Assembly: GCF_001907695.1 (NCBI RefSeq)
Contig: NZ_KV880637.1
Span: 1,054,001-1,118,000 of the forward strand
Direction of reading: 5' to 3'
Length of the DNA stretch: 64,000 bases
Source of the DNA: Thalassospira sp. TSL5-1
GTDB lineage: Bacteria > Pseudomonadota > Alphaproteobacteria > Rhodospirillales > Thalassospiraceae
Within the stretch, counting starts at the first letter, position 1. Every line of letters starts with the position of its first letter. Below are positions 1 through 64,000 of this stretch, one piece after another. Under the pieces are notes generated by a model, which searched no databases, was not told where the DNA came from, and worked only from the letters and a program-made list of their open reading frames with translations. A program made the position numbers and the translations under genes.

Positions 1-488
1 GGGGTGCGAATGCAGCCCTTGGTCGAGGCAAAGCCACCGGCCAGCCAGCCGTGCGCCACAGTGACAACACCGCTGTCATTCAGGATCTTTTCCAGGCGAT
101 CCATGAATTCGGATTTGTTCATCCGGTTGGCGTGATCATGGTTTTTGATCAGGGCGGGCATCAGGGTCAGGTTGAATTCGGGGTGGCGGCCACCGGCATA
201 AGCCAGCGGATAAACAATCATGTCAAGCTGGCCGCGTTCCATTGGCGTCCACTGCTCTTTGGCCTTGAACAGCGAACCGGACGGGAAAATCTGGATATCC
301 AGATCCACATTGGCAGCCTTGACCTCTTTGGCAATGATTTCCGCCACCTTGTGGCGGACATCGCTGGTGGACCATTGATGGGACAGTTTAAGGGTGGTGG
401 CTGAGGCAATATTGGACATGCCAAAGGCGGTTGCCGCCATTGCAAGGGCTGCGACCGATGCCTTGAGAGACGAGCTAAAAATCTTCAT
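1..488 (-). CDS. TRAP transporter solute-binding protein (DctP family), 3' end cut by window
   Basis: This is the N-terminal 162 residues of a periplasmic TRAP solute receptor; the rest lies outside the window. A Sec signal peptide ends near residue 30 (AxA before TTLKLSHQW), and the mature start is typical of DctP receptors. The start at 488 was preferred over the ATG three bases upstream because GGGAGG then sits five bases away. It is divergent from a GntR/FCD regulator, and the 315-bp gap holds two palindromic operator candidates, so that regulator probably controls this transporter. The substrate cannot be read from the sequence. The membrane subunits, if clustered, would lie to the left of the window. 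Confidence 0.85.
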   Translation of the reverse strand, partial: MKIFSSSLKASVAALAMAATAFGMSNIASATTLKLSHQWSTSDVRHKVAEIIAKEVKAANVDLDIQIFPSGSLFKAKEQWTPMERGQLDMIVYPLAYAGGRHPEFNLTLMPALIKNHDHANRMNKSEFMDRLEKILNDSGVVTVAHGWLAGGFASTKGCIRT

Positions 489-611
489 CATTTCCTCCCG
501 GATGAAGCTGCGTTTTAAATAATCGCATATGCGCGTTATGCGCTTTTTATTGTGGCTTTGTTCGCCATATGAGAAAGCGTTGCAGATTCCTGGCATGCTG
601 TCTATTGATTT

Positions 612-621
612 TTGTATACCA
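612..621. promoter_or_regulatory. Candidate GntR/FCD operator, distal copy
   Basis: TTGTATACCA is one base away from the perfect palindrome at 767-776 and fits the TNGT...ACNA pattern of FadR/FCD-type GntR operators. It lies about 125 bp upstream of the TRAP receptor start. Binding by the adjacent regulator is inferred. Confidence 0.5.
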
Positions 622-766
622 GATGGGCCTTTTGCAATGCCACATAGGAAAGAGGGGCTGAAACGCTGTTAATGGCGGTTTTATGCGCTTTTATATTTCG
701 CAATGCAGCGCGGATAGGAGAATTTTTGGGATGGAATTTCTTTGAAACACACCGAAAGATGTGTTC

Positions 767-776
767 TGGTATACCA
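767..776. promoter_or_regulatory. Candidate GntR/FCD operator, perfect palindrome
   Basis: TGGTATACCA is a perfect 10-bp palindrome 27 bp upstream of the GntR start codon, well placed for autorepression. Its near-copy at 612-621 lies on the side of the divergent transporter gene. Confidence 0.55.
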
Positions 777-803
777 CGCTTGAGCTTTTATGGAGGGTGC
801 CGT

Positions 804-1481
804 ATGGCGCGGAATGGTAAACTGGCGGAAGAACTGGTTCAGGCGCTGGAACGCGATATTGTAACGGGTGTGCTTCAACCCGGTGACCGCCTTGATGAAC
901 GCAGCCTGAGCGAGAGGTTCAATGTTTCGCGAACCCCGGTGCGCGAGGCATTGCAGTCTTTGGCGCGCAGCGGGCTGGTTGCGACCCTGCCACGTCGCGG
1001 TACTGTGGTGGCCTCGATTACCATTGCCGAACTGATTGAAATGTTCGAGGTCATGGCCGAGCTTGAGGCCATGTGTGCCCGCCTGGCCGCACGGCGCATG
1101 GCAAAGGCTGATATTGACAGGCTTTATGAACTGTCGGCCGAATGTGATGCCCTGCGCGGGCAGGTGGATGCCGATGCCTATTATGCCGCCAATGTACGCT
1201 TTCACGAGGCGATTTATGCCGGCTGTCGTAATTCCTATCTGGAAAAACAGACAAAAACCGTGCGCAACCGGCTTTCGCCCTATCGCCGGTTGCAGCTTCA
1301 TCGTCCGGGCCGGGTGGAAAAATCCAATAATGAACATGCCGAAATTCTTGATGCCATCGCCAGCGGCAAGGCGGATATCGCGGCCGATTTGATGCGCACC
1401 CATCTTGCCGTACAGGGTGAAGCCCTGAATGATTTGCTGGCGATGGTGCCGCGTGCCTTTTTAGAGCCGTTGGCAAGTTAA
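804..1481 (+). CDS. GntR family transcriptional regulator, FCD subfamily
   Basis: A 225-residue DNA-binding regulator of the FadR/FCD class. The N-terminal winged helix (about residues 8-75) contains the typical RLDERSLSERFNVSRTPVREAL segment pattern, and the FCD ligand domain follows (about 80-215) with the conserved RFHEAIYAG region. FCD domains usually bind a carboxylic-acid ligand or metal. The start at 804 is supported by GGAGGG at 792-797, whereas a longer in-frame reading from 672 would cover the operator. It is divergent from the TRAP receptor gene, so control of uptake of that transporter's substrate is likely. The effector is unknown. Confidence 0.9.
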   Translation: MARNGKLAEELVQALERDIVTGVLQPGDRLDERSLSERFNVSRTPVREALQSLARSGLVATLPRRGTVVASITIAELIEMFEVMAELEAMCARLAARRMAKADIDRLYELSAECDALRGQVDADAYYAANVRFHEAIYAGCRNSYLEKQTKTVRNRLSPYRRLQLHRPGRVEKSNNEHAEILDAIASGKADIAADLMRTHLAVQGEALNDLLAMVPRAFLEPLAS

Positions 1482-1539
1482 CGCACGATCCCCCGAAAAC
1501 CGGGCGTGATTTTTCTGCCGGGGTGGGGTACAAACCGGC

Positions 1540-2292
1540 ATGGCAAAAAAACAACGTTTGGATCAGATGCTTGTCGACCGGGGCATGGTCGAAAGCCTTG
1601 CAAAAGCCCAGGCTCATATCATGGCCGGGGATGTGTTTACCCGCGAGCAGCGCCTCGACAAACCCGGCATGCAGGTGCGCGACGACATATCGCTCACCCT
1701 GCGCGGGCAGCCCCACCCTTGGGTCTCGCGCGGCGGGCTGAAGCTGGAAAAGGGACTGACGGAATTTGACATCGATGTCACCGGTTTTACCAGCATTGAT
1801 GTTGGCTGCTCCACGGGTGGTTTTACCGATGTATTGCTGCAAAAGGGGGCAGCAAAGGTTTATGCCATTGATGTCGGGCAGGGCCAGCTTGACTGGAAGC
1901 TGCGCAATGATGAGCGTGTGGTGGTGATGGAAAAAACCAATGCCCGCCATGTCACGGCAGAAATGATTGCCGATCCTGTTGATATTGTTGTGTGTGATGC
2001 CAGCTTTATTGGTCTGCGCACGGTTTTGCCCGCCAGCATGGAACGGGTAAAGCCCGGCGGTTATCTGGTCGCGCTGATCAAACCGCAATTCGAGGTCGGC
2101 AAGGAACGGGTGGGCAAAAAGGGTGTCGTGCGTGAACCCGAACTGCACCAGGAAGTATGTGATACGATTTCCGACTGGCTGGCAAATTTGCCCGGTTGGC
2201 GCGTTCTGGGCCTTGCCACCAGCCCGATCACCGGCCCGGAAGGCAATGTCGAATTTCTGATTGGCGGGCGCAAGGATGGCACAGTTGCCTGA
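1540..2292 (+). CDS. tlyA: TlyA family rRNA (cytidine-2'-O)-methyltransferase
   Basis: A 250-residue protein with an N-terminal S4 RNA-binding domain (about 5-60) and an FtsJ-type SAM-dependent methyltransferase domain (about 80-245). Motif I, DVGCSTGGFTD, is at residues 87-97, followed by the characteristic EKTNAR segment near 131-136. Family members methylate ribose 2'-OH groups of cytidines in rRNA; bacterial TlyA proteins have also been called hemolysins historically. Length and domain order are normal. The downstream DCC-family gene begins 58 bp after the stop, so the two may be cotranscribed. Confidence 0.93.
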   Translation: MAKKQRLDQMLVDRGMVESLAKAQAHIMAGDVFTREQRLDKPGMQVRDDISLTLRGQPHPWVSRGGLKLEKGLTEFDIDVTGFTSIDVGCSTGGFTDVLLQKGAAKVYAIDVGQGQLDWKLRNDERVVVMEKTNARHVTAEMIADPVDIVVCDASFIGLRTVLPASMERVKPGGYLVALIKPQFEVGKERVGKKGVVREPELHQEVCDTISDWLANLPGWRVLGLATSPITGPEGNVEFLIGGRKDGTVA

Positions 2293-2349
2293 CGGCTTTT
2301 GATCAGGCAGCCTGCCAGCGTCCCGGATGATGATGTGCAAGGATGTGTC

Positions 2350-2814
2350 ATGCAGGCTGTCAGGTCACAGGCTCCATATGGGTATCGGTCGGACCCGTCT
2401 ATTCCACCGTTTGATGATGCCGGGCCAATCACGGTGATGGATGGCGAATGTGCACTGTGCTCCGTTGGTGCACGGATGATTGCGCGTTTTGACAAAGCCG
2501 GTGAATTTCGCATTTGCCGCAGTCAAAGCCCCCTTGGCCGGGCACTTCTTTCCCATTACGGCATGTCTGCCGACGATCCTGAAAGCTGGCTTTTGATTAT
2601 GGATGGCCAGGCCTATGGCTCCCTTGAGGCCATTATTCGGGCGGGTCGGCGCATTGGTGGCCCTGGCCTGTGTTTGCAGCCCCTGCGCCTGTTGCCGCGC
2701 CCGGTTCAGGACTGGCTTTATCGCATTATTGCCCGTAACCGTTATCGTTTGTTTGGCCGGAAGGATATGTGTGGCATTCCCGATCCGGAACTTCGGGCAA
2801 GGTTGATGGAATGA
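2350..2814 (+). CDS. DCC family (DUF393) thiol-disulfide oxidoreductase-like protein
   Basis: A 154-residue protein with the family signature DGECALC at residues 31-37, giving a CxxC pair at C34 and C37, and the typical C-terminal YRLFGRKDMCGIPD segment. DUF393 proteins are predicted thioredoxin-fold redox proteins; the substrate is unknown. The ATG at 2350 follows AAGGA at 2338-2342 and is preferred over an upstream TTG at 2299. Its stop codon overlaps the next start in an ATGA arrangement (2811-2814), so this gene and the DUF4166 gene are very likely translationally coupled. Confidence 0.85.
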   Translation: MQAVRSQAPYGYRSDPSIPPFDDAGPITVMDGECALCSVGARMIARFDKAGEFRICRSQSPLGRALLSHYGMSADDPESWLLIMDGQAYGSLEAIIRAGRRIGGPGLCLQPLRLLPRPVQDWLYRIIARNRYRLFGRKDMCGIPDPELRARLME

Positions 2815-4469
2815 AAATCGTCATTCTTGGCGGCTATGGTGTTTTTGGCTCGCGTCTGGCCGAACTTTTGCTGCGCGATGGGCATGATGTGGTTGTTGCC
2901 GGGCGTCATCGGGCCAAAGCCAAGGCATGTGCGAATGATCTTGGTTGTGCTGCTTTGGAAGTCGATCTGCATGCTTGCCCGGAACGCATATTTTCCGTTG
3001 CGCCGGATATGGTGGTGGATGCTGCCGGACCCTTTCATACCTATCGCGATGATCCTTATAAAATCGCGCGGATGTGCCTTGATCATGGTGCGGATTATCT
3101 TGATCTGTCCGACGATGCGGCCTTTACCACTGGCATAACCGTGCTGAATGGTCCGGCACGCCAGAATAACAGATGCCTGCTCTCAGGGGTGTCTACCGTG
3201 CCGGGTATATCGTCCGCTATCGCATCTGATTTGTGTGACGGGCTTGATGCGGTTTTGTTGATTGAAAGCGCGATTTTACCGGGAAATCGCGCGCCGCGCG
3301 GCATGTCGGTGATCACTGGCATTGTTGGCCAATTGGGCACGGTTTCGCGTGTCTGGCGTGGCGGTGTCTGGTGCGATCAGGCGTGCTGGAGTGACGCCCG
3401 AAACTTGCGTCTTGCCCCGGACATAAAACGTACGGCGCGGTTTATCGAGGTGCCTGATATTCGCCTTTTCCCGGGCTTCTTTAACGCAAGGTCGGTGATG
3501 TTTCGTGCCGGGATGGAATTGGGCATTTTGAACGCGGCGATGTCTTGGGTTGGGAAACTGCGCCGTCGCTGGATGTTCGATGTAACGCCTTTTCGTGTCG
3601 GTATCATCCGCAAGATGGCGGATATGCTCCGGCCCTTTGGCACGGACCGTGGGGGCATGGAGGTTGTTGTTATTGGCACCAAGGACGGTGAAACGGTCCG
3701 GCGGTGCTGGCGTTTGATTGCAGAAGCTGGTGATGGCCCGTATATCCCGGCCATCGCCGCGCGTGCGGTGATTCGCAACCGTGTTTTGGGTCAGGTGGCG
3801 GCAGGTGCGCGCCCCTGTCTTGCGGAAACCAGCCGCCCTCAGACCGAACAGGCGATGACGGACCTGTCTGTATCCTTTCAGATGGACGAAAATCCCGTGC
3901 GCCCTCTTTTTCAATCTGTGCTGCGGGACCGATGGTTTCTTTTGCCGTCTGAAATTCGGGCGTTGCATTCGGTCCATGATGTGGAAAGTTTTTCGGGGCA
4001 GGCCGAAGTCATCCGGGGGCGTTCCCTGATTGCGCGCGCGATTGCCTGGTTTTTTGGTTTTCCACCGGCCAGTCAGAAATGTGCGGTGAGCGTCACAAAA
4101 ACCCGTATCGAAACAGGCGAGATCTGGCAGCGCAATTTTGGCGGGAGAATTTTCCGGTCACGTTGCTGTAGCGCTGCGACACCCTATCGCTTTTGCGAGG
4201 GTTTTGGGGTGTTTAATTATGAAATGGATGTGGATGCGACTAATGCGGGTATTCAATTGCCGGTGCGTCGCGGATGGTTCATGGGGGTTCCGTTGCCACG
4301 TTTTTTGCTGCCCAAAAGCGACAGCCGTGAATATGTGCAAAATGGCATTTTCCATTTCGATGTAAAGTTAAGCGCGCCGTTGGGAATTGGTTTGATTGTG
4401 CGATATCGCGGGTCTTTGCATCCTGATGGCAAGGGGCATTCGCCTGGGCATGGCGGTGTCGAAAGTTGA
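2811..4469 (+). CDS. Saccharopine dehydrogenase-like NAD(P)-binding protein with DUF4166 domain
   Basis: A 552-residue two-part protein. The N-terminus is a Rossmann fold (GGYGVFGSRL, residues 6-15) related to saccharopine dehydrogenase-like reductases and extends to about residue 330. The C-terminal ~200 residues look like DUF4166, a domain often fused to such folds. The reaction is unknown. It starts within the stop codon of the DCC-family gene. Some stretches (for example around residues 440-470) are rich in rare-looking residues and codons but the frame is open throughout. The long hairpin at 4497-4535 ends the transcript. Confidence 0.8.
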   Translation: MKIVILGGYGVFGSRLAELLLRDGHDVVVAGRHRAKAKACANDLGCAALEVDLHACPERIFSVAPDMVVDAAGPFHTYRDDPYKIARMCLDHGADYLDLSDDAAFTTGITVLNGPARQNNRCLLSGVSTVPGISSAIASDLCDGLDAVLLIESAILPGNRAPRGMSVITGIVGQLGTVSRVWRGGVWCDQACWSDARNLRLAPDIKRTARFIEVPDIRLFPGFFNARSVMFRAGMELGILNAAMSWVGKLRRRWMFDVTPFRVGIIRKMADMLRPFGTDRGGMEVVVIGTKDGETVRRCWRLIAEAGDGPYIPAIAARAVIRNRVLGQVAAGARPCLAETSRPQTEQAMTDLSVSFQMDENPVRPLFQSVLRDRWFLLPSEIRALHSVHDVESFSGQAEVIRGRSLIARAIAWFFGFPPASQKCAVSVTKTRIETGEIWQRNFGGRIFRSRCCSAATPYRFCEGFGVFNYEMDVDATNAGIQLPVRRGWFMGVPLPRFLLPKSDSREYVQNGIFHFDVKLSAPLGIGLIVRYRGSLHPDGKGHSPGHGGVES

Positions 4470-4496
4470 ATATTGTGTCGTTCTGGGGACAGACAA

Positions 4497-4535
4497 AAAC
4501 AGGCCTTCAAGCTGATAGCGCGTGAAGGCCTGTTT
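4497..4535. terminator. Bidirectional hairpin terminator
   Basis: A perfect 13-bp inverted repeat (arms 4497-4509 and 4523-4535, core AGGCCTTCA / TGAAGGCCT) with A and T runs on either side lies between two convergent genes. Confidence 0.85.
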
Positions 4536-4575
4536 CGGGTTTTGTGGGGGCGGGTTCGTTTATAGGTCTATTGCC

Positions 4576-7500
4576 TTACCATTCAAAACGGCCACCCAGA
4601 ATAAAGCTGTGTTCGGTTTGTTTGGCCCCAAAAGACGGATTGTAGCTGGCAAAAGCCTGAAAGGAATCGCCAAATTTCAGGGCGGAGCCGATTTTGGCGG
4701 TTAACATGTTGCGGTCCTTTGGGGTGCCATTGACGACAAAATCACTGCCGCCTGCGGTGAAGTGCAGGGTGCTGCTGTTGTCGGTTGACCCGATATGATG
4801 TTTCAGGGCCAGCCCCAACTGGGGCAGCAGTTTTTTATTGTTACCCACATCATATTCGGTCGAAAAACGCACACCGATGCTTGATGTCCCGACAAGGTTG
4901 GTATCGTCGTCACGTGCCAGATTGGCCCCCGGAGCGCCGGTTTCGGCAAAGTCGCCCAAATATTGTTGCAGGACCGAGGCGGAGACATAGGGCTCGAACC
5001 ACATGGTTTGTTCAACCTGAAAGGTTCGGGCCAGCTCTGCATCGGCCGACAGGCTTTGGTCGGTGTAGCTGGCTGTTGCGCTCTGGTCAAAGCCCCCAAT
5101 TTTCAGGTCGCGTCGGCTGTCAGAGGCAACACGGCTCCAGGCAAGCTGGGCGCTGGCCCGCCAGTCATTTTTGCGGTATTCGCCATACATGCCAGCGGTA
5201 AAGGTATCGGTGTCAATCTTTGATCGGATTGCGCTCTGTTCGCTATTGCCATTGATATAACCAAAGAAGGCACCCAGTGTAATGTCGGGTGTTATGGCCC
5301 TGTCGTAACCCCCAATGATGCCCAGCCAGTCATAACCGGTTTTGACCGATTCCCCGTCGGCATCAATGATGCCCCGGCCGCCCACCGTTTGTGACCAAAG
5401 GCCGTTGGGGGCTTTGTCAGAGGATGACGTTGTGGATGTATTGGACCAGCCCAGCGATGCACTGAGCGGTTGGGTTACATCAATCATGCCCTGGGGCTGG
5501 GCAAAGCCGGCCATTTCGGCGGCCGAAAAGGCCAGCCCGGCCTGGCTGCCGGAATTTGTTGATGTGCGCAGGGTGGTCAAACGGGTCCCTACCTGCTGGC
5601 TGACCTGCTGGTTCAGATTGATGCTGGCCTGCTGGGTGATGGGGTAAATGTTGCCGGTGAGCTGGGTATAAGCCTCTTTCACCCCGGCTTCCGACAGAGA
5701 AAGAATGTTGTTCAGCAGGTTGTCTGCTCCCTCGAGACCGCTCAGAACCGACGCGACTGCTTTCTGGTTGGGGGTTGAAGCAACATCAGCATAACCGGTC
5801 GTATTGCGCTTGAGCTTCAGCGAGACATCGTTGCCGGTTCCCGCGGTGTAGGTGACGGTCGCATCGTAAAAAGCGAGATCGTCTGTTACCGAGGCAAAAG
5901 TACCGGTAATTGCGGATGCGCCCTGATTATCAATGATGATTTGGGAATAGTCGTTTTGCGCGAAGTTGCCCTGCAAGCCCACAATGGAAAGGGTTGCTCC
6001 ACCGAGAGCGACGGTGCCGTTATTCTGAACCACCACCTTGTCCATGTTGCCAGTGTCATTCACCTCGATCTTGAGGGTTGAACCACTGTTCAGAGTGTAA
6101 TTGCCATTTATCGTCTGGGTGCCGATACTATTGTTGCCCGGCGCATGAATAGCACCGGACAAGACCGAAAGGGCACCGAGCGTCCCGGTACCGCCGAATG
6201 AACCCTGGTTAACCGTGGTGTTGCCGGAATAGGTGTTGTTTCCGGTCAGGAACAACTGTCCGGTTCCTGTTTTGGTCAAAGAACCCGTGCCCGAAACAAT
6301 GCCGGAAAGGGTTAGCGCGGTATCGCCAGCGGTGTTGATCGTGCTGTTTTTGTTCGCATTCAGAGTGACATCTTGCGCCCTTGTAAAGGAGCCGGTACTT
6401 GCAAGCGTGCCACCATCCAGAACAAGGCTTCCAGCGCCAAGGTTTGCCGCTGATGCCACCGAGAGCGTGCCACCCGAAAGGGTTGTCGAGCCGGTAAAAT
6501 TGTTATTGTTTCCTGAGAGGGTTGTATCACCGGCAAGAATCTTGATGGCCCCGGCACCGGAAATGTTGGAGGTAAAGTCGTAATTTTCTGTCGTATGCTT
6601 GAATACAAGCGAGCCTGTACCATTGCCAAAGATGACATTGCTTGCATCAACAATACCTGCTGAGGCGGCTGGGTCGCTTCCCTCTGCGGCACCAATATTT
6701 AGAACTCCGGACGAGCCTGTATCATAACCGATATATACGCCGCGCGTTGAATCGCTGACAGTAAGCTTGCCGCCGTTCGACAGTGTGGCTTGGCCCGATC
6801 CTTTGTAGCCGATCATGGTATAGATAGTTGACGTTGCACTTGAGTCTGCCCCGTCAATAATAAGGGTACCAGCGGAGCCTTCGACGAAGCCGGCAATGAT
6901 TTTTTGTGCGTCCGCTATTTTGCCGCCATTGGTTACAGAAGTGATGCCATCGCTACCGTAGGTGCCGATACTCAGATAATAGTCAGTGCCGAATGCGGTG
7001 CCGTCATTGGTCATTTTTAATGTCGAGCCGGAACCGGAAATGTTTAGTCTCCCGCTTGATCCGACAGCAGAGCCAACCTCAACTCGAAGGCCTGCTTCAA
7101 AGACGGCACCGTCTGAAATATCAAGCGTGCCGTCACCCTTCGAGCCAACATATAGGGCTCCATCCGCCAAATCGACAAGTGTTCCGCTACCCGAGACGCT
7201 GATTTTCCCTGTTGTATTTTTATCTTGGGCAATGGTGATGCCTGTGGTGATGTTTGCTGTTGCCGCTTCCTTGATATACAGCTCACCATTTCCACCTTGC
7301 ACGCCGATTGTAATGCCACCATCAGTCGTTATTTGGCTACCCGATCCTGATGCCGTTACCACGCCGGTTTTCCCCGGTGTCGGCATACCGATAGCTAAAG
7401 TGTTCTTGCTGTGAAAATGAGCGCCGTCGAGAACCTCCAGCGAGCCGTTGTCAATCCGTGCCGTCAGGCTGGTATTGAGCTTGGTTCCTTGACCCTTCAA

Positions 7501-9288
7501 GATGAGGTTGCCTTTAATTGATGTTGGGGCATCAACGCTCGGGTCAAAGGTACCGATAACCATGCTGGTGATATTTAAAATGCTTCCGTTCTGAGCAGTG
7601 AGCGAAGGGCTTTCCTGTCCTTCGCCGCCAACGAAAAGTCCGGCGGCGGTTGTGGTGTTGTTATCGAAGGTCAGGCCGCCATTGCCCACCTTGATATAGT
7701 TATATGTCTGATCCTGACTCAGCGTCAGGTTTCCCGCCCCTGTTTTTTCCAAATTAACAGGGTCTACCGTATTGGTGATAGTGCCCGAAAGGGCTGCGTT
7801 CCCGCTTAGGACTTCGACGGACAAGGTTGCATTTGCGAGGTCAATTGCATTGCTGATATTTGCGCCATCCGCCAGGCCCAGTGTGCCGCCGCTGACCGTC
7901 AGTTTCGATGTGCCAATGGCGCTGCTTGTGCCCAGTGTCAGGGTGCCGCCCTCAAGTGAGACATTGCCACTAAATCCGCTGCTGTTGGCGGTCAGTCGGG
8001 TTTTGCCCGCAATATTGCGAACTGTGCCTTTGCCATCTTCTTTCGACACCATTGCGTTTGCAAATTCATAATCCGTTTCGGTGTGATTGAAGATGATGGT
8101 GCTGGTGCCGCCATAAAATTCGACGCCGTTGGTGGCCGTAACCGTGCCTGCAGCAACGGCGGTACTGGCGGCATCGGCACCAATATTCAGGGTGCCGTTT
8201 GCATCTGCGGTAAAGCCCATCCGCAAGACATCGGCCATAGAGAATGTTGCACCGTTTTGAACCGTGATGGTGCCGGTACCGTCTACGCCGATATAGCCCT
8301 TGCCAGAAAAGGTGTCCGATATGGACGACAGTTTAGTGTCGCTTCCGGTCACAAGAATGCTGCCGGTAGAACCAAGATCATTGCCGACCCCGACGGTGGA
8401 TGCCCAAACCTGCGCACCGCCCGAAATGGTCAGTTCGCCGGTGTTATTGCTGGGACCATTACCGCTGCCGCCAACATACAGGGCCAAATGGGCGTTCCAG
8501 GTGGTGTTTTCCCCGGTAACGGTCATGGACGCCTTGTTTTCATCTCCAACGCCATGACCATTGACATAACCGGCATCTGATTCCAGCGTGACACCATCCG
8601 AGATTGTGGCTGTCCCGGATTCAACGCTGAAATAGCCGTCCGCACTTTCAAAGCTTGCCGGTGTACCGCTATGTGCTGTGCCGATTTTGATATTGGTGCC
8701 ATTGCCCGAGGCGGTAAAGGTGGCACTGTTCAGGTAAATACCGCCAGATACTGTTTCAAGTTCAGCACCATTTTTGACCTCGAAGGTGCCTTTTTTGAAG
8801 CCGATGTGTGATTCTGATTTCAGTTTTGAGCCGCTATCGGTGATGGAAATCGACCCTGTTCCCGCATCTGGAGAGGTTTTGACATGATAGGCCGAAACCT
8901 TACCGCCACTGGAAATATTCACCTTTCCCTCGCCCAGATAGCCGATGAGAAGGGCTGTGCCATTGTCATTCCAGACGGCATTGGGGCCAGTCACATTGAC
9001 AATCGAGTTGGCCCCCGTATCGATGCCGACAAATGTTTCTTTTGCCGTCGACCCTTCACGTGTGCCGCTGTTCAGAATGGCGCCCGTGCCGATATTCAGA
9101 ACAGTGTTGCCAGAGGTTGGTGCAACGCCAAGCCTGAGCTGTTCATAGGTTTCCGTGCCTGAAACAGTATGGCTGCCGGTGCTTAAGAACAAATTTTCGG
9201 CCAGGGCCGGTCCGTGCAGACACAGGATATCTGTTGCCACAGTGGCCAGTAAAATGAGTGTCGTTTTCCTGCTTGATGAACTGAGCAT
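4576..9288 (-). CDS. Autotransporter (type Va) with large beta-helical passenger
   Basis: A 1570-residue secreted surface protein. The signal peptide ends after about residue 30 (GPALA). The passenger (about 31-1290) is Gly/Ser/Thr/Asn-rich with many short repeats of the GTLNISDGG and GSGSTL type, as in right-handed beta-helices. A passenger-associated transport repeat (LTKTGTGQLFLTGNNTYSG) is near 1000-1026. The C-terminal ~275 residues from NGLWSQTVGG (about 1295) form the translocator beta-barrel, ending in the expected aromatic residue (GGRFEW). Two ~95-residue blocks (about 360-460 and 858-953) are clear paralogues, indicating internal duplication. The ligand or activity is unknown; adhesion or biofilm is a common family role. 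It is monocistronic. Confidence 0.92.
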   Translation of the reverse strand: MLSSSSRKTTLILLATVATDILCLHGPALAENLFLSTGSHTVSGTETYEQLRLGVAPTSGNTVLNIGTGAILNSGTREGSTAKETFVGIDTGANSIVNVTGPNAVWNDNGTALLIGYLGEGKVNISSGGKVSAYHVKTSPDAGTGSISITDSGSKLKSESHIGFKKGTFEVKNGAELETVSGGIYLNSATFTASGNGTNIKIGTAHSGTPASFESADGYFSVESGTATISDGVTLESDAGYVNGHGVGDENKASMTVTGENTTWNAHLALYVGGSGNGPSNNTGELTISGGAQVWASTVGVGNDLGSTGSILVTGSDTKLSSISDTFSGKGYIGVDGTGTITVQNGATFSMADVLRMGFTADANGTLNIGADAASTAVAAGTVTATNGVEFYGGTSTIIFNHTETDYEFANAMVSKEDGKGTVRNIAGKTRLTANSSGFSGNVSLEGGTLTLGTSSAIGTSKLTVSGGTLGLADGANISNAIDLANATLSVEVLSGNAALSGTITNTVDPVNLEKTGAGNLTLSQDQTYNYIKVGNGGLTFDNNTTTAAGLFVGGEGQESPSLTAQNGSILNITSMVIGTFDPSVDAPTSIKGNLILKGQGTKLNTSLTARIDNGSLEVLDGAHFHSKNTLAIGMPTPGKTGVVTASGSGSQITTDGGITIGVQGGNGELYIKEAATANITTGITIAQDKNTTGKISVSGSGTLVDLADGALYVGSKGDGTLDISDGAVFEAGLRVEVGSAVGSSGRLNISGSGSTLKMTNDGTAFGTDYYLSIGTYGSDGITSVTNGGKIADAQKIIAGFVEGSAGTLIIDGADSSATSTIYTMIGYKGSGQATLSNGGKLTVSDSTRGVYIGYDTGSSGVLNIGAAEGSDPAASAGIVDASNVIFGNGTGSLVFKHTTENYDFTSNISGAGAIKILAGDTTLSGNNNNFTGSTTLSGGTLSVASAANLGAGSLVLDGGTLASTGSFTRAQDVTLNANKNSTINTAGDTALTLSGIVSGTGSLTKTGTGQLFLTGNNTYSGNTTVNQGSFGGTGTLGALSVLSGAIHAPGNNSIGTQTINGNYTLNSGSTLKIEVNDTGNMDKVVVQNNGTVALGGATLSIVGLQGNFAQNDYSQIIIDNQGASAITGTFASVTDDLAFYDATVTYTAGTGNDVSLKLKRNTTGYADVASTPNQKAVASVLSGLEGADNLLNNILSLSEAGVKEAYTQLTGNIYPITQQASINLNQQVSQQVGTRLTTLRTSTNSGSQAGLAFSAAEMAGFAQPQGMIDVTQPLSASLGWSNTSTTSSSDKAPNGLWSQTVGGRGIIDADGESVKTGYDWLGIIGGYDRAITPDITLGAFFGYINGNSEQSAIRSKIDTDTFTAGMYGEYRKNDWRASAQLAWSRVASDSRRDLKIGGFDQSATASYTDQSLSADAELARTFQVEQTMWFEPYVSASVLQQYLGDFAETGAPGANLARDDDTNLVGTSSIGVRFSTEYDVGNNKKLLPQLGLALKHHIGSTDNSSTLHFTAGGSDFVVNGTPKDRNMLTAKIGSALKFGDSFQAFASYNPSFGAKQTEHSFILGGRFEW

Positions 9289-9727
9289 GCTTTCCCCCCT
9301 TTAAGTCATGATCATCGCTTTGTCATAGGGTCTATCTGTATTTTAAGAGTTCCCTGAATGGAGCCCGATCTGACAACGCTGATATTTGGCGTGATTTCAT
9401 GGTCGAATTAACAAATATGAAATGTATAATTTTGTGCTGTTACAAAGGATGCACACAACCAAACCGCCAAATTTGAAGCCATGAGAGCATGGTCAGGATT
9501 TGGCAGGCAAAAGCGATGTGGCAGGAGCAAGGCACGTCTATTCCATATTGAGTATGTAAAAACGGGACCCTATCCATTTATTACATGTTTCTACTATAGT
9601 GGTATTTGCCTGAGGGGAAAAGTGACATTTAAATTCACTTAAGGGTAGGTTTTCAACTAAAGGTATTGAAGTTTTTGGTCTTATTTGATTGCTGTGGAAA
9701 AGTGAGTGCCTCTACTTTTAAATAATT
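9289..9727. other. AT-rich intergenic region upstream of the autotransporter
   Basis: No credible gene was seen. The stretch is AT-rich compared with the core genes and must hold the autotransporter promoter on its left. It also marks the left edge of the accessory island. Confidence 0.5.
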
Positions 9728-9960
9728 TTAAGGCTCAATATTTGCATGATTAAGCGCAGATATGGCGCTTAGGGCCAGTTCGCGCAGGGCCGGTGTTGCC
9801 TGGTCGCGGATTTTAAGCGCGATGTTAATGGGGGGAAGCTCGGGCAGGTCGGGACCGGTGATGACATGCAGCCTTTCATGCCGGGGCGGTGCAGGCGGGC
9901 ATCACGCCCACGGCATGGCCGCCGCGCACGGCAGTTACGAGCATGGAATTGGCGTTGCTG
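9728..9960 (-). pseudogene. Decayed 3' fragment of a LysR-type regulator gene
   Basis: Read on the minus strand this encodes the last ~75 residues of a LysR substrate-binding domain, nearly identical to the intact gene at 14039-14899. It carries one extra G in a G-run near 9886 relative to the intact copy, which shifts the frame into a stop (TAPA then TGA). The last residues before the stop at 9728 (ALNHANIEP) differ from the intact tail (ALGRETQPI), so it is a separate allele or paralogue end. Homology stops abruptly at 9960. The 5' two-thirds of the gene is absent. Confidence 0.85.
9762..9960. repeat. Direct repeat, left copy (pairs with 14073-14270)
   Basis: By eye the 199 bp match 14073-14270 with eight substitutions and one single-base indel (about 95% identity), in the same orientation. 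The pair brackets the AT-rich DUF4123 operon. Confidence 0.9.
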
Positions 9961-10090
9961 TTCTATGTCCTGCAGCTTTGGCTAATATCATTGACCATCA
10001 CTTTCACGTACTGGTGTTGTGACGCTGCTTTTGATGTCGTCAAGGCAACGTGATGTGGCGAGGTATTTTTCCTGCATACAGCAAAAACAG

Positions 10091-10122
10091 AACAGCCTCA
10101 GATAATCATTTTTGAGGCCGTT
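10091..10122 (-). terminator. Probable terminator of the DUF4123 operon
   Basis: Inverted repeat with arms at 10091-10100 and 10113-10122 (GCCTCA / TGAGGC core, one internal mismatch). On the minus strand it is followed by a short T-run (from the A-run near 10084). It lies 32 bp past the stop of the last gene of the island operon. Confidence 0.6.
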
Positions 10123-10153
10123 GAGCTTTTTCCGGCTGGTAGTTTCATTTCCA

Positions 10154-10984
10154 TCACTTTGTATTTTTGCAAGTTTCGGTTACATATCGATGCGTCAAAG
10201 CGACACGTTCTTTCCAGGGGATATCAGTATATACGCGATTGGAGAAATATTCTCTCAGCGATGCAATCTTCTGGTATTGATCTTGGTCTAATTCTCCTCG
10301 TTTTGATGCACCCTCGTAATTTGCAATGTCTAGAAGACAATCGCTGTCAAAAGATGTTTTAAGTTCATATCGCAATCGGTCATCTCCATCTCTCCAATGA
10401 ACGACCGCGCTTAATTCTGCATAGCCATCTGCTGTTCCTGAAGTCCATGAGAGTAAGGGAACACGCTCTACACCGAAATTTTGGTTCGATTGGGTCGCCA
10501 AGTAATTAAATGCAGAAAAAACACTTTCCCCAAAAATATTTTCTTTGCTCCTTTCTAGCATTAAGTTTTTCCGTAGATCCCATTCGGGCGATTCTGTGAA
10601 CCTTTTAATTAATTTTTGCGTTTGGGAGGCCGCTAAATCAAAATCAGAATGATCAGCAACAGGACATACGATATCAATAGATGTCGCCAAGCCTCTGTTG
10701 GCAATAACTTTCAGGATCGCATCTTGACATTCAATACGTACGTCCAGAGCCGCCAAAACAACATCAGTGTGACTGTTTCGTCCCCCAAAACCAGGGAACT
10801 TTTTATCTTCATTAAAGCCAAAATCGATACCTGTTTGTTGCTGTATTTCATAGGTATCAGCAAACGGTGAGATGTTTATATGTGGTCGTTTTCCGGCAGC
10901 GTTTCGCACCAAAAATACGGATGCCAGCGTCAAGGCAATGGTGCTGGCGATTACAAGCTTACGCACGTTAATATCCTCGCGCAT
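10154..10984 (-). CDS. Unrecognised membrane-anchored protein, candidate immunity protein
   Basis: A 276-residue protein of no family I recognise. A single hydrophobic segment (about residues 9-27, preceded by RK) followed by a soluble domain suggests an inner-membrane anchor with the rest in the periplasm; an uncleaved signal anchor or a cleaved signal are both possible. Four cysteines (C86, C107 and two in the C-terminal third) could form disulfides there. Its start overlaps the end of the upstream gene by 17 bp. As the last gene after a DUF4123 adaptor and an unknown protein, it sits where an immunity protein is expected in type VI effector cassettes. That role is inference from position only. 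Confidence 0.7.
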   Translation of the reverse strand: MREDINVRKLVIASTIALTLASVFLVRNAAGKRPHINISPFADTYEIQQQTGIDFGFNEDKKFPGFGGRNSHTDVVLAALDVRIECQDAILKVIANRGLATSIDIVCPVADHSDFDLAASQTQKLIKRFTESPEWDLRKNLMLERSKENIFGESVFSAFNYLATQSNQNFGVERVPLLSWTSGTADGYAELSAVVHWRDGDDRLRYELKTSFDSDCLLDIANYEGASKRGELDQDQYQKIASLREYFSNRVYTDIPWKERVALTHRYVTETCKNTK

Positions 10985-12065
10985 CTACTGTCATCATTTG
11001 AAGTTCTTGACGAAGAAAACTCCTATTTTCTTTGTTTTCGTACCACATCTCATCGAACCGAGAAACGACCTGAATTGTATAAGGGTATCTATCCGCAGCC
11101 TCGGATATCCAACCGCTTCGATCATAATAAATAATGAAGCTATCATCGACTTCCGTGTTTTGGTTATAGGTGAACTTGGCTGCTGCCCTATAACCGCGAA
11201 GAACAAGCCCAATCTCCAAAGGGTCATAAGGACCCCAATCTATCTTGTCATACATGTACTGCTGGAGAGTAAAATTTTGCTCATTAAATAAAATTTTACG
11301 AGTAGATGCTTCGCGCCTTTCGTCGCGTGTCTGGGCACGTAAAGAATCTAAAATACCCGCTCTAATTAACCCTTTTCTATCAACCTCAATGTTTTCCAGA
11401 TCGGGAAACATACGATTACCAGGCTGCACGCGATCCCACCAAGCGATAAATGCTTTAAGACATTGCTCGAAATCGTTAATTGCCGTCTCATCCAGAGGTT
11501 TTCCGAATTCCTGGAAATGTCGAATGCAGAAATCGAAAATCGCAAAAACTTCAACGAAAACGACTGCGTTTCCAACAATGACCTTATTGAGTGTATCCAA
11601 CATTAAAGATGTTGGCAGAAAAGCGTCACTTCGGCCACGTTGATATTCGATATTATAGACGAATGAGCAATAGAGGCGAATGAGATCGGTAACTTCCCAG
11701 CGTACGACGTTGGATGCAAACGCCGCAGAACCAACAAACGGTATTTGGACCAATTGCTGATCAAGAGTTTGAAAAGATTCTGCGTATAATCCGGAAATGC
11801 GTTTGATCCTGTCGAGTTGCGCGTAAAGTCTACCAAACCGTTGCTGAACCGTTAAAAAATCCATGAAACGCAGTCTAGGCCAGTCTTTATGCAGTCGTTC
11901 CTGGCTTGACTGACTTAGCGGCAACTGCAAAGCTCTGATGACCCTCGCAGCTACTTCTTCATAAAGCGGTATACAGTTGTGGCACTGGCTGGAAATTTCA
12001 TCGGGAGGTGTGTTGGGTAATTCGTTAATCCATTTCCATGCGCTGCCGTAGTCAATCACGCCCAT
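10968..12065 (-). CDS. Unrecognised 365-residue protein, candidate type VI secretion effector
   Basis: I do not recognise a domain in this protein. It has no signal peptide, a CHNC motif at residues 28-31, one moderately hydrophobic helix-like stretch (about 161-182, from KVIVGNAVVFVEVFAIF), and an aromatic-rich C-terminal third (about 270-345). It overlaps the DUF4123 gene by 10 bp (12056-12065) and the next gene by 17 bp, so the three are made as a unit. DUF4123 proteins commonly load the effector encoded immediately downstream onto VgrG, which makes this the effector candidate. Toxicity, target and enzymatic activity are not visible. It could instead be a second accessory protein. Confidence 0.7.
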   Translation of the reverse strand: MGVIDYGSAWKWINELPNTPPDEISSQCHNCIPLYEEVAARVIRALQLPLSQSSQERLHKDWPRLRFMDFLTVQQRFGRLYAQLDRIKRISGLYAESFQTLDQQLVQIPFVGSAAFASNVVRWEVTDLIRLYCSFVYNIEYQRGRSDAFLPTSLMLDTLNKVIVGNAVVFVEVFAIFDFCIRHFQEFGKPLDETAINDFEQCLKAFIAWWDRVQPGNRMFPDLENIEVDRKGLIRAGILDSLRAQTRDERREASTRKILFNEQNFTLQQYMYDKIDWGPYDPLEIGLVLRGYRAAAKFTYNQNTEVDDSFIIYYDRSGWISEAADRYPYTIQVVSRFDEMWYENKENRSFLRQELQMMTVDARGY

Positions 12066-13744
12066 AGTACGTTTTCCCGTTCAGTTTGTTTGGTTTCAAT
12101 AATGCGTCTTAGAGACCTTGCAACATCTACACGCCAATTGTTCGATAAAATTGCTAGCTTTAGTTCGTGATAAATAGGGTTTTCTCCCCAATACATGCCA
12201 AGTAAAAGAGAAATTTTAATAACTGTGTTTATCTTTTTTGGGGTTGTTTGATTTTTGAAATCGAAGCAGCTTAAAGATTTTTTCTTGAATGATTCAATAT
12301 CTTCAATTTTTCTCATGTATGATGCGGTTTTGTCTGCAGGAGAAATATCGTTTTCGGTCTCAATGAATGAAAGAATTTCTTTTATTTTTTTTTCTATCGA
12401 ATTATCAGAAAAGAAGTTCTCCTTTTTTTTCCGGTCAAGAAGTTCGATGATTTTCTCTTTTTTTTCTGATTCAGAATATTTTTCTTTCATTAGGATCTCT
12501 CTTGTTTTTTTATTAAATCTATGATCCTCTTCAAAATGTATTCCAAGATATAATGACGCATAACATAGAGTTGCTATGCCTCGTTCAGTAGTGTAGCCTT
12601 CTTTTTGGGCTTGATATCTGACTTTTGCGACGAACGAAATAATTGCGTCTTTTGTTGCGTTGAAGCGAGATAGCCATATCGGATCTTGTTTTAATAGTTG
12701 AAGGGCAATTTTTTCGTCGAACTTGACAGTTTGATTGTTTTCAAATGCCTCAATTTCGCGCATAGAAAGAATTTGATTGGGAAAAATAGAAATTTTGGAT
12801 GAAATTGGGATGTCGGGAACGATATTATACGCCGTTGATCCATCTCTAGCCTCAACAATCAAGCCTTTGATACCAGGCGCATTGCGGGGATGGAACCAAG
12901 CCGTACAACGCTCGCACCAGTCAGCGATATGAGAGAAATAAGAAATTGCAACGCGAGGGTCCCAGAACCTCAAAAAGATCCATGCCTTGGTATCCTCGCG
13001 CTGTAATCTGATAAATTTTCTGAAATGTCCCCAGACATGGTCCATGGACGCTGTAGTTCGGATGAATATTCCTGTATTTTGGCCCCAGTGTTTGCGGAAA
13101 AAATCACGATGGAATGTCGGTACGTCTTCATTGTTCGTCCATGCAGTATCTGGAAGTGTCATATCGATGAGGTAAGGCGCGCTCTCTTTCAATTCCTGTG
13201 CTGCCTTGCCTTTGAACAGGGATCGTATCGGCACATCGATGCTGTCGAGATCAAATACGCCAGTGATGTTTTTGCGCAGTGTGGCGTCCACGACCAGATA
13301 CGTATATATTTTTGATCCGTTCTTTGGCTGGTTAAACAGCAACTCTTTTAACTTTGGTGCGATCCATTCCTGATCTCGGAACGGCATATCTGTTTGATGG
13401 AGGGGATGCTCAAATGTGTGGTTCTCAACAGTTAGGTAACTTTTTGTAGTTTCTGTGATCGTGCCTTCTATCGGGCCGAGTTCCACGGTATGTCCAGCAT
13501 GCACGGCTTGAGCGAGAGCGCCGACCTGGCGTTGCTGCGCGCTGTGTCGGGAAAGGTATTCCGGAGCGGAAAGAACCTCTTCCAGCCAGAGAATTGAGTA
13601 GTCAAGATACGCGATATGGGTCTCAAGTGCCGAACGGAAACTGCTATAATCTCGCGCCCAGACTGCTGCCTGACAGCGATATTCGCCATCACCCTCGGTT
13701 GCGCGCAAATGACAGTTACCAATCCATGCTTGAAAGTCGCTCAT
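12056..13744 (-). CDS. DUF4123-domain protein, type VI secretion adaptor/chaperone-like (Tap/Tec)
   Basis: A 562-residue protein. Residues about 146-270 fit DUF4123: a YTYLVVDATLR start, APYLIDM, GIFIRTTASMDHVWGHFRKF and the signature FLRFWDPRV at 257-265. DUF4123 proteins bind type VI effectors and deliver them to VgrG spikes. An extra N-terminal domain (about 1-100) is not assigned. The C-terminal part after about 345 becomes very Lys/Glu/Ile-rich and its DNA very AT-rich (about 12230-12530), a likely effector-specific region of different origin. The ATG at 13744 is preferred over an in-frame TTG at 13774. No vgrG or tss core gene is present in the window. Downstream genes overlap it. Confidence 0.85.
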   Translation of the reverse strand: MSDFQAWIGNCHLRATEGDGEYRCQAAVWARDYSSFRSALETHIAYLDYSILWLEEVLSAPEYLSRHSAQQRQVGALAQAVHAGHTVELGPIEGTITETTKSYLTVENHTFEHPLHQTDMPFRDQEWIAPKLKELLFNQPKNGSKIYTYLVVDATLRKNITGVFDLDSIDVPIRSLFKGKAAQELKESAPYLIDMTLPDTAWTNNEDVPTFHRDFFRKHWGQNTGIFIRTTASMDHVWGHFRKFIRLQREDTKAWIFLRFWDPRVAISYFSHIADWCERCTAWFHPRNAPGIKGLIVEARDGSTAYNIVPDIPISSKISIFPNQILSMREIEAFENNQTVKFDEKIALQLLKQDPIWLSRFNATKDAIISFVAKVRYQAQKEGYTTERGIATLCYASLYLGIHFEEDHRFNKKTREILMKEKYSESEKKEKIIELLDRKKKENFFSDNSIEKKIKEILSFIETENDISPADKTASYMRKIEDIESFKKKSLSCFDFKNQTTPKKINTVIKISLLLGMYWGENPIYHELKLAILSNNWRVDVARSLRRIIETKQTERENVLWA

Positions 13745-14038
13745 ACCAAAATATCCGTTAATACCAACTTGCAAAATTGTGTTTCGTTGAGGGGCTCAAT
13801 AGTGTCTGATCAAAAATCAAATTGATTGATTTCCATCCTTTTAAGTCTCTCCGGTTTGCAAAGGAGACAGCGCCTCACATGACACGGATCAAAACCTGCC
13901 GTGGCATTATTGCCTGTAAGAGTTGTGTTATGCAAGGGGGTGCCCGTTAGGGGATGTGATGGGGTATATCGGTATGATCGGTTGCCATTTGCGAGCGTGC
14001 CGTATCATCTCAAGCATCGGCTTTTGGAGAGATGCAGG
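13745..14038. other. Non-coding stretch between LysR gene and DUF4123 operon
   Basis: No gene seen. It should hold the promoter of the DUF4123 operon on the minus strand. No VgrG or Hcp remnant is readable here, where vgrG usually lies relative to such adaptors. Confidence 0.5.
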
Positions 14039-14899
14039 TTAAATAGGCTGTGTTTCGCGGCCTAGGGCGGAAATGGCGCTTAGGGCCAGTTCGCGCAGGG
14101 CCGGTGTTGCCTGGTCACGGATTTTAAGCGCGATGTTAATGGGGGGAAGCTCGGGCATGTCGGGCCCGGTGATGACATGCAGCCTTTCATGCCGGGCGGT
14201 GCAGGCGGGCATCACGCCCACGGCGTGGCCGCCGCGCACCGCCGTAACCAGCATGGAATTGGCGTTGCTGCTGTGGCTGATACAATGCGGGATATCTTGG
14301 GCGCGCAGGGCGGCAAGGCCACTTTGTCGGACAGAACAGGCATCGTGATAGACCGCGACGGGCAGCGGGCGCTGGTGGATGTCAAAGTCCGGCAGGCCAA
14401 CCCAAACCAGGGGTTCGGAGATGACATGCAGGCTGTCGCCCTCGGCCTCGGCGGTCATGATGGCAAGGTCGAGTTCGCCCTGGGCGACCCGTTTGCCGAG
14501 GTCCACGCTGTAACCGGCATGGCAGCTTATTTCGGTATGGGGCAGGCGCTTGGTGGCAGAGCGCAGAATTTCCGGTAAAAATATGGTGGCATAATCATCG
14601 GGCAGGCCGATGCGCAAAATGGGTGGCGCGGCTTCCAGCAGGTCGGCCAACATGCGGTCATTCAGCCCGATAATATCCTCGGCATAGGATTTGACGACAA
14701 GGCCGGTTGCGGTTGGCGTGATCTGATTGCGGTGTCGGGAAATCAGCGGGGTGCCAACGGTTTCTTCCAGGCGTTTGATTTGCTGGCTGATCGCGGGCTG
14801 GGTGCGCAACAAAATCTCGGCTGTGCGGGTGAAACTTTGAGTTTCCAGCACGGTCAAAAAGGTTCTGAGCCAATCAATATCAACGTTTAACAGCGCCAT
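14039..14899 (-). CDS. LysR-type transcriptional regulator
   Basis: A 286-residue LysR regulator: an N-terminal winged helix (about 5-65, with SFTRTAEILLRTQPAISQQIKRLEE pattern) and a periplasmic-binding-like effector domain (about 88-280). It is divergent from an EamA exporter gene, the usual arrangement for a LysR gene and its target; a TTAT-N7-ATAA inverted repeat at 14909-14923 lies just upstream of the start. Its last ~198 bp is repeated at 9762-9960, marking the junctions of the accessory island. The inducer is unknown. Confidence 0.9.
   Translation of the reverse strand: MALLNVDIDWLRTFLTVLETQSFTRTAEILLRTQPAISQQIKRLEETVGTPLISRHRNQITPTATGLVVKSYAEDIIGLNDRMLADLLEAAPPILRIGLPDDYATIFLPEILRSATKRLPHTEISCHAGYSVDLGKRVAQGELDLAIMTAEAEGDSLHVISEPLVWVGLPDFDIHQRPLPVAVYHDACSVRQSGLAALRAQDIPHCISHSSNANSMLVTAVRGGHAVGVMPACTARHERLHVITGPDMPELPPINIALKIRDQATPALRELALSAISALGRETQPI
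14073..14270. repeat. Direct repeat, right copy, within intact LysR gene
   Basis: This is the intact counterpart of 9762-9960, lying in the 3' part of the LysR coding sequence. Confidence 0.9.
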
Positions 14900-15042
14900 A
14901 AGGTTTTGTTATTTCCGTTATAAGCCGAAGCAATTTCCCTTTTGACAGCTTCACGGGCATTGTGCCGGGGCAAACAGTCAACGACCTAATCTGGCGGCTG
15001 TTAATGCGCAAAACAATGATTTTGTTATTAAAGGCGACGGCA

Positions 15043-16092
15043 ATGCAGAATACCGCCTGTTTGAACGAGACATCGGGATGTCAGAACATTAACGACCCGC
15101 ACGGGAGTGCCTGCGATTCCGTTGATATGGCGGAGCGGCAGTCTGCAACCGCATCCTTGTCAACAGGTGCGGGGGCCGCGCGCAGTATGATTTGGCCGGT
15201 GCTGGGATTGTTGCTGGCCGCGAGCCTGATGGGAATTGGCCCGATTTTTGTCCGTCTTTCCGGTGTTTCGGCGGAGGCATCGGCCTTTTGGCGCGCCATG
15301 CTGGCCGCCCCGGTTTTTTTGTTTGCCAGTCAGGGACTTGCCATTGCCGGTGGGAAAAAACGCGCATCAAATATGGACGTCCCTAACAGCACAGCCCGCC
15401 CCGCACGTAAAACCGGGTTGCTGGTGCTCGCCGGTGTGCTGTTTGCTGCCGATTTGATGTTTGCCCATTTGGCGATAGGTATGACAACGGTTGCCAATGC
15501 GATTTTGCTCAATAATCTGGCGCCGCTTTTTGTCGGCTGCTTTGGCCTGCTGGGCTGGGCACGGCGGCCCAGCCGCCGGTTCTGGCAGGGCCTGCCCATT
15601 GCCATGCTGGGCGCGTTTTGCCTGTTTTTGGCCAGTTCACATGGCAGTGGCTCGATGCTGGGTGATGCGACGGCGATTGTCGCTGCAGGGTTTTATGGCA
15701 CCTATTTTGTCGTCATTGCAAAGCTGCGACAGGACCATTCCGCTTTGCAGATCATGCTCTGGAGCACGATTGTCACCGCGATTATTCTGGCCCTTTATAT
15801 GCTGGTTTTTGATGGCGGCATTGGCATGCCCGCGGTTATCGGGGGCTGGCTGGCCCTGTGTGGTCTGGCCTTTTTAACCCATATTGGCGGGCAGGGGATG
15901 GTTTCGGTCTGTTTCAAACGGGTTGATGAAGCCACCGGGTCGATCATTTTGTTGTGGCAGCCCTTTATGTCGGCAATTTTGGGGGCACTGGTGCTGGGCG
16001 AGGTTTTAAACCCCTGGCATGCCGTTGGGGCTGCGCTGGTGATGGTGGCGGTGGCCTATATCACGGTGCGTCGCCGCCGCAGGGCTGGATGA
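15043..16092 (+). CDS. EamA/DMT family transporter
   Basis: About 349 residues with ten predicted hydrophobic segments in two EamA halves (first from about WPVLGLLLAASLMGIGPIFVRLSG, second ending in the VVAVAYITVRRRRRAG-like tail). DMT transporters export amino acids or other metabolites across the inner membrane. The N-terminus before the first helix is long and hydrophilic; starts at 14962, 15043 or 15127 are all in frame, and 15043 was picked because AAGGCG lies just upstream. Its neighbour is the divergent LysR gene, the likely regulator. The substrate is not evident. Confidence 0.85.
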   Translation: MQNTACLNETSGCQNINDPHGSACDSVDMAERQSATASLSTGAGAARSMIWPVLGLLLAASLMGIGPIFVRLSGVSAEASAFWRAMLAAPVFLFASQGLAIAGGKKRASNMDVPNSTARPARKTGLLVLAGVLFAADLMFAHLAIGMTTVANAILLNNLAPLFVGCFGLLGWARRPSRRFWQGLPIAMLGAFCLFLASSHGSGSMLGDATAIVAAGFYGTYFVVIAKLRQDHSALQIMLWSTIVTAIILALYMLVFDGGIGMPAVIGGWLALCGLAFLTHIGGQGMVSVCFKRVDEATGSIILLWQPFMSAILGALVLGEVLNPWHAVGAALVMVAVAYITVRRRRRAG

Positions 16093-16110
16093 TGGGCGTT
16101 AACGTTCTGA

Positions 16111-16578
16111 TCAGGGATTCAGCATCAGCCACAGGGTGATAAACGGGAAAATGACCGCCAGCATGCCAAGAAAGTTCCACAACCGGGCGGCACGATAATA
16201 GGTTTCGGGCAGGTCGGCCTGGTGATGGTCGCATGCGGTTTGCGCCAGCTTTGCCATGCGGCGTTGCAGCGGGATTAATCCCAACAGCCAGATCACCGCT
16301 ACCATGATAAACAGGAAAATGCCGCTTTGCAGGTTAAAACGCGCGGCAAGGTCAATGCGGCCGATGTGATACATGCCAATGCCGCCAAGGGCGATCAGCA
16401 CAACCCCGCTGGCGGTAAAGGCCAGATCGGTGATTTTAACCAGGCGGCAGGCAAAGGCGATGATCGCCGGATTACGGGTTTTGTCGGCCAGGTTTTTCCA
16501 GACGGCACTGACAACGATATTGCCAAGAAACAACACCACACCCAAAAGATGGATGAACTTGATAAAGGCGTAATCCAT
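16111..16578 (-). CDS. DUF2269 family integral membrane protein
   Basis: A 155-residue protein with four hydrophobic helices (starting FIKFIHLLGVVLFLGNIVVSAVWK), a good fit to DUF2269. The function of the family is unknown. The ATG at 16578 has GGGGAT eight bases upstream; a longer reading to 16659 lacks a helix or ribosome site. It lies 108 bp downstream of the TetR gene in the same direction and is likely cotranscribed with, and controlled by, that regulator. It is convergent with the EamA gene, only 18 bp away. Confidence 0.85.
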   Translation of the reverse strand: MDYAFIKFIHLLGVVLFLGNIVVSAVWKNLADKTRNPAIIAFACRLVKITDLAFTASGVVLIALGGIGMYHIGRIDLAARFNLQSGIFLFIMVAVIWLLGLIPLQRRMAKLAQTACDHHQADLPETYYRAARLWNFLGMLAVIFPFITLWLMLNP

Positions 16579-16685
16579 GCTGATATCCCCGGATTGCAAC
16601 GATAAAGCCGCTGGTCTGTGTTGGTGTCCAAAGCAGGAATGACCTGTTCGGGGCAGCAATGCAAGCCGCGATCCATGCGACGCGG

Positions 16686-17306
16686 CTATTCCTGTTTTGC
16701 CGCCAGATTAGCTGGCACGCCAAGCTCCTCGGCCAGCAGACCAAACACAAAATCCTGCAGGGGTTGGTCGGCGGGGGGCGAGATCATGCCGTCAATCACC
16801 AGGGTGGCAATGCCGTGTGCGCGGCTCCAGGCGGCAAGGGCGCGGTTATAGGCATTGGCGGCATCGGCCAGCGTCATATTGCCGCGCTGATCCAGATTGG
16901 TGACAGATCGTTGCAGAATATCAAATACCGCATCGGCGGCATCGCGCAGTTCGGGATATTGGTCTAGTGGGGGGCGTTCGCGGCCAAAGATCAGGCGGAA
17001 ATGCTGCGGGTTTTCAATGGCAAACTCAACGTAGGATGCGCTAAGCGCCATGATGCGTTCTTCATGGGGCAGGTTGCGCTTTGCGGTTTCTTCCAGCCGG
17101 TCACCAAACCGTTTGAGGGCGGCAATCGCCACTGCCGCTAAAATGCCATCCTTACCGTCAAAATGCCGATAGGGGGCGGCTTCGGAAACGCCGGTCAGGC
17201 GGGCGAGGCGGCGCAGCGACAGGCCGCCGGGGCCCTCGGCACGCAAAATGGTTTCGGCCTCGCGCAGCAAAACATTGCGCACATCGCCATGATGATATTT
17301 GGACAT
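16686..17306 (-). CDS. TetR/AcrR family regulator
   Basis: A 206-residue repressor with the TetR helix-turn-helix (LSLRRLARLTGVSEAAPYRHF region, about residues 29-50) and a C-terminal ligand domain of the WHG type (IFGRERPP, AWSRAHGIATLVIDG). A perfect inverted repeat sits 18-42 bp upstream of its start (17324-17348), typical of TetR autoregulation. The DUF2269 gene downstream is its probable partner. The ligand is unknown. Confidence 0.88.
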   Translation of the reverse strand: MSKYHHGDVRNVLLREAETILRAEGPGGLSLRRLARLTGVSEAAPYRHFDGKDGILAAVAIAALKRFGDRLEETAKRNLPHEERIMALSASYVEFAIENPQHFRLIFGRERPPLDQYPELRDAADAVFDILQRSVTNLDQRGNMTLADAANAYNRALAAWSRAHGIATLVIDGMISPPADQPLQDFVFGLLAEELGVPANLAAKQE

Positions 17307-17323
17307 TTGCTCGGTTCAGTCTT

Positions 17324-17348
17324 TTTATGTTAATATTGTTAACATAAA
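17324..17348. promoter_or_regulatory. Candidate TetR operator
   Basis: Perfect 10-bp arms TTTATGTTAA (17324-17333) and TTAACATAAA (17339-17348) with a 5-bp spacer lie immediately upstream of the TetR start. Confidence 0.65.
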
Positions 17349-17496
17349 CAATGGCTTTAAGATGGTCAAGCAAAAACTCGCAGAAATCAGCCGTTTTTCG
17401 GGTTGAATAATCATCGCCAGATTGTGTTGGTTCTGACAGGTGCTTGATGCCGATGCGCGTTTTCGGGCAGGCACATAAATGCCTGGCACATAAAGA

Positions 17497-17528
17497 AAAA
17501 CGGCAGACCCGCAAGGACCTGCCGTTTT
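17497..17528 (-). terminator. Hairpin terminator after aroC
   Basis: Arms AAAACGGCAG (17497-17506) and CTGCCGTTTT (17519-17528) form a perfect 10-bp stem 39 bp past the aroC stop. The A-run on the plus strand gives the U-tract. Confidence 0.75.
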
Positions 17529-17566
17529 GAAAGTCTGCTTTGACATGCGAAATAGCGCGTGAAAGA

Positions 17567-18655
17567 TCAGGCCTTGTTCCAGCCTTCGCATTGGGCACGA
17601 TGGCGCAGTAAATGGTCGGCCAGGACGATGGCGGCCATTGCCTCGCCCACCGGAACGGCGCGAATGCCAACGCAGGGGTCGTGGCGGCCCTTGGTAACAA
17701 CATCAACATCCTTGCCGCTGACATCCACACTGTGGCGCGGTGTGAGGATGGAACTGGTCGGTTTGACGGCAAAGCGAATGATCACATCCTCGCCCGAGGA
17801 AATGCCCCCCAGAATGCCCCCAGCATGGTTGGAGAGGAAAACCGGTTTGCCATCTTCGCCCATGCGCATTTCATCGGCATTTTCAATGCCGGTCAGTTCG
17901 GCGGCTTCAAAACCGTTACCAATTTCAACCCCCTTGACGGCGTTAATCGTCATCATGGCCTTGGCAAGGTCGGCATCGAGTTTGTCGTAAATCGGGTCGC
18001 CTAGGCCAACCGGCACGCCAGAGCACACGACCTCGATCACCGCGCCAACGGATGATCCGTCTTTGCGCAGGCCATCCAGGTATTCTTCAAAAACCGGCAC
18101 GGCTTCGGCATCGGGGGTGAAGAACGGGTTGTTATCCACCTCGTCCCAGTTCCAGTTGGCGCGATTGATTTCTTTGGTGCCCATTTTAACCAGGGCCCCG
18201 CGAATTTTGATGTCATCGCCCAAAATTTTGCGGGCAACCGCACCGGCGGCAACCCGCATGGCGGTTTCGCGGGCCGAAGACCGCCCGCCACCGCGATAAT
18301 CGCGAATGCCGTATTTTTCCCAATAGGTGTAATCGGCATGGCCGGGGCGGAACTGGTTTTTGATTTCGCCATAATCCTTGGAGCGCTGATCGACATTTTC
18401 AATCAGAAGCCCAATCGGGGTGCCGGTGGTTTTGCCTTCAAACACACCCGAGAGGATTTTAACTTCGTCCGGTTCGCGACGCTGGGTGGTAAAGCGCGAC
18501 TGGCCGGGTTTGCGCTTTTCCAGATATTTCTGAATGTCGGCTTCACACAGATCAAGGCGCGGGGGAACCCCATCCACCACACAGCCAATTGCCGGACCGT
18601 GGCTTTCGCCAAAGGTGGTAAAACGAAACAGGGAGCCAAAACTGTTGCCAGCCAT
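17567..18655 (-). CDS. aroC: Chorismate synthase
   Basis: A 362-residue cytoplasmic enzyme that converts 5-enolpyruvylshikimate-3-phosphate to chorismate with reduced FMN, the last step of the shikimate pathway. It has the N-terminal [15 protein letters not shown], the central [18 protein letters not shown] signature, and the C-terminal [17 protein letters not shown] segment. Length is normal for the family. It follows fabI in the same direction with an 87-bp gap that contains an imperfect hairpin, so cotranscription is uncertain. Confidence 0.97.
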
Positions 18656-18696
18656 CAGAAATTCCAGACTTTATCGGTTAAACATATAAACAGACA

Positions 18697-18725
18697 AAAC
18701 GGGCCGCCCGCAGGCGACCCGGTTT
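18697..18725 (-). terminator. Imperfect hairpin between fabI and aroC
   Basis: AAACGGG-CCGCC pairs with GGCGA-CCCGGTTT across a 4-nt loop, with one mismatch and one bulge. It may attenuate read-through from fabI. Confidence 0.45.
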
Positions 18726-18742
18726 ATCGGATTTTGGCGGGG

Positions 18743-19573
18743 TCAGGGTTTGCTGACCGTAATATCCGGGGCATCGACCTGTTTCATGCCCACGGTATGA
18801 TAACCGCAATCGACATGGTGGGTTTCGCCCGTCACACCCGATGACAGGTCGGACAGGAAATAAAGCCCGGAGCGACCGACATCATCAATCGTGACATTGC
18901 GACGCATCGGCGAATTATATTCGTTCCATTTCAGGATATAGCGGAAATCGCCAATCCCGGAGGCTGCCAGGGTCTTGATCGGCCCGGCGGAAATGGCGTT
19001 AACACGAATATTATCCGGACCAAGGTCGTTGGCCATGTATTTGACGCTGGCCTCCAGGGCTGCCTTGGCAACCCCCATGACGTTATAATGCGGCATGACC
19101 TTTTCTGCCCCGTAATAGGACAGGGTCAGCATGGAACCGCCACTGGTCATCATTTTTTCAGCGCGTTGGGCAACGGCGGTAAAAGAATAGACCGAGATAT
19201 TCATCGACATGGCGAAATTCTCAGGCGAGGTATCAAGATACCGGCCGCGGAGTTCGTTTTTGTCGGAATAGCCAATGGCATGGACGATGAAGTCAATTGT
19301 GTCCCATTTTTCCTTCAGGGCAGCAAAAGCTTCGTCAATGCTGGCAGGGTCACTGACATCGCAGGGCAGAACAATGTCGCTGCCAACGCTTTCTGCCAGT
19401 GGGCGCACGCGCTTGCCAAGAGCATCCCCCTGATAGGTGAATGCAACTTCGCCACCAGCAGCGGCAACAGCACGGGCAATGCCCCATGCAATGGATTTAT
19501 CGTTCGCGACGCCCATGATCAGGCCCCGTTTACCGGCCATCAGGCCTGAAAGATTATCGGCGGACAGGCTCAT
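18743..19573 (-). CDS. fabI: Enoyl-[acyl-carrier-protein] reductase (NADH), FabI type
   Basis: A 276-residue SDR-fold enzyme that reduces the trans-2-enoyl-ACP double bond in the last step of each fatty-acid elongation cycle. It has the FabI-specific GLIMGVANDKSIAWGIA nucleotide-binding segment and the active-site stretch YYGAEKVMPHYNVMGVAKAAL with the Tyr-x6-Lys pair. Length matches the family. It is divergent from the YihY-type gene. Confidence 0.96.
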   Translation of the reverse strand: MSLSADNLSGLMAGKRGLIMGVANDKSIAWGIARAVAAAGGEVAFTYQGDALGKRVRPLAESVGSDIVLPCDVSDPASIDEAFAALKEKWDTIDFIVHAIGYSDKNELRGRYLDTSPENFAMSMNISVYSFTAVAQRAEKMMTSGGSMLTLSYYGAEKVMPHYNVMGVAKAALEASVKYMANDLGPDNIRVNAISAGPIKTLAASGIGDFRYILKWNEYNSPMRRNVTIDDVGRSGLYFLSDLSSGVTGETHHVDCGYHTVGMKQVDAPDITVSKP

Positions 19574-19777
19574 TTTTCCTCTCGTTCAGGCGATCTCTCT
19601 CCGTATTTGGCAGCGTGCCCGGTCAGGACGGCCCCTTACACTGGAGACATTCAATATTATCCGCATCCTACACAAAGCCGGGCTAAAATCAATCTGGCCT
19701 GTTTTATCTTTGCGTGGCGCGTTACTCTATCTCGATTTTGTTACTATAGTCCGAATTTGCACAGGATTAAGCGTTTA

Positions 19778-21142
19778 ATGGTGAATTTGCGAAAATTGCT
19801 CGACGACCGCACCGGATTCTGGCGTTATGCCGTGCTGCGGTTTCTGCATGACAAATCTCCACAACGTGCTAGTGCACTTTCATATACCACCCTGTTGGCA
19901 ATGGTGCCGTTTTTGGCAATTGCGCTGACGGTACTGTCGGCCTTTCCGGTTTTTGATGCCTGGAAAGATCAGATTTCCAATCTGATTTTCAGCAATTTTT
20001 TGCCCCAAACAGGTTCGGAAGTAGCCGATTATCTGGCCGGATTTTTGAAAAATACCGGGCAGATGACGGCCATCGGAACCATTGTTCTGGGGTTTACGGC
20101 GGTGATGCTGCTGGGGTCCATAGAAACCGTGATGAATGATGTTTTCCGCGTCACAACGCCGCGCAAACTGCTGTCCCGGCTGGTGGTGTTCTGGGCGCTG
20201 ATCACGGTGGGTCCGTTATTGCTGGGCTTAAGTTTATCGCTGGCGTCCTATATTTTTGCCATGCGCCATTTGGTGGGCGGCGAGGCGCTTGATGCGCAAA
20301 TCGGCCAGCTTGGTTTTCTCGCGCCGTTCTTTTTGTCGGCGATTGCCTTTTCGCTGCTGTTTTTGGGCATGCCCAACCGTGCGGTGGTGGTGACGGATGG
20401 TATGATTGGCGGGGTGGTGGCCGCCGCCCTGTTCGAGCTTCTGAAAAAAGGGTTTGGACTTTATGTCAGCACCTTTCCGACATACCAGACGCTGTATGGT
20501 GCGGTTGCGGTGGTGCCGATTTTCCTGATCTGGATGTATTTGACCTGGCTGGTGATTTTGCTGGGTGCACAGGTGGCCGCTGCGCGTTCCGAATGGCGGG
20601 CCGCGCGCGCGGCTGGCCTGGTGCCGGACCCGCGTGGCGGTTTGCCTGGCCATACCGAACGCCTGATTTCGGTATTAAAACTGCTGGAATATTTACAGAA
20701 CCGGTTTCAGAAGGCCGACAAGCCACCAACGTATCGCCATTTGTTGCACGAACTTAAAATGGGCGGGCGCGATTTGAACTGGGCGCTGGCCGCCCTGCGT
20801 CGCGAAAACCTGATTGATCGCAGCGAAAAGCATCGCTGGCTGTTATCGGGCGATTTGTCGCGCCTGAAACTGGGCGATTTGATGGAAAAGCTGGGCCTGT
20901 TTCTCGATCAGGACAGGCTGTTGCTGGTGGATGTCAAAAGTGGCTGGCCGATTGAGGTGCGCGACAGGCTGATTGAGCTTCAGGATTGCCGTAAGGATAT
21001 TTTTGATGTCGCGCTGAGCGAACTGTTTCAGAGCCAGCGTCCGGAAGACGTCGTGCCCGCCCCGCTTGAGCAGAACAAAGATGATGCGAAAAGCAAGGCG
21101 GGCGACATTAATGCCGATGACATGAACAGTCAGGTGGACTAA
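19778..21142 (+). CDS. YihY/BrkB family inner membrane protein
   Basis: A 454-residue protein with about six membrane helices (residues about 30-270, starting SALSYTTLLAMVPFLAIAL) of the YihY family, once annotated as ribonuclease BN, which it is not. A soluble C-terminal part (about 290-450) includes a winged-helix-like segment (YRHLLHELKMGGRDLNWALAAL) and a charged tail. The function of the family is poorly defined. The ATG at 19778 is preferred; longer readings run into the fabI promoter region. Confidence 0.87.
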   Translation: MVNLRKLLDDRTGFWRYAVLRFLHDKSPQRASALSYTTLLAMVPFLAIALTVLSAFPVFDAWKDQISNLIFSNFLPQTGSEVADYLAGFLKNTGQMTAIGTIVLGFTAVMLLGSIETVMNDVFRVTTPRKLLSRLVVFWALITVGPLLLGLSLSLASYIFAMRHLVGGEALDAQIGQLGFLAPFFLSAIAFSLLFLGMPNRAVVVTDGMIGGVVAAALFELLKKGFGLYVSTFPTYQTLYGAVAVVPIFLIWMYLTWLVILLGAQVAAARSEWRAARAAGLVPDPRGGLPGHTERLISVLKLLEYLQNRFQKADKPPTYRHLLHELKMGGRDLNWALAALRRENLIDRSEKHRWLLSGDLSRLKLGDLMEKLGLFLDQDRLLLVDVKSGWPIEVRDRLIELQDCRKDIFDVALSELFQSQRPEDVVPAPLEQNKDDAKSKAGDINADDMNSQVD

Positions 21143-21175
21143 AGGCAAAAGGCCCAAAACGCCCAACGCGGAATG

Positions 21176-21613
21176 TCAGGCGTCCTTGGCAATGGCGATC
21201 AGGATGCTGCAGGGCGCATGGGCCAGAAGCGACGCACCGGTGGAACCACCCCACCAGCGTGCCAACGCCCCCTGTTCACGGTGGCCAACCACAATCAGGT
21301 CCGCGTTTATTTCCTGGGCGACACGGCCAATTTCATTGGCGGGAATGCCATTTTCAAGGCGGGTTTCAACCGACAGTCCCCGATCCTGTAGCTTGGCCTT
21401 GCCCTCTTGCAGGCTGGCTTTAATTTCGGCCAGCATCCGGTCTGGCAGGTCGGAGGGAACGGCGGCCTCGGCATAGATAACACCAATATCGGGGGACATA
21501 ACCGCCAGCAGGCAGACGTCGGCCTTGCACATGGTTGCCAGTTCCGCCCCCTGTTTCAGGGCTGCGCGGCCTTCTTGGCTGCCGTCATAGGCCAGCAGGA
21601 TTTTTTGATACAT
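21176..21613 (-). CDS. Universal stress protein, single domain
   Basis: A 145-residue UspA-fold protein (KILLAYDGSQEG start, DLIVVGHREQGALARWWGGSTG near the end), with the G-x2-G-x9-G(S/T)-like ATP-binding motif present. The ATG at 21613 was chosen because AAAGGCG precedes it; an ATG six codons upstream has no ribosome site. A hairpin separates it from mscS upstream. Confidence 0.88.
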   Translation of the reverse strand: MYQKILLAYDGSQEGRAALKQGAELATMCKADVCLLAVMSPDIGVIYAEAAVPSDLPDRMLAEIKASLQEGKAKLQDRGLSVETRLENGIPANEIGRVAQEINADLIVVGHREQGALARWWGGSTGASLLAHAPCSILIAIAKDA

Positions 21614-21637
21614 GAGGTCGCCTTTTTGCATGAAAAA

Positions 21638-21675
21638 GCAGGGTAATAGGATGAAAATTATACATCCAACCCTGC
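21638..21675 (-). terminator. Hairpin terminator after mscS-type gene
   Basis: Outer arms GCAGGGT/ACCCTGC (21638-21644, 21669-21675) and inner arms GGATG/CATCC (21649-21653, 21663-21667) are followed on the minus strand by a T-run. It lies between the MscS gene and the stress-protein gene. Confidence 0.7.
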
Positions 21676-21709
21676 CATCTTTAACAAGAAAATTCTAATT
21701 TATTTTGCT

Positions 21710-23086
21710 TCACGGGTCTGGTCGGTTGGCCGTGTCGGGGGAGGTTTTTATAATGTCTGCCCCCGGATGGCTGACTTCAAAGCGTAGCGGACGGCTGCCG
21801 GGATGCAAATGCAGGTCGCGCTGCGGGAAGGGGATTTCGATGTCGTTTTCCTTGAAGGCATCCCAAACATTGAGCAGCACTTCACTGATGATGTTGCCGC
21901 GCCCGTTTTGCGGATCGTTGATCCAGAAGCGGATTTCCAGATCGACCGAATTATCGCCAAAGCCGCGCAACAGCGTGTTGGGGCCGGGGGTATCGAGCAC
22001 CCGTTTGCATTTGGCCGCTGCCGCGTTACACAGCGCAATGGCCTGGCGCGGGTCGTTGTTATAGGAAATGCCGACGGGGATTTTCAGGCGAAGCTGAACA
22101 TCGGAATGGCTCCAGTTTTCAACCTGATTGGTAATCAAATCCTCGTTGGGGATCAGAAATTCGGTGCCATCGCGGGTGCGAACGGCGGTGTAACGTGCGC
22201 CTAGTGACTGGATCCAGCCAAAGGTATCGCCAATGGCAATCACATCGCCCGGCTTGATCGAACGATCCAATAGCAGGATCAACCCACTGATCAGGTTGGC
22301 GACGATGCGTTGCAAACCAAGGCCGATGCCCACACCAACCGCACCGCCAAAAACCGCAAGGGCGGTTAGATCGATGCCAATGGTGGACAGGGCAAAGAAC
22401 ACTGCAACGGATAGCAACACGATTTTCAGAAGCTTGACCAGTAACACCTGAACCGAAGGTGTTAAGCGGTGAACCCGGTTAATGCGCTGTTCAAACAGAT
22501 GGGAGGCAAAGGACGCGACCCATAACAAAATCGCCAGCGACAGGACCGCCTTGATCAACCCGTAAAGAGAAATACGCACTTTGCCCAGCTCGAAGGCGAC
22601 ACTGTTGAGCATGTCGATGGCGGGGTTAAGCAGGCCGACAATATTAAGCGCGGCAATGCCCCAGGCAATGACGGCAATGGTGCGACCCCATACCGGGTCA
22701 TTCAAAAAGGCGCTGGCAAGGCGAATGAAGATCCAGGCGATCAGCAGGCTTGTTACCAGACGCAAAACATTGTGCGGATAGTCAATCTGGGTGGCAATGC
22801 CGTCCAAGACCCACAGAATGATCATGAAAACCAGTGGAAAGGACAGACCCGGCAGAGTTTTGCAAAACCGTTTCAGGCCGGGAATGTGGCTGAGGGCGGC
22901 CTGCCAGTTTTGTAAACGCGACAGCAGGCGTGCAATCGGCTTTGCGAGTAAAATCGCGGGAACAGCGGCAAGGGCAATGGCCGTAAACTGCAACAGGATG
23001 GGAACCAGCAGCAGATTGGCTTGAACCCAGTCTACGGCCTTTTCAAACCAGGCCATTATGCGTTCGGATTGCCAGAAACCGTCCAT
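21710..23086 (-). CDS. Mechanosensitive ion channel, MscS family
   Basis: A 458-residue inner-membrane channel. Several hydrophobic helices occupy about 15-235, then comes the MscS pore helix with its Gly/Ala pattern (FGGAVGVGIGLGLQRIVANL) and the cytoplasmic beta domain (SIKPGDVIAIGDTFGWIQSLG, TRDGTEFLIPNE). The channel opens under membrane tension to relieve osmotic downshock. It is longer than E. coli MscS because of extra N-terminal helices, as in many medium-size members. An alternative start at 23056 would shorten it by ten residues. Confidence 0.92.
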   Translation of the reverse strand: MDGFWQSERIMAWFEKAVDWVQANLLLVPILLQFTAIALAAVPAILLAKPIARLLSRLQNWQAALSHIPGLKRFCKTLPGLSFPLVFMIILWVLDGIATQIDYPHNVLRLVTSLLIAWIFIRLASAFLNDPVWGRTIAVIAWGIAALNIVGLLNPAIDMLNSVAFELGKVRISLYGLIKAVLSLAILLWVASFASHLFEQRINRVHRLTPSVQVLLVKLLKIVLLSVAVFFALSTIGIDLTALAVFGGAVGVGIGLGLQRIVANLISGLILLLDRSIKPGDVIAIGDTFGWIQSLGARYTAVRTRDGTEFLIPNEDLITNQVENWSHSDVQLRLKIPVGISYNNDPRQAIALCNAAAAKCKRVLDTPGPNTLLRGFGDNSVDLEIRFWINDPQNGRGNIISEVLLNVWDAFKENDIEIPFPQRDLHLHPGSRPLRFEVSHPGADIIKTSPDTANRPDP

Positions 23087-23250
23087 TCATGCCCGCCTGC
23101 GTAAAATGGCCGCCCGGTCGAAAGGCTCCGGCTGTATTGCGGTTCAGCCGGGCGGCGATGTGGTTCTTTATGCCTATCCTAACATTCCTGACCGAAAATA
23201 CAGCCAAAACAGTATGCTGACGGGAAAAAGACCTGAAATGCGGGGCCGTG

Positions 23251-23281
23251 CCTGGCATGAAGCAGCGTTGTTCATGCCAGG
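23251..23281 (-). terminator. Hairpin downstream of the CoA-transferase gene
   Basis: Perfect 11-bp arms CCTGGCATGAA (23251-23261) and TTCATGCCAGG (23271-23281) start 13 bp past the stop. No strong T-run follows. Confidence 0.6.
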
Positions 23282-23293
23282 AACCTGGCTGGG

Positions 23294-24784
23294 TCAGGGT
23301 TTCATGGTGCCATGCAGGCGCAAATTATTGTGCCAGGAAAAGGCTTCCTCGATGAGATGCGGGGTATGGCCGCCACGGACCACGGCGCGATTGAAATAAT
23401 CGCCCAGTTCATCGCGATAGGAAGGATGGACACAATTGGCCAGAATGGTTTGCGCACGTTCACGCGGGGCCAGACCGCGCAAATCGGCCAGGCCAGTTTC
23501 CGTAATCAGAATATCCACATCATGTTCGGTATGGTCGACATGGCTGACCATCGGCACAACGCTGGAAATTTTGCCGGCCTTGGCGATTGATTTGGTGACA
23601 AAAATCGACATGTGACCATTGCGGGCAAAATCACCCGACCCGCCAATGCCATTCATCATTTGTGTGCCACCAACATGGGTGGAATTGACATTGCCATACA
23701 GGTCAAATTCCAGCGCGGTATTAATGCAGATCAGCCCCAAACGGCGAATGACTTCGGGATGGTTGCTGATTTCCTGGGGGCGTAAAATGAGTTGGTGTTT
23801 GTAGCGTGCAAGATCGGCAATCACCTGTTCATAGCGCGACTGCGACAGGGTGATGGAGGAGCCAGAGGCAAAGTCCAGCTTTCCGGCATCAAACAGGTCG
23901 AATGTCGAATCCTGCAAGACTTCGGAATACATTTTCAGGCCATGAAACGGCGTATCGATAAAGCCGTGCATCACCGCATTGGCAATGGTGCCAATACCGG
24001 CCTGAAGCGGTTGCAATTCGTTGGTCAGGCGGCCGCTTTTGACTTCGTATTTCAAAAAGTCGGCCAAATGCCCGGCAATGGCACGGGTGTCTTCATCGGG
24101 CGGCAATACGGTCGAGGAACTATCGGCCTTGCGGGTGACAACAATGGCGACGATTTTGTCAGGATCGACCGGAATGAAGGGGAAACCCACCCGGCTTTCG
24201 GGGGAGACAACCGGCACCGGCTGGCGCGTCGGGCGACGCGAGGGAATATAAATATCGTGCAATCCCTCCAGCGTTTCGGATTGCGTCAGGTTAATCTCGA
24301 CAATCACCTTTTTGGCAAGGATGGCGAAGCTGGCCGAATTGCCGACCGATGTGGTCGGAATGATGCCGCCCTGCTCGGTGATGGCGACGGCCTCGACCAC
24401 GGCAATGTCGATGCCGGGGATTTGATCGGTGCGCAATTGTTCCACCGTTTCGGAAAGGTGCTGGTCAATAAACATCACCTCGCCGGAATTGATCGCCTTG
24501 CGCAGGCCCGGATCGGCCTGAAACGGGATGCGGCGCGACAGGACATGGGCCTCGGCCAGGGTGCGGTCCAGATCATTGCCCAGCGATGCCCCCGTCATCA
24601 GGGTGATTTTGAGCGGGTCTTTTTTGGCCCGCTCGGCCAGAGCCATCGGTACGGCCTTGGCTTCACCGGCACGGGTAAAGCCGCTCATGCCGACAACCAT
24701 GCCATCCTTTATCAGACTGGCCGCTTCTTCGGCGCTGACAACACGTTCCTGAAATTTGGGATGACGAATGCGTTGGCGATACAT
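23294..24784 (-). CDS. Acetyl-CoA hydrolase/succinate CoA-transferase family enzyme
   Basis: A 496-residue class I CoA-transferase of the acetate/propionate:succinate type. Two homologous halves are visible; the YSEVLQDSTFDLFDAGKL region carries the likely catalytic Glu, with LQAGIGTIANAV and GGSGDFARNG as further family motifs. These enzymes move CoA between acetyl- or propionyl-CoA and succinate; a hydrolase side activity is often annotated. The acyl specificity cannot be told. The ATG at 24784 has AAAGGAAAG just upstream. It appears monocistronic. Confidence 0.9.
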   Translation of the reverse strand: MYRQRIRHPKFQERVVSAEEAASLIKDGMVVGMSGFTRAGEAKAVPMALAERAKKDPLKITLMTGASLGNDLDRTLAEAHVLSRRIPFQADPGLRKAINSGEVMFIDQHLSETVEQLRTDQIPGIDIAVVEAVAITEQGGIIPTTSVGNSASFAILAKKVIVEINLTQSETLEGLHDIYIPSRRPTRQPVPVVSPESRVGFPFIPVDPDKIVAIVVTRKADSSSTVLPPDEDTRAIAGHLADFLKYEVKSGRLTNELQPLQAGIGTIANAVMHGFIDTPFHGLKMYSEVLQDSTFDLFDAGKLDFASGSSITLSQSRYEQVIADLARYKHQLILRPQEISNHPEVIRRLGLICINTALEFDLYGNVNSTHVGGTQMMNGIGGSGDFARNGHMSIFVTKSIAKAGKISSVVPMVSHVDHTEHDVDILITETGLADLRGLAPRERAQTILANCVHPSYRDELGDYFNRAVVRGGHTPHLIEEAFSWHNNLRLHGTMKP

Positions 24785-24952
24785 GGGCTTTCCTTTGTGG
24801 CAGGTGGGACGGGAGAGGTACACATAACAGGTGTAAAGGACCATTCCGCGCAATTGGTGTGAGAAATTCGCGTATGCCTTTGTATTTTATGCAATGCTAA
24901 TATTCTTATAATAATTCCAAAGTCGGGCGGGATGGATTGAACAGGGCGTGTT

Positions 24953-25579
24953 TCAGGCAGGCAGGGTTTGCAGGAACCGGTCAATGGCGGTTGCACAGTC
25001 ATTCAGGTTCTGATCGACCGTGCGGCCCGATGCCTTGCGCGGTGCGAAATCATGATTGCCATCCTCAACCCAGTGCAGCGATATGGCAGACGAGAGAGGA
25101 TAGCCTGCAATTTCATCGGGCTTGCCAAACGGGTCGCGGGTGCCGTGGCAAATCAGGGTGGGGGTGGTCAGGGTTGCCAAATGTTCGGTACGGGGTTTTT
25201 CGGGTTTGCCGGTGGGGTGAAACGGGTACCCAAGGCATAACAAGGCCCGGACTTGTGCCGTATCCGCGATCATGCTGGCGATGCGCCCACCCATTGATTT
25301 GCCAGCAATGACGATGCTCTCCGCCGGGCCTGCATCGGCAATGGCGGTGTTAAAGGCATCCATCAATGCAGGGGCACGGTCTGGCGGGCGTTTTTTGCCA
25401 TCCTGTCGCCGTTTGACCATGTAGGGGAATTCAAACCGCCCCACGCGATAGCCTTTTTGCCCCAGTTTTTCGGCCATATCGGCCATAAAGGGGCTGTCCA
25501 TTGGGGCACCAGCACCATGTGCAAACAAAATTTTCAGGGCCGCGTCTTTCGGCCCGGTCCAAATGAAGCTGGTGGTCAT
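24953..25579 (-). CDS. Alpha/beta-hydrolase of the KANL3/Tex30 type
   Basis: A 208-residue compact alpha/beta-hydrolase: LFAHGAGAPMDSPFM near the N-terminus, nucleophile elbow GKSMGGRIASM, acid in HGTRDPFG and a C-terminal histidine in EDGNHDF, so a complete triad is present. The length and the HGAGAPMDS segment fit the KANL3/Tex30-like bacterial group; the substrate is unknown. The ATG at 25579 lies just after GGATCC, with a weak ribosome site. The J-domain gene lies upstream, separated by a terminator. Confidence 0.83.
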   Translation of the reverse strand: MTTSFIWTGPKDAALKILFAHGAGAPMDSPFMADMAEKLGQKGYRVGRFEFPYMVKRRQDGKKRPPDRAPALMDAFNTAIADAGPAESIVIAGKSMGGRIASMIADTAQVRALLCLGYPFHPTGKPEKPRTEHLATLTTPTLICHGTRDPFGKPDEIAGYPLSSAISLHWVEDGNHDFAPRKASGRTVDQNLNDCATAIDRFLQTLPA

Positions 25580-25634
25580 GGAGGATCCTGTTTGGCGGGG
25601 GATGTCAGGCAATTCAGGCAGTCAGGCAAAGAAA

Positions 25635-25664
25635 GGGGCGTTACAAAACGGGCTGTAACGCCCC
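25635..25664 (-). terminator. Hairpin terminator after the J-domain gene
   Basis: Perfect 11-bp arms GGGGCGTTACA (25635-25645) and TGTAACGCCCC (25654-25664) with an 8-nt loop, followed on the minus strand by TTTC. Confidence 0.75.
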
Positions 25665-25693
25665 GAATATCGGGTTAGTTTGGTTTCGGTGCT

Positions 25694-26611
25694 TCACCGG
25701 ACCGATTGAGGATGGTCGCGCGACCATTTTTCAATGAAATCGATCAGGTCCTGGTCACGTTTTTCCGGCAGCTTGACGGTCAGATGCACATATTGATCGC
25801 CGCGTTTGTCGCCCCGGTTATAGGGCGCACCCTTGCCGCGCAGGCGCAGGGTGGTGCCGCTATTGGCATTGGCGGGCAGTTTCATTGAAACCTTGCCGTC
25901 AATGGTGGGTACCTGGATCGACCCGCCCAGGATGGCTTCGCTTAGGGATATGGCCATGTCGCAGTGCAAATCATTGCCTTCACGGCGAAATTGCTGGTCG
26001 GCATGTACATGCAGCTTGATGAGTGCATCGCCGGCTTCACCGCCATTCATGCCCGCCATGCCCTGATTTTTCAGGCGCAGGGTTTGGCCGTCCTCGCTGC
26101 CGGGCGGGATGCGAACTTCAAGCTGTTTGCCGCTGGCAAGATTGATGCGCTTGGTCGTGCCCAGCAGGGCTTCTTTCAGATCAAGGCTGAGTTCATAGCT
26201 GATATTGGGGCCTTTGACACGGGTGTCGCGCCGTCCCCCAAAACCACCGCGCGCGCCCGCACGGTTGCCAAAAATTTCGTCGAAAATATCTTCGGCACTG
26301 CCGCCACCAAAGCCGAACGGGTCACCGCCGCCCGCGGACGTGCGATACCCGCCCGCACCGGCACCCGCGCGGCCAAATGGTCCGGTTTCGCGGCCTTCAG
26401 CATCGATTTCGCCATTGTCGTATTTTTTGCGGCGCTCCGCATCGCCCAGCAGGTGATACGCGGATGAAACCTTTTTAAAGCGGTCTTCGATTTTGGCATC
26501 GTTTGGATGAAGGTCCGGATGCAATTCGCGCGCAAGTTTGCGATAGGCTTTTTTGATCTCGTCCTGCGAGGCCGTTTTGGATACGCCAAGGATCTTGTAT
26601 GGGTCCTGCAT
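25694..26611 (-). CDS. Type II J-domain co-chaperone (CbpA/DnaJ-like)
   Basis: A 305-residue Hsp40: J domain at 1-70 with the HPD motif at 31-33, a Gly/Phe-rich linker (about 78-125), and the two substrate-binding C-terminal domains (about 135-300). The zinc-finger of true DnaJ is missing, so this is the CbpA-type class that stimulates DnaK ATPase. No CbpM-like modulator gene is adjacent. Confidence 0.92.
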   Translation of the reverse strand: MQDPYKILGVSKTASQDEIKKAYRKLARELHPDLHPNDAKIEDRFKKVSSAYHLLGDAERRKKYDNGEIDAEGRETGPFGRAGAGAGGYRTSAGGGDPFGFGGGSAEDIFDEIFGNRAGARGGFGGRRDTRVKGPNISYELSLDLKEALLGTTKRINLASGKQLEVRIPPGSEDGQTLRLKNQGMAGMNGGEAGDALIKLHVHADQQFRREGNDLHCDMAISLSEAILGGSIQVPTIDGKVSMKLPANANSGTTLRLRGKGAPYNRGDKRGDQYVHLTVKLPEKRDQDLIDFIEKWSRDHPQSVR

Positions 26612-26729
26612 TGCCAGCCTGGTTGGAAAAGGTGAAACATCATTGCCGGTTACGGAACCGGCATATGCGTTATTATTAGCGGGTCTTGCCCATAATCAGA
26701 AGTGTTTTTCGTGATGGGGCAAAACATAG

Positions 26730-26762
26730 AAAAAACGGCGCAGGGCTTGTGCGCTGCGCCGT
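26730..26762 (-). terminator. Rho-independent terminator of the glycine-zipper lipoprotein gene
   Basis: Arms ACGGCGCAG (26735-26743) and CTGCGCCGT (26754-26762) with an A-run before the stem (26730-26735), which is a U-run on the minus transcript. Confidence 0.85.
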
Positions 26763-26783
26763 CCTGACGGGGTGTGTCCGTGG

Positions 26784-27272
26784 TTAATTGACCACTTTCC
26801 AGGTGCCATCGGGCTGACGGCAGGCGGTGCCGTAGGCCGACTGTTCCTCGCCACCGATCACCACGGTTTGCTGATATTCGCGGCAATATTGGTCGGTGTC
26901 GGGTTTCTGATAGGTGCGGGTCGGCGTAATGGTGCCGGAATGGCCGCTATCGGGGTTGGTCCAGGTGCTGGTCTGGCCGACGGGCGCGGTTTCCAGCGTG
27001 TGCTGGGTGGTGTTGCGCATCATCGCGCGGTCGGCATTATCCAGCGACTTGCCGATTTCGCTGCCGATCATGGCACCCGCAAGTGTGCCCAGGGCCACGC
27101 CAACAAGCTGGCCTTTGCCTTTACCAAATTGTGCACCGGCAACGGCACCGCCAACAGCACCCAAAAGGCCACCTGCAGTCTGCTTCGTTCCCTGGTTTTC
27201 CGCACAACCGGCCAGCACGAATGTGCCCAGCATCACGGGGATGATAAAAATGCGTGCTTTCATTATATTCAT
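26784..27272 (-). CDS. Glycine-zipper outer-membrane lipoprotein (17 kDa surface antigen-like)
   Basis: A 162-residue lipoprotein with lipobox LAGC and lipidated C23, then a glycine-zipper membrane segment (about 33-75, TAGGLLGAVGGAVAGAQFGKGKG and a second GTLAGAMIGSEIG part) and a C-terminal domain with CREYQQTVVIGG and YGTACRQPDGTWKVV, which is typical of the RT0821/Lpp1805 family. These proteins sit in the outer membrane; their role is structural or unknown. The ATG at 27272 follows AGGTAGG; another ATG three codons in is possible. It is divergent from pdxH. Confidence 0.9.
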   Translation of the reverse strand: MNIMKARIFIIPVMLGTFVLAGCAENQGTKQTAGGLLGAVGGAVAGAQFGKGKGQLVGVALGTLAGAMIGSEIGKSLDNADRAMMRNTTQHTLETAPVGQTSTWTNPDSGHSGTITPTRTYQKPDTDQYCREYQQTVVIGGEEQSAYGTACRQPDGTWKVVN

Positions 27273-27400
27273 GCCTACCTTGTCTTTACTGTCCCAACCG
27301 ATATGTATGTCTGGCGGACTGGTCTTGCCGTGTGAGACAGTCTGTCGCAAGATGCCAACCAGTTGAGCCAAAACACGTTATAAAAGGACGGTTTAGGGTA

Positions 27401-28021
27401 ATGGACGAAAAAATTACGACAAAAATTGGGCAGGTGCCCCACAATGATCCGTTCGATCTTTTTGATGTATGGTTCCGTGAGGCAAAAAACAAGGAAGATG
27501 CCTATCCCGATGCCATGACACTGGCAACGGCGGATGCACAGGGGCGGCCGTCTGCACGCGTTGTGCTGCTTAAGGATTTTGATCCTGAAGGATTTGTTTT
27601 TTATACCAATTACGAAAGCCGCAAGGGAACGCAGCTTGGTGAAAATCCCTATGCAGCCTTGTGCTTTCACTGGAAAAAACTGGAACGCTGCGTGCGTATC
27701 GAAGGCCCGACCCGCAAGGTAAGTGCTGCCGAGTCGGATGAATATTTTCAGTCGCGTGCGCGTGGCAGCCAGATTGGTGCCTGGGCATCGGTGCAATCAC
27801 GCCCCATGTCGGGGCGGTTTGATCTGGAAAAACGGGTAGCGGAATTTACGGCCAAATTTGGTTTTGGCAAGGTTGCGCGTCCGGAACATTGGGGCGGGTA
27901 TCGCCTGGTTCCCGACCGGATCGAGTTTTGGTCGGAAGGTACGTTCCGCCTGCATGATCGCCAGCTTTATACCCGCAATGTCGAGGGTAATGGCTGGCTG
28001 GTTGAAAAGCTGTTTCCCTAA
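27401..28021 (+). CDS. pdxH: Pyridoxamine 5'-phosphate oxidase
   Basis: A 206-residue FMN enzyme that oxidises pyridoxamine- or pyridoxine-5'-phosphate to pyridoxal-5'-phosphate, the last step of vitamin B6 cofactor synthesis and salvage. The FMN-binding segment ARVVLLKDFDPEGFVFYTNY, SRKGTQLGENP and the C-terminal WGGYRLVPDRIEFWSEG...RLHDR signature are all present and the length is standard. Convergent with the ArsR gene. Confidence 0.96.
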   Translation: MDEKITTKIGQVPHNDPFDLFDVWFREAKNKEDAYPDAMTLATADAQGRPSARVVLLKDFDPEGFVFYTNYESRKGTQLGENPYAALCFHWKKLERCVRIEGPTRKVSAAESDEYFQSRARGSQIGAWASVQSRPMSGRFDLEKRVAEFTAKFGFGKVARPEHWGGYRLVPDRIEFWSEGTFRLHDRQLYTRNVEGNGWLVEKLFP

Positions 28022-28083
28022 GGGGCGAAGATGGCGACGTTTTTTGTTGGCTGTGCCCGCTTGCAGAAAACGTTGCCGCCTGG

Positions 28084-28389
28084 TTATGCCTTGTCGGGCG
28101 GGCAGAAAACCTCTTGCAGGGTCAGGATCACCTTCGTGACATTGGGGTCTTTGATCGAATAATAGATCGTTTGGGCATCGCGCCGCGTTTTGACAAGGCC
28201 ATCACGCCGAAGCCGGGCAAGATGTTGTGAGAGTGCGGATTGTTTGAGCTGCAATTCGTTTTCAAGCGTTCCGACCGACTTTTCCGTTCCGCCAAGTGAA
28301 CACAAAATCATCAAACGCCACTGGTTTCCCAGGGATTTGAGAAATTCGGAAGCCTCAAGCGCGTTTTCATACAGTTCGCTATAATTCAT
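28084..28389 (-). CDS. ArsR family regulator of the BigR/SqrR sulfide-sensing type (inferred)
   Basis: A 101-residue winged-helix repressor (recognition region QLKQSALSQHLARLRRDGLVKTRR). Two cysteines, C30 (RLMILC) at the end of the second helix and C96 (EVFC) in the C-terminal helix, are 66 residues apart, the same spacing as in the persulfide sensors SqrR (C41/C107) and BigR (C42/C108). No arsenic- or zinc-site motif is seen. I infer a sulfide/persulfide sensor, but no sqr, dioxygenase or rhodanese gene is nearby. The ATG at 28389 was chosen; a longer reading to 28464 is unlikely. An inverted repeat lies upstream at 28475-28498. Confidence 0.8.
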   Translation of the reverse strand: MNYSELYENALEASEFLKSLGNQWRLMILCSLGGTEKSVGTLENELQLKQSALSQHLARLRRDGLVKTRRDAQTIYYSIKDPNVTKVILTLQEVFCPPDKA

Positions 28390-28829
28390 TGGTTTCGGTC
28401 TTTGTCCGTCGGCTTGCGGGTTCAGATATATGCCGGGTTGGCGCGTGCCTAGCGGCTTTTCCATTCACGGTTTTTAACATTCGATGGTGTTAATGTTACA
28501 TTTTGGAACGCCGCGTCAAAAACAAAATGGAAATTGGTAGAATTGTTTTTGGGTTTTATCCTGTTTCGACGCATTAATTTTGCCCCACGCTTTCAACATT
28601 GATACGAACAGGGTGAAAGACAATATCGTCGCGAAAATTTGCAGCTGTCGTTATCGCGAGGTAACGTAACGGAACTTTGAGAAATTACAGTTTCTTGATT
28701 TCTGACAAAGACGACATAATGAATTAGCGTGAAACTGCCTTTTTACAGATCACTGCGATCCTGTTGCGATTATCCCGCCCGTCAGGATGGCAGAACGATC
28801 AGGCTCAACCGAATATGGGGTATGAAACC
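28390..28829. other. Divergent intergenic region between ArsR and stress-protein genes
   Basis: 440 bp without a credible gene. It contains the inverted repeat at 28475-28498 and must hold promoters for both flanking genes. A weak half-match to an FNR box occurs at 28695-28708 but is not convincing. Confidence 0.5.
28475..28498. promoter_or_regulatory. Inverted repeat upstream of ArsR gene, candidate operator
   Basis: TAACATT (28475-28481) and AATGTTA (28492-28498) flank a 10-bp spacer, about 85 bp upstream of the ArsR start codon. Binding by the ArsR protein is a guess from position. Confidence 0.4.
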
Positions 28830-29687
28830 ATGGCTGTACGCACAATTTTGGCTCCGGTTGCTGGATCGGAAATGGACCGGCGGGTTCTTGCACTGGCGTT
28901 TAGTGCTGCCCGGCGCTTTGACGCGCATCTGGAAGTGATATTTGTTGCCCCCGAACCACAGGATGTTATTCCGATTGTGGGGGAGGGCATGTCGGGCCTG
29001 ATCATTGAAGAAATGATGGGGGCCGCCGAAAAGGAAACCAAAAAACGCCTGGCAAATGCCGAGGCCGCCTATCGCACCGCGCGCGAGGCCGCCGGTATTG
29101 ACGAGGCTGATGCACCGCGACCCACCCTGCAGCCGACTTGTGCGTGGCGTCGGGATGACGGGCGCGAGGATGAAACCGTTGCAAGGCGCGGGCGATTGTT
29201 TGACCTGGTGGTGATTGGCCGGGACCCGCGCGAAGCCGCCGCATCGCTGACATTTGATGCCTGTTTGATGGAAACCGGGCGACCCTTGCTGGTGGCACCG
29301 GAAACCGTGCCGGGCGATGTGGGCTCGAAGGTAATGATTGCCTGGAATGGCGGGGTCGAGTCTGCCCGGGCGGTGACATCCTCGATGCCGCTTTTGCGCC
29401 AGGCCAGCGAAATTACCATTGTCAGTGTGGGTGAAGTCCCGCATGGCCGCGCCACCGCACAGGCGCTCGCGGAACAGTTTGTCTGGCATGGGGTGAAGGC
29501 CAAAGTTGATCTGCGCCCGGACCAGTCAAACGTGGCGGCGGCCCTGATGGATGCGGCAAAAAATTGCGAGGCAGATAGCATCGTTTTGGGGGCTTATAGC
29601 CATTCGCGCTTCAAGGAAATGATTTTGGGCGGTGTGACCCAGGATATGTTGGCAAAATGTGCATTGCCGTTGTGGATAATGCATTGA
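28830..29687 (+). CDS. Tandem-domain universal stress protein
   Basis: A 285-residue protein with two Usp folds (about 1-145 and 160-285). The second ends with LGAYSHSRFKEMILGGVTQDML, close in form to the end of the tandem Usp at 37169-38011. Its N-terminal half contains an odd Glu/Ala-rich helix (EKETKKRLANAEAAYRTAREAAG). The ATG at 28830 was chosen over one at 28815. It follows the divergent ArsR gene and ends at a strong terminator. Confidence 0.87.
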   Translation: MAVRTILAPVAGSEMDRRVLALAFSAARRFDAHLEVIFVAPEPQDVIPIVGEGMSGLIIEEMMGAAEKETKKRLANAEAAYRTAREAAGIDEADAPRPTLQPTCAWRRDDGREDETVARRGRLFDLVVIGRDPREAAASLTFDACLMETGRPLLVAPETVPGDVGSKVMIAWNGGVESARAVTSSMPLLRQASEITIVSVGEVPHGRATAQALAEQFVWHGVKAKVDLRPDQSNVAAALMDAAKNCEADSIVLGAYSHSRFKEMILGGVTQDMLAKCALPLWIMH

Positions 29688-29750
29688 CGCAAACGTCACC
29701 CATCTTGTTGAAACTCCACTAGAAAGTCCTGATCAGGGATTTTCGGTGGC

Positions 29751-29781
29751 AAAAAGGCGCGGTTTTCTGCGCCTTTTTTTG
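29751..29781 (+). terminator. Rho-independent terminator after the Usp gene
   Basis: Arms AAAAAGGCGC (29751-29760) and GCGCCTTTTT (29769-29778) with an 8-nt loop and a T-run. Confidence 0.88.
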
Positions 29782-29893
29782 TTGCGCCTGCGAAAAAAAA
29801 GGATCAGGCTCTGGGTAATTATTACAAAAAAATGTCTTAGGGTCTGTGGGCGGCTTTCGTCCTGGAGAAATGTCTGGCAAAGGGTGATCCCAA

Positions 29894-30061
29894 ATGTTGT
29901 CTTTGCGCGATGTAATAGATTTCGCCGCAATGTCCGAAGAACTTGCTTCTGAAATTGCTGAAACGGCACAGCTTCCCGATCTTGGGGCTATGTTCCATCG
30001 GCATTATCAGGCAGTTGATAGTGTTCCTCCTTGTGGCGCGAACGACACCGAGACGGATTGA
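29894..30061 (+). CDS. Small hypothetical protein, 55 residues
   Basis: A short open frame, MLSLRDVIDFAAMSEE... ending ...GANDTETD, with AAAGGGTG about eight bases upstream of the ATG. The first ~40 residues read as two acidic amphipathic helices (LRDVIDFAAMSEELASEIAE, QLPDLGAMFHRHYQ), the kind of composition seen in short alphaproteobacterial hypotheticals. No function is assigned. It stands alone, after a terminator and 440 bp before the SDR gene. Confidence 0.5.
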   Translation: MLSLRDVIDFAAMSEELASEIAETAQLPDLGAMFHRHYQAVDSVPPCGANDTETD

Positions 30062-30502
30062 TATCCGTCATCCCGGTTTAACCTTTTATCTTTAACCAGG
30101 CTTGTGCCTGTCGTTCTCTTTCGCAGTGGCGATAGACCATGACGTTGCCGTGGTTGGTAAAATGCGGGTTTGATCCCATATCCCCTGGGGCACGGCACGA
30201 CGTGTTTCAAAGAAGACCGGGCTGTTTATTTTAAACAGATCCCGTCTTGGTCTATCCTTGCGTTTTTGCTTGCGGCCGGACAGGTGGCAGGCAGATATAT
30301 TTCCCGATTTTGATTGCAGGTGGTGGCGGTTAGGCCAAATTTGGCCTATATCGACGGGATACATCAATGTGCATTCTGACCGGCAAAGTTATTGTTTCAT
30401 CAGGATGTTCAAGGATTGCCGCGCCGGGGCAGATGACGGTCCCGCGTGACGGGTTCGGGATATAAACGGCGTTTTGTGCGCCATCAGCAGGGATAGCATT
30501 TA
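30062..30502. other. Intergenic region upstream of the SDR gene
   Basis: 440 bp with no supported gene. It contains the perfect 18-bp palindrome at 30331-30348. Short open frames here lack ribosome sites or coding character. Confidence 0.5.
30331..30348. promoter_or_regulatory. Perfect 18-bp palindrome
   Basis: TAGGCCAAATTTGGCCTA is fully self-complementary and lies 155 bp upstream of the SDR start. It could be an operator for a dimeric regulator; no regulator gene is adjacent. Confidence 0.45.
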
Positions 30503-31249
30503 ATGAGCAACGCCGCCGCACCCAAAACCGTTGTTCTGACCGGTGCCAGCCGCGGGATCGGACATGTTACGGTTGGTTATTTTGCCAAACGGGGCTGGCG
30601 GGTTATTTGCTGTTCCCGCGAGGCGCCGCCCCCCAGTTGCCCGCGTGACCCGGCACAGGGCATTCACATCCGTGCCGATCTTTCCAAACCCGAAGATGTG
30701 GAAAGTTTCATTGCCCAGGCCAATGAATTGCTGGGCGATGACCCGCTTCATGCCCTGGTCAATAATGCCGGGGTCTCGCCCAAAACACCTTACAAGGAAC
30801 GTTTGGGGTGCCTGAATGGCGATTTGTCGGGCTGGCGCGATGTGTTTGAAATCAATTTCTTCACGCCGTTAACATTGTCGCGCGGTTTTGCCGCGGCTCT
30901 GCATCGCGGCAAGGGTGCGATTTGCAATATCACCTCGATTGCCGGGCATTATGTGCATCCGTTTGCCGGGTCGGCCTATTCCACGTCAAAGGCGGCCCTT
31001 TCGGGGCTGACGCGCGAAATGGCGGTGGAATTTGCCGAGCTGGGTGTGCGAGTGAATGCCGTGGCACCGGGTGAAATCAAAACAGCCATGATCTCGCCGG
31101 AATACGAGGCCCTTGTTCCCCGCATCCCCATGAACCGCATGGGCACGCCAGAAGATGTCGCCGCAGCGGTACATTATCTGGTGGGCGATGAATCGAGCTA
31201 TGTGACCGGGACGGAAATTTTTGTTACCGGCGGCCAGCATCTTTATTAG
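30503..31249 (+). CDS. SDR family NAD(P)-dependent oxidoreductase
   Basis: A 248-residue classical short-chain dehydrogenase: nucleotide-binding TGASRGIG (residues 13-20), NNAG, catalytic Ser in NITSIAG and the YSTSK active site (Tyr and Lys), with a FabG-like C-terminus ending GGQHLY. The substrate is unknown. AGGGAT eight bases upstream supports the start. It stands as a single transcription unit before a strong terminator. Confidence 0.9.
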   Translation: MSNAAAPKTVVLTGASRGIGHVTVGYFAKRGWRVICCSREAPPPSCPRDPAQGIHIRADLSKPEDVESFIAQANELLGDDPLHALVNNAGVSPKTPYKERLGCLNGDLSGWRDVFEINFFTPLTLSRGFAAALHRGKGAICNITSIAGHYVHPFAGSAYSTSKAALSGLTREMAVEFAELGVRVNAVAPGEIKTAMISPEYEALVPRIPMNRMGTPEDVAAAVHYLVGDESSYVTGTEIFVTGGQHLY

Positions 31250-31280
31250 GTCATTCAATAGAGCGTGTCCTGCCAAAACA

Positions 31281-31312
31281 AAACCCCGAACCGGCAACAG
31301 TTCGGGGTTTTT
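31281..31312. terminator. Bidirectional hairpin terminator
   Basis: Perfect 11-bp arms AAACCCCGAAC (31281-31291) and GTTCGGGGTTT (31300-31310) with flanking A and T runs lie between convergent genes. Confidence 0.85.
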
Positions 31313-31341
31313 CGTGTAGGAAGGACGCGATAAAGCAGCGC

Positions 31342-32184
31342 TCAGGGTTTGGGCTGATTGCGCAATTTTTCGGCTTCAGCGTAAAATTTCTTTTCCCATT
31401 CCTTATGATTATCCAGGCCTTCGCGCAGGAACGGGGTAAAGATGGCAAGGTTCATCAGGATTTTATGAACCAGGACTGCGGGGAATTTCAGCGGCTTTTC
31501 AAAATCGACAAACAGGACCACCCGGGTTTTGTCGGTATGGTTCCAGGCCTCATGTTCATAGGCATCGTCAAAAATCAGAACCTTGCCTTCTTCCCAGTGG
31601 CAAACCTGTTTATCGACCCGAATGGCAAGTTTATCGGCCGGTTCCGGCACGATCAGGCCCAAGTGCATGCGCAGAACCCCGTTATAGGGGCCGCGATGGG
31701 CCGGAAGATGCTTGCCCGGTTCAAAGATCGAGAACATCGCTGTTTTAAGGCCGGGGATTTTATTGACGATACGCCAGGTTTCCGGACAGCTTTGAATGGC
31801 TTTTTCCGATTTGACGCCAAAACCCAATAGGAAAAAGGTTTTCCAGTGATTATCGGTCGAGATGGTTTTGACGTCGGTTGAAATATCCTGAAACGAGGGC
31901 AGGTCCGCCTGGCGCTGTAAAACCTGGTCGAGTTCCTTGCGGATGGCAGGCCATTCCTTTTCGATCTCGGCCGCCCAGGGGAATGTCGCATTATCGTAAA
32001 CGGGCGGATTGCCAAGTTTGGCATATTTGTAATTCAGCCGTTCGGCCCAGGAAACGATGCCCATAAAAAAGCGGGTAATGCGGCTGGGCCTGTCCATCGG
32101 ATCAATGCCGTCGGTGCCAAAAGTCTGCTTGGGTTCGCGCGACACTTCTTCTTCAATTGTAGCGTTAGACTGGGGCAACTTCAC
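31342..32184 (-). CDS. Aspartyl/asparaginyl beta-hydroxylase domain protein (LpxO-like)
   Basis: A 280-residue Fe(II)/2-oxoglutarate dioxygenase-type protein. The beta-hydroxylase domain (about 95-235) shows LPAHRGPYNGVLRMHLGL with the first iron-binding His, and DDAYEHEAWNHTDKTRVVLFVDF with the second His and the 2-oxoglutarate-binding Arg. Members hydroxylate Asp/Asn residues or, as LpxO, the lipid A acyl chain. No strong transmembrane helix is seen, only mildly hydrophobic segments near 36-45 and 240-258. Which substrate is used cannot be decided. Monocistronic. Confidence 0.87.
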   Translation of the reverse strand: MKLPQSNATIEEEVSREPKQTFGTDGIDPMDRPSRITRFFMGIVSWAERLNYKYAKLGNPPVYDNATFPWAAEIEKEWPAIRKELDQVLQRQADLPSFQDISTDVKTISTDNHWKTFFLLGFGVKSEKAIQSCPETWRIVNKIPGLKTAMFSIFEPGKHLPAHRGPYNGVLRMHLGLIVPEPADKLAIRVDKQVCHWEEGKVLIFDDAYEHEAWNHTDKTRVVLFVDFEKPLKFPAVLVHKILMNLAIFTPFLREGLDNHKEWEKKFYAEAEKLRNQPKP

Positions 32185-32453
32185 ACTCTTTCAAAAACAG
32201 GCACATTCACGGTTTGATTGCCAATTATGCACAGAAACAAGGCAATATTTTGTAAAAACATAACACTAGCGCCTCTGCCAATCCTGGTCAAACAGGTCTG
32301 GGCATTTGTTGGCATATATATTCAAGTCATTAAGGGAGGGATTTGAAATACCACCCGACAGCGGAAAGGGAGCGGGGTCAGGTGCGTCGGTTTAAGGTAA
32401 GGGGCCCGGGCGTTGGCGGGAGCCGAGACACGGCGGGAGATGGGACAGGTTGG

Positions 32454-32984
32454 TCAGACACCAAATGCAGCATCATAGTGAACAATACCGGTGGGTATAT
32501 CACTTTCAAATGACTGGACCATGAAGTATTGCGCCGGCGCGTTGGGGAATGTCAGCTTGGGCGATGGCACAAACCCGAATTTTTGATAATAGGCGGGATC
32601 CCCGAGAACCACACAACCACCCGCCGTGCCGGTTTTTTCAAGGATGGCCAGCCCTTGTGTGATCAGGGCCTTGCCAATGCCCTGGCGTTGCTGGTCGGGG
32701 GCGACCGAAACCGGACCAAGCCCGTACCATTGAGCGGGAGCCCCTTGTGTGCCAGCGATGTAAATGGGAGAAAAGGCGACGTGGCCGACAATCTGGGCGC
32801 CCCGGCAGGCGGCCAGTGAACAGGCAAGCTTGCAGCTGTTGCGAAGACGGTCAATAATATCCTGTTCGGTGCCGTCGCTGTGTTTGGCCCCTGCAAAAGC
32901 CCGGCGGGTCAGCGCGTGAATACGGCCCTCATCCCCGTGCTGTTCGGGGCGGATGTTAATATCAGCCGGTAACAAGGGTCTCAA
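32454..32984 (-). CDS. GNAT family N-acetyltransferase (YhbS-like)
   Basis: A 176-residue acetyltransferase with the GNAT acetyl-CoA site (PVSVAPDQQRQGIGKALITQGL, a Q/RxxGxG/A motif) and the YhbS-type GDPAYYQKFGFVP segment. The substrate is unknown. No ATG fits; a TTG at 32984 is the best start and would overlap the upstream PadR-like gene by 23 bp, so the two are likely cotranscribed and coupled. Confidence 0.85.
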   Translation of the reverse strand: MRPLLPADINIRPEQHGDEGRIHALTRRAFAGAKHSDGTEQDIIDRLRNSCKLACSLAACRGAQIVGHVAFSPIYIAGTQGAPAQWYGLGPVSVAPDQQRQGIGKALITQGLAILEKTGTAGGCVVLGDPAYYQKFGFVPSPKLTFPNAPAQYFMVQSFESDIPTGIVHYDAAFGV

Positions 32985-33504
32985 GCCAGGCCTGTTTTTG
33001 TTTCAGGCGGGCAATTTCCATGTCGATCCAGCTAATAAACGCACCTTCATCATTTTCGTGCTGGTCGCGCAGGGCCAATATGCGATCAAGGTCAAGTTCG
33101 CAAACATCCTTCAGGATTTCCACCTGGTCCTGGCGGGTTTCAGCATCGAGCAAATGCAGGAACCGCATTTTAAGCGCCATCACAAGACGGGAAAGCTCGC
33201 CCGAGGTATCGCGCAATGTGCCTTGCATTAATTCGTTGAATTTGCTGCGGCCTGCATCGGTCAGCGAAAGTTCGCCTTCCCCTTTGCCGCCAGCACTGCA
33301 GGTTTCACGCACTAAGCCTTCCAGTTTTAAAAGCTGGAGGGATGAGCCCATCATATCAAGCGATGGCCCCATGATATGGGCGGTGAAATGGCGAACCTGA
33401 TTGGCCAGATCGGCATAGCTGATCGGCTTGTCCGAGAGGGCCAAAGTTCCAAGTGCGCACAGGCGAAGGCATTCTTTGGGCAGCAAGGTTCTATCCGTAT
33501 ACAT
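32962..33504 (-). CDS. PadR-like transcriptional regulator
   Basis: A 180-residue protein with an N-terminal winged-helix region (about 10-90, KECLRLCALGTLALSDKPISYADLANQVR, then LLKLEGLVRE and a GELSLTDAGRSKF wing) and a long C-terminal helical part (about 100-178) ending in RLKQKQAWLETL, as in PadR/Vir_act_alpha_C proteins. The assignment rests on overall layout rather than a sharp motif. Its 3' end overlaps the GNAT gene, which may be its target. Confidence 0.7.
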   Translation of the reverse strand: MYTDRTLLPKECLRLCALGTLALSDKPISYADLANQVRHFTAHIMGPSLDMMGSSLQLLKLEGLVRETCSAGGKGEGELSLTDAGRSKFNELMQGTLRDTSGELSRLVMALKMRFLHLLDAETRQDQVEILKDVCELDLDRILALRDQHENDEGAFISWIDMEIARLKQKQAWLETLVTG

Positions 33505-33687
33505 GGCGGTTCCCGATCCGTTACGGGCCCGACGTTATCGCGAACGGTTCTTAATTGCAAGAGCTTTGATGATCCCGCAACTTTATCCCGTATGGTGAAT
33601 ATAGAACCAACCCCGTTAAATGCAAACAGGGCATAAAGGATCTTTTCCGGGAATAAAGCAATGTAGAAGGGGGAATGGCCCGGAATC

Positions 33688-33718
33688 AAAAAGGCCGCCC
33701 CGAAGGAGCGACCTTTTT
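33688..33718 (-). terminator. Rho-independent terminator of hemA, UUCG loop
   Basis: A ~13-bp stem with G-U pairs closes on a C(TTCG)G tetraloop on the minus strand and is bordered by A/T runs (33688-33692, 33714-33718). It starts 32 bp past hemA. Confidence 0.85.
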
Positions 33719-33749
33719 GTGACAGGATGTCTCGATCAGAAGCTGATGA

Positions 33750-34967
33750 TCAGGCAGCCTTTTGAATGCCAAGCTGGCCCCAAACCGTCAGCAGGGAACT
33801 GATCAGATGGTCGATCAATTCGTCATTATGCAGCGGGCCGGGGGTAAAGCGCAGGCGCTCGGTTCCGCGCGGCACGGTCGGATAGTTGATCGGCTGGACG
33901 TAAATGTCGTGATCATACAGCAGGCGGTCGCTGGCTTCCTTGCACATGGCGGCATCCCCCACCATCAGCGGGACGATATGGCTGGGCGCGTCCATAACCG
34001 GCAGGCCAGCCGCACGCATGCGTTTGCGCAGTGTTTCGGCGCGTTCCTTCTGGGCTTCGCGTTCAACATTGCTTTCTTTAAGGTGGCGAATGCTGGCAAG
34101 CGCACCGGCAGCAATGCTGGACGGATGGGAACTGGTGAAAATAAAGCCATTGCCAAAGCTGCGGACAAAATCGATAACTTCGCTGTTGCCCGCAATGTAA
34201 CCGCCCACAACACCAAATGCCTTGGCAAGGGTGCCCTGGATAATGTCAACGCGATCCATCACACCATCACGTTCGGCAACACCCCCACCATGCGGGCCAT
34301 ACATGCCAACCGCATGGACTTCGTCCAGATAGGAAAGGGCATTGTATTTTTCGCACAGATCAAGAATTTTGCTGATCGGCGCAATGTCGCCATCCATCGA
34401 ATAAACCGATTCAAAGGCGACAATCTTGGCGCGGTTGGGGCCAAGGTCAGCCAGAATCTGTTCAAGATGTTCAAGGTCGTTATGTTTCCAGATGCGGCGT
34501 TCGGCCTTGGAATGGCGCATGCCCTCGATCATGGAATTGTGGTTGAAGGCATCGGAAATGATCACGCAGTCAGGCAGTTTCGAGCCAAGGGTGGACAGAG
34601 TCGTCCAGTTGGCGACGTAACCTGACGTCATCAGCAGGGCAGCTTCCTTGCCATGCAGGCTGGCAAGTTCTTCTTCCAGTGCGACATGGACATGGTTGGA
34701 GCCGGAAATATTGCGTGTTCCCCCAACGCCGCCACCCTGGCCGGTAATGTCGGCCTTCATGGCTTCAATGACCTTCGGGTGCTGGCCCATGCCAAGATAG
34801 TCATTCGAGCACCAAACTGTGATTTTGCGCGGTTTTTCACCGTTGCCAGTATGGAGCCAGGCGCGCGGAAATTCACCGACGATGCGCTCAAGATTTGCGA
34901 ACACACGATAACGGCCTTCAGCCTTCAGGCCACCAATCGCGTCTTTAAAGAAATTATTATAATTCAT
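33750..34967 (-). CDS. hemA: 5-aminolevulinate synthase (ALAS)
   Basis: A 405-residue PLP enzyme that condenses glycine and succinyl-CoA to 5-aminolevulinate, the first haem-pathway step in alphaproteobacteria (C4 route). Visible landmarks are [43 protein letters not shown] and the PLP-lysine segment [12 protein letters not shown]. The length is standard. An FNR/FixK-like box lies 159 bp upstream at 35126-35139, suggesting oxygen control. Single transcription unit. Confidence 0.97.
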
Positions 34968-35501
34968 CTTTGCATCTTTCGCCTGTCACTTCGCGGTTCT
35001 ATGCGGAATATCCCGCGAAGTTTTTTTTCTTTCCCGCTGGCTTTGCAACTGGCGGGACCAGCATTTCCGGGCGCATCCTGTCCGGGGGTGTGGTGCGCTT
35101 ATCGTCTTTTTCAGACCTGGGCGCATTGACCCGCATCAAATTTTTAAGCGATTCCAGTCTCACCAGGAAGCTTGCTGGCAAAAAGGCGGTCCATCCTGTT
35201 TCTATGTCGATCTCGCCCCTGACCCACAATTTGGCGGTAATAAACGTGTTTGGCAAGACCAACTGCCGTAATTTCGCCAAAACTGGCGATGCGATACGAT
35301 TAAACGGCGCAAAACCTGTCTCTTTCGACGGCGCAAACACGGATGTGTGATGGAAATCAGATTGCTGCCGATGAAATTTTTAATGTGTTTAAAATGGTTT
35401 GCGGCGTTGAAACGGCAAAATATTTCGTCAGAGTCGTGTCCGATGACAGACAGATATAATCGCCATGCGCAAAAGACAGTGCTGTCATGCCCCTAAGGGT
35501 T
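34968..35501. other. Long upstream region of hemA
   Basis: Over 500 bp without a supported gene. It holds the FNR-like box at 35126-35139. Overlapping open frames on both strands (34970-35350 and 34999-35340) have no ribosome site, no recognisable family and are judged spurious. Confidence 0.5.
35126..35139. promoter_or_regulatory. FNR/FixK-type box upstream of hemA
   Basis: TTGACCCGCATCAA matches the TTGAT-N4-ATCAA consensus at nine of ten fixed positions. It is 159 bp from the hemA start. FNR/FixK control of hemA is known in other alphaproteobacteria; here it is inferred. Confidence 0.6.
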
Positions 35502-35534
35502 CGTCAGGCCCGTTTCCATAAAACGGGCCTGACG
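35502..35534 (-). terminator. Hairpin terminator after the aminotransferase gene
   Basis: Perfect 14-bp arms CGTCAGGCCCGTTT (35502-35515) and AAACGGGCCTGACG (35521-35534) around a 5-nt loop. Confidence 0.8.
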
Positions 35535-35570
35535 TCGCAATTTATGGCCTTTTTACACGGTAAAGCAAAA

Positions 35571-36962
35571 TCAAATCGATTGATGCCACTTGGTTAGGGC
35601 GATTTCAATTTTGTCGAACATGTCGTCGATTTGCTCATCGGTAATGATCAGCGGCGGGCACAGGGCAACGCTATCGCCCATTGCCCGGAGAATAACGCCT
35701 TCCTGCAGGCACAGTTCGGCAACCGCCTTGCCCGCCCAGCCGGTGGGGGCAAAGGGTGTTTTGGCGCATTTGTCGGCCACCAGTTCAAAGGCCCCAATCA
35801 GGCCGCGTCCCCGAGTTTCGCCCACATTGTCAAATTTGTTAAGATCGCGCAGGCGTTTCTGGAAATGGCCCATCACATCGCGCACATGATCAACGATGCC
35901 GTCTTCCTCGTAAATTTTAAGGGTTTCAAGGGCAACGGCAGCCGCCACCGGATGGCCCGAATAGGTAAAGCCGTGACCAAATACGCCCACCTCATCGGCC
36001 CCTTTTTTCAGGGCGGCATAAATCTTTTCGTTGATGAACAATGCCGAGATCGGCTGATAGGCCGATGAAAGCTGCTTTGCCACCGTGATCATATCGGGTT
36101 TGAGGCGAAAGGTTTCGCTGGCAAACATGCGACCCGTCCGGCCAAAGCCACAAATCACTTCATCGGCAATGAACAGAATGTCATAGCGCGCCAGGACTTC
36201 CTGAATTTTATCAAAATAGGTGCGCGGCGGGACAACCACGCCGCCCGCGCCCATGATCGGCTCGGCAATGAAGGCGCCAATGGTTTCCGGGCCTTCCGCC
36301 TGGATCAGATCCTCAAGGGTTTCGGCCATGCGGGTGGCAAAGTCTTCTTCGGTTTCATAGGGCTGGGCTTCGCGCCAGAAATGCGGTGTTTCGGTGTGCA
36401 AAATGCGGTCAATCGGCAAGTCAAACAGCTTGTGATTGCCCGGAAGCCCGGTGAGCGAGGCCGAGGCAACGGTGACTCCGTGATAGCCGCGTTTGCGCGA
36501 AATGATTTTCTTCTTTTCCGGGCGGCCAATGGCATTGTGATAATACCACACCATCTTGATCGCGCTGTCGGTGGCTTCGGACCCCGAATTGGCGAAAAAG
36601 ATTTTTGACATCGGCACCGGTGCCATTTCCAGAAGCTTGCTTGCCAAATCAATGGTCGGGTTGGTGCTGCGCGAGGCGAAATTGTGGTAAAAGGGCAGGG
36701 TTTCAAGCTGCTTTGTCGCGGCGGCAACCAGGCGTTTTTCACTAAAACCCAGCGACGCACACCATAATCCGGCCATGCCTTCAATATAGTTTTTGCCACT
36801 ATCATCGCTGACATAAATGCCGTTGCCCTTGGTAATGACCAGCGGGCCGGTTTTTTCATGCGCGGTGAAATTGGTGTAGGGGTGCAATACGCTGGCAACG
36901 TCGCGGCTGGCAGCCGAATTGCCCAAACCTGCGTTTAATGTGCCGGAATCGGATGTGGTCAT
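35571..36962 (-). CDS. Class III omega-aminotransferase (aspartate aminotransferase family)
   Basis: A 463-residue PLP enzyme of the omega-amino-acid:pyruvate group (YIEGMAGLWCASLGFSE, FANSGSEATDSAIKMVWYYHNA, ISRKRGYHGVTVASASLTG, DEVICGFGRTG, and the lysine in TVAKQLSSAYQPISA). Members act on beta-alanine, taurine, putrescine or similar amines with pyruvate as acceptor; which one cannot be decided. The ATG at 36962 follows GAGG; a TTG four codons upstream is less likely. Confidence 0.9.
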   Translation of the reverse strand: MTTSDSGTLNAGLGNSAASRDVASVLHPYTNFTAHEKTGPLVITKGNGIYVSDDSGKNYIEGMAGLWCASLGFSEKRLVAAATKQLETLPFYHNFASRSTNPTIDLASKLLEMAPVPMSKIFFANSGSEATDSAIKMVWYYHNAIGRPEKKKIISRKRGYHGVTVASASLTGLPGNHKLFDLPIDRILHTETPHFWREAQPYETEEDFATRMAETLEDLIQAEGPETIGAFIAEPIMGAGGVVVPPRTYFDKIQEVLARYDILFIADEVICGFGRTGRMFASETFRLKPDMITVAKQLSSAYQPISALFINEKIYAALKKGADEVGVFGHGFTYSGHPVAAAVALETLKIYEEDGIVDHVRDVMGHFQKRLRDLNKFDNVGETRGRGLIGAFELVADKCAKTPFAPTGWAGKAVAELCLQEGVILRAMGDSVALCPPLIITDEQIDDMFDKIEIALTKWHQSI

Positions 36963-37117
36963 GGCAAACCTCAAAAGCGGATAAATTGATCTGTTGGGCA
37001 GACTTTATCGACTTGATGGAACGGGGGGAATCATTTCTTGCAGGCAGCGGCAAACCACCCTGTGCAAGGTGGTTGCGCGGTGGTGTGTCGGTGGTGTCTT
37101 GATGATATTCAAAACAA

Positions 37118-37149
37118 CAAAACGGCCAATCATAAGACTGGCCGTTTTG
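37118..37149 (-). terminator. Hairpin terminator after the tandem Usp gene
   Basis: Perfect 11-bp arms CAAAACGGCCA (37118-37128) and TGGCCGTTTTG (37139-37149); a U-run forms on either strand. Confidence 0.82.
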
Positions 37150-37168
37150 CGAAGGCAGATGAAAAAGA

Positions 37169-38011
37169 TTAGTGCGAGAACAGAACCGGCACGGTCATAT
37201 GCTTGAGCAGATGTTGCGTTACACCGCCCAGCATCAATTCGCGCAGGCGCGGGCGGCCATAGGCCCCGCACAGCATAAGGTCGATGCTTTCATCGGCAGC
37301 ACGCGACAGCAGGAGGTCGCCAACGCTAATACCTTCGGCATTCATGGTTTCCTTGCGCACATTGACACCATGACGTGCCAGGCGGTCGGCAATATCCACA
37401 CCGGGAACCGGGATGGAATCGCGCGCGGCCTTGTTGGGGTCCGCACACAGCACCAGGGCGGACTTGGCATTTTCCAAAAAGGACATGCCATCATTTACGG
37501 CGCGAACGGCTTCGCGATAAGGTTTCCAGGCCACCATGATCCGGGTGCCGATGGTTTCATATTTTCCATAACGCGGCACAACCAGAATGGGGGCACCTGC
37601 GGTCAGAATAACCTTGTCAGGCATTTCCGAGGTCGAGGACGGGTCGGAGCTTTCCGGGTCGTACTGGCCCAGAACCGTCAGGTCATGATGGCGGGCATAC
37701 ATGGCAACGGTATCGGCAATTTCGGTGGCAAGGCAATTTACTTCCTGCCAGTTAAACGGAACACCCGCCTGTTCGCAGGCTTCGGTGAAGGCGACCTTGG
37801 CCGATGCTGCGCCCTCGCGGATGGTGCGACGCTGGGCTTCCATGATGTCGGCGGAAATTTGCACTTCCATGAAACGCGGGATTTCTGCACGGGGCAGAAC
37901 ATACAGGCCGGTCAGATGGGCCTTGTGTGCCTTTGCAACATTCAGCGCCACCGAAAGCCGTTCGGCGCAGGGTTTGGTATTGTCAATGTGGACAAGCATA
38001 TCGCGAAACAT
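37169..38011 (-). CDS. Tandem-domain universal stress protein
   Basis: A 280-residue protein with two Usp domains (about 1-145, 155-280). The first starts MFRDMLVHIDNTKPCAERL and the second ends GAYGRPRLRELMLGGVTQHLL, paralogous to the Usp at 28830-29687. Such proteins act in stress survival, often binding ATP; the ligand motif is only partly kept in the second half. Single gene with its own terminator. Confidence 0.9.
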   Translation of the reverse strand: MFRDMLVHIDNTKPCAERLSVALNVAKAHKAHLTGLYVLPRAEIPRFMEVQISADIMEAQRRTIREGAASAKVAFTEACEQAGVPFNWQEVNCLATEIADTVAMYARHHDLTVLGQYDPESSDPSSTSEMPDKVILTAGAPILVVPRYGKYETIGTRIMVAWKPYREAVRAVNDGMSFLENAKSALVLCADPNKAARDSIPVPGVDIADRLARHGVNVRKETMNAEGISVGDLLLSRAADESIDLMLCGAYGRPRLRELMLGGVTQHLLKHMTVPVLFSH

Positions 38012-38221
38012 CTGCCAGAAGCTCCTTCTTCTGCGGCCCGGGACATCTGGAACGACCGGGCGATAATGATGAAGGCAGGATAAACCAGCGATTTGACGTT
38101 CACTTTGTTCTATCTCAAAACAGTTTGCAAAAACCTGCCTTTAGCATCGTTTTTATAGTGGTGACGATGCAACTTTAAGGTGACGTCGCTGTAAATTCAA
38201 TGTTTTCGCTGGCGGTGCTGT

Positions 38222-38848
38222 CTAGTTGCCGGGGATCAAGGGAATTTCTTTTTCCATCGACGGTTCGGTTGAAGACGCCCGGCGCGGGACATTTCCGACG
38301 GGCGAGGAGTATTGCGAAAAATCGTTTGCTGTTTGTGGCACGATCGGGTCGGTGAAATCCGTACCCGAAATCACGCCGAGGCTTTGGCGAAGCTGGCGTG
38401 ACAGATTGGGCCAGTTGACCTGAAATGTCGTGCAGGCGGCGGCATCGGCCTCGGTCAGGCAACGATTTGCCATGCGGTCCAGAATGCCCAGGGCAATGCG
38501 GGCTTCGTCCAGTTCGGTTTGTTGCGTGGGGCTTAGGGCGGTGGCGGCCCCCTGATAGGGGATTGCCGTGCCGTTCGGGTTTGGCATCATCGTGCCCGGT
38601 TCGGGGCGCATTGGCTGTTGGGGCGATGCCATGTTCCGGGCGGCAGAGGAGGATGGTTGCTCATCCTGCCGGGCGGGCGGTGTTGCATTGGCGGCTTCGG
38701 GCGCGGGGGCATTCCAGCTCCAGGGGGTGACAATCCCCGAAGCATTGGTGGCAGAAGGCTGTGCCGGTGGGGTCATTGGGGCGCAGGCAAAAAGGGCCAG
38801 CAAACCTGCCAGCGGAACAGCGCATCGCAAAATACCACGATATGTCAT
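38222..38848 (-). CDS. Putative lipoprotein of unknown function
   Basis: A 208-residue predicted lipoprotein: signal peptide with lipobox LFAC and lipidated C22, a Pro/Ala/Thr-rich low-complexity linker (about 25-100), then a small helical domain (about 103-160, LSPTQQTELDEARIALGILDRMANRCLTEADAAACTTFQVNWPNL pattern) with two cysteines that may pair. No family recognised. AAGGAACC precedes the ATG at 38848. It lies downstream of the ABC permease genes on the other side of a 90-bp gap, running in the same direction, so cotranscription is possible. Confidence 0.75.
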   Translation of the reverse strand: MTYRGILRCAVPLAGLLALFACAPMTPPAQPSATNASGIVTPWSWNAPAPEAANATPPARQDEQPSSSAARNMASPQQPMRPEPGTMMPNPNGTAIPYQGAATALSPTQQTELDEARIALGILDRMANRCLTEADAAACTTFQVNWPNLSRQLRQSLGVISGTDFTDPIVPQTANDFSQYSSPVGNVPRRASSTEPSMEKEIPLIPGN

Positions 38849-38938
38849 GCAGGGTTCCTTTGCCCGTCGATTGCACAGCCCCAAGCAGGGGCGTTGCCGC
38901 CATGATATTGTTTCTATTACGAAGTGTAGACCGTTAAT

Positions 38939-39925
38939 TTATTGTGCCGTTTGTGGATCATTCTGTCCAGTTGCAGGGGCAACGTCGTTACTGGCGCGCG
39001 GGTCCAGGGCATCCTGAAGGCCATCGCCCAGGAAATTGACCGCAATCACCGTGATAAAAATCAGCAAGCCCGGCCACAATGCCAGCAACGGCGCATCCCA
39101 GATAAATTCCTGTGCATGGGTCAGCATATTGCCCCAACTGGGCACGGGCGGCTGAATGCCCAGCCCCAGAAAACTCAGCACGCTTTCCATTAAAATGACG
39201 TTCCCCACCGCAAGGGTGGTGGCGATGATGATGGGGGTCACAACATTGGGCAGGATATGCCGCCAGATAATGCGCCCCGGCCCGGCCCCCAAAGCACGGG
39301 CGGACAGGACAAATTCGCGTTCGCGCAGCGCAAGGGTCGCCGCCCGTACCAGGCGGGCCACGGTCGTCCAGCCAAACAGGGCGATGATCAGAATAATGCG
39401 ATAGAGGCTGAAACTTTCACCATTGATCACATCGCGCGGAATGCCGAGCTTACCTGGATCAATGGCGGCAAGCACAATGAGCAGCGGCAAAAGCGGCAGG
39501 GAAATGACGCCATCGGTAAAGCGCATCAAAAAGCCATCCAGCCACCCGCCGCGAAATCCGGCAATAACACCAATGAAGGTGCCAATCACGGCGGCACACA
39601 GGGCAGAACTGACCCCGACCATAAGCGATACCTGCCCGCCATATAGCAGGCGCAGCAACACATCGCGGCCCAATTCGTCCGTACCGAGCGGATGTTCCCA
39701 ACTGGGCGGGCCATAACGCGAAAACAGGTCCACCGCCTGGGCATCGGTACCCAGCCAATGGGCAATCAGCGGGGCCGCCGCCGATGCCACGGCAAATAGC
39801 AGCAAAATAACCAGGCTGATCCAGGCCAGTTTGTGCCGGGAAAAACGGCGGACGGCCAGCCGCCACGGGCTGGCGGATTTTGCGCGGAGCTTTGCCGTTT
39901 TTGGCGCAGGGTTTTGTCGGGTCAT
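38939..39925 (-). CDS. Peptide/nickel-type ABC transporter permease (DppC-like)
   Basis: A 328-residue inner-membrane permease with six predicted helices, the N-terminal DppC/OppC cytoplasmic lead (RRFSRHKLAWISLVILLLF), and the EAA-type loop (RALGAGPGRIIWRHILPNVVTPIIIATTLAVG) that contacts the ATPase. It overlaps the DppB-like gene by 4 bp (ATGA). No ATP-binding subunit gene follows. Confidence 0.92.
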   Translation of the reverse strand: MTRQNPAPKTAKLRAKSASPWRLAVRRFSRHKLAWISLVILLLFAVASAAAPLIAHWLGTDAQAVDLFSRYGPPSWEHPLGTDELGRDVLLRLLYGGQVSLMVGVSSALCAAVIGTFIGVIAGFRGGWLDGFLMRFTDGVISLPLLPLLIVLAAIDPGKLGIPRDVINGESFSLYRIILIIALFGWTTVARLVRAATLALREREFVLSARALGAGPGRIIWRHILPNVVTPIIIATTLAVGNVILMESVLSFLGLGIQPPVPSWGNMLTHAQEFIWDAPLLALWPGLLIFITVIAVNFLGDGLQDALDPRASNDVAPATGQNDPQTAQ

Positions 39926-40875
39926 GACAGCTTCACCCTTGGGTCCAGCAGCTTGTAGCCAATATCGGCCAGAAGATTGCCAATCAGTGTTACCAGCGTT
40001 GCCAGCATCAAACCCGCCATCGCCAGATTATAATCTGACCCGATCACGGCATTATAAATCAGCCGTCCCATGCCGGGCCAGGAAAACAGGGTTTCGGTAA
40101 TCAGCGCGCCGGAAAAAAGACTGCCAAATTCCAGCCCCAGCAGGGTGACAACCGGCATCATGCCATTACGCAGGGCATGGCGCACCACAACACCGCGTTC
40201 CGACAGACCCTTGGCCCGTGCGGTGCGGATAAAATCCTGGCGCATCACCTCGATCATGGAACCGCGTACAAAGCGGATGTGCGATCCGACACTGGCAATG
40301 GTCAGGGTGGCAACGGGCAATATCAGGTAACGCAAACCTTCCCACCCCTGGGCATCATCCAACTGCCCTGTACCCCCTGCCGGAAGCCAGTGTAGCGATA
40401 CGGCAAAAACCAGAATCGCGACCAGACCCAGCCAAAAGGGCGGAATGGAAACACCGGCAAAGGCCGCAAGGTTAATGCCGTAATCACGGAAGGAATGGGG
40501 TTTTAAGGCGGCGTAAATCCCGGCGGGAAGGGCGATGGCTAGGGATAGCGCCCAGCTTGCCAGCATCAATTCCAGGCTGTTGATCAATGCCGGACCAATA
40601 AGGGCCGTTACGGGCTGGGTAAACAGGCGCGAATAACCAAAATCACCGTTCAGGGCGGACCATAACCAGTGAAACCAGCGCAGGATCAAAGGTTGATCCA
40701 GCCCGTAAAGCGCCTTGAGCCGCGCCACATCGGCCGAAGTAATGGCCGGGTTTGCCGTGATCATAAGGTCAATCGGGTCGCCGGGCATAAGCCCGATCAG
40801 CACATAGGCCCCGAAGGAAACCAGCAGCATCACAAGGGCGGTTTGCCAAAGCCGGGTAAAGATAAAACGCCGCAT
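39922..40875 (-). CDS. Peptide/nickel-type ABC transporter permease (DppB-like)
   Basis: A 317-residue permease with the typical DppB start (RLWQTALVMLLVSFGAYVLIGLMPGDP) and the EAA loop (RTARAKGLSERGVVVRHALRNGMMPVVTLLGLEFG). It forms the channel with the adjacent DppC-like protein. It lies 6 bp after the substrate-binding gene, so the three are one operon. Confidence 0.93.
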   Translation of the reverse strand: MRRFIFTRLWQTALVMLLVSFGAYVLIGLMPGDPIDLMITANPAITSADVARLKALYGLDQPLILRWFHWLWSALNGDFGYSRLFTQPVTALIGPALINSLELMLASWALSLAIALPAGIYAALKPHSFRDYGINLAAFAGVSIPPFWLGLVAILVFAVSLHWLPAGGTGQLDDAQGWEGLRYLILPVATLTIASVGSHIRFVRGSMIEVMRQDFIRTARAKGLSERGVVVRHALRNGMMPVVTLLGLEFGSLFSGALITETLFSWPGMGRLIYNAVIGSDYNLAMAGLMLATLVTLIGNLLADIGYKLLDPRVKLS

Positions 40876-40881
40876 GATGGT

Positions 40882-42549
40882 TTACTGATCCGTCCGATAC
40901 CATTGTTCTGCCCAAAGCGAGCTTGGATACATATGCCCCGTGGGGCGAATACCCTTGAGCCATTTGGGGAAAATGAAACCCTGTTCCCCATGATATAGCG
41001 GCAGGGCGGGCAGGTCGGTCGCATAGATTTTTTGCAATTCATGCCATAGTGGCACGCGTTTGTTAAAATCCAGTTCCAGTTCGATCTGGTCGATCAGGGC
41101 ATCAACCTTCGGGTTGCTATATCCGGTATAATTCTGCCCCTCGAAATGGTTTTCGGCGGTCGGGATCTGGTCGGATTTCAGAATGGTCAGCGGCAGATGT
41201 TCGGGGGCTGACAGCCAGCCAAATATCGCCAGCCCGTCAAATTTGCGTTGCGGCAGGGTTTCGCCAAACAAAACCCGGGCAGGCTGGTTCAGAATATCCA
41301 CATCAATGCCCGCCTGTTTCCAGCGGTTCTGCAACACCTGCTGGATCAACTGCCCGGTGCTGCTTTCGGTTGCGCCATACAGGGTGAAATGCAAAGTGTC
41401 GCCCTTGTCATTTTTGCGCATGGCTGTGCCGGTGCGCATCCATCCGGCTTCATTTAACAGGGCATCGGCCTTTGCCGGGTCAAACGGATAATGCGCGACA
41501 TCATCGGTAAAGACCGGATCATCGGGGTGAATGAAATCCAGCGCCGGGGTGTTTTTACCGGCAAACAGTTTTTGGCTGATTTCATCGCGGTCGATGGCAT
41601 ATAGCAGGGCCTGGCGCACCCTGCGGTCGCCCAGCGGGGCAAAGGCGCTGTTTACGTCCAGATGATAATAGGACAGGCCCTTTTTATAGATGATGTCGTA
41701 TTTGTCGCCAAACCGCTTTTGAAAGGCGATGACCTTGTCAATCGAAAGGCCGATTTCGCCGGGCGTGTAGTCAATTTCACGGGCACGCAGCGAGGCCTCC
41801 AGCGCGGCGGTATTTTCAAAATTGCGCAACTGGATGGATGTGATTTGCGGTTTGTCGCCCCACCAATAGGGGTTGGCCTCCAGCATCACCGCGCTGGCAG
41901 TAATCACCTTTTTGACCAGATAGGGGCCAAACCACAGGCCCGGTGTATCGGGCGCGGTGACATAAAGGCTGCGTTTCTGATAGGTCGCCGGGTCCTGGTC
42001 ATAGACCGGTTTTTCAAGGTGGGCAGGCAGAATTTCAACACCCAGAAAGGCATTATAGCTGTAATCAATGCGGTCCATCGTGACGGTAAAGTGATGGTCA
42101 TCAATCATGTTGAAATCAACGATGCGGTTGTAAACTTCCTTGTTGGCAACCGCGACCTTTTCGTTTTTACCCACCTCGATGCTAAAGGCGACATCCTTTG
42201 TCGTCAACGGTGCGCCATCGCCCCATTTGGCATTTTCCGGCAGCGACAGGCTAAGTTGTACGCCTTCTTTGCCGTCCTTCAAGGGCACACGTTTTGCCAA
42301 GCCATTTTCAAAGGATGGCACGGTGTCGCACATCATGCAGGCAATTTTCCATTCATGGTTATAAACCATGATCGGACGGCGCACGAAACCCAGGATATAG
42401 GATTGCACGGCCGAGGATGAAAAGGCGGGATGCAGTGTTTCGGGATAGCCACTAATACCTATTTTAAGGGTTTCTTCGGCCTTGGTGAGGCTGGTAGAGG
42501 TGATGATCGTTACCCATGCCAGCAGCAATATCCCGAAAAATTTGCGCAT
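40882..42549 (-). CDS. Periplasmic substrate-binding protein, SBP_bac_5 family
   Basis: A 555-residue extracytoplasmic receptor of the peptide/nickel/opine ABC class. The signal peptide ends after about residue 24 (SLTKA). Family features include LKIGISGYPETLHPAFSSS near the N-terminus, DRRVRQALLYAIDRDEI and the C-terminal WHELQKIYATDLPALPLYHG. Ligand specificity cannot be predicted. It is first in the operon with the two permeases, and the ATPases must come from elsewhere. Confidence 0.92.
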   Translation of the reverse strand: MRKFFGILLLAWVTIITSTSLTKAEETLKIGISGYPETLHPAFSSSAVQSYILGFVRRPIMVYNHEWKIACMMCDTVPSFENGLAKRVPLKDGKEGVQLSLSLPENAKWGDGAPLTTKDVAFSIEVGKNEKVAVANKEVYNRIVDFNMIDDHHFTVTMDRIDYSYNAFLGVEILPAHLEKPVYDQDPATYQKRSLYVTAPDTPGLWFGPYLVKKVITASAVMLEANPYWWGDKPQITSIQLRNFENTAALEASLRAREIDYTPGEIGLSIDKVIAFQKRFGDKYDIIYKKGLSYYHLDVNSAFAPLGDRRVRQALLYAIDRDEISQKLFAGKNTPALDFIHPDDPVFTDDVAHYPFDPAKADALLNEAGWMRTGTAMRKNDKGDTLHFTLYGATESSTGQLIQQVLQNRWKQAGIDVDILNQPARVLFGETLPQRKFDGLAIFGWLSAPEHLPLTILKSDQIPTAENHFEGQNYTGYSNPKVDALIDQIELELDFNKRVPLWHELQKIYATDLPALPLYHGEQGFIFPKWLKGIRPTGHMYPSSLWAEQWYRTDQ

Positions 42550-42644
42550 TCATGCCTCCGTCTGGCGGGCGGACCCGCTGAATTTTCATTGGCTTTCAAT
42601 GTGATTGAATTTGAAGTGCGGTGCAATGCCTGGATGTTGCCATG

Positions 42645-42673
42645 AAAAAAGGCCGCCGGAATGCGGCGACCTT
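42645..42673 (-). terminator. Terminator of pyrE
   Basis: AAGG-C-CGCCG and CGGCG-A-CCTT form a stem with one mismatch; the A-run at 42645-42650 gives the U-tract on the minus strand. Confidence 0.7.
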
Positions 42674-42699
42674 GAAACATGTTTTATGCAATTCGCTGC

Positions 42700-43392
42700 T
42701 TAGTCGTGCTTGCCGCCATGTGCCTTGGACCATCCGATTGGATCGGCCAGGAAATCGCGCACGCCCTCAATGGCGTCCTTGCTGAAATATTCGCCTTCTT
42801 CTGCAACGGCGAGCACATCGTGCCAGGTGCATAGATAATGCAGGTCGATATCGTCCTTTTTCAGTTCTTCCAGTGCATTGGGGAAGACACCATAGAAGAA
42901 CACGACAAAGGCATGTTTGCATTCGGCACCGGCTTCGCGGATGGCATTGACAAAGTTGACCTTCGATGCGCCATCGGTTGCCAAATCTTCGACCAGCAGA
43001 ACACGCTGGTTTTCATGAATGTCGCCTTCAATACGCGCCTTGCGGCCAAAGCCTTTGGGCTTTTTGCGGACATACTGCATCGGCAGGTCGAGCGCCTCTG
43101 CCAGCCACGCAGAATAGGGAATACCTGCGGTTTCGCCACCCGCAACCGCGTCAAAGCGTTCATAACCGGCGTGATCCGAAATCTGGCGGGCGGCTAGGTC
43201 GATGACTTTGCGACGTGCACGCGGAAACGAAATCAGCTTGCGGCAGTCAATATAGGTGGGGCTGGCCCAGCCGGATGTCAGGATATAGGGTTCTTCCGGG
43301 CGAAAATTGACCGCATTAATATCCAGCAGGATACGGGCGACAGTTTTGGCGGCATATGAACAGTGCGACGCTGTTTTTGACTGATCTGACAT
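42700..43392 (-). CDS. pyrE: Orotate phosphoribosyltransferase
   Basis: A 230-residue enzyme of pyrimidine synthesis that joins orotate and PRPP to give orotidine 5'-phosphate. The PRPP loop VLLVEDLATDGASK, AGGETAGIPYSAWLAEAL and PYILTSGWASPTYIDCRKLISFPRARR are characteristic. The length fits the alphaproteobacterial form. Monocistronic, with its own terminator. Confidence 0.95.
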   Translation of the reverse strand: MSDQSKTASHCSYAAKTVARILLDINAVNFRPEEPYILTSGWASPTYIDCRKLISFPRARRKVIDLAARQISDHAGYERFDAVAGGETAGIPYSAWLAEALDLPMQYVRKKPKGFGRKARIEGDIHENQRVLLVEDLATDGASKVNFVNAIREAGAECKHAFVVFFYGVFPNALEELKKDDIDLHYLCTWHDVLAVAEEGEYFSKDAIEGVRDFLADPIGWSKAHGGKHD

Positions 43393-43652
43393 GGCTGTAG
43401 TTCCTCTGGGCTCGGATGACGGCCCGTCTTAGCCGTTTCTGCGCAAAAGCGCAAAGAAAAGCCGCTGTCTAATTGGTCAGGATTGCCGATTTGTTGTTTC
43501 CGGGGGGCCGTCATGTCCTGTGTGGCGGGATGATACAAATACAGGTTATAATTGTAATGCGCCGACGACGCAGATGACTCGCCGATTGGCAAGTCAGGCA
43601 ATTCGCGCTATCGGTTGATGATCCTGATCCCATTGAGAAAGAGGGCGAACCC

Positions 43653-44438
43653 ATGACGAATGATGCCGGACTGGCCACGGATATTGCGGAGGGGATTGCC
43701 ACTGTCACCATTTGTCAGCCAGAGCGTAAAAACGCACTGACCAAACCGATGTGGGCGGAACTTTCCCGCCTGATTGCCGATTTGGGCGTGCGGGATGATT
43801 TGCGCTGTGTGGTTATTCGCGGCGGGGCCGGGGCCGGGTTTGGCGCCGGGGCGGATATTCATGAATTTGTGCGCGAACGGCGCGGTTTTAACAAGGCGCG
43901 TGATTATGGCCTGTTGCATGCCGAGGCCCTGCAAAATATCCAGTCCTGCCAGCATCCGGTGATTGCCGCGATTGACGGGGTTTGTGTCGGGGCCTCAATG
44001 GTGCTGGCGGCGGCGTGCGATTTTCGCATTGCCGCCGATGATGCCCGTTTCATGATGCCACCGATGAAGCTGGGCGCAACCCTGGGATACCCGGAATTGC
44101 AAATTCTGCTTGATGTGCTGGGGCGGGCGACCCTGATGGAAGTTCTGTTTGAAGGGCAGATGTTTGATGCGGCCCGTGCCCTTAAGATCGGTTTTGTCAG
44201 CCAGGTCGTGGCGATAGAAGATTTTGAAAACGAAATTGAAAACGTTGCTGGCCGGATTGCCCGGGGTGCGCCGATCAGCCAGCGGATGCACAAAAAAATG
44301 ATCAACCGCCTGGTCGAGGGCGGTACCATTTCACCGCGTGAATTTGATGATGGCTACCTTGCCTTTGACAGCGACGATTTCGAGGAAGGTTATTCCGCGT
44401 TCCTGGAAAAACGCAAACCGGTCTTCCAGGGACGCTAG
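43653..44438 (+). CDS. Enoyl-CoA hydratase/isomerase (crotonase) family protein with altered active site
   Basis: A 261-residue crotonase-fold protein with the oxyanion-hole segments FGAGADIHEF and GVCVGASMVLAAACDFRIA. The two glutamates of true enoyl-CoA hydratases are not at their usual places: the GGGCEL-like motif reads GASMVL (Val) and the GQPE-like motif reads MMPP (Pro). So it probably performs a different CoA-ester reaction. AGAGGG upstream supports the ATG. It converges on the DinB-family gene with only 21 bp between the two. Confidence 0.85.
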   Translation: MTNDAGLATDIAEGIATVTICQPERKNALTKPMWAELSRLIADLGVRDDLRCVVIRGGAGAGFGAGADIHEFVRERRGFNKARDYGLLHAEALQNIQSCQHPVIAAIDGVCVGASMVLAAACDFRIAADDARFMMPPMKLGATLGYPELQILLDVLGRATLMEVLFEGQMFDAARALKIGFVSQVVAIEDFENEIENVAGRIARGAPISQRMHKKMINRLVEGGTISPREFDDGYLAFDSDDFEEGYSAFLEKRKPVFQGR

Positions 44439-44459
44439 GAATATCGCCGTTTAATCAGG

Positions 44460-44969
44460 TCAAAATGGCATGCCCGGCGTTAACGGAACGTCGGTAATGC
44501 CGTAATCCACACCCATTTTGTGCAGTTCGCTGGTAATTTGCGACCTATGATGGGTCTGGTGATTGAAAATCTGCAGATACAGCACCTGCAAGGGGACATC
44601 ACGCACGATGCCGTCCACATCGGCGAGGGTGCGGATATTGTCCTGCCAGCCGATATTTTCAGGATCGGTCAGGGTTTCCAGATAGGCATCCATGTCTTCG
44701 CGCTGGCGGCGTAATTCGGCAAAATCATCGGCGATAATGATGGTCGGTGTGAAGGCACCCGGGTTGCCGCCCTTCAGCAGTGTGGTAATGCGCTGATCAA
44801 TATACAGAATGTGATTAAGTGTGGCGTGGATGGAGCCAAAAAACATGCCGCGATCCGCCCGGCGGGCGTCATCGCCGATTTGGTCACATAAATCAAACAG
44901 GACGCGGTTTTGCCAGCGATTGTAGCGGGCCATTTCGCGCCCGCAGGCGTTAAAATCCATAAGTGGCAT
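44460..44969 (-). CDS. DinB family protein
   Basis: A 169-residue four-helix-bundle protein of the DinB/YfiT fold with the likely metal-binding histidines: H53 in ATLNHILYIDQ and the NHQTHHRSQ cluster near 140. Members are metal-dependent enzymes or thiol transferases; the role is unknown. MPLMDF at 44969 was taken as start, with AGGA upstream. A ~100-bp degenerate copy of its own 5' end lies just upstream at 45010-45111. Confidence 0.85.
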   Translation of the reverse strand: MPLMDFNACGREMARYNRWQNRVLFDLCDQIGDDARRADRGMFFGSIHATLNHILYIDQRITTLLKGGNPGAFTPTIIIADDFAELRRQREDMDAYLETLTDPENIGWQDNIRTLADVDGIVRDVPLQVLYLQIFNHQTHHRSQITSELHKMGVDYGITDVPLTPGMPF

Positions 44970-45009
44970 ATGAGTGTTCCTGTTTTTAGGATTTGAAAGG
45001 GGTGTTTCA

Positions 45010-45111
45010 GGCGTCATCCCTGATCTTGTGGCATAGATCAAACAGAATTTGATTTTGTCAGCAATTATACGGTGCCATGACACGCCTGCTGCCATCAAAA
45101 TCCAGTAATGC
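45010..45111 (-). pseudogene. Degenerate duplicate of the 5' end of the DinB-family gene
   Basis: Read on the minus strand this aligns with 44865-44966 with about 70% identity over ~100 bp, beginning GGCGTC on the plus strand in both. The translated remnant resembles residues ~2-35 of the DinB-family protein but lacks the rest of the gene. Confidence 0.7.
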
Positions 45112-45136
45112 CATCTGCTATATCTTTCCCTGCTGT

Positions 45137-46366
45137 TCAGGCGGTCATTGCCGTATTTTCTGTTGCCTGTTTGGGCTTGGCAACCAGATGCGTCATCAGG
45201 TTGGCAAAAATGCCAAAGCCCAGCATACAGGTTGTCACCGGCCATAACCCGCTTTCAAAGTTATGTAACCAGCCCAGAAAAACCCCTGCCAGCGCCCCAC
45301 AGGAAAACTGCATGGTGCCCATAAGGGCGGTGGCGGTGCCGCCAATATGCGGGAAATACTGCATGAAGGATGCGGTGGCGTTGGGCGCGGTCAGGCCAAT
45401 GGCACCCACCGACACCATCACCAGCGGCACTACGACATAAAGCGATGGGGTAAAGAAATTGCAGGCGACAAACAGGGCCACTACCGCCACCAGTTGGACC
45501 ACCACGCCAATGGCCAGAATTTGATGGCATTCCATGCGTTTAAGCAACGGGTTGTTGATGCGGTTGCAAAACACGATGGTCAGCACATTTGCCCCGAACA
45601 GATAGGGGAAATGGGCGGCATCAACGCCGAAATAATCGATATACATAAAGGGCGAGTCGGTGAGGAAGCTGAACATCACCGCACTGGCCCCGGTATGGGC
45701 CATCATGAAACCCACCGCATTGCGGGTGCGCAAAACTTCCAGATAGGTCCACCAGACACGCCGGGCCGGGCCCGCATAACGCGGACGCAGTCGGGTGGTT
45801 TCGGGCAGTTTCATCCAGATCACAACCAGCATGATGCTGCCATAAATCACCAGCAGGACAAAAATCGACCGCCAGCTTGAAAAGGTTAGCAGGGCCGCGC
45901 CCACTGTGGGGGCGACCAGTGGCGCAATCATCATGATCACCGCGATCAGGGCGAACATGCGGGCGGCCTCCTTGCCATCAAACAAATCGCGCACCGATGC
46001 CCCAACAATCACCAGGGCAAAACCCCCGCCAATGGCCTGGATAAAGCGCATGATGTTCAGGGCAAGCGGGCTTTGCACCGTGAGGATAATGGCGCTGGCA
46101 AATACGTAAATGGCAAGTCCGGTGAGCGCGACAGGGCGGCGCCCCACCCGGTCCGACATTGGCCCGCCGGTAAGCTGCCCCAGGGCAAAGCCGATCAGAA
46201 AGCAGCTGATGGAGACTTCGACATCATGTATAGGCGCGCCAAAATCCTTTGCCATCGCCGGAATGGCGGGCAGGTAAGTATCAATCGCAAAGGGAGCGAT
46301 GGCGGTTAGCGCGGCCAGCAAAATGGCAAGCCGTTTGGTATTGAGCGCGGCAGCAGGGGTGGTCAT
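45137..46366 (-). CDS. Bcr/CflA family multidrug efflux MFS transporter
   Basis: A 409-residue twelve-helix major-facilitator exporter. The N-terminal IDTYLPAIPAMAKDFG, the LTGGPMSDRVGRRPVALTGL loop (motif A) and the FIQAIGGGFALVIVGASVRDLF segment are characteristic of Bcr/CflA drug/H+ antiporters. Actual substrates are unknown. It is separate from the DinB-family gene and ends near 45137. Confidence 0.93.
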   Translation of the reverse strand: MTTPAAALNTKRLAILLAALTAIAPFAIDTYLPAIPAMAKDFGAPIHDVEVSISCFLIGFALGQLTGGPMSDRVGRRPVALTGLAIYVFASAIILTVQSPLALNIMRFIQAIGGGFALVIVGASVRDLFDGKEAARMFALIAVIMMIAPLVAPTVGAALLTFSSWRSIFVLLVIYGSIMLVVIWMKLPETTRLRPRYAGPARRVWWTYLEVLRTRNAVGFMMAHTGASAVMFSFLTDSPFMYIDYFGVDAAHFPYLFGANVLTIVFCNRINNPLLKRMECHQILAIGVVVQLVAVVALFVACNFFTPSLYVVVPLVMVSVGAIGLTAPNATASFMQYFPHIGGTATALMGTMQFSCGALAGVFLGWLHNFESGLWPVTTCMLGFGIFANLMTHLVAKPKQATENTAMTA

Positions 46367-46626
46367 GGGGCAGTCCGATCCCGGTTTGTCTTCACGGTGA
46401 ATAGTGTTTTGCGGTTAAAGGTCGTGCTCGGGCGGACGGATTTTTTGCGCATGGTTTCCCTGCGCAAAATGATTTACGCCCGTCGGGTTTTCCCGATACG
46501 AACGCTTTGCCTGCCTGATATTGGATGAAACGATTCAATGATGTTTATTATCCATAAAAACCGGCGCGTTTCAAACAGGCATAATGATACAGCCCTGAAT
46601 GGCTGCCATGCAATTTTACAAATAAA
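46367..46626. other. Intergenic region between the MFS gene and the TRAP operon terminator
   Basis: No gene or strong repeat seen. It should contain the promoter of the MFS gene on the minus strand. Confidence 0.5.
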
Positions 46627-46656
46627 AAGGGGCATTCCGGTTTTGGAATGCCCCTT
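46627..46656 (-). terminator. Second hairpin after dctM
   Basis: Perfect 12-bp arms AAGGGGCATTCC (46627-46638) and GGAATGCCCCTT (46645-46656), with an A-run on the plus strand that becomes a U-run. Confidence 0.8.
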
Positions 46657-46716
46657 GAAGGTCAGCTCATATGGTGATGTTATACCTGTTCTCTATGAGT
46701 AAAACTTATTGAGAAC

Positions 46717-46744
46717 TGCACTGATCGGTTTCGATCAGTGCAGG
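46717..46744 (-). terminator. First hairpin immediately after dctM
   Basis: Perfect 12-bp arms CTGCACTGATCG (46717-46728) and CGATCAGTGCAG (46733-46744) around a 4-nt loop, 7 bp past the dctM stop. Confidence 0.7.
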
Positions 46745-46750
46745 TTGGTA

Positions 46751-48160
46751 TTAGTAATTCATCACCTTTTCCGGGCCCATGAGCAGGGTCGGAAGCCATG
46801 TGGAAATGGCGGGGATATAGGTGATGATGATCAGGAAGACCAGCAGGATCATCAGCCACGGGAAGGCGGCCTTGACCACCTTGAGCAGCGGCATCCCCGT
46901 TATGCCCGATGTGACAAACAGGTTAAGCCCCACTGGCGGCGTGATCATGCCGATTTCCATATTGACCACCATGATGATGCCAAGATGGATCGGGTCAATG
47001 CCCAGCTTCATGGCGATCGGGAACAGGATCGGTGCCATGATCATCAGGATGGCAGATGGTTCCATGAAGTTACCGGCAATCAGCAGGACGATATTGACGA
47101 CAATCAGGAAGCCCCAGGCCGGAAGGCCCCAGCCGATAATGGTTTCGGCAATGGTGTGCGGGATGCGTTCGGTTGTCAGCACATGGGCAAACAGCATGGC
47201 ATTGGCAATGATGAACATCAGCATGATGGTCACTTTGCCCGCCTCGAGCAGGACGTGACGGATGTCCTTGTCAAAGGGCAGCAGGACAATCGCTTTGCCC
47301 ATCAGGCCGATATTGCGCGTGGCAATGGCACCAAAGCCGGTATTGCCGCCTTCAGGGATCCAGGGCTGCTCCTTGATCGGGCCCATGTCGCGATAAAACA
47401 GCACGGCAACAAGCATGGCATAGAAGGACGCTACGGCGGCAGCTTCGGTCGGGGTGAAGACCCCGCCATAAATGCCGCCCATGATTAGAACAACCAGGAG
47501 CAGGCCGCCAGAAGCCGAAAGCAGGCTGCCCCCCCATTTACCAAGGCTGGGGCGGTCCTGTTTGGGCAGTTTTTTGATTTTTGCGACAATGTAAATTGCC
47601 AGCATCAGCATGATGCCCACCATCAGGCCCGGAATAACGCCGCCCAGGAACATACGGCCGACCGAAACCTGTGTTGCGGCGGCATACACCACCATCACGA
47701 TGGAGGGCGGGATCAGAATGCCAAGTGTCCCGGCATTACAGATCACACCGGCAGCAAAGCTTTGCGGATAGCCCGATTTGACCATGCCGGCAATGACGAT
47801 GGAACCAATGGCGACAACCGTCGCCGGAGAGGAGCCGGAAACAGCCGCAAACAACATGCAGGCCAGAACCGATGCCATTGCCAGGCCACCGGGAAACCAG
47901 CCCACGGAATTGACGGCAAAATTGATCAGGCGGCGGGCGACGCCCCCGGTTGAGAGAAAGGTGGAGGCAAGAATGAAATAAGGAATGGCGAGAAGAGTGT
48001 AATGCTCCATCCCGCTGAAAAGTTTTTCTGCCAGTGTGGCGAGGCTGTCACTGCCAAAAAGCAGGATGGTTGCCAGCGATGACACACCCAGCGACAGCGC
48101 GATGGGGGCGCCAAACGCCATCATCGCAAAAAGCAGAACAAACAGGAATGCAATGGTCAT
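46751..48160 (-). CDS. dctM: TRAP transporter large permease, DctM
   Basis: A 469-residue inner-membrane protein with about 12-13 helices, the ion-coupled translocator of C4-dicarboxylate TRAP systems. It begins MTIAFLFVLLFAMMAFGAPIALSLG and keeps the GGVARRLINFAVNSVGWFPGG and GMITPPVGLNLFVTSGI segments of DctM. It is somewhat longer than usual because of a soluble loop near 255-310 (EQPWIPEGGNTGFGA region). Third gene of dctPQM, 23 bp after dctQ. Confidence 0.93.
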   Translation of the reverse strand: MTIAFLFVLLFAMMAFGAPIALSLGVSSLATILLFGSDSLATLAEKLFSGMEHYTLLAIPYFILASTFLSTGGVARRLINFAVNSVGWFPGGLAMASVLACMLFAAVSGSSPATVVAIGSIVIAGMVKSGYPQSFAAGVICNAGTLGILIPPSIVMVVYAAATQVSVGRMFLGGVIPGLMVGIMLMLAIYIVAKIKKLPKQDRPSLGKWGGSLLSASGGLLLVVLIMGGIYGGVFTPTEAAAVASFYAMLVAVLFYRDMGPIKEQPWIPEGGNTGFGAIATRNIGLMGKAIVLLPFDKDIRHVLLEAGKVTIMLMFIIANAMLFAHVLTTERIPHTIAETIIGWGLPAWGFLIVVNIVLLIAGNFMEPSAILMIMAPILFPIAMKLGIDPIHLGIIMVVNMEIGMITPPVGLNLFVTSGITGMPLLKVVKAAFPWLMILLVFLIIITYIPAISTWLPTLLMGPEKVMNY

Positions 48161-48183
48161 GGGAAGCGATTCCTCTTTGCGGC

Positions 48184-48756
48184 TTAGGATGCAGAACGGT
48201 GTGAACCGCCCTGTGCATCGTCGTTGACATCGGCCTTGCCGCCAAGCTGGTCAATGGCTTCGCGGGCTTCATCGGCAAGGGTAAAGCCGACCTGTTTGCC
48301 GGTAATGATCCGCCATCCTACCTGGGCCAGACGAAACGCCAGCAGTGCGCCGCCAACCGGCATGATCAGATAAACCACCCACAGCATCACGGGGGAATCT
48401 TCGGCTTCCATTTCCAGCATGTGGTTAAAGGCCACCAGTTCCCAGCCGCCTTTGGTGATCCAGAAGCAGTAAAGTAGGCCGGATGCGACAATGATCAGGC
48501 CGATAACGCGCTGAAAGGTTGCCGGAAACAGTTTCACCAGCGCATCAACACCAATATGACTGCCAATCTTGACCCCGTAGGACATGCCAAACAGGATCAG
48601 CCAGGCAAACAGAAACTGGGTTGTTTCCAATGCCCATGTGATGCCGGAATTAAACACATACCGGGCAATGACATTGGCGAAGGTAAGTGTAGTCATAGCG
48701 GCGAGCAGGAGGGCAATGAAGCCCTCCTCCAGCCGGTTAACGACCGTCGAGATCAT
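48184..48756 (-). CDS. dctQ: TRAP transporter small permease, DctQ
   Basis: A 190-residue four-helix membrane subunit with the DctQ pattern (TLTFANVIARYVFNSGITWALETTQFLFAWLILFGMSYG). The C-terminal ~45 residues are hydrophilic. It pairs with DctM and lies 37 bp downstream of dctP. Confidence 0.9.
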   Translation of the reverse strand: MISTVVNRLEEGFIALLLAAMTTLTFANVIARYVFNSGITWALETTQFLFAWLILFGMSYGVKIGSHIGVDALVKLFPATFQRVIGLIIVASGLLYCFWITKGGWELVAFNHMLEMEAEDSPVMLWVVYLIMPVGGALLAFRLAQVGWRIITGKQVGFTLADEAREAIDQLGGKADVNDDAQGGSHRSAS

Positions 48757-48793
48757 CGTAAACGGTCCCTTATCCAGAAAGATTTACAGGGAA

Positions 48794-49789
48794 TTACTTG
48801 TTGCAGGCCGCAGCGGCATCAATCAGGTCCTGACCAATTTCGCCCGAGAACTGGTTCCAGACCGGCTTCATCGCTGTCTGCCAGTCCTTGAACTGTGCAT
48901 CGGTCAGTTCGATCAGGTTGGTTTCACCGGAATCGATGACTTCCTGGCGCTGCTGTGCGGTCAGTTCCGCAGCCAGATCGTTGCCATATTTGGTAGCTTC
49001 CTGCATTGCCTGGGTCAGACCATCACGGATTTCCGGGTCCAGACCATCCCACCATTTGGTCGAGGTCACGACCATATAATCCAGCAGGCCGTGGTTGGAT
49101 TCGGTGATGTAATCCTGCACTTCGTAGAATTTCTGCGAATAGATGTTCGACCAGGTGTTTTCCTGACCATCAACAACGCCGGTCTGAAGGGCCGAATAGG
49201 TTTCGGAGAAAGCCATTTTCTGCGGAACCGCATCGACAGCTTCAAACTGGGCCGCCAGAACGTCCGAGCTTTGAATACGGAACTTCAGGCCCTTGGCATC
49301 GGCCGGTTCGCGCAGCGGCTTGTTGGCCGAAAGCTGCTTGAGACCATTGTGCCAGTAGCCAACGCCGGTCAGGCCCTTGTCGGACATGGCGTTAAACAGG
49401 CTTTTGCCATTTTCGCTGTCCTGGAAGCAGGTCACGGCGTTCATGTCTTTAAACAGGAACGGAAGGTCGTAAATGCCGAGCTTTTTGGTCCATTTGCCAA
49501 ATTTGGCCAGCGACGGTGCACCAAACTGTACGTCACCGCGCAGAATGGCCGGCAGAACCTTGTCGTCGTTAAAAAGCTGCGAGTTCGGATAAATTTCGAC
49601 TTTAACCTTGTCGCCCAGGATTTCTTCTGCACGTTTTTTGAAATAATCGGCAGCTTTACCCTTTGGGGTGTTGGGGGCAACAACGTGCGAAAATTTGATA
49701 ATTTCCTGCGCCGATGCGCTGTAAGCCATGCCGAGGCCAGCCAGCAGAGCGGTGCTTGCGATCAAGATTTTTTTGGTAACCGGACGCAT
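48794..49789 (-). CDS. dctP: C4-dicarboxylate TRAP solute receptor, DctP
   Basis: A 331-residue periplasmic receptor. The signal peptide ends after about residue 27 (AYSASA), followed by QEIIKFSHVVAPNTPKGKAADYF, close to known DctP proteins. The TRAP-specific carboxylate Arg is expected in LKFRIQSSDV and the TGVVDGQENTWSNI region is typical. The ATG at 49789 has AGGGAG upstream. It is first in dctPQM and is served by a sigma-54 promoter at 49884-49899. dctD and dctB lie directly upstream, supporting C4-dicarboxylates (succinate, malate, fumarate) as substrates. Confidence 0.94.
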   Translation of the reverse strand: MRPVTKKILIASTALLAGLGMAYSASAQEIIKFSHVVAPNTPKGKAADYFKKRAEEILGDKVKVEIYPNSQLFNDDKVLPAILRGDVQFGAPSLAKFGKWTKKLGIYDLPFLFKDMNAVTCFQDSENGKSLFNAMSDKGLTGVGYWHNGLKQLSANKPLREPADAKGLKFRIQSSDVLAAQFEAVDAVPQKMAFSETYSALQTGVVDGQENTWSNIYSQKFYEVQDYITESNHGLLDYMVVTSTKWWDGLDPEIRDGLTQAMQEATKYGNDLAAELTAQQRQEVIDSGETNLIELTDAQFKDWQTAMKPVWNQFSGEIGQDLIDAAAACNK

Positions 49790-49883
49790 ACATATTCTCC
49801 CTAAAAGTCAAATGCGTTTTCCCAATTGTGCGCCCTTGATAAGGCGTCATTCTGTCCCGCCGTGGCAGGCGCTGCCCAAGTTA

Positions 49884-49899
49884 AGCAAATCCCGGGCCA
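49884..49899 (-). promoter_or_regulatory. Sigma-54 promoter of dctPQM
   Basis: On the minus strand TGGCCCGGGATTTGCT matches the -24/-12 consensus TGGCACG-N4-TTGCT with a single mismatch and exact spacing. The -12 element is about 95 bp from the dctP start. The adjacent gene encodes a DctD-type sigma-54 activator. Confidence 0.85.
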
Positions 49900-50001
49900 G
49901 TTTGTTGTGCACGCTATAACCTTAAAGCATATCAGCTATTTGGCTTGCTTTCGGGTAATGGTGCAATGCAGTGTAAGTTGTTATTTTTGTTATGATTCCC
50001 G

Positions 50002-50036
50002 CACACAGAAAATAATATCTGTGTGGTTTTTCGCAC
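50002..50036. promoter_or_regulatory. Candidate DctD upstream activator sites
   Basis: CACACAGA (50002-50009) and TCTGTGTG (50018-50025) form a perfect 8-bp inverted repeat. A second, overlapping pair TGTGTGG / CGCACA continues to about 50036. They lie 100-150 bp upstream of the sigma-54 promoter, the usual place for activator binding. Confidence 0.55.
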
Positions 50037-50230
50037 ATAATATCTGAATGTCAGAAGTCATCCTGAGACAGCATGTGGGAATTTTACGCGAAATACCATG
50101 AAAAAACGCGCTTGTTATTCGCGTCTAAGTTTTATTTACCGTGCTGGCCGGCGGTGTTTGGCAGGACAAATCGCCGGGGTGACATCGCACCAGCCGGAAA
50201 CACTTTGGACCTTGTGAGGGAGAAGTCCGG

Positions 50231-51589
50231 TTATTCGGTATCGGTGCGATTGCGGAAATCGGCCGGGGAAATTTCGTATTTCGCCAGTTTGTCGTAAAAG
50301 GTTTTGCGCGGTACCGCCAGCGTTGCCACGGTGGCGGTTACATTGCCACCATGTTTGCGCAGGGCCTCGCAGATCAGGTTTTTCTCAAACGCTTCAACCT
50401 GGCGGGGCAGGGGCAATGTGGGGTCGGCGTTGCCGGTATTGTCCCCTGCCAGGCTTTCAAGGCCCAGAACACGCCTTTCGGCGGCATTGCGCAATTCGCG
50501 CACATTGCCGGGCCAGTCATAGCTGGTGAATTTTGCCAGTTCGTCGGGGCTCAGGGGCTCGAAACTGCGGCCAAAGCGGTCTTCCGCCTGTTTGAGGAAA
50601 TGCTGAAACAAAAGCGGGATGTCGTCCTTGCGTTCGCGAAGGGGCGGGATGTGCAGTTGTACGACATTGAGGCGATAATACAGGTCTTCGCGAAATTCAC
50701 CGCGTGAGGCAGCCTCGCGCAGATCCACCTTGGTGGCGGCAACAACGCGCAAATCAATCGGCTGCACCGTGTTGGAGCCAAGACGTTCCAGAGCGCGTTC
50801 CTGCAACACGCGCAAAAGCCTGATTTGCAGCGAAAGCGGCATGCTTTCGATTTCATCAAGAAAAACTGTGCCTTTATGGGCAAATTCAAATTTGCCAATC
50901 CGTTTGCGGTCCGCCCCGGTAAAGGCTCCGGCTTCATGGCCGAAAAGCTCCGATTCAATCAGGTTTTCGGGCACTGCTCCGCAATTAATGGCAACAAATG
51001 GTCCGGTCCGGCCCGACATATCATGCAGGGTGCGGGCGACAACTTCTTTGCCAGCGCCGGTTTCGCCATTGATCAGCACATGGGCATTGGTCGGCGCGAT
51101 ATTGCCAATCAGGCTGCGGAGCCGTTCCATCGCCGGGGTGCGGCCAATCAGGCCATTGCTGGCGGGCAGGTGGCGGGCCAGTTCGGCCTTTAGGGCGCGG
51201 TTTTCGCTTTGCAGGCGGCGATGCGCACAGGCGCGGCGCACAACATCGACGAAATAATCCGGCGCAAAGGGTTTTTCGATAAAGTCAAAGGCCCCACTGC
51301 GCATGGCCTTGACGGCAGTTGCCACATCGCCATGCCCCGTCACCAGAATAACCGGCATTTCCGCATCCAGTTCGATGGTGCGTTTCAAAAGCTCCATACC
51401 GGTCATTTTCGGCATGCGAATGTCGGTGACCAGAATACCCGGCCAGCCATTGGCAATGCGGTCGAGTGCCTTTTCCGGCTTTTCAAAGCATTCAACCGGG
51501 ATATCCGCCAGTTCCAGCGTTTGCTGTGCGGCTTCCCGCACATCGGCATCATCATCGACAAACAGCACATGTTCGCAGGGGTGGGTCAC
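50231..51589 (-). CDS. dctD: C4-dicarboxylate response regulator DctD (sigma-54 activator)
   Basis: A 452-residue NtrC-type activator: receiver domain (about 1-125, phospho-acceptor D56 in ILVTDIRMP), AAA+ sigma-54 interaction domain (about 145-370, Walker A GETGAGKE and the GAFTGA-type loop EAGAFTGADRKR), and a C-terminal Fis-like helix-turn-helix (VTATVATLAVPRKTFYDKLAKY). It is activated by DctB and switches on the sigma-54 promoter of dctP directly downstream. Its start overlaps the dctB stop by 4 bp. Confidence 0.95.
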   Translation of the reverse strand: MTHPCEHVLFVDDDADVREAAQQTLELADIPVECFEKPEKALDRIANGWPGILVTDIRMPKMTGMELLKRTIELDAEMPVILVTGHGDVATAVKAMRSGAFDFIEKPFAPDYFVDVVRRACAHRRLQSENRALKAELARHLPASNGLIGRTPAMERLRSLIGNIAPTNAHVLINGETGAGKEVVARTLHDMSGRTGPFVAINCGAVPENLIESELFGHEAGAFTGADRKRIGKFEFAHKGTVFLDEIESMPLSLQIRLLRVLQERALERLGSNTVQPIDLRVVAATKVDLREAASRGEFREDLYYRLNVVQLHIPPLRERKDDIPLLFQHFLKQAEDRFGRSFEPLSPDELAKFTSYDWPGNVRELRNAAERRVLGLESLAGDNTGNADPTLPLPRQVEAFEKNLICEALRKHGGNVTATVATLAVPRKTFYDKLAKYEISPADFRNRTDTE

Positions 51590-53790
51590 TGCTTATCCTT
51601 TGGTCGCGGCACGGAAGGGGATCGGATGATCGTATTTCGTTGTTCATCGGGCTGGCCGTTGCTCATCACGGGGCGTTGGCGGGCATCAGCCTTTTGAAAA
51701 ACGTCTTTATCGTCGGGTGTTTTAGCACCGGCTGCCTGCTGCGTCGAGCCATTGCGCCCCGAAGGGCCGGTGTTGGTTTTATCGGCGTTACGCAATTCGA
51801 CAATAAAACACGCCCCGCCATCCGGGCCGGGTTGATTTTCGGCGCGAATGGTGCCGCCAAAACTGCGTAAAATGCCATAACAGATCGAAAGGCCCAGGCC
51901 CAAACCGTCGCCAAAGGGTTTGGTGGTGAAAAACGGGTCAAAAAGCTGGTGCATGGTCTGTTCGGAAATGCCGGACCCGTTATCGCGCACGGCCACTAGA
52001 ACGCGGTCACTGTGGCAGGTGATGTCAAGGTCAATGCGGGCATCATCCTGATCGCGGCTGGCATCGGCAGCATTGGTCAGCAGATTGACAAAAACCTGTT
52101 CCAGCTGGGTTTCTTCGGCGATGACGAAATGTGTTGCTTCGGGCCGGGCAAAATGAATGACGGCAGTGCCGATGCGCCCGGTTTCGCGCACCAGGTCAAC
52201 GGCCTTTTGAATGGCGTGGGCGAGGTTCACCGGGCCGCTGTCATATTCGGGGCGGCGGGCAAATGTTTTAAGATGGTTGGTGATGCGGCCCATGCGTTCG
52301 GTCAGCTCGGCAATTCGGCTTAGGTTGCGTTCTACCGGTTCGGTCTGGCCGCGGGCAAAAAACTGGCGCGCATTGTCGGCATAGCTGCGAATGGCGGTCA
52401 GGGGCTGGTTAATCTCGTGGGCAATCCCGGCGGACATTTGGCCCAATGCGGCCAGTTTACCGGCCTGGACCAGTTCGGCCTGGGCGGTGCGCAGGGCGTC
52501 TTCGGTGCGCTGGCGTTCGGCAATTTCGTCGGCCAGCCGCGCGTTGGTATCCATCAAGTCGGCGGTGCGCAGCTTCACCTGGTGTTCAAGTTCACGTTGC
52601 GACCAGTCACGGATTTCAAGCTGTTCCAGCATGGCACGGCGACGCTGCAACATGGTGAAGATGGACCCCATGATGATGATGTGAATGGCCCCGGCAATAA
52701 AGGCAACGGCCATAATCGACTGATCAAGCACGGTTTTGTCCGTGAGCAGGAAAATGCGCCATCCCTGACGGGGCAATGTGCTGCCGATGGTTAAATATCG
52801 CGTGATGGAGGGGGAAACCGGGTCGTTTTTCTGTTGTGTTTCGGTGGATGGTTCGGGGAAACCGGCAACGGAAGGGCGGATATTTTCTGTGTTGTGTTTT
52901 GCTGATGGAGCTGTTGCGCCGTCATCTTCTGGCCGGTCATCTTCGGGGATGGTATCGACGTTGATCGGGTTCTCGGGGGCGATGGCGGCAAGTTCGAGGG
53001 TGGACATGACACCGTCTTGCGGCCAGTCGCCTTTTGTTACCGGCATCGGTGTCAGGGGATAGTCGCCATATTTAAGCGACTTCATTACATCGCTGCGTTG
53101 ATTGTCGGGCAGGCCGCGCAAATCGCGAAACCGCCATTCGGGGTGCGATGAAATAATGACAATGCCGTTTTCATCCTCGACCAGCACACTTTCGCCGCCG
53201 CGTGCCCAGCGTTTCACCAGGGTTTCAAGGTGGGTTTTGACCACCATCACCCCGGCAATCTCCCGGCCGTTAATCAGGACCGGGTGGGAAATATAATAAC
53301 CCGGCACGTTTGAGGTGATGCCAAAGGCAAAATAATGCCCGGTATTGCCTGCCATTGCCTGCTTGAAATAGGGACGAAAACCAAAATTGCGCCCAATAAA
53401 GGAGGCGTCGCTGTTCCAGTTGCTTGCTGCAATTGTTGCGCCGGTTTTATCCATGAAATAGATATCCGACGCGCCGCTGTCCGCCGCCAGCTTTTCAAGA
53501 TAGCGATTGACCTCGTTGGTATCGGCTGCAGTCGGGTGGGGCTTTTCTGCCAGCGCAATGATGCGGCGGTCTGATGCCAGGGTGATGGGCAGATATTCAT
53601 GTTCCTTGATCGCCCCTTGCAGGTTGGAGCGATAAAGTTCCAGTTTATTGCGGCCTTCCTCTTCGAGCGTGACAAGACGGCTTTCGCGCCAGCCCTGCAT
53701 GCTGATGAAAACTGTAACCGGCAGCAGTAACAGCATGCCCACCAGCACAAAACGTGCAGTACGGCGAACGGATCGTGACGTTTTTAGCAT
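51586..53790 (-). CDS. dctB: C4-dicarboxylate sensor histidine kinase DctB
   Basis: A 734-residue membrane kinase: helix 1 at about 12-31, a periplasmic double-PAS (dCache-like) ligand domain to about 350, helix 2 at about 358-380, a coiled coil (about 385-440), the HisKA box with H458 in GIAHEINQPLTAIR, and an HATPase domain (NLLTNAADAS, DNGSGIS, DGLGLGLSI). Odd features are an acidic, Pro-rich, probably disordered insert of ~58 residues (272-330) just before the last periplasmic strand and a hydrophilic tail of ~65 residues after the kinase domain. Coupled to dctD. Confidence 0.94.
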   Translation of the reverse strand: MLKTSRSVRRTARFVLVGMLLLLPVTVFISMQGWRESRLVTLEEEGRNKLELYRSNLQGAIKEHEYLPITLASDRRIIALAEKPHPTAADTNEVNRYLEKLAADSGASDIYFMDKTGATIAASNWNSDASFIGRNFGFRPYFKQAMAGNTGHYFAFGITSNVPGYYISHPVLINGREIAGVMVVKTHLETLVKRWARGGESVLVEDENGIVIISSHPEWRFRDLRGLPDNQRSDVMKSLKYGDYPLTPMPVTKGDWPQDGVMSTLELAAIAPENPINVDTIPEDDRPEDDGATAPSAKHNTENIRPSVAGFPEPSTETQQKNDPVSPSITRYLTIGSTLPRQGWRIFLLTDKTVLDQSIMAVAFIAGAIHIIIMGSIFTMLQRRRAMLEQLEIRDWSQRELEHQVKLRTADLMDTNARLADEIAERQRTEDALRTAQAELVQAGKLAALGQMSAGIAHEINQPLTAIRSYADNARQFFARGQTEPVERNLSRIAELTERMGRITNHLKTFARRPEYDSGPVNLAHAIQKAVDLVRETGRIGTAVIHFARPEATHFVIAEETQLEQVFVNLLTNAADASRDQDDARIDLDITCHSDRVLVAVRDNGSGISEQTMHQLFDPFFTTKPFGDGLGLGLSICYGILRSFGGTIRAENQPGPDGGACFIVELRNADKTNTGPSGRNGSTQQAAGAKTPDDKDVFQKADARQRPVMSNGQPDEQRNTIIRSPSVPRPKDKQ

Positions 53791-54000
53791 GCTGTCAGAC
53801 GTTTCCCGGTTTGCAAGGCGGCTTTATGATCGATGGGGCGTTTTTCTTTGCGGTTCTTTATACGCCGCTATGGCCGTGATTTCATCCCTGTTTGATGACA
53901 GGCAGGGGGATTTCAGGGAAAGATTTTTTCCGGGGGCTGGTAATTGTTTTTGTCTGTTTTATAACAGGGGAACCGGCCCTGTTCTGGCGGCCTGGCAAGC

Positions 54001-55041
54001 ATGCGGGTGATAATGACGGACAACACAATGACTGACACCGGCAAAAACCGGATCTGGGTGCTGGCCGATGACCGGGCGGGAAATGTCAATCAGGCCATCG
54101 GAGTTGCCGAGGCGATGGCCTGTCCGTTTGAACGGATTGATATTGCCTATGGCATTTCAGCCCGCCTGCCAAATTTTGTGCGCCGGGCCTCGCTGATGGG
54201 GGTTGCGCCGCGATCGCGTGACCGGCTGCATGCCCCCTGGCCGGACCTGGTGATTGCGGCGGGGCGACGTACCGCACCCGTGGCGCGATGGATCAAAAAG
54301 CAAAGCGGGGGTAAAAGCCGCCTGTGCCAGATCATGCGGCCCGATGGCGGCGAAGGCGATTTTGACCTGATCGCTGTTCCGGCCCATGATGGTGTTGCCC
54401 CGGCCAAAAATGTGCTGACCATTCCTGGCGCGCCGCATCGCATTAGCGAGGCGCGCCTGGTGCTGGAGGGGAATGCCTGGCGGCAGCGGTTTAAGGATAT
54501 GCCCCAGCCGCGCATTGCCCTGATTATTGGCGGCAGCACGAAAAAGACGCAATTTACCGCCGAGATGGCCCGCGAGGTCACGCAAATGGCCCTTCATGCC
54601 GCCGGACAAAGTGGCGGATCCCTGTTGGTCACAACCAGCCGCCGGACCGGACAGGCGAATGAAAGCCTGATTGCCGATTATCTGGAACAGGCGGATATTC
54701 CGTTTCATTTGCACGGCTGGAACAGTACCGGGGAAAATCCCTATTTCGGGTATTTGGCGCTGGCCGATATTTTGATTGTCACGGGCGATTCCGTTTCCAT
54801 GTGTTGCGAGGCCTGTGCCGCGCCGGGCGGAGTTTATATTTATGCACCCGATGGCATTGCCGCCCCGCGCCATTGCCGGTTGCATCAAACCCTGCTGGAC
54901 CGGGGATATGCCCGTTTACTTGCCTATGGTGAAGTGGCGGGGAAGGCACAAATGCCCGACCAGATCGAGGCTTTTGCCCATCCCTCCCTGCAACCGGCAC
55001 GTCTGGTAGCACAGCGGTGCCTGGCGCTGATTGGGGAGTAA
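54001..55041 (+). CDS. ELM1/GtrOC1 family putative glycosyltransferase (mitochondrial fission ELM1-like)
   Basis: A ~346-residue protein of the ELM1 family, named from a plant mitochondrial fission factor but widespread in alphaproteobacteria. Visible features are WVLADDRAGNVNQAIGVAEAM at the N-terminus, PDLVIAAGRRTAPVARWIKK, IALIIGGSTKKTQFT and the C-terminal ADILIVTGDSVSMCCEACAAPGGVYIY stretch, which resembles a GT-B donor-binding half. The bacterial role is unknown. Starts at 54001, 54013 and 54028 are all in frame and not resolved. Single gene. Confidence 0.85.
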   Translation: MRVIMTDNTMTDTGKNRIWVLADDRAGNVNQAIGVAEAMACPFERIDIAYGISARLPNFVRRASLMGVAPRSRDRLHAPWPDLVIAAGRRTAPVARWIKKQSGGKSRLCQIMRPDGGEGDFDLIAVPAHDGVAPAKNVLTIPGAPHRISEARLVLEGNAWRQRFKDMPQPRIALIIGGSTKKTQFTAEMAREVTQMALHAAGQSGGSLLVTTSRRTGQANESLIADYLEQADIPFHLHGWNSTGENPYFGYLALADILIVTGDSVSMCCEACAAPGGVYIYAPDGIAAPRHCRLHQTLLDRGYARLLAYGEVAGKAQMPDQIEAFAHPSLQPARLVAQRCLALIGE

Positions 55042-55175
55042 CCGGGTCTTAAATGACCAACAGTTTGGAATTAAATTCGCGGGCTTTGACGTTGCATCAT
55101 TTCCGAACCGGCATAGGTTTACGGGTTGAAAGAGGCGGGCTTGAACCCGCATATCAACCAGCAAGGAGATGATGA

Positions 55176-56003
55176 ATGTACAATGTAAAGGCGAATGGCG
55201 CGGAGATTCCGGCCCTGGGTTTTGGCACCTTCCGGATGCCTGGCGAGGATGTGTTGCGCATTGTACCACATGCCCTTGATATCGGTTTTCGACATATCGA
55301 TACCGCACAGGTTTATGGCAATGAAGCCGAGGTCGGCACGGCGATTGACCAGTCATCGGTGGCGCGCGACGATATTTTCCTGACCACCAAGGTCTGGGTG
55401 GATAAATTTCGCCATGATGATTTTATTGCCTCGGTCGATGAAAGCCTGAAAAAGCTGAAAACCGATTATGTGGACCTGTTGCTGTTGCATTGGCCGAAAC
55501 TGGAAGTGCCGCTGGCCGAGCAGATTGGCGCCCTGAACGAAGTGCACAAGGCTGGTAAGGTGCGCCATATCGGGGTCAGCAATTATAGCACCGCCTTGAT
55601 GGCCGAGGCCGTTGAATTGAGTGACGCACCGATTGTCACCAACCAGATTGAAGTGCATCCCTATATTGACCAGACAAAGGTGCTTGAGGCTGCGCGCAAA
55701 ACCGGCATGTCCATTACCGCCTATTATGCAATGGCGGATGGCAAAGTGTTTAAAGATGCCGTTTTACAGGACCTTGCCAGCAAATACGGCAAGTCGGTTG
55801 CGCAGATTGTGCTGCGTTGGGTGATCCAGCATGACGGTGTGATCGCGCTTTCCAAAACCGTTGGTGAAAAGCGGGCGCTGGAGAATTTCGACATTTTTGA
55901 TTTCGAGATTTCAGCTGGCGACATGCAGGCGATTTCCGCCCTGGCCCAAAAAGACGGCCGTATCGTCAGCCCGGATGGGCTTGCCCCGGAATGGGATGAC
56001 TAA
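55176..56003 (+). CDS. Aldo/keto reductase (DkgB-like)
   Basis: A 275-residue NADPH-dependent reductase of the AKR barrel fold with the full catalytic tetrad D42, Y47, K72 and H105, and the GVSNYS and QIEVHPYIDQ segments. Close in layout to 2,5-diketo-D-gluconate reductases, which reduce aldehydes and methylglyoxal. Near the C-terminus it has ALSKTVGEKRALENFDIFDFEIS in place of the usual IPKS motif start. Ends at a very long terminator hairpin. Confidence 0.92.
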   Translation: MYNVKANGAEIPALGFGTFRMPGEDVLRIVPHALDIGFRHIDTAQVYGNEAEVGTAIDQSSVARDDIFLTTKVWVDKFRHDDFIASVDESLKKLKTDYVDLLLLHWPKLEVPLAEQIGALNEVHKAGKVRHIGVSNYSTALMAEAVELSDAPIVTNQIEVHPYIDQTKVLEAARKTGMSITAYYAMADGKVFKDAVLQDLASKYGKSVAQIVLRWVIQHDGVIALSKTVGEKRALENFDIFDFEISAGDMQAISALAQKDGRIVSPDGLAPEWDD

Positions 56004-56014
56004 CAAGATGTGAT

Positions 56015-56074
56015 GCCGGATGGCTCTCGCAAGCGTGTTATTGTCCGCGCTTGCGGGGGCCATCCGGCTGTTTT
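56015..56074 (+). terminator. Long hairpin terminator after the aldo/keto reductase gene
   Basis: A 21-bp stem with G-U pairs (arms 56015-56035 and 56048-56068; cores GCCGGATGGC / GCCATCCGGC and CGCAAGCG / CGCTTGCG), followed by TGTTTTT on the plus strand. It is shared with the convergent LysR gene. Confidence 0.88.
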
Positions 56075-56958
56075 TACGATATCGGGATATTGCCTGATTT
56101 GAGCAGAATATCGCGAAATTCGCGAAAGGCCGGGGTGTTATATCCTGGTCGGCTGGCAAGGTGGGTATCGACCGACATCAGCGGATGAATTTTGACATCA
56201 TCCGTGCTCCCCATAAGGTCAAGCACACTGCGCGGCATGATGCTGATCGCGGCCCCTGCCGCACTGCAGGCATACATGGCGTGATAAGACCCGACTTCCT
56301 GAATGGCGAGTTGCGCCTTGCGGCTGCCAAAGCCTGTCAACCATTCCTCGGCCAGCATGCGATAGGTGCAGCCCGGCGCAAAGGCGGCCAGCGCGTTGAT
56401 GTCAATATCTTCGGCGTGGTCGATGTTGCGGTGGGTTTTGGGCAGCAGCACAACCAGTTCTTCGCGATAAACCGGAATTTTATCGATTTCGCGTTCACCC
56501 AGCCACCATTCCCCGGAGGGCACGGCGATCAGGGCGGTATCAAGTCGGTGTTCTTCCAGGGCGGAAACAAGTTGCCGGGTGGGGGAGGTTGTCAGTTCCA
56601 GTTTTACCTGGGGCCAGGCCTTGCTATAGGCGGCAAGCGGGCCGGGCAGGCGACTGGCAACCGTGCTTTCCATTGCGCCGATGCGCAGTGTGCCGACAGG
56701 TGTCGTGGGGTTAACGCTTTGTTGTGCTTCCTCGGCAAGGTTAAGGATGCGTTCAGCATAGTCCAGAAAGGTTCGCCCTTCCGGCGTCAGGACCATCCGT
56801 TTCTTTTCGCGCAAAAACAGGGATGCCCCAATTTCCGCTTCAAGGTGCTGAATGCGGGTGGTGACATTTGATGGCACGCGCCCCAGCAATTCCGCCGCAC
56901 GAGTGATGCCCTGTTCCTGTGCCACTGTGCGAAACACCGAAAGTGTCGCGATATCCAT
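56074..56958 (-). CDS. LysR-type transcriptional regulator
   Basis: A 294-residue LysR regulator (helix-turn-helix GITRAAELLGRVPSNVTTRIQHLEAEIG at about 18-45; effector-binding domain about 88-290). It is divergent from the nitronate monooxygenase gene, and two nested inverted repeats lie in the 138-bp gap. Control of that gene is the natural reading. The inducer may be a nitro compound but that is inference. Confidence 0.9.
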   Translation of the reverse strand: MDIATLSVFRTVAQEQGITRAAELLGRVPSNVTTRIQHLEAEIGASLFLREKKRMVLTPEGRTFLDYAERILNLAEEAQQSVNPTTPVGTLRIGAMESTVASRLPGPLAAYSKAWPQVKLELTTSPTRQLVSALEEHRLDTALIAVPSGEWWLGEREIDKIPVYREELVVLLPKTHRNIDHAEDIDINALAAFAPGCTYRMLAEEWLTGFGSRKAQLAIQEVGSYHAMYACSAAGAAISIMPRSVLDLMGSTDDVKIHPLMSVDTHLASRPGYNTPAFREFRDILLKSGNIPIS

Positions 56959-56989
56959 TCTGACTTCTCCATTGCAGCTTTATTGCACT

Positions 56990-57043
56990 TGATATATTCC
57001 CATATCAGGAATGTAAATGTATTTTAATTCTTTATATGGGAAT
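56990..57043. promoter_or_regulatory. Nested inverted repeats between LysR and nitronate monooxygenase genes
   Basis: TGATAT-N6-ATATCA (56990-57007) has the size of a LysR recognition site. A longer repeat pairs ATTCCCATAT (56996-57005) with ATATGGGAAT (57034-57043). Confidence 0.5.
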
Positions 57044-57096
57044 TAAATGTGCGAGGCGGATACGCCAGAGCATGCAAAAAGGCAGGAGAAGCTGTG

Positions 57097-58158
57097 ATGT
57101 TGACCCAATTGGGCATGGATGTACCCCTGATTCAGGCCCCGATGGCGGGTGTTTCGACCCCCGCCCTGGCGGCGGCAGTGTGTAATGCGGGCGCGCTGGG
57201 CTCGATCGGTGTGGGGGCCACCGATGCAAACGGAGCGGCAAAAATGATGGCAGATTTAAAGGGGCAGACTGACAGGGCCTTTAATGTGAATGTTTTCGCC
57301 CATGCCGCCCCGGTGCCAGACCCGGCGCGCGAGAACGCGTGGCTTGATTTTTTAGCCCCCCATTTTGCGAAATTTGGTGCAACGCCACCAAAGTCGCTGC
57401 GTGTTGTTTATAAAAGCATCCTGGAGGATGACGATATGGTGCGCCTGCTGTTGGCAGAGCGCCCGGCGGTGGTGAGTTTTCATTTTGGCCTGCCGTCGCA
57501 GGATGTGATTTTGGTGTTAAAGCAGGCGGGAATCACGTTATTTGCCACTGCAACCAGCCCTGCCGAGGCACAGCAGATCGAACGTGCCGGAATTGACGCC
57601 ATTATTGCCCAGGGGATTGAGGCGGGCGGTCATCGCGGCATGTTTGATCCCACCCTGCCCGATGATGGGCTTGGTACTTTTGCCCTGGTGCGGTTGCTGG
57701 TGCGCCAGTGTAAAACACCGGTGATTGCCGCCGGGGGCATTATGGATGGTGCGGGCATTGCGGCGGCCCTGAAACTGGGGGCAATGGCCGCACAATTGGG
57801 CACGGCCTTTATTTCCTGCCCCGAAAGTGCGGCCGATGATGCTTACCGTGCCGCGCTGATGGGGGACGGAGCCTATCATACCCGGTTAACATCGTTAATA
57901 TCGGGCCGGCCGGCGCGGGCCTTGTCGAACCGTTTTACCGCGCTCGAAGATGAGGCCGAAGGGCAATCACTGCCTGATTATCCCATTGCCTATGACGCTG
58001 GCAAAGCCTTGCATGCTGCCGCCAAAGCAAAGGGCGAATTTGGCTTTGGCGCGCAATGGGCCGGGCAGGGGGCGCCGTTATCGCGCGCCATGCCAGCGGC
58101 GGAATTGGTAAAAACCCTAATGGCGGAAATGAAGCAGGCAGGGGTGTCGCCTTTGTAG
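57097..58158 (+). CDS. Nitronate monooxygenase family protein (2-nitropropane dioxygenase-like)
   Basis: A 353-residue FMN-dependent TIM-barrel oxidase with [27 protein letters not shown] at the N-terminus, the catalytic-histidine-type segment [11 protein letters not shown] and the phosphate-binding [12 protein letters not shown] and [11 protein letters not shown] stretches. These enzymes oxidise alkyl nitronates such as propionate-3-nitronate. AGGAG ten bases upstream supports the ATG at 57097 over a longer reading from 57049. Divergent LysR gene adjacent. Confidence 0.9.
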
Positions 58159-58202
58159 GGCAGGGGCTATCGTGGCGCGTATCGTTGTCGCAACAGATCA
58201 AA

Positions 58203-58236
58203 CGAAAGGGGCTGGTGAAATTGCCAGCCCCTTTCG
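58203..58236. terminator. Bidirectional terminator hairpin
   Basis: Perfect 13-bp arms CGAAAGGGGCTGG (58203-58215) and CCAGCCCCTTTCG (58224-58236) between convergent genes. Confidence 0.82.
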
Positions 58237-58259
58237 CACATCAAACATTTATGTATCGG

Positions 58260-59612
58260 TTAAACGGCCTGTGAATGCCGTTTTTGCGAATGATCCAGGA
58301 AGGTATCAAACACCGCACAAACGGCCCGCACCAGCGGGCGGCCGATATCGGTGACGGTGATGGTGTTGCAGCAGACATTGACAATGCCATCAGCAGACAT
58401 TTTGCGAATGGTATCAAGCTGGCTGGCAAAGCGGCTGACGGGGACGTTATGGTCACGGCAGACTTCATCCAGATCGACGGACAAATGGCACATCAATTCA
58501 TTGATGATGTCGCGCCGGATACGGTCCTCGTCGGTGACGGCAATGCCCTTTTCAATTGCCATCAGGCCGTCTTCAACGTTGCGCTTCCAGCGACCCAGTG
58601 CCGGGTCATTTTGTGCATAGCCCTGCGGCAATGATGAAATGGCCGAAGGTCCCATGCCAATCAGGGCTTCGGCGCGATCCGTGGTGTAACCCTGGAAATT
58701 GCGGTGCAAATCCCCGGCCTGCATGGAAAGCGCCATTTCATCATCGGCACGGGCAAAATGGTCCAGCCCGATAGCAACATAGCCATGTTTGGCCAACCGG
58801 TTCTGAATCGCCTCATATTGGGCCCAGCGTTGGGCGGTGTCGGGCAGGGCCTCGGTCGGGATCAGGTTCTGGTGTTTTTTCATCCAGGGCACGTGGGCAT
58901 AACCAAAAACCGATAAACGGTCGGGGTTTAGGGTAACGGTTTTATCAACCGTATCCATAACACCTTGCAGGGTCTGAAACGGCAGGCCATACATCAAATC
59001 GACATTGATGCCATTCATGCCGCGTTCGCGCAGGTTGGCAACAACATCCGCCACCAGGTCAAACGACTGCACCCGGTTGACCGCACGTTGCACGGTGTCG
59101 TTAAAATCCTGCACACCAATGCTGGAGCGCGTAAAGCCGCAATCGCGCATCGCATCCATAAAATCGGGTTTTGCGGTGCGCGGGTCCATTTCAATGGCAA
59201 TTTCGGCATCGGGCAGGATGTTAAACCCCTGCCGGATGTCGTTCATGATATCGCGCAGGTCATCGGCCTTGAGGATGGTGGGGCTGCCACCGCCAAAATG
59301 GATATGCGCGACGGGATATTTTCCGGGCAGGGCGGATAGCACATTTTTGATTTCGGCACGCAGCACATCGACATAGCTGCCGACCGGGCTGTAATGCTTG
59401 GTGATTTTGGTGTTACACCCGCAAAACCAGCACATTTCCTCGCAATAGGGGACATGGAAATACAGCGACAATGGCTGTTTGGGGTCCAGTTCCGAAAGCC
59501 AGCGGCGATAAACAACGCCATTCACCGCCGGGCTGAAATGCGGCGCGGTCGGATAACTGGTATAGCGCGGTAGGCGCAAATCGTATTTCTGATGCAGGGC
59601 GGTGGAAATCAT
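58260..59612 (-). CDS. hemN: Oxygen-independent coproporphyrinogen III oxidase
   Basis: A 450-residue radical-SAM enzyme that makes protoporphyrinogen IX without oxygen. The cluster motif is C57-x3-C61-x2-C64 followed by GC (HVPYCEEMCWFCGC), preceded by the conserved Tyr in YFHVPYC, as in true HemN. HFGGGSPTIL and the C-terminal HemN domain (SVDLDEVCRDHNVPVSRF) are present. The ATG at 59612 is used; a start at 59654 is possible. An FNR/FixK box lies 61 bp upstream at 59673-59686. It complements hemA at 33750. Confidence 0.95.
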   Translation of the reverse strand: MISTALHQKYDLRLPRYTSYPTAPHFSPAVNGVVYRRWLSELDPKQPLSLYFHVPYCEEMCWFCGCNTKITKHYSPVGSYVDVLRAEIKNVLSALPGKYPVAHIHFGGGSPTILKADDLRDIMNDIRQGFNILPDAEIAIEMDPRTAKPDFMDAMRDCGFTRSSIGVQDFNDTVQRAVNRVQSFDLVADVVANLRERGMNGINVDLMYGLPFQTLQGVMDTVDKTVTLNPDRLSVFGYAHVPWMKKHQNLIPTEALPDTAQRWAQYEAIQNRLAKHGYVAIGLDHFARADDEMALSMQAGDLHRNFQGYTTDRAEALIGMGPSAISSLPQGYAQNDPALGRWKRNVEDGLMAIEKGIAVTDEDRIRRDIINELMCHLSVDLDEVCRDHNVPVSRFASQLDTIRKMSADGIVNVCCNTITVTDIGRPLVRAVCAVFDTFLDHSQKRHSQAV

Positions 59613-59672
59613 GGCAAATCTGGCCTCATCAATGTGATGACGCCTTTTTTGCATTATTCAAAATCCACCGCC

Positions 59673-59686
59673 TTGATATGCGTCAA
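59673..59686. promoter_or_regulatory. FNR/FixK-type box upstream of hemN
   Basis: TTGATATGCGTCAA fits TTGAT-N4-ATCAA at nine of ten fixed positions, 61 bp upstream of the hemN start, a typical activation position. Confidence 0.7.
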
Positions 59687-59694
59687 GGTGGCGC

Positions 59695-60123
59695 TTATGC
59701 GTGACGAAAGGCCGAAATCAGGGCTGCGCGCAAGGCCGCCAGGCGTTCATTTGCTTCATCCTCGCTATAGGAAACGGCCTGTCCCACACCCCAAATCGGG
59801 CCGGGCCAGGCGGCATCGTCGGGGAAGCGCGCCACCACATGGCAATGCAGTTGTGGCACCATATTACCCAGCATCGCGACATTGGTTTTGCTGGCATTAA
59901 ACAGGCGTTTGAGGATTTTGGAGGTTTCGGCACATTCAAACCCCAGTGTTTCGCGTTCCTGCGGGGTCAGATCATCATAATCGACCAGATCATTGCGGCG
60001 CGGCACCAAAATTAGCCACGGGTAACGGGCATCATTCATCAACAAAATGCGCGACAGCGGCCCTTCGGTGACAAGGTCGGTATCGGCAGCCAGTTTGGGA
60101 TGCAGGCGAAAGGTGTCATTCAT
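59695..60123 (-). CDS. HIT family hydrolase
   Basis: A 142-residue histidine-triad protein. The triad region reads QLHCHVVARF with H93 and H95; the third His of the usual HxHxH is replaced by Val-Ala-Arg, a variant seen in many alphaproteobacterial HIT proteins (HxHxxxR). HIT enzymes hydrolyse nucleoside phosphoramidates or transfer nucleotides. AAGGGCCC supports the ATG at 60123. Upstream of hemN in the same direction, but a separate FNR-box-bearing gap follows. Confidence 0.87.
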   Translation of the reverse strand: MNDTFRLHPKLAADTDLVTEGPLSRILLMNDARYPWLILVPRRNDLVDYDDLTPQERETLGFECAETSKILKRLFNASKTNVAMLGNMVPQLHCHVVARFPDDAAWPGPIWGVGQAVSYSEDEANERLAALRAALISAFRHA

Positions 60124-60348
60124 GGCAGGGCCCTTGTGTTGCGGAAACAAGTTTACGCTGCTTATAGCAATAAAGACGAACAATGTCGTGTTTGCGGCGC
60201 AGGGGCGCGATGATGTTACCGGTTTCACTCTTGCTTTTTCTGACTGGAACAGGGCGGTGCGATATAACGTTTGCACGATAACAGATTGTGATGCCTGTGC
60301 GCATTCCGAAGCATCATGGGGTCGGGTCCGTGATGGAGGATTTGGAGA

Positions 60349-61644
60349 ATGGCTGAAAAGACAATTGCCCTAAATGGCGACAAACCCCGCGTAATTGTTG
60401 TGGGCGCGGGGTTTGGCGGGCTTGCCGTAACCCGTGAACTGGCGGGCAAGGATGTGGAAGTTATCCTGATCGACCGCAGCAATCATCACCTGTTCCAGCC
60501 CCTGTTATATCAGGTGGCAACGGCGGACCTGTCACCGGCTGAAATTGCCTGGCCGATCCGGGGTATTTTTAGCAATGTGGCCAATGTTTCGGTTTTTCTG
60601 GGCGAGGTCACGGGCATTGATCTGGCGGAAAAAAGCGTGATCGCCCGCGATTACCGGGTGGAATATGATTACCTTGTTTTGGCAACCGGGGCGGCGACAT
60701 CCTATTTCGGGCATGATGACTGGGCCAAGGTGGCCCCGGGGCTTAAGAATATTGGCGAGGCCACGGAAATTCGCAAAAGGCTATTGCTGGCCTTTGAGCT
60801 GGCCGAGAATGCCGAAGATGATGAAACACGGCGCAAATTCATGAATTTTGTCGTGGTGGGCGGCGGGCCGACCGGGGTGGAGATGGCCGGTGCGATTGCC
60901 GAATTGGCAAAACAGGCACTCTCAAATGATTTTCGCCGCATTGACCCGCGTGATGCCCGCATTCTCCTGGTTGAGGCCGGACCAAGACTGTTAGGGGCCT
61001 TTCCCGCGGATTTGTCCGATTATACCCGTCAGTCATTGGAACGGCTGGGGGTGGAGGTGGTTTTAAACCAGCCGGTCAGTGACATTACCCCGGAGGGGGT
61101 GCAGATTGGCGATGATTTTATTGAAAGTGCCAATGTCATATGGGCCGCCGGTGTGAAGGTGGATCATATGGCAGATTGGACCGGCAGCAAAACCGACCGG
61201 GGCGGCCGGGTGGAAGTGGCAAAGGATCTTAGCCTGCCGGAACATTCCGAAGCATTTGTGATTGGTGATGCCGCCCATGTGCCCTGGCAGGATGGCCTTA
61301 CCGTGCCGGGCATTGCCCCGGCGGCCAAGCAAATGGGCAAATATGCCGGACGGCGCATTCTGGATCATCTCAAGGGTAAAGATACCAAGCCGTTTTCTTA
61401 TAAACATGCCGGAAACCTGGCTACAATTGGCCGCCATCGCGCGGTAATCGATTTCAATGGTTTCAAGTTAAAAGGTTTTATCGCCTGGTGGGTTTGGGGG
61501 CTGGCGCATATTTACTTTCTGATCGGTATTCGCGCCCCGGCACTGGTTTTGGTGCAATGGGCCTGGAGCTATATTTTCCGTAAAAAAGGCGCACGTTTGA
61601 TCACCGGCCCGGTTGAGCCGGACCCGGAAAGGAATGCGCCCTAG
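60349..61644 (+). CDS. Type II NADH dehydrogenase-like FAD oxidoreductase (NDH-2)
   Basis: A 431-residue FAD enzyme that passes electrons from NADH to quinone without pumping protons. The FAD-binding motif GAGFGG is at residues 19-24 and the NADH-binding VVGGGPTGVEMAGAIAEL is near 166-183. The FVIGDAAHV segment and a hydrophobic C-terminus (FIAWWVWGLAHIYFLIGIRAPALVLVQW) that anchors to the membrane are typical. The 3' end overlaps the convergent epimerase gene by 44 bp. Confidence 0.92.
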   Translation: MAEKTIALNGDKPRVIVVGAGFGGLAVTRELAGKDVEVILIDRSNHHLFQPLLYQVATADLSPAEIAWPIRGIFSNVANVSVFLGEVTGIDLAEKSVIARDYRVEYDYLVLATGAATSYFGHDDWAKVAPGLKNIGEATEIRKRLLLAFELAENAEDDETRRKFMNFVVVGGGPTGVEMAGAIAELAKQALSNDFRRIDPRDARILLVEAGPRLLGAFPADLSDYTRQSLERLGVEVVLNQPVSDITPEGVQIGDDFIESANVIWAAGVKVDHMADWTGSKTDRGGRVEVAKDLSLPEHSEAFVIGDAAHVPWQDGLTVPGIAPAAKQMGKYAGRRILDHLKGKDTKPFSYKHAGNLATIGRHRAVIDFNGFKLKGFIAWWVWGLAHIYFLIGIRAPALVLVQWAWSYIFRKKGARLITGPVEPDPERNAP

Positions 61645-62629
61645 GGCTCGCGCCTGCGCCATTCGCGGGTAAACAGCCAATGGATGCCAGCGTCTGGCGT
61701 ACGGCTTCGTGCAGCGGCGTGTGAGGTTCAGCCCCCAGGAAGGCGACAAGCCGGTCGTTTTTCAGGCGTACGGGTTGCCGCCAAAGATATTTCATTTCGT
61801 CGATCTCGCGCAGGAATGGGACAAAGGGTGTTAACGGTTTGATCAGCAACCAGGGAAAGGAATGGACCGGGATTTGCTGCCTGCCGCATGCCGTGCGGAT
61901 GGCGTTGACCATATCGGTACCGGTGGCATCCCAGTGGCCATTCATGTGAAAACGGGCAAAAGCAGGCAGGTTCTTTTCGTGGGCAAGAAGCTGGATCATT
62001 GTGGTGGCAACATCGGGCAGATATGCCCATTGATGGCCCACATGGCGTTTGCCGGGATAAAGGATGGAAGATACCGGCTTGCCCGGTTTAACAAGAGCTT
62101 GTGCAAACCAGTTGTTTTTGGCCCCTGGCCCAAAAAAATCACCGGCACGGACAATAAGGGCACGGGCGCCGCGGGTGCAGGCACGTTCCAAACGCTGTTC
62201 CAGTTCAACCCGGATGGCACCCTTGCGGGAAATGGGGTGTTGCGGGCTTTCTTCATCGATGTCGGGGAAAACGTCGGACCCGTAATTATAAACCGTGCCG
62301 GGTAAAACGATGCGTGCGCCATTGGCAATGGCCGCTGCAATGCTGTTATCGATCATGGGCAGGACGAGCTTGCCCCAGTTGCGATAGCCCGGCGGGTTAA
62401 CGGTGTGAACAATCACATCGACGCCCCTGGCAGCATTTAAAATATCGCTGCTTTTCATGGCATCCCCGGCGATCCAGCTGATTGTGCCGGGTTCTTGTGT
62501 GGCGGGTTCGGGAATGGTGCGGGCAAAGGCGCGAACCCGCCAGCCTTGTGTGGCTAGTGCGTGGGTTACTGCATGGCCAATGCCGCCATTGCCACCGATG
62601 ACGAGTGCCGTTCTAGGTCGGTTGTGCAT
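61601..62629 (-). CDS. NAD-dependent epimerase/dehydratase family protein
   Basis: A 342-residue extended-SDR protein with the Rossmann motif GGNGGIG (residues 12-18). The extended-SDR Tyr may sit in LPGTVYNYGSDVFPD. A C-terminal substrate region follows. Substrate unknown. AGGGAAG supports the ATG at 62629. Divergent from a LysR gene, which probably regulates it. The last 44 bp overlap the convergent NDH-2 gene. Confidence 0.86.
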   Translation of the reverse strand: MHNRPRTALVIGGNGGIGHAVTHALATQGWRVRAFARTIPEPATQEPGTISWIAGDAMKSSDILNAARGVDVIVHTVNPPGYRNWGKLVLPMIDNSIAAAIANGARIVLPGTVYNYGSDVFPDIDEESPQHPISRKGAIRVELEQRLERACTRGARALIVRAGDFFGPGAKNNWFAQALVKPGKPVSSILYPGKRHVGHQWAYLPDVATTMIQLLAHEKNLPAFARFHMNGHWDATGTDMVNAIRTACGRQQIPVHSFPWLLIKPLTPFVPFLREIDEMKYLWRQPVRLKNDRLVAFLGAEPHTPLHEAVRQTLASIGCLPANGAGASPRAHSFPGPAQPGR

Positions 62630-62766
62630 GATCTTCCCTGTGTTGGTTATCTGTTTTTTGGTCAAGACCAACACAGGTTATTGCCAAATTATGATAAACA
62701 GTATTCTATAATTTCAGATATCATCTATACAAAAATGTATGGATTGTGAATGTGTTTGAGGGGCAA

Positions 62767-63675
62767 ATGGTGGATCCGGACTGGGGGCTTTATCGAAGTT
62801 TTCTTGCCGTGATGGCGCAAGGTTCTTTATCGGCAGCAGCCCGCGAATTGGGCCTGACGCAGCCGACGGTCGGGCGGCATATTGATGAATTGCAGCATCA
62901 TTTGAATGTTGTTTTGTTTACGCGCTCGTCTGGCGGATTGCAGCCAACCGATGCGGCGTTAAACCTGCGGCCCCATGCCGAAACCCTGAAGGCGGCGGCT
63001 GATATGCTGTTGCGGGCGGCAAGCGGGTTGGGAAATGACGTTCGCGGTACGGTGCGCATTACGGCAAGTGATGTGATCGGGGTGGAAGTTTTGCCCGGTA
63101 TTTTAACATCCCTGCGAAATGATCATCCCGATATTGAAATTGAATTGGCCCTTAGCAACCGGGTGGAAGATTTGTTGCGCCGGGATGCCGATATTGCCAT
63201 TCGCATGGTGCCACCCCGCCAGGACGCCCTGGTGGCAAAGCATATTGGCGCCATCGATTTGGGGATGTATGCCCATTGCGATTATTTGGCCCAAAAAGGT
63301 GTGCCTGAGGATTTTGAAGCACTGGCAGACCATGCCCTGATCGGTGTTGATCGCGATGCCCGTGATTTGCGTTTGTTGCATTCGCTGCCCTGGCCTTTGG
63401 CGAAACACCGGTTTTCATTTCGGTCCGACCAGCATTTATCGCATCTTGCCATGATCCGTGCGGGGTATGGCATTGGTATGTGCCAGGTGGGTGTGGCACT
63501 GCGTGAACCCGCGTTGCAAAGGGTATTGCCGGCATTTTCGCTTGAGCTTGATAGCTGGGTCACCATGCACGAGGATTTGCGCAATAATTTGCGCTGTCGA
63601 ACGGTGTTTGATGCCCTGGTGTTGGGGATGAAAACATACTGGCGATCACAAAAGCCAGAGCATCTCGCCGTTTGA
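62767..63675 (+). CDS. LysR-type transcriptional regulator
   Basis: A 302-residue LysR regulator (GSLSAAARELGLTQPTVGRHIDELQHHL helix-turn-helix, about 20-47; ligand domain about 95-290). The ATG at 62767 follows GAGGGG; a GTG at 62746 is in frame but less likely. Divergent from the epimerase-family gene, its likely target. Confidence 0.9.
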   Translation: MVDPDWGLYRSFLAVMAQGSLSAAARELGLTQPTVGRHIDELQHHLNVVLFTRSSGGLQPTDAALNLRPHAETLKAAADMLLRAASGLGNDVRGTVRITASDVIGVEVLPGILTSLRNDHPDIEIELALSNRVEDLLRRDADIAIRMVPPRQDALVAKHIGAIDLGMYAHCDYLAQKGVPEDFEALADHALIGVDRDARDLRLLHSLPWPLAKHRFSFRSDQHLSHLAMIRAGYGIGMCQVGVALREPALQRVLPAFSLELDSWVTMHEDLRNNLRCRTVFDALVLGMKTYWRSQKPEHLAV

Positions 63676-63708
63676 AAACCTGTTCACGGACTTAAAAGAA
63701 ACCTTGCC

Positions 63709-63735
63709 GGACAGCCGGAATATACCCGGCTGTCC
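63709..63735. terminator. Hairpin terminator between convergent genes
   Basis: Perfect 10-bp arms GGACAGCCGG (63709-63718) and CCGGCTGTCC (63726-63735) followed by TTT. Confidence 0.75.
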
Positions 63736-63752
63736 TTTGAAATTGTCTGGAT

Positions 63753-64000
63753 TTACGCGGAAAAGCGTGGCAGCAGGAATTGAACCAGGCGATCCACTTC
63801 CGCCTCGGCGGTGGCAATGGAATGTTGGGTGCGATCATCGCCAAATTCGTCATATTCGATGGCGGCGCTGTGATGGTCGGTGATGCCGATATATTCCAGC
63901 GGGGTGAAAACGCCGCCTTCTACATGGTTAAGATGGCCCACCCGTTCGCCGGGATTATAGCCATAATCGCCGCGCGAGGATAAGACGATGGCGGTTTTAT
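63753..64000 (-). CDS. FMN-dependent NADH-azoreductase-like protein, C-terminal part
   Basis: The last ~81 residues of a flavodoxin-like oxidoreductase; the N-terminus lies beyond the window. KTAIVLSSRGDYGYN and the TPLEYIGITDHHSAAIEYDEFG stretch resemble AzoR proteins, which reduce quinones and azo compounds with NADH. Stop codon at 63753-63755. Confidence 0.8.
   Translation of the reverse strand, partial: KTAIVLSSRGDYGYNPGERVGHLNHVEGGVFTPLEYIGITDHHSAAIEYDEFGDDRTQHSIATAEAEVDRLVQFLLPRFSA

Follow-up and report, generated by a model that had tools for sequence, protein, structure and literature searches.

Judged from its sequence, the ArsR-family regulator encoded in the window (the whole stretch of 64,000 nucleotides of Thalassospira sp. 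TSL5-1 DNA that was analysed) is a new member of a known group of sensors, with the usual sulfur neighbours and the usual operator of that group gone. Taking the explanation as a whole, we consider it probable that this is a cysteine-pair ArsR of the persulfide group that has been rewired in Thalassospira, and that an Fnr/Dnr-type regulator is the more likely driver of the stress-protein gene (usp) facing it. In every Thalassospira examined the gene stands alone, encoding a putative cysteine-pair repressor of the persulfide (sulfane sulfur) group. We infer that the reduced ArsR dimer would bind its own promoter and one or more other targets, and that sulfane sulfur would bridge C30 and C96 and thereby release the protein from DNA. 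Activation of the adjacent usp would more probably pass through a TTGAT-N5-ACAA box, with co-control by the ArsR possible. The features of the locus are as follows.

27401..28021, plus strand: pdxH-type gene (pyridoxamine 5'-phosphate oxidase), convergent with arsR; marks the conserved position
28084..28389, minus strand: ArsR-family regulator of 101 aa with C30 and C96
28475..28498: inverted repeat TAACATT-N10-AATGTTA, not conserved and at chance level
28493..28500: ATGTTACA, kept as ATG[AT]TA[CT]A in 28 of the 29 Thalassospira gaps
28695..28708, plus strand: TTGATTTCTGACAA, upstream of usp and kept as TTGAT-N5-ACAA in all 29 Thalassospira gaps
28830..29687, plus strand: tandem universal stress protein gene, 285 aa with two Usp stretches, divergent from arsR

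C30 and C96 are the only cysteines of the protein, which contains a single histidine, H56. The original prediction had drawn attention to the 66 residues between them as the spacing found in SqrR and BigR, and the PDB sequences of both bear this out; because the pair is also 66 residues apart in HlyU (3jth from V. vulnificus and 4k2e from V. cholerae), the spacing is a rule of the group and no special mark of this ArsR. In the PDB sequence of YgaV the distance is 67, owing to one extra residue. Pfam assigned the protein to HTH_5, and phmmer searches against the PDB returned HlyU (2e-24), SqrR (4e-24), NolR (1e-20), YgaV (4e-19) and BigR (2e-15), with CzrA (7e-10) and SmtB (1e-6) as weaker matches. 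The score against the NCBIfam BigR model NF040642 was 86.5 bits, under the curated cut-off of 155, as were the scores of two PDO-linked relatives (L125, 86.3; L069, 87.0), a SoxR-like protein (L071, 91.6) and a paralogue (L055, 98.7). An AlphaFold2 model built from a 16-row alignment (mean pLDDT 88.9) matched HlyU (Z 17.1), SqrR (16.5), BigR (15.7) and YgaV (15.1) in all of its top ten fold-match rows (Z 15.1-17.1); the metal sensor CzrA came next at Z 14.8, so close that the lower margin is a tie, and the fold by itself therefore does not decide the group of this ArsR.

In the model, C30 lies within helix 23-32 and C96 is the residue right after helix 82-95, which places one cysteine of the pair in alpha2 and the other in alpha5. 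The protein has neither a CXC metal motif nor an adjacent cysteine pair in alpha3, no second cysteine lies close to C30 or C96, and the last helix is free of histidine. All 29 Thalassospira orthologues retain both cysteines (28 counted by script; L026, which has a one-residue insertion, was checked by eye), as do all 57 locus rows from outside the genus, taken from the best 80 of 259 relatives (55 by script and 2 by eye, some rows being one gene fetched twice). According to the accessible part of the source, persulfide sensors in SSN cluster 4 of the ArsR family are distinguished by such cysteine pairs (PMC10509353). HlyU of Vibrio, which the same part reports as a persulfide sensor of that cluster (PMC10509353), is the best match to the window ArsR in both sequence and fold and shares with it the recognition segment QSALSQHLA.LRRDGLV; HlyU controls a hemolysin gene, whereas the neighbours of the window ArsR differ. 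SqrR and BigR, which repress sulfide oxidation, have the same spacing, fold and tree group (with outgroups), but the window ArsR is not beside sulfide-oxidation genes and falls under the NCBIfam BigR cut-off.

With four other ArsR proteins as outgroups (three ArsR-type proteins of the window's genome and one of a congener; duplicate sequences, and genes fetched again as part of longer loci, were left out), the window ArsR grouped with HlyU, SqrR, BigR and YgaV at 94/95, and with two outgroups (a chosen 55 rows) at 100/93. The protein is therefore placed within the BigR/SqrR group, as the original prediction had expected, with the caveat that NolR, which lacks the cysteines, also falls inside. 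Thalassospira orthologues formed one clade in both trees (100/99) and in a third that included NolR (a chosen 52 rows with one outgroup; 85/99). In the two-outgroup tree this clade grouped with HlyU, BigR and the PDO-linked and RND-linked relatives (89/89), a group that was not recovered once NolR was added and one outgroup kept. Because the alignment has about 100 columns, the branching order inside the sensor group is mostly unresolved; SqrR grouped with other Thalassospira paralogues, which adjoin PDO or CcdA/YeeE-type genes, and not with the window ArsR, and NolR fell in the same unresolved group as the window ArsR. In the aligned stretch NolR carries D and G in place of the two cysteines, and the cysteine pair is therefore a real, separate character. 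Membership of the ArsR, with its cysteine pair, in the persulfide-sensing BigR/SqrR/HlyU/YgaV group is thus supported at the level of sequence comparison.

The neighbours of the relatives in other genera are genes for persulfide dioxygenase, rhodanese/YgaP-TM or RND pumps. A search of genome contigs with the 16-row alignment found 259 relatives, of which the best 80 were kept (23 from Thalassospira and 57 others); as similarity was the basis for choosing the 57 loci, which are also related to one another, counts among them are not independent and overstate independence. A divergent PDO-type gene lies within 400 bp in 49 of these 57 loci from the best 80 of 259, a divergent RND adaptor gene in 5 and neither in 3, and a YgaP-TM domain is encoded downstream of arsR in 40. 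Because 49 of the 57 face a PDO-type gene, sulfane-sulfur sensing by the window ArsR is likely. One such locus (L125) encodes a metallo-beta-lactamase fold (371.9 bits with the Blh model), rhodanese and YgaP-TM domains, and TauE.

The upstream regions of the same 57 loci contained the dyads TTGCT-N5, TTAGC-N4 and GCTAA-N1 in 18, 13 and 11 cases, against a maximum of 2 in 20 mononucleotide shuffles, and 54 of them agreed with TTGCTAANTTAGCAA at no fewer than 11 of its 14 positions. TTGCTAAWTTAGCAA stands out as a strong likely operator between PDO (or the RND adaptor) and arsR (loci L119-L173, which are from Caulobacterales and Sphingomonadales, and L134, L137 and L148). Judged by title, none of the papers listed in a literature search for TTAGCAA with ArsR concerns these regulators. 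In the 29 Thalassospira gaps the best match to TTGCTAANTTAGCAA reached only 8-10 of 14 positions, with 7-11 in 290 shuffled gaps; by this comparison, the likely operator of the relatives is lost from the arsR-usp gaps of the genus. The window's genome contains no exact GCTAANTTAGC and 16 places with one mismatch, versus 207 for the reversed control, and TTGCTAANTTAGCAA with up to three mismatches occurred in at least 102 places versus at least 175 for the control. The TTGCTAAWTTAGCAA site was rejected as a regulon marker in this genome because neither pattern was enriched over its control, and no regulon was therefore drawn.

The PDO-linked ArsR proteins (Caulobacterales, Sphingomonadales) and those linked to RND and YgaP-TM genes (Terasakiella) are 51-61% identical to the window ArsR. 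Opposite them lies a PDO or RND adaptor gene, and TTGCTAAWTTAGCAA-like sites are present; Thalassospira has neither. Terasakiella and related genomes show the order DnaJ-17kDa-PdxH-CDF-YgaP-TM-ArsR, from which adaptor and RND pump genes diverge. The arsR beside pdxH in Terasakiella shares its DnaJ-17kDa-PdxH flank with the window gene, whose position is thus the one seen in these genomes; a clade of the window ArsR with the pdxH-linked genes of this type was neither shown nor rejected (p-AU 0.264). As both the sulfur neighbours and the TTGCTAAWTTAGCAA site of the relatives are gone in Thalassospira, the wiring appears to have changed. Even without control of usp, the locus neatly illustrates the loss of the usual operon and operator from around a conserved sensor, and this loss makes the target of the ArsR a well-posed question.

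The original description of the gene neighbourhood was accurate: 440 bp separate arsR from the ATG of the tandem stress-protein gene, in which two Usp stretches can be recognized, and arsR adjoins pdxH and usp, not sulfide-oxidation genes. Sulfur-handling genes beside the regulator, which are usual for the group but not obligatory, are thus missing here. All 29 Thalassospira genomes, the window's own included, have the order pdxH(+)-arsR(-)-usp(+); these genomes are not independent of one another. Across the genus, orthologue identity falls to 70% for ArsR and 69% for Usp, and the order survives an insertion of about 260 bp in the gap of three genomes. These insertions (L017, L030 and L031) lie just upstream of arsR and have an inverted-repeat look. 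SDR, Usp, PdxH, 17-kDa and DnaJ genes were all present around arsR in 23 of 23 named genus loci with 6-kb flanks; because the whole DnaJ-17kDa-PdxH-ArsR-Usp-SDR block is conserved, the adjacency of arsR and usp may be passive. We also observed three Usp-family genes within a 17-kb part of the window, at 21176-21631(-), 28830-29687(+) and 37169-38011(-), two of which encode about 280 aa.

The inverted repeat that had been proposed as the operator is present at 28475-28498, but its exact form occurs in only 1 of 29 genus gaps, the window's own, and an orthologue locus with 93% identity does without it. On average, a dinucleotide shuffle of the gap had 0.88 inverted repeats of arm length 7 bp and spacer length up to 20, and 47.5% of 400 such shuffles had at least one; the real gap has four, two of them overlapping. 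We therefore ruled the repeat out as an operator, being unconserved and at chance level, and the mechanism built on it is not supported. The surroundings of its left arm are conserved no better than the gap median, and its right arm overlaps the conserved word ATG[AT]TA[CT]A. In a 14-mer scoring of the gap, two stretches stood above the median, TTAATGTTACATTT at 28490 and TTGATTTCTGACAA at 28695. The former contains ATG[AT]TA[CT]A, whose distance from the start of arsR is 73-127 bp but 384 bp in the three gaps with an insertion. As the right half of the repeat is in one of the two best-conserved stretches, a site there is possible, and ATGTTACA may be a promoter or operator element of arsR. 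A half-site reading of GTAA-N15-TTAC, made by eye in one subclade, was abandoned, as it does not hold in the subclade to which the window belongs.

The second stretch contains TTGAT-N5-ACAA. All 29 gaps have this element, 116-138 bp ahead of the ATG of usp, and none of 1450 mononucleotide shuffles does. It resembles an Fnr/Dnr box, and a corresponding role upstream of usp is presumed. Compared with TTGAT-N4-ATCAA, 24 gaps agree at 9 of 10 bases and the other 5, among them that of the window, at 8 of 10; matches at 8 of 10 are common within the window alone (54 found, 33 expected). An extended 18-bp form of the box was not repeated elsewhere in five genomes with up to two mismatches; with three mismatches it was unique to the arsR-usp locus in three of the five, and the site was not recovered in the window's own genome or in G010. 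These scans appear neutral towards, or speak against, a common genome-wide Fnr motif. The accessible parts of two reports describe direct activation of usp genes by Fnr in Dinoroseobacter shibae (PMC5398030) and an Fnr box centred at -41.5 of uspA in Sphingopyxis granuli (PMC7713065). These Fnr/Dnr-controlled genes and the Thalassospira usp have in common, as far as those parts go, a TTGAT-like box upstream, but the second half-site in Thalassospira is (A/G)ACAA and not ATCAA.

We think it unlikely that the ArsR keeps the divergent tandem usp repressed until persulfide stress lifts the repression, which would link reactive sulfur to a stress protein as originally suggested. The divergent order in 29 of 29 genomes, its persistence while identities fall to 70% (ArsR) and 69% (Usp) and its survival of the insertions in three genomes speak for this model, and two Usp proteins were raised in sulfide proteomics of Acinetobacter baumannii, as given in the accessible part of that study (PMC7315123). 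Against it stand the proposed operator, found in 1 of 29 gaps and at chance level, the absence of the relatives' likely operator from the gaps, the conserved block in 23 of 23 named loci, which may make the adjacency passive, and the conserved box by usp, which resembles an Fnr/Dnr site. Control of the stress protein by the ArsR is therefore possible but unsupported, adjacency being the whole case for it. A more elaborate version, which we hold to be a doubtful speculation, is that a persulfide sensor lost its detoxification neighbours and operator and became fixed genus-wide by usp, which also has the Fnr/Dnr-like box. Through one control region of 320-600 bp, usp would then be activated at low oxygen and derepressed by reactive sulfur, and the word ATG[AT]TA[CT]A may be the core of a new operator. 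If the ArsR does control Usp, the locus would directly exemplify signalling by reactive sulfur to the Usp family; open-literature searches on universal stress protein with persulfide and ArsR returned only the Acinetobacter proteomics (PMC7315123), those with hydrogen sulfide also a review, and among the matches listed for Thalassospira with ArsR or Usp none treats this gene. The opposite view, that the protein has kept its fold but no longer senses sulfur and acts as a constitutive DNA-binding protein like NolR, is very improbable. NolR, which lacks both cysteines, is among the nearest solved relatives and shares the QSALSQHL recognition segment, and the sulfur neighbours have been lost in Thalassospira, but both cysteines are kept in 29 of 29 orthologues although the protein has diverged to 70% identity.

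The favoured reading, a rewired sensor of the persulfide group, must also be weighed against a target elsewhere, as the genome contains a sulfur-dioxygenase (SDO) operon in search of a regulator. This is a run of YgaP-TM, SDO, BLH_phosphatase and sulfate permease genes from C1:1974840 onwards, and its locus (L175, G000:C1 about 1973340-1977190) contains a split Blh-type operon without a linked ArsR. The window ArsR and a paralogue at C1:1035810 (56% identity) are the only strong group members in the genome and are therefore natural candidates to regulate the operon. We nevertheless think it rather unlikely that the window ArsR is the displaced regulator of the operon, acting in trans. The model fits an operon with no ArsR match in its 3.8-kb locus and with none of the 11 HTH_5 matches of the genome near it, when such operons have a linked group ArsR in 49 of 57 relatives (from the best 80 of 259) and only those two strong members are at hand. 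The other paralogue, however, is an equal candidate, and 6 of the 29 Thalassospira genomes lack a close SDO yet keep the ArsR orthologue (a strong SDO is present in 23). In six genome pairs, moreover, the word common to the arsR-usp gap and the region upstream of the SDO operon was 8-9 bases long, as in shuffles, and such a shared word was rejected as chance-level.

In a Thalassospira clade (L185-L199), a gene that looks by eye like Crp/Fnr lies just upstream of SDO, in the place that YgaP-TM occupies in the relatives of the window. The paralogue at C1:1035810 is itself a second cysteine-pair ArsR (L055:7787-8110(-), G000:C1:1035810-1036097) beside ispA/dxs-type genes, and upstream of it GTGATAA-N9-TTATCAC can be seen by eye.
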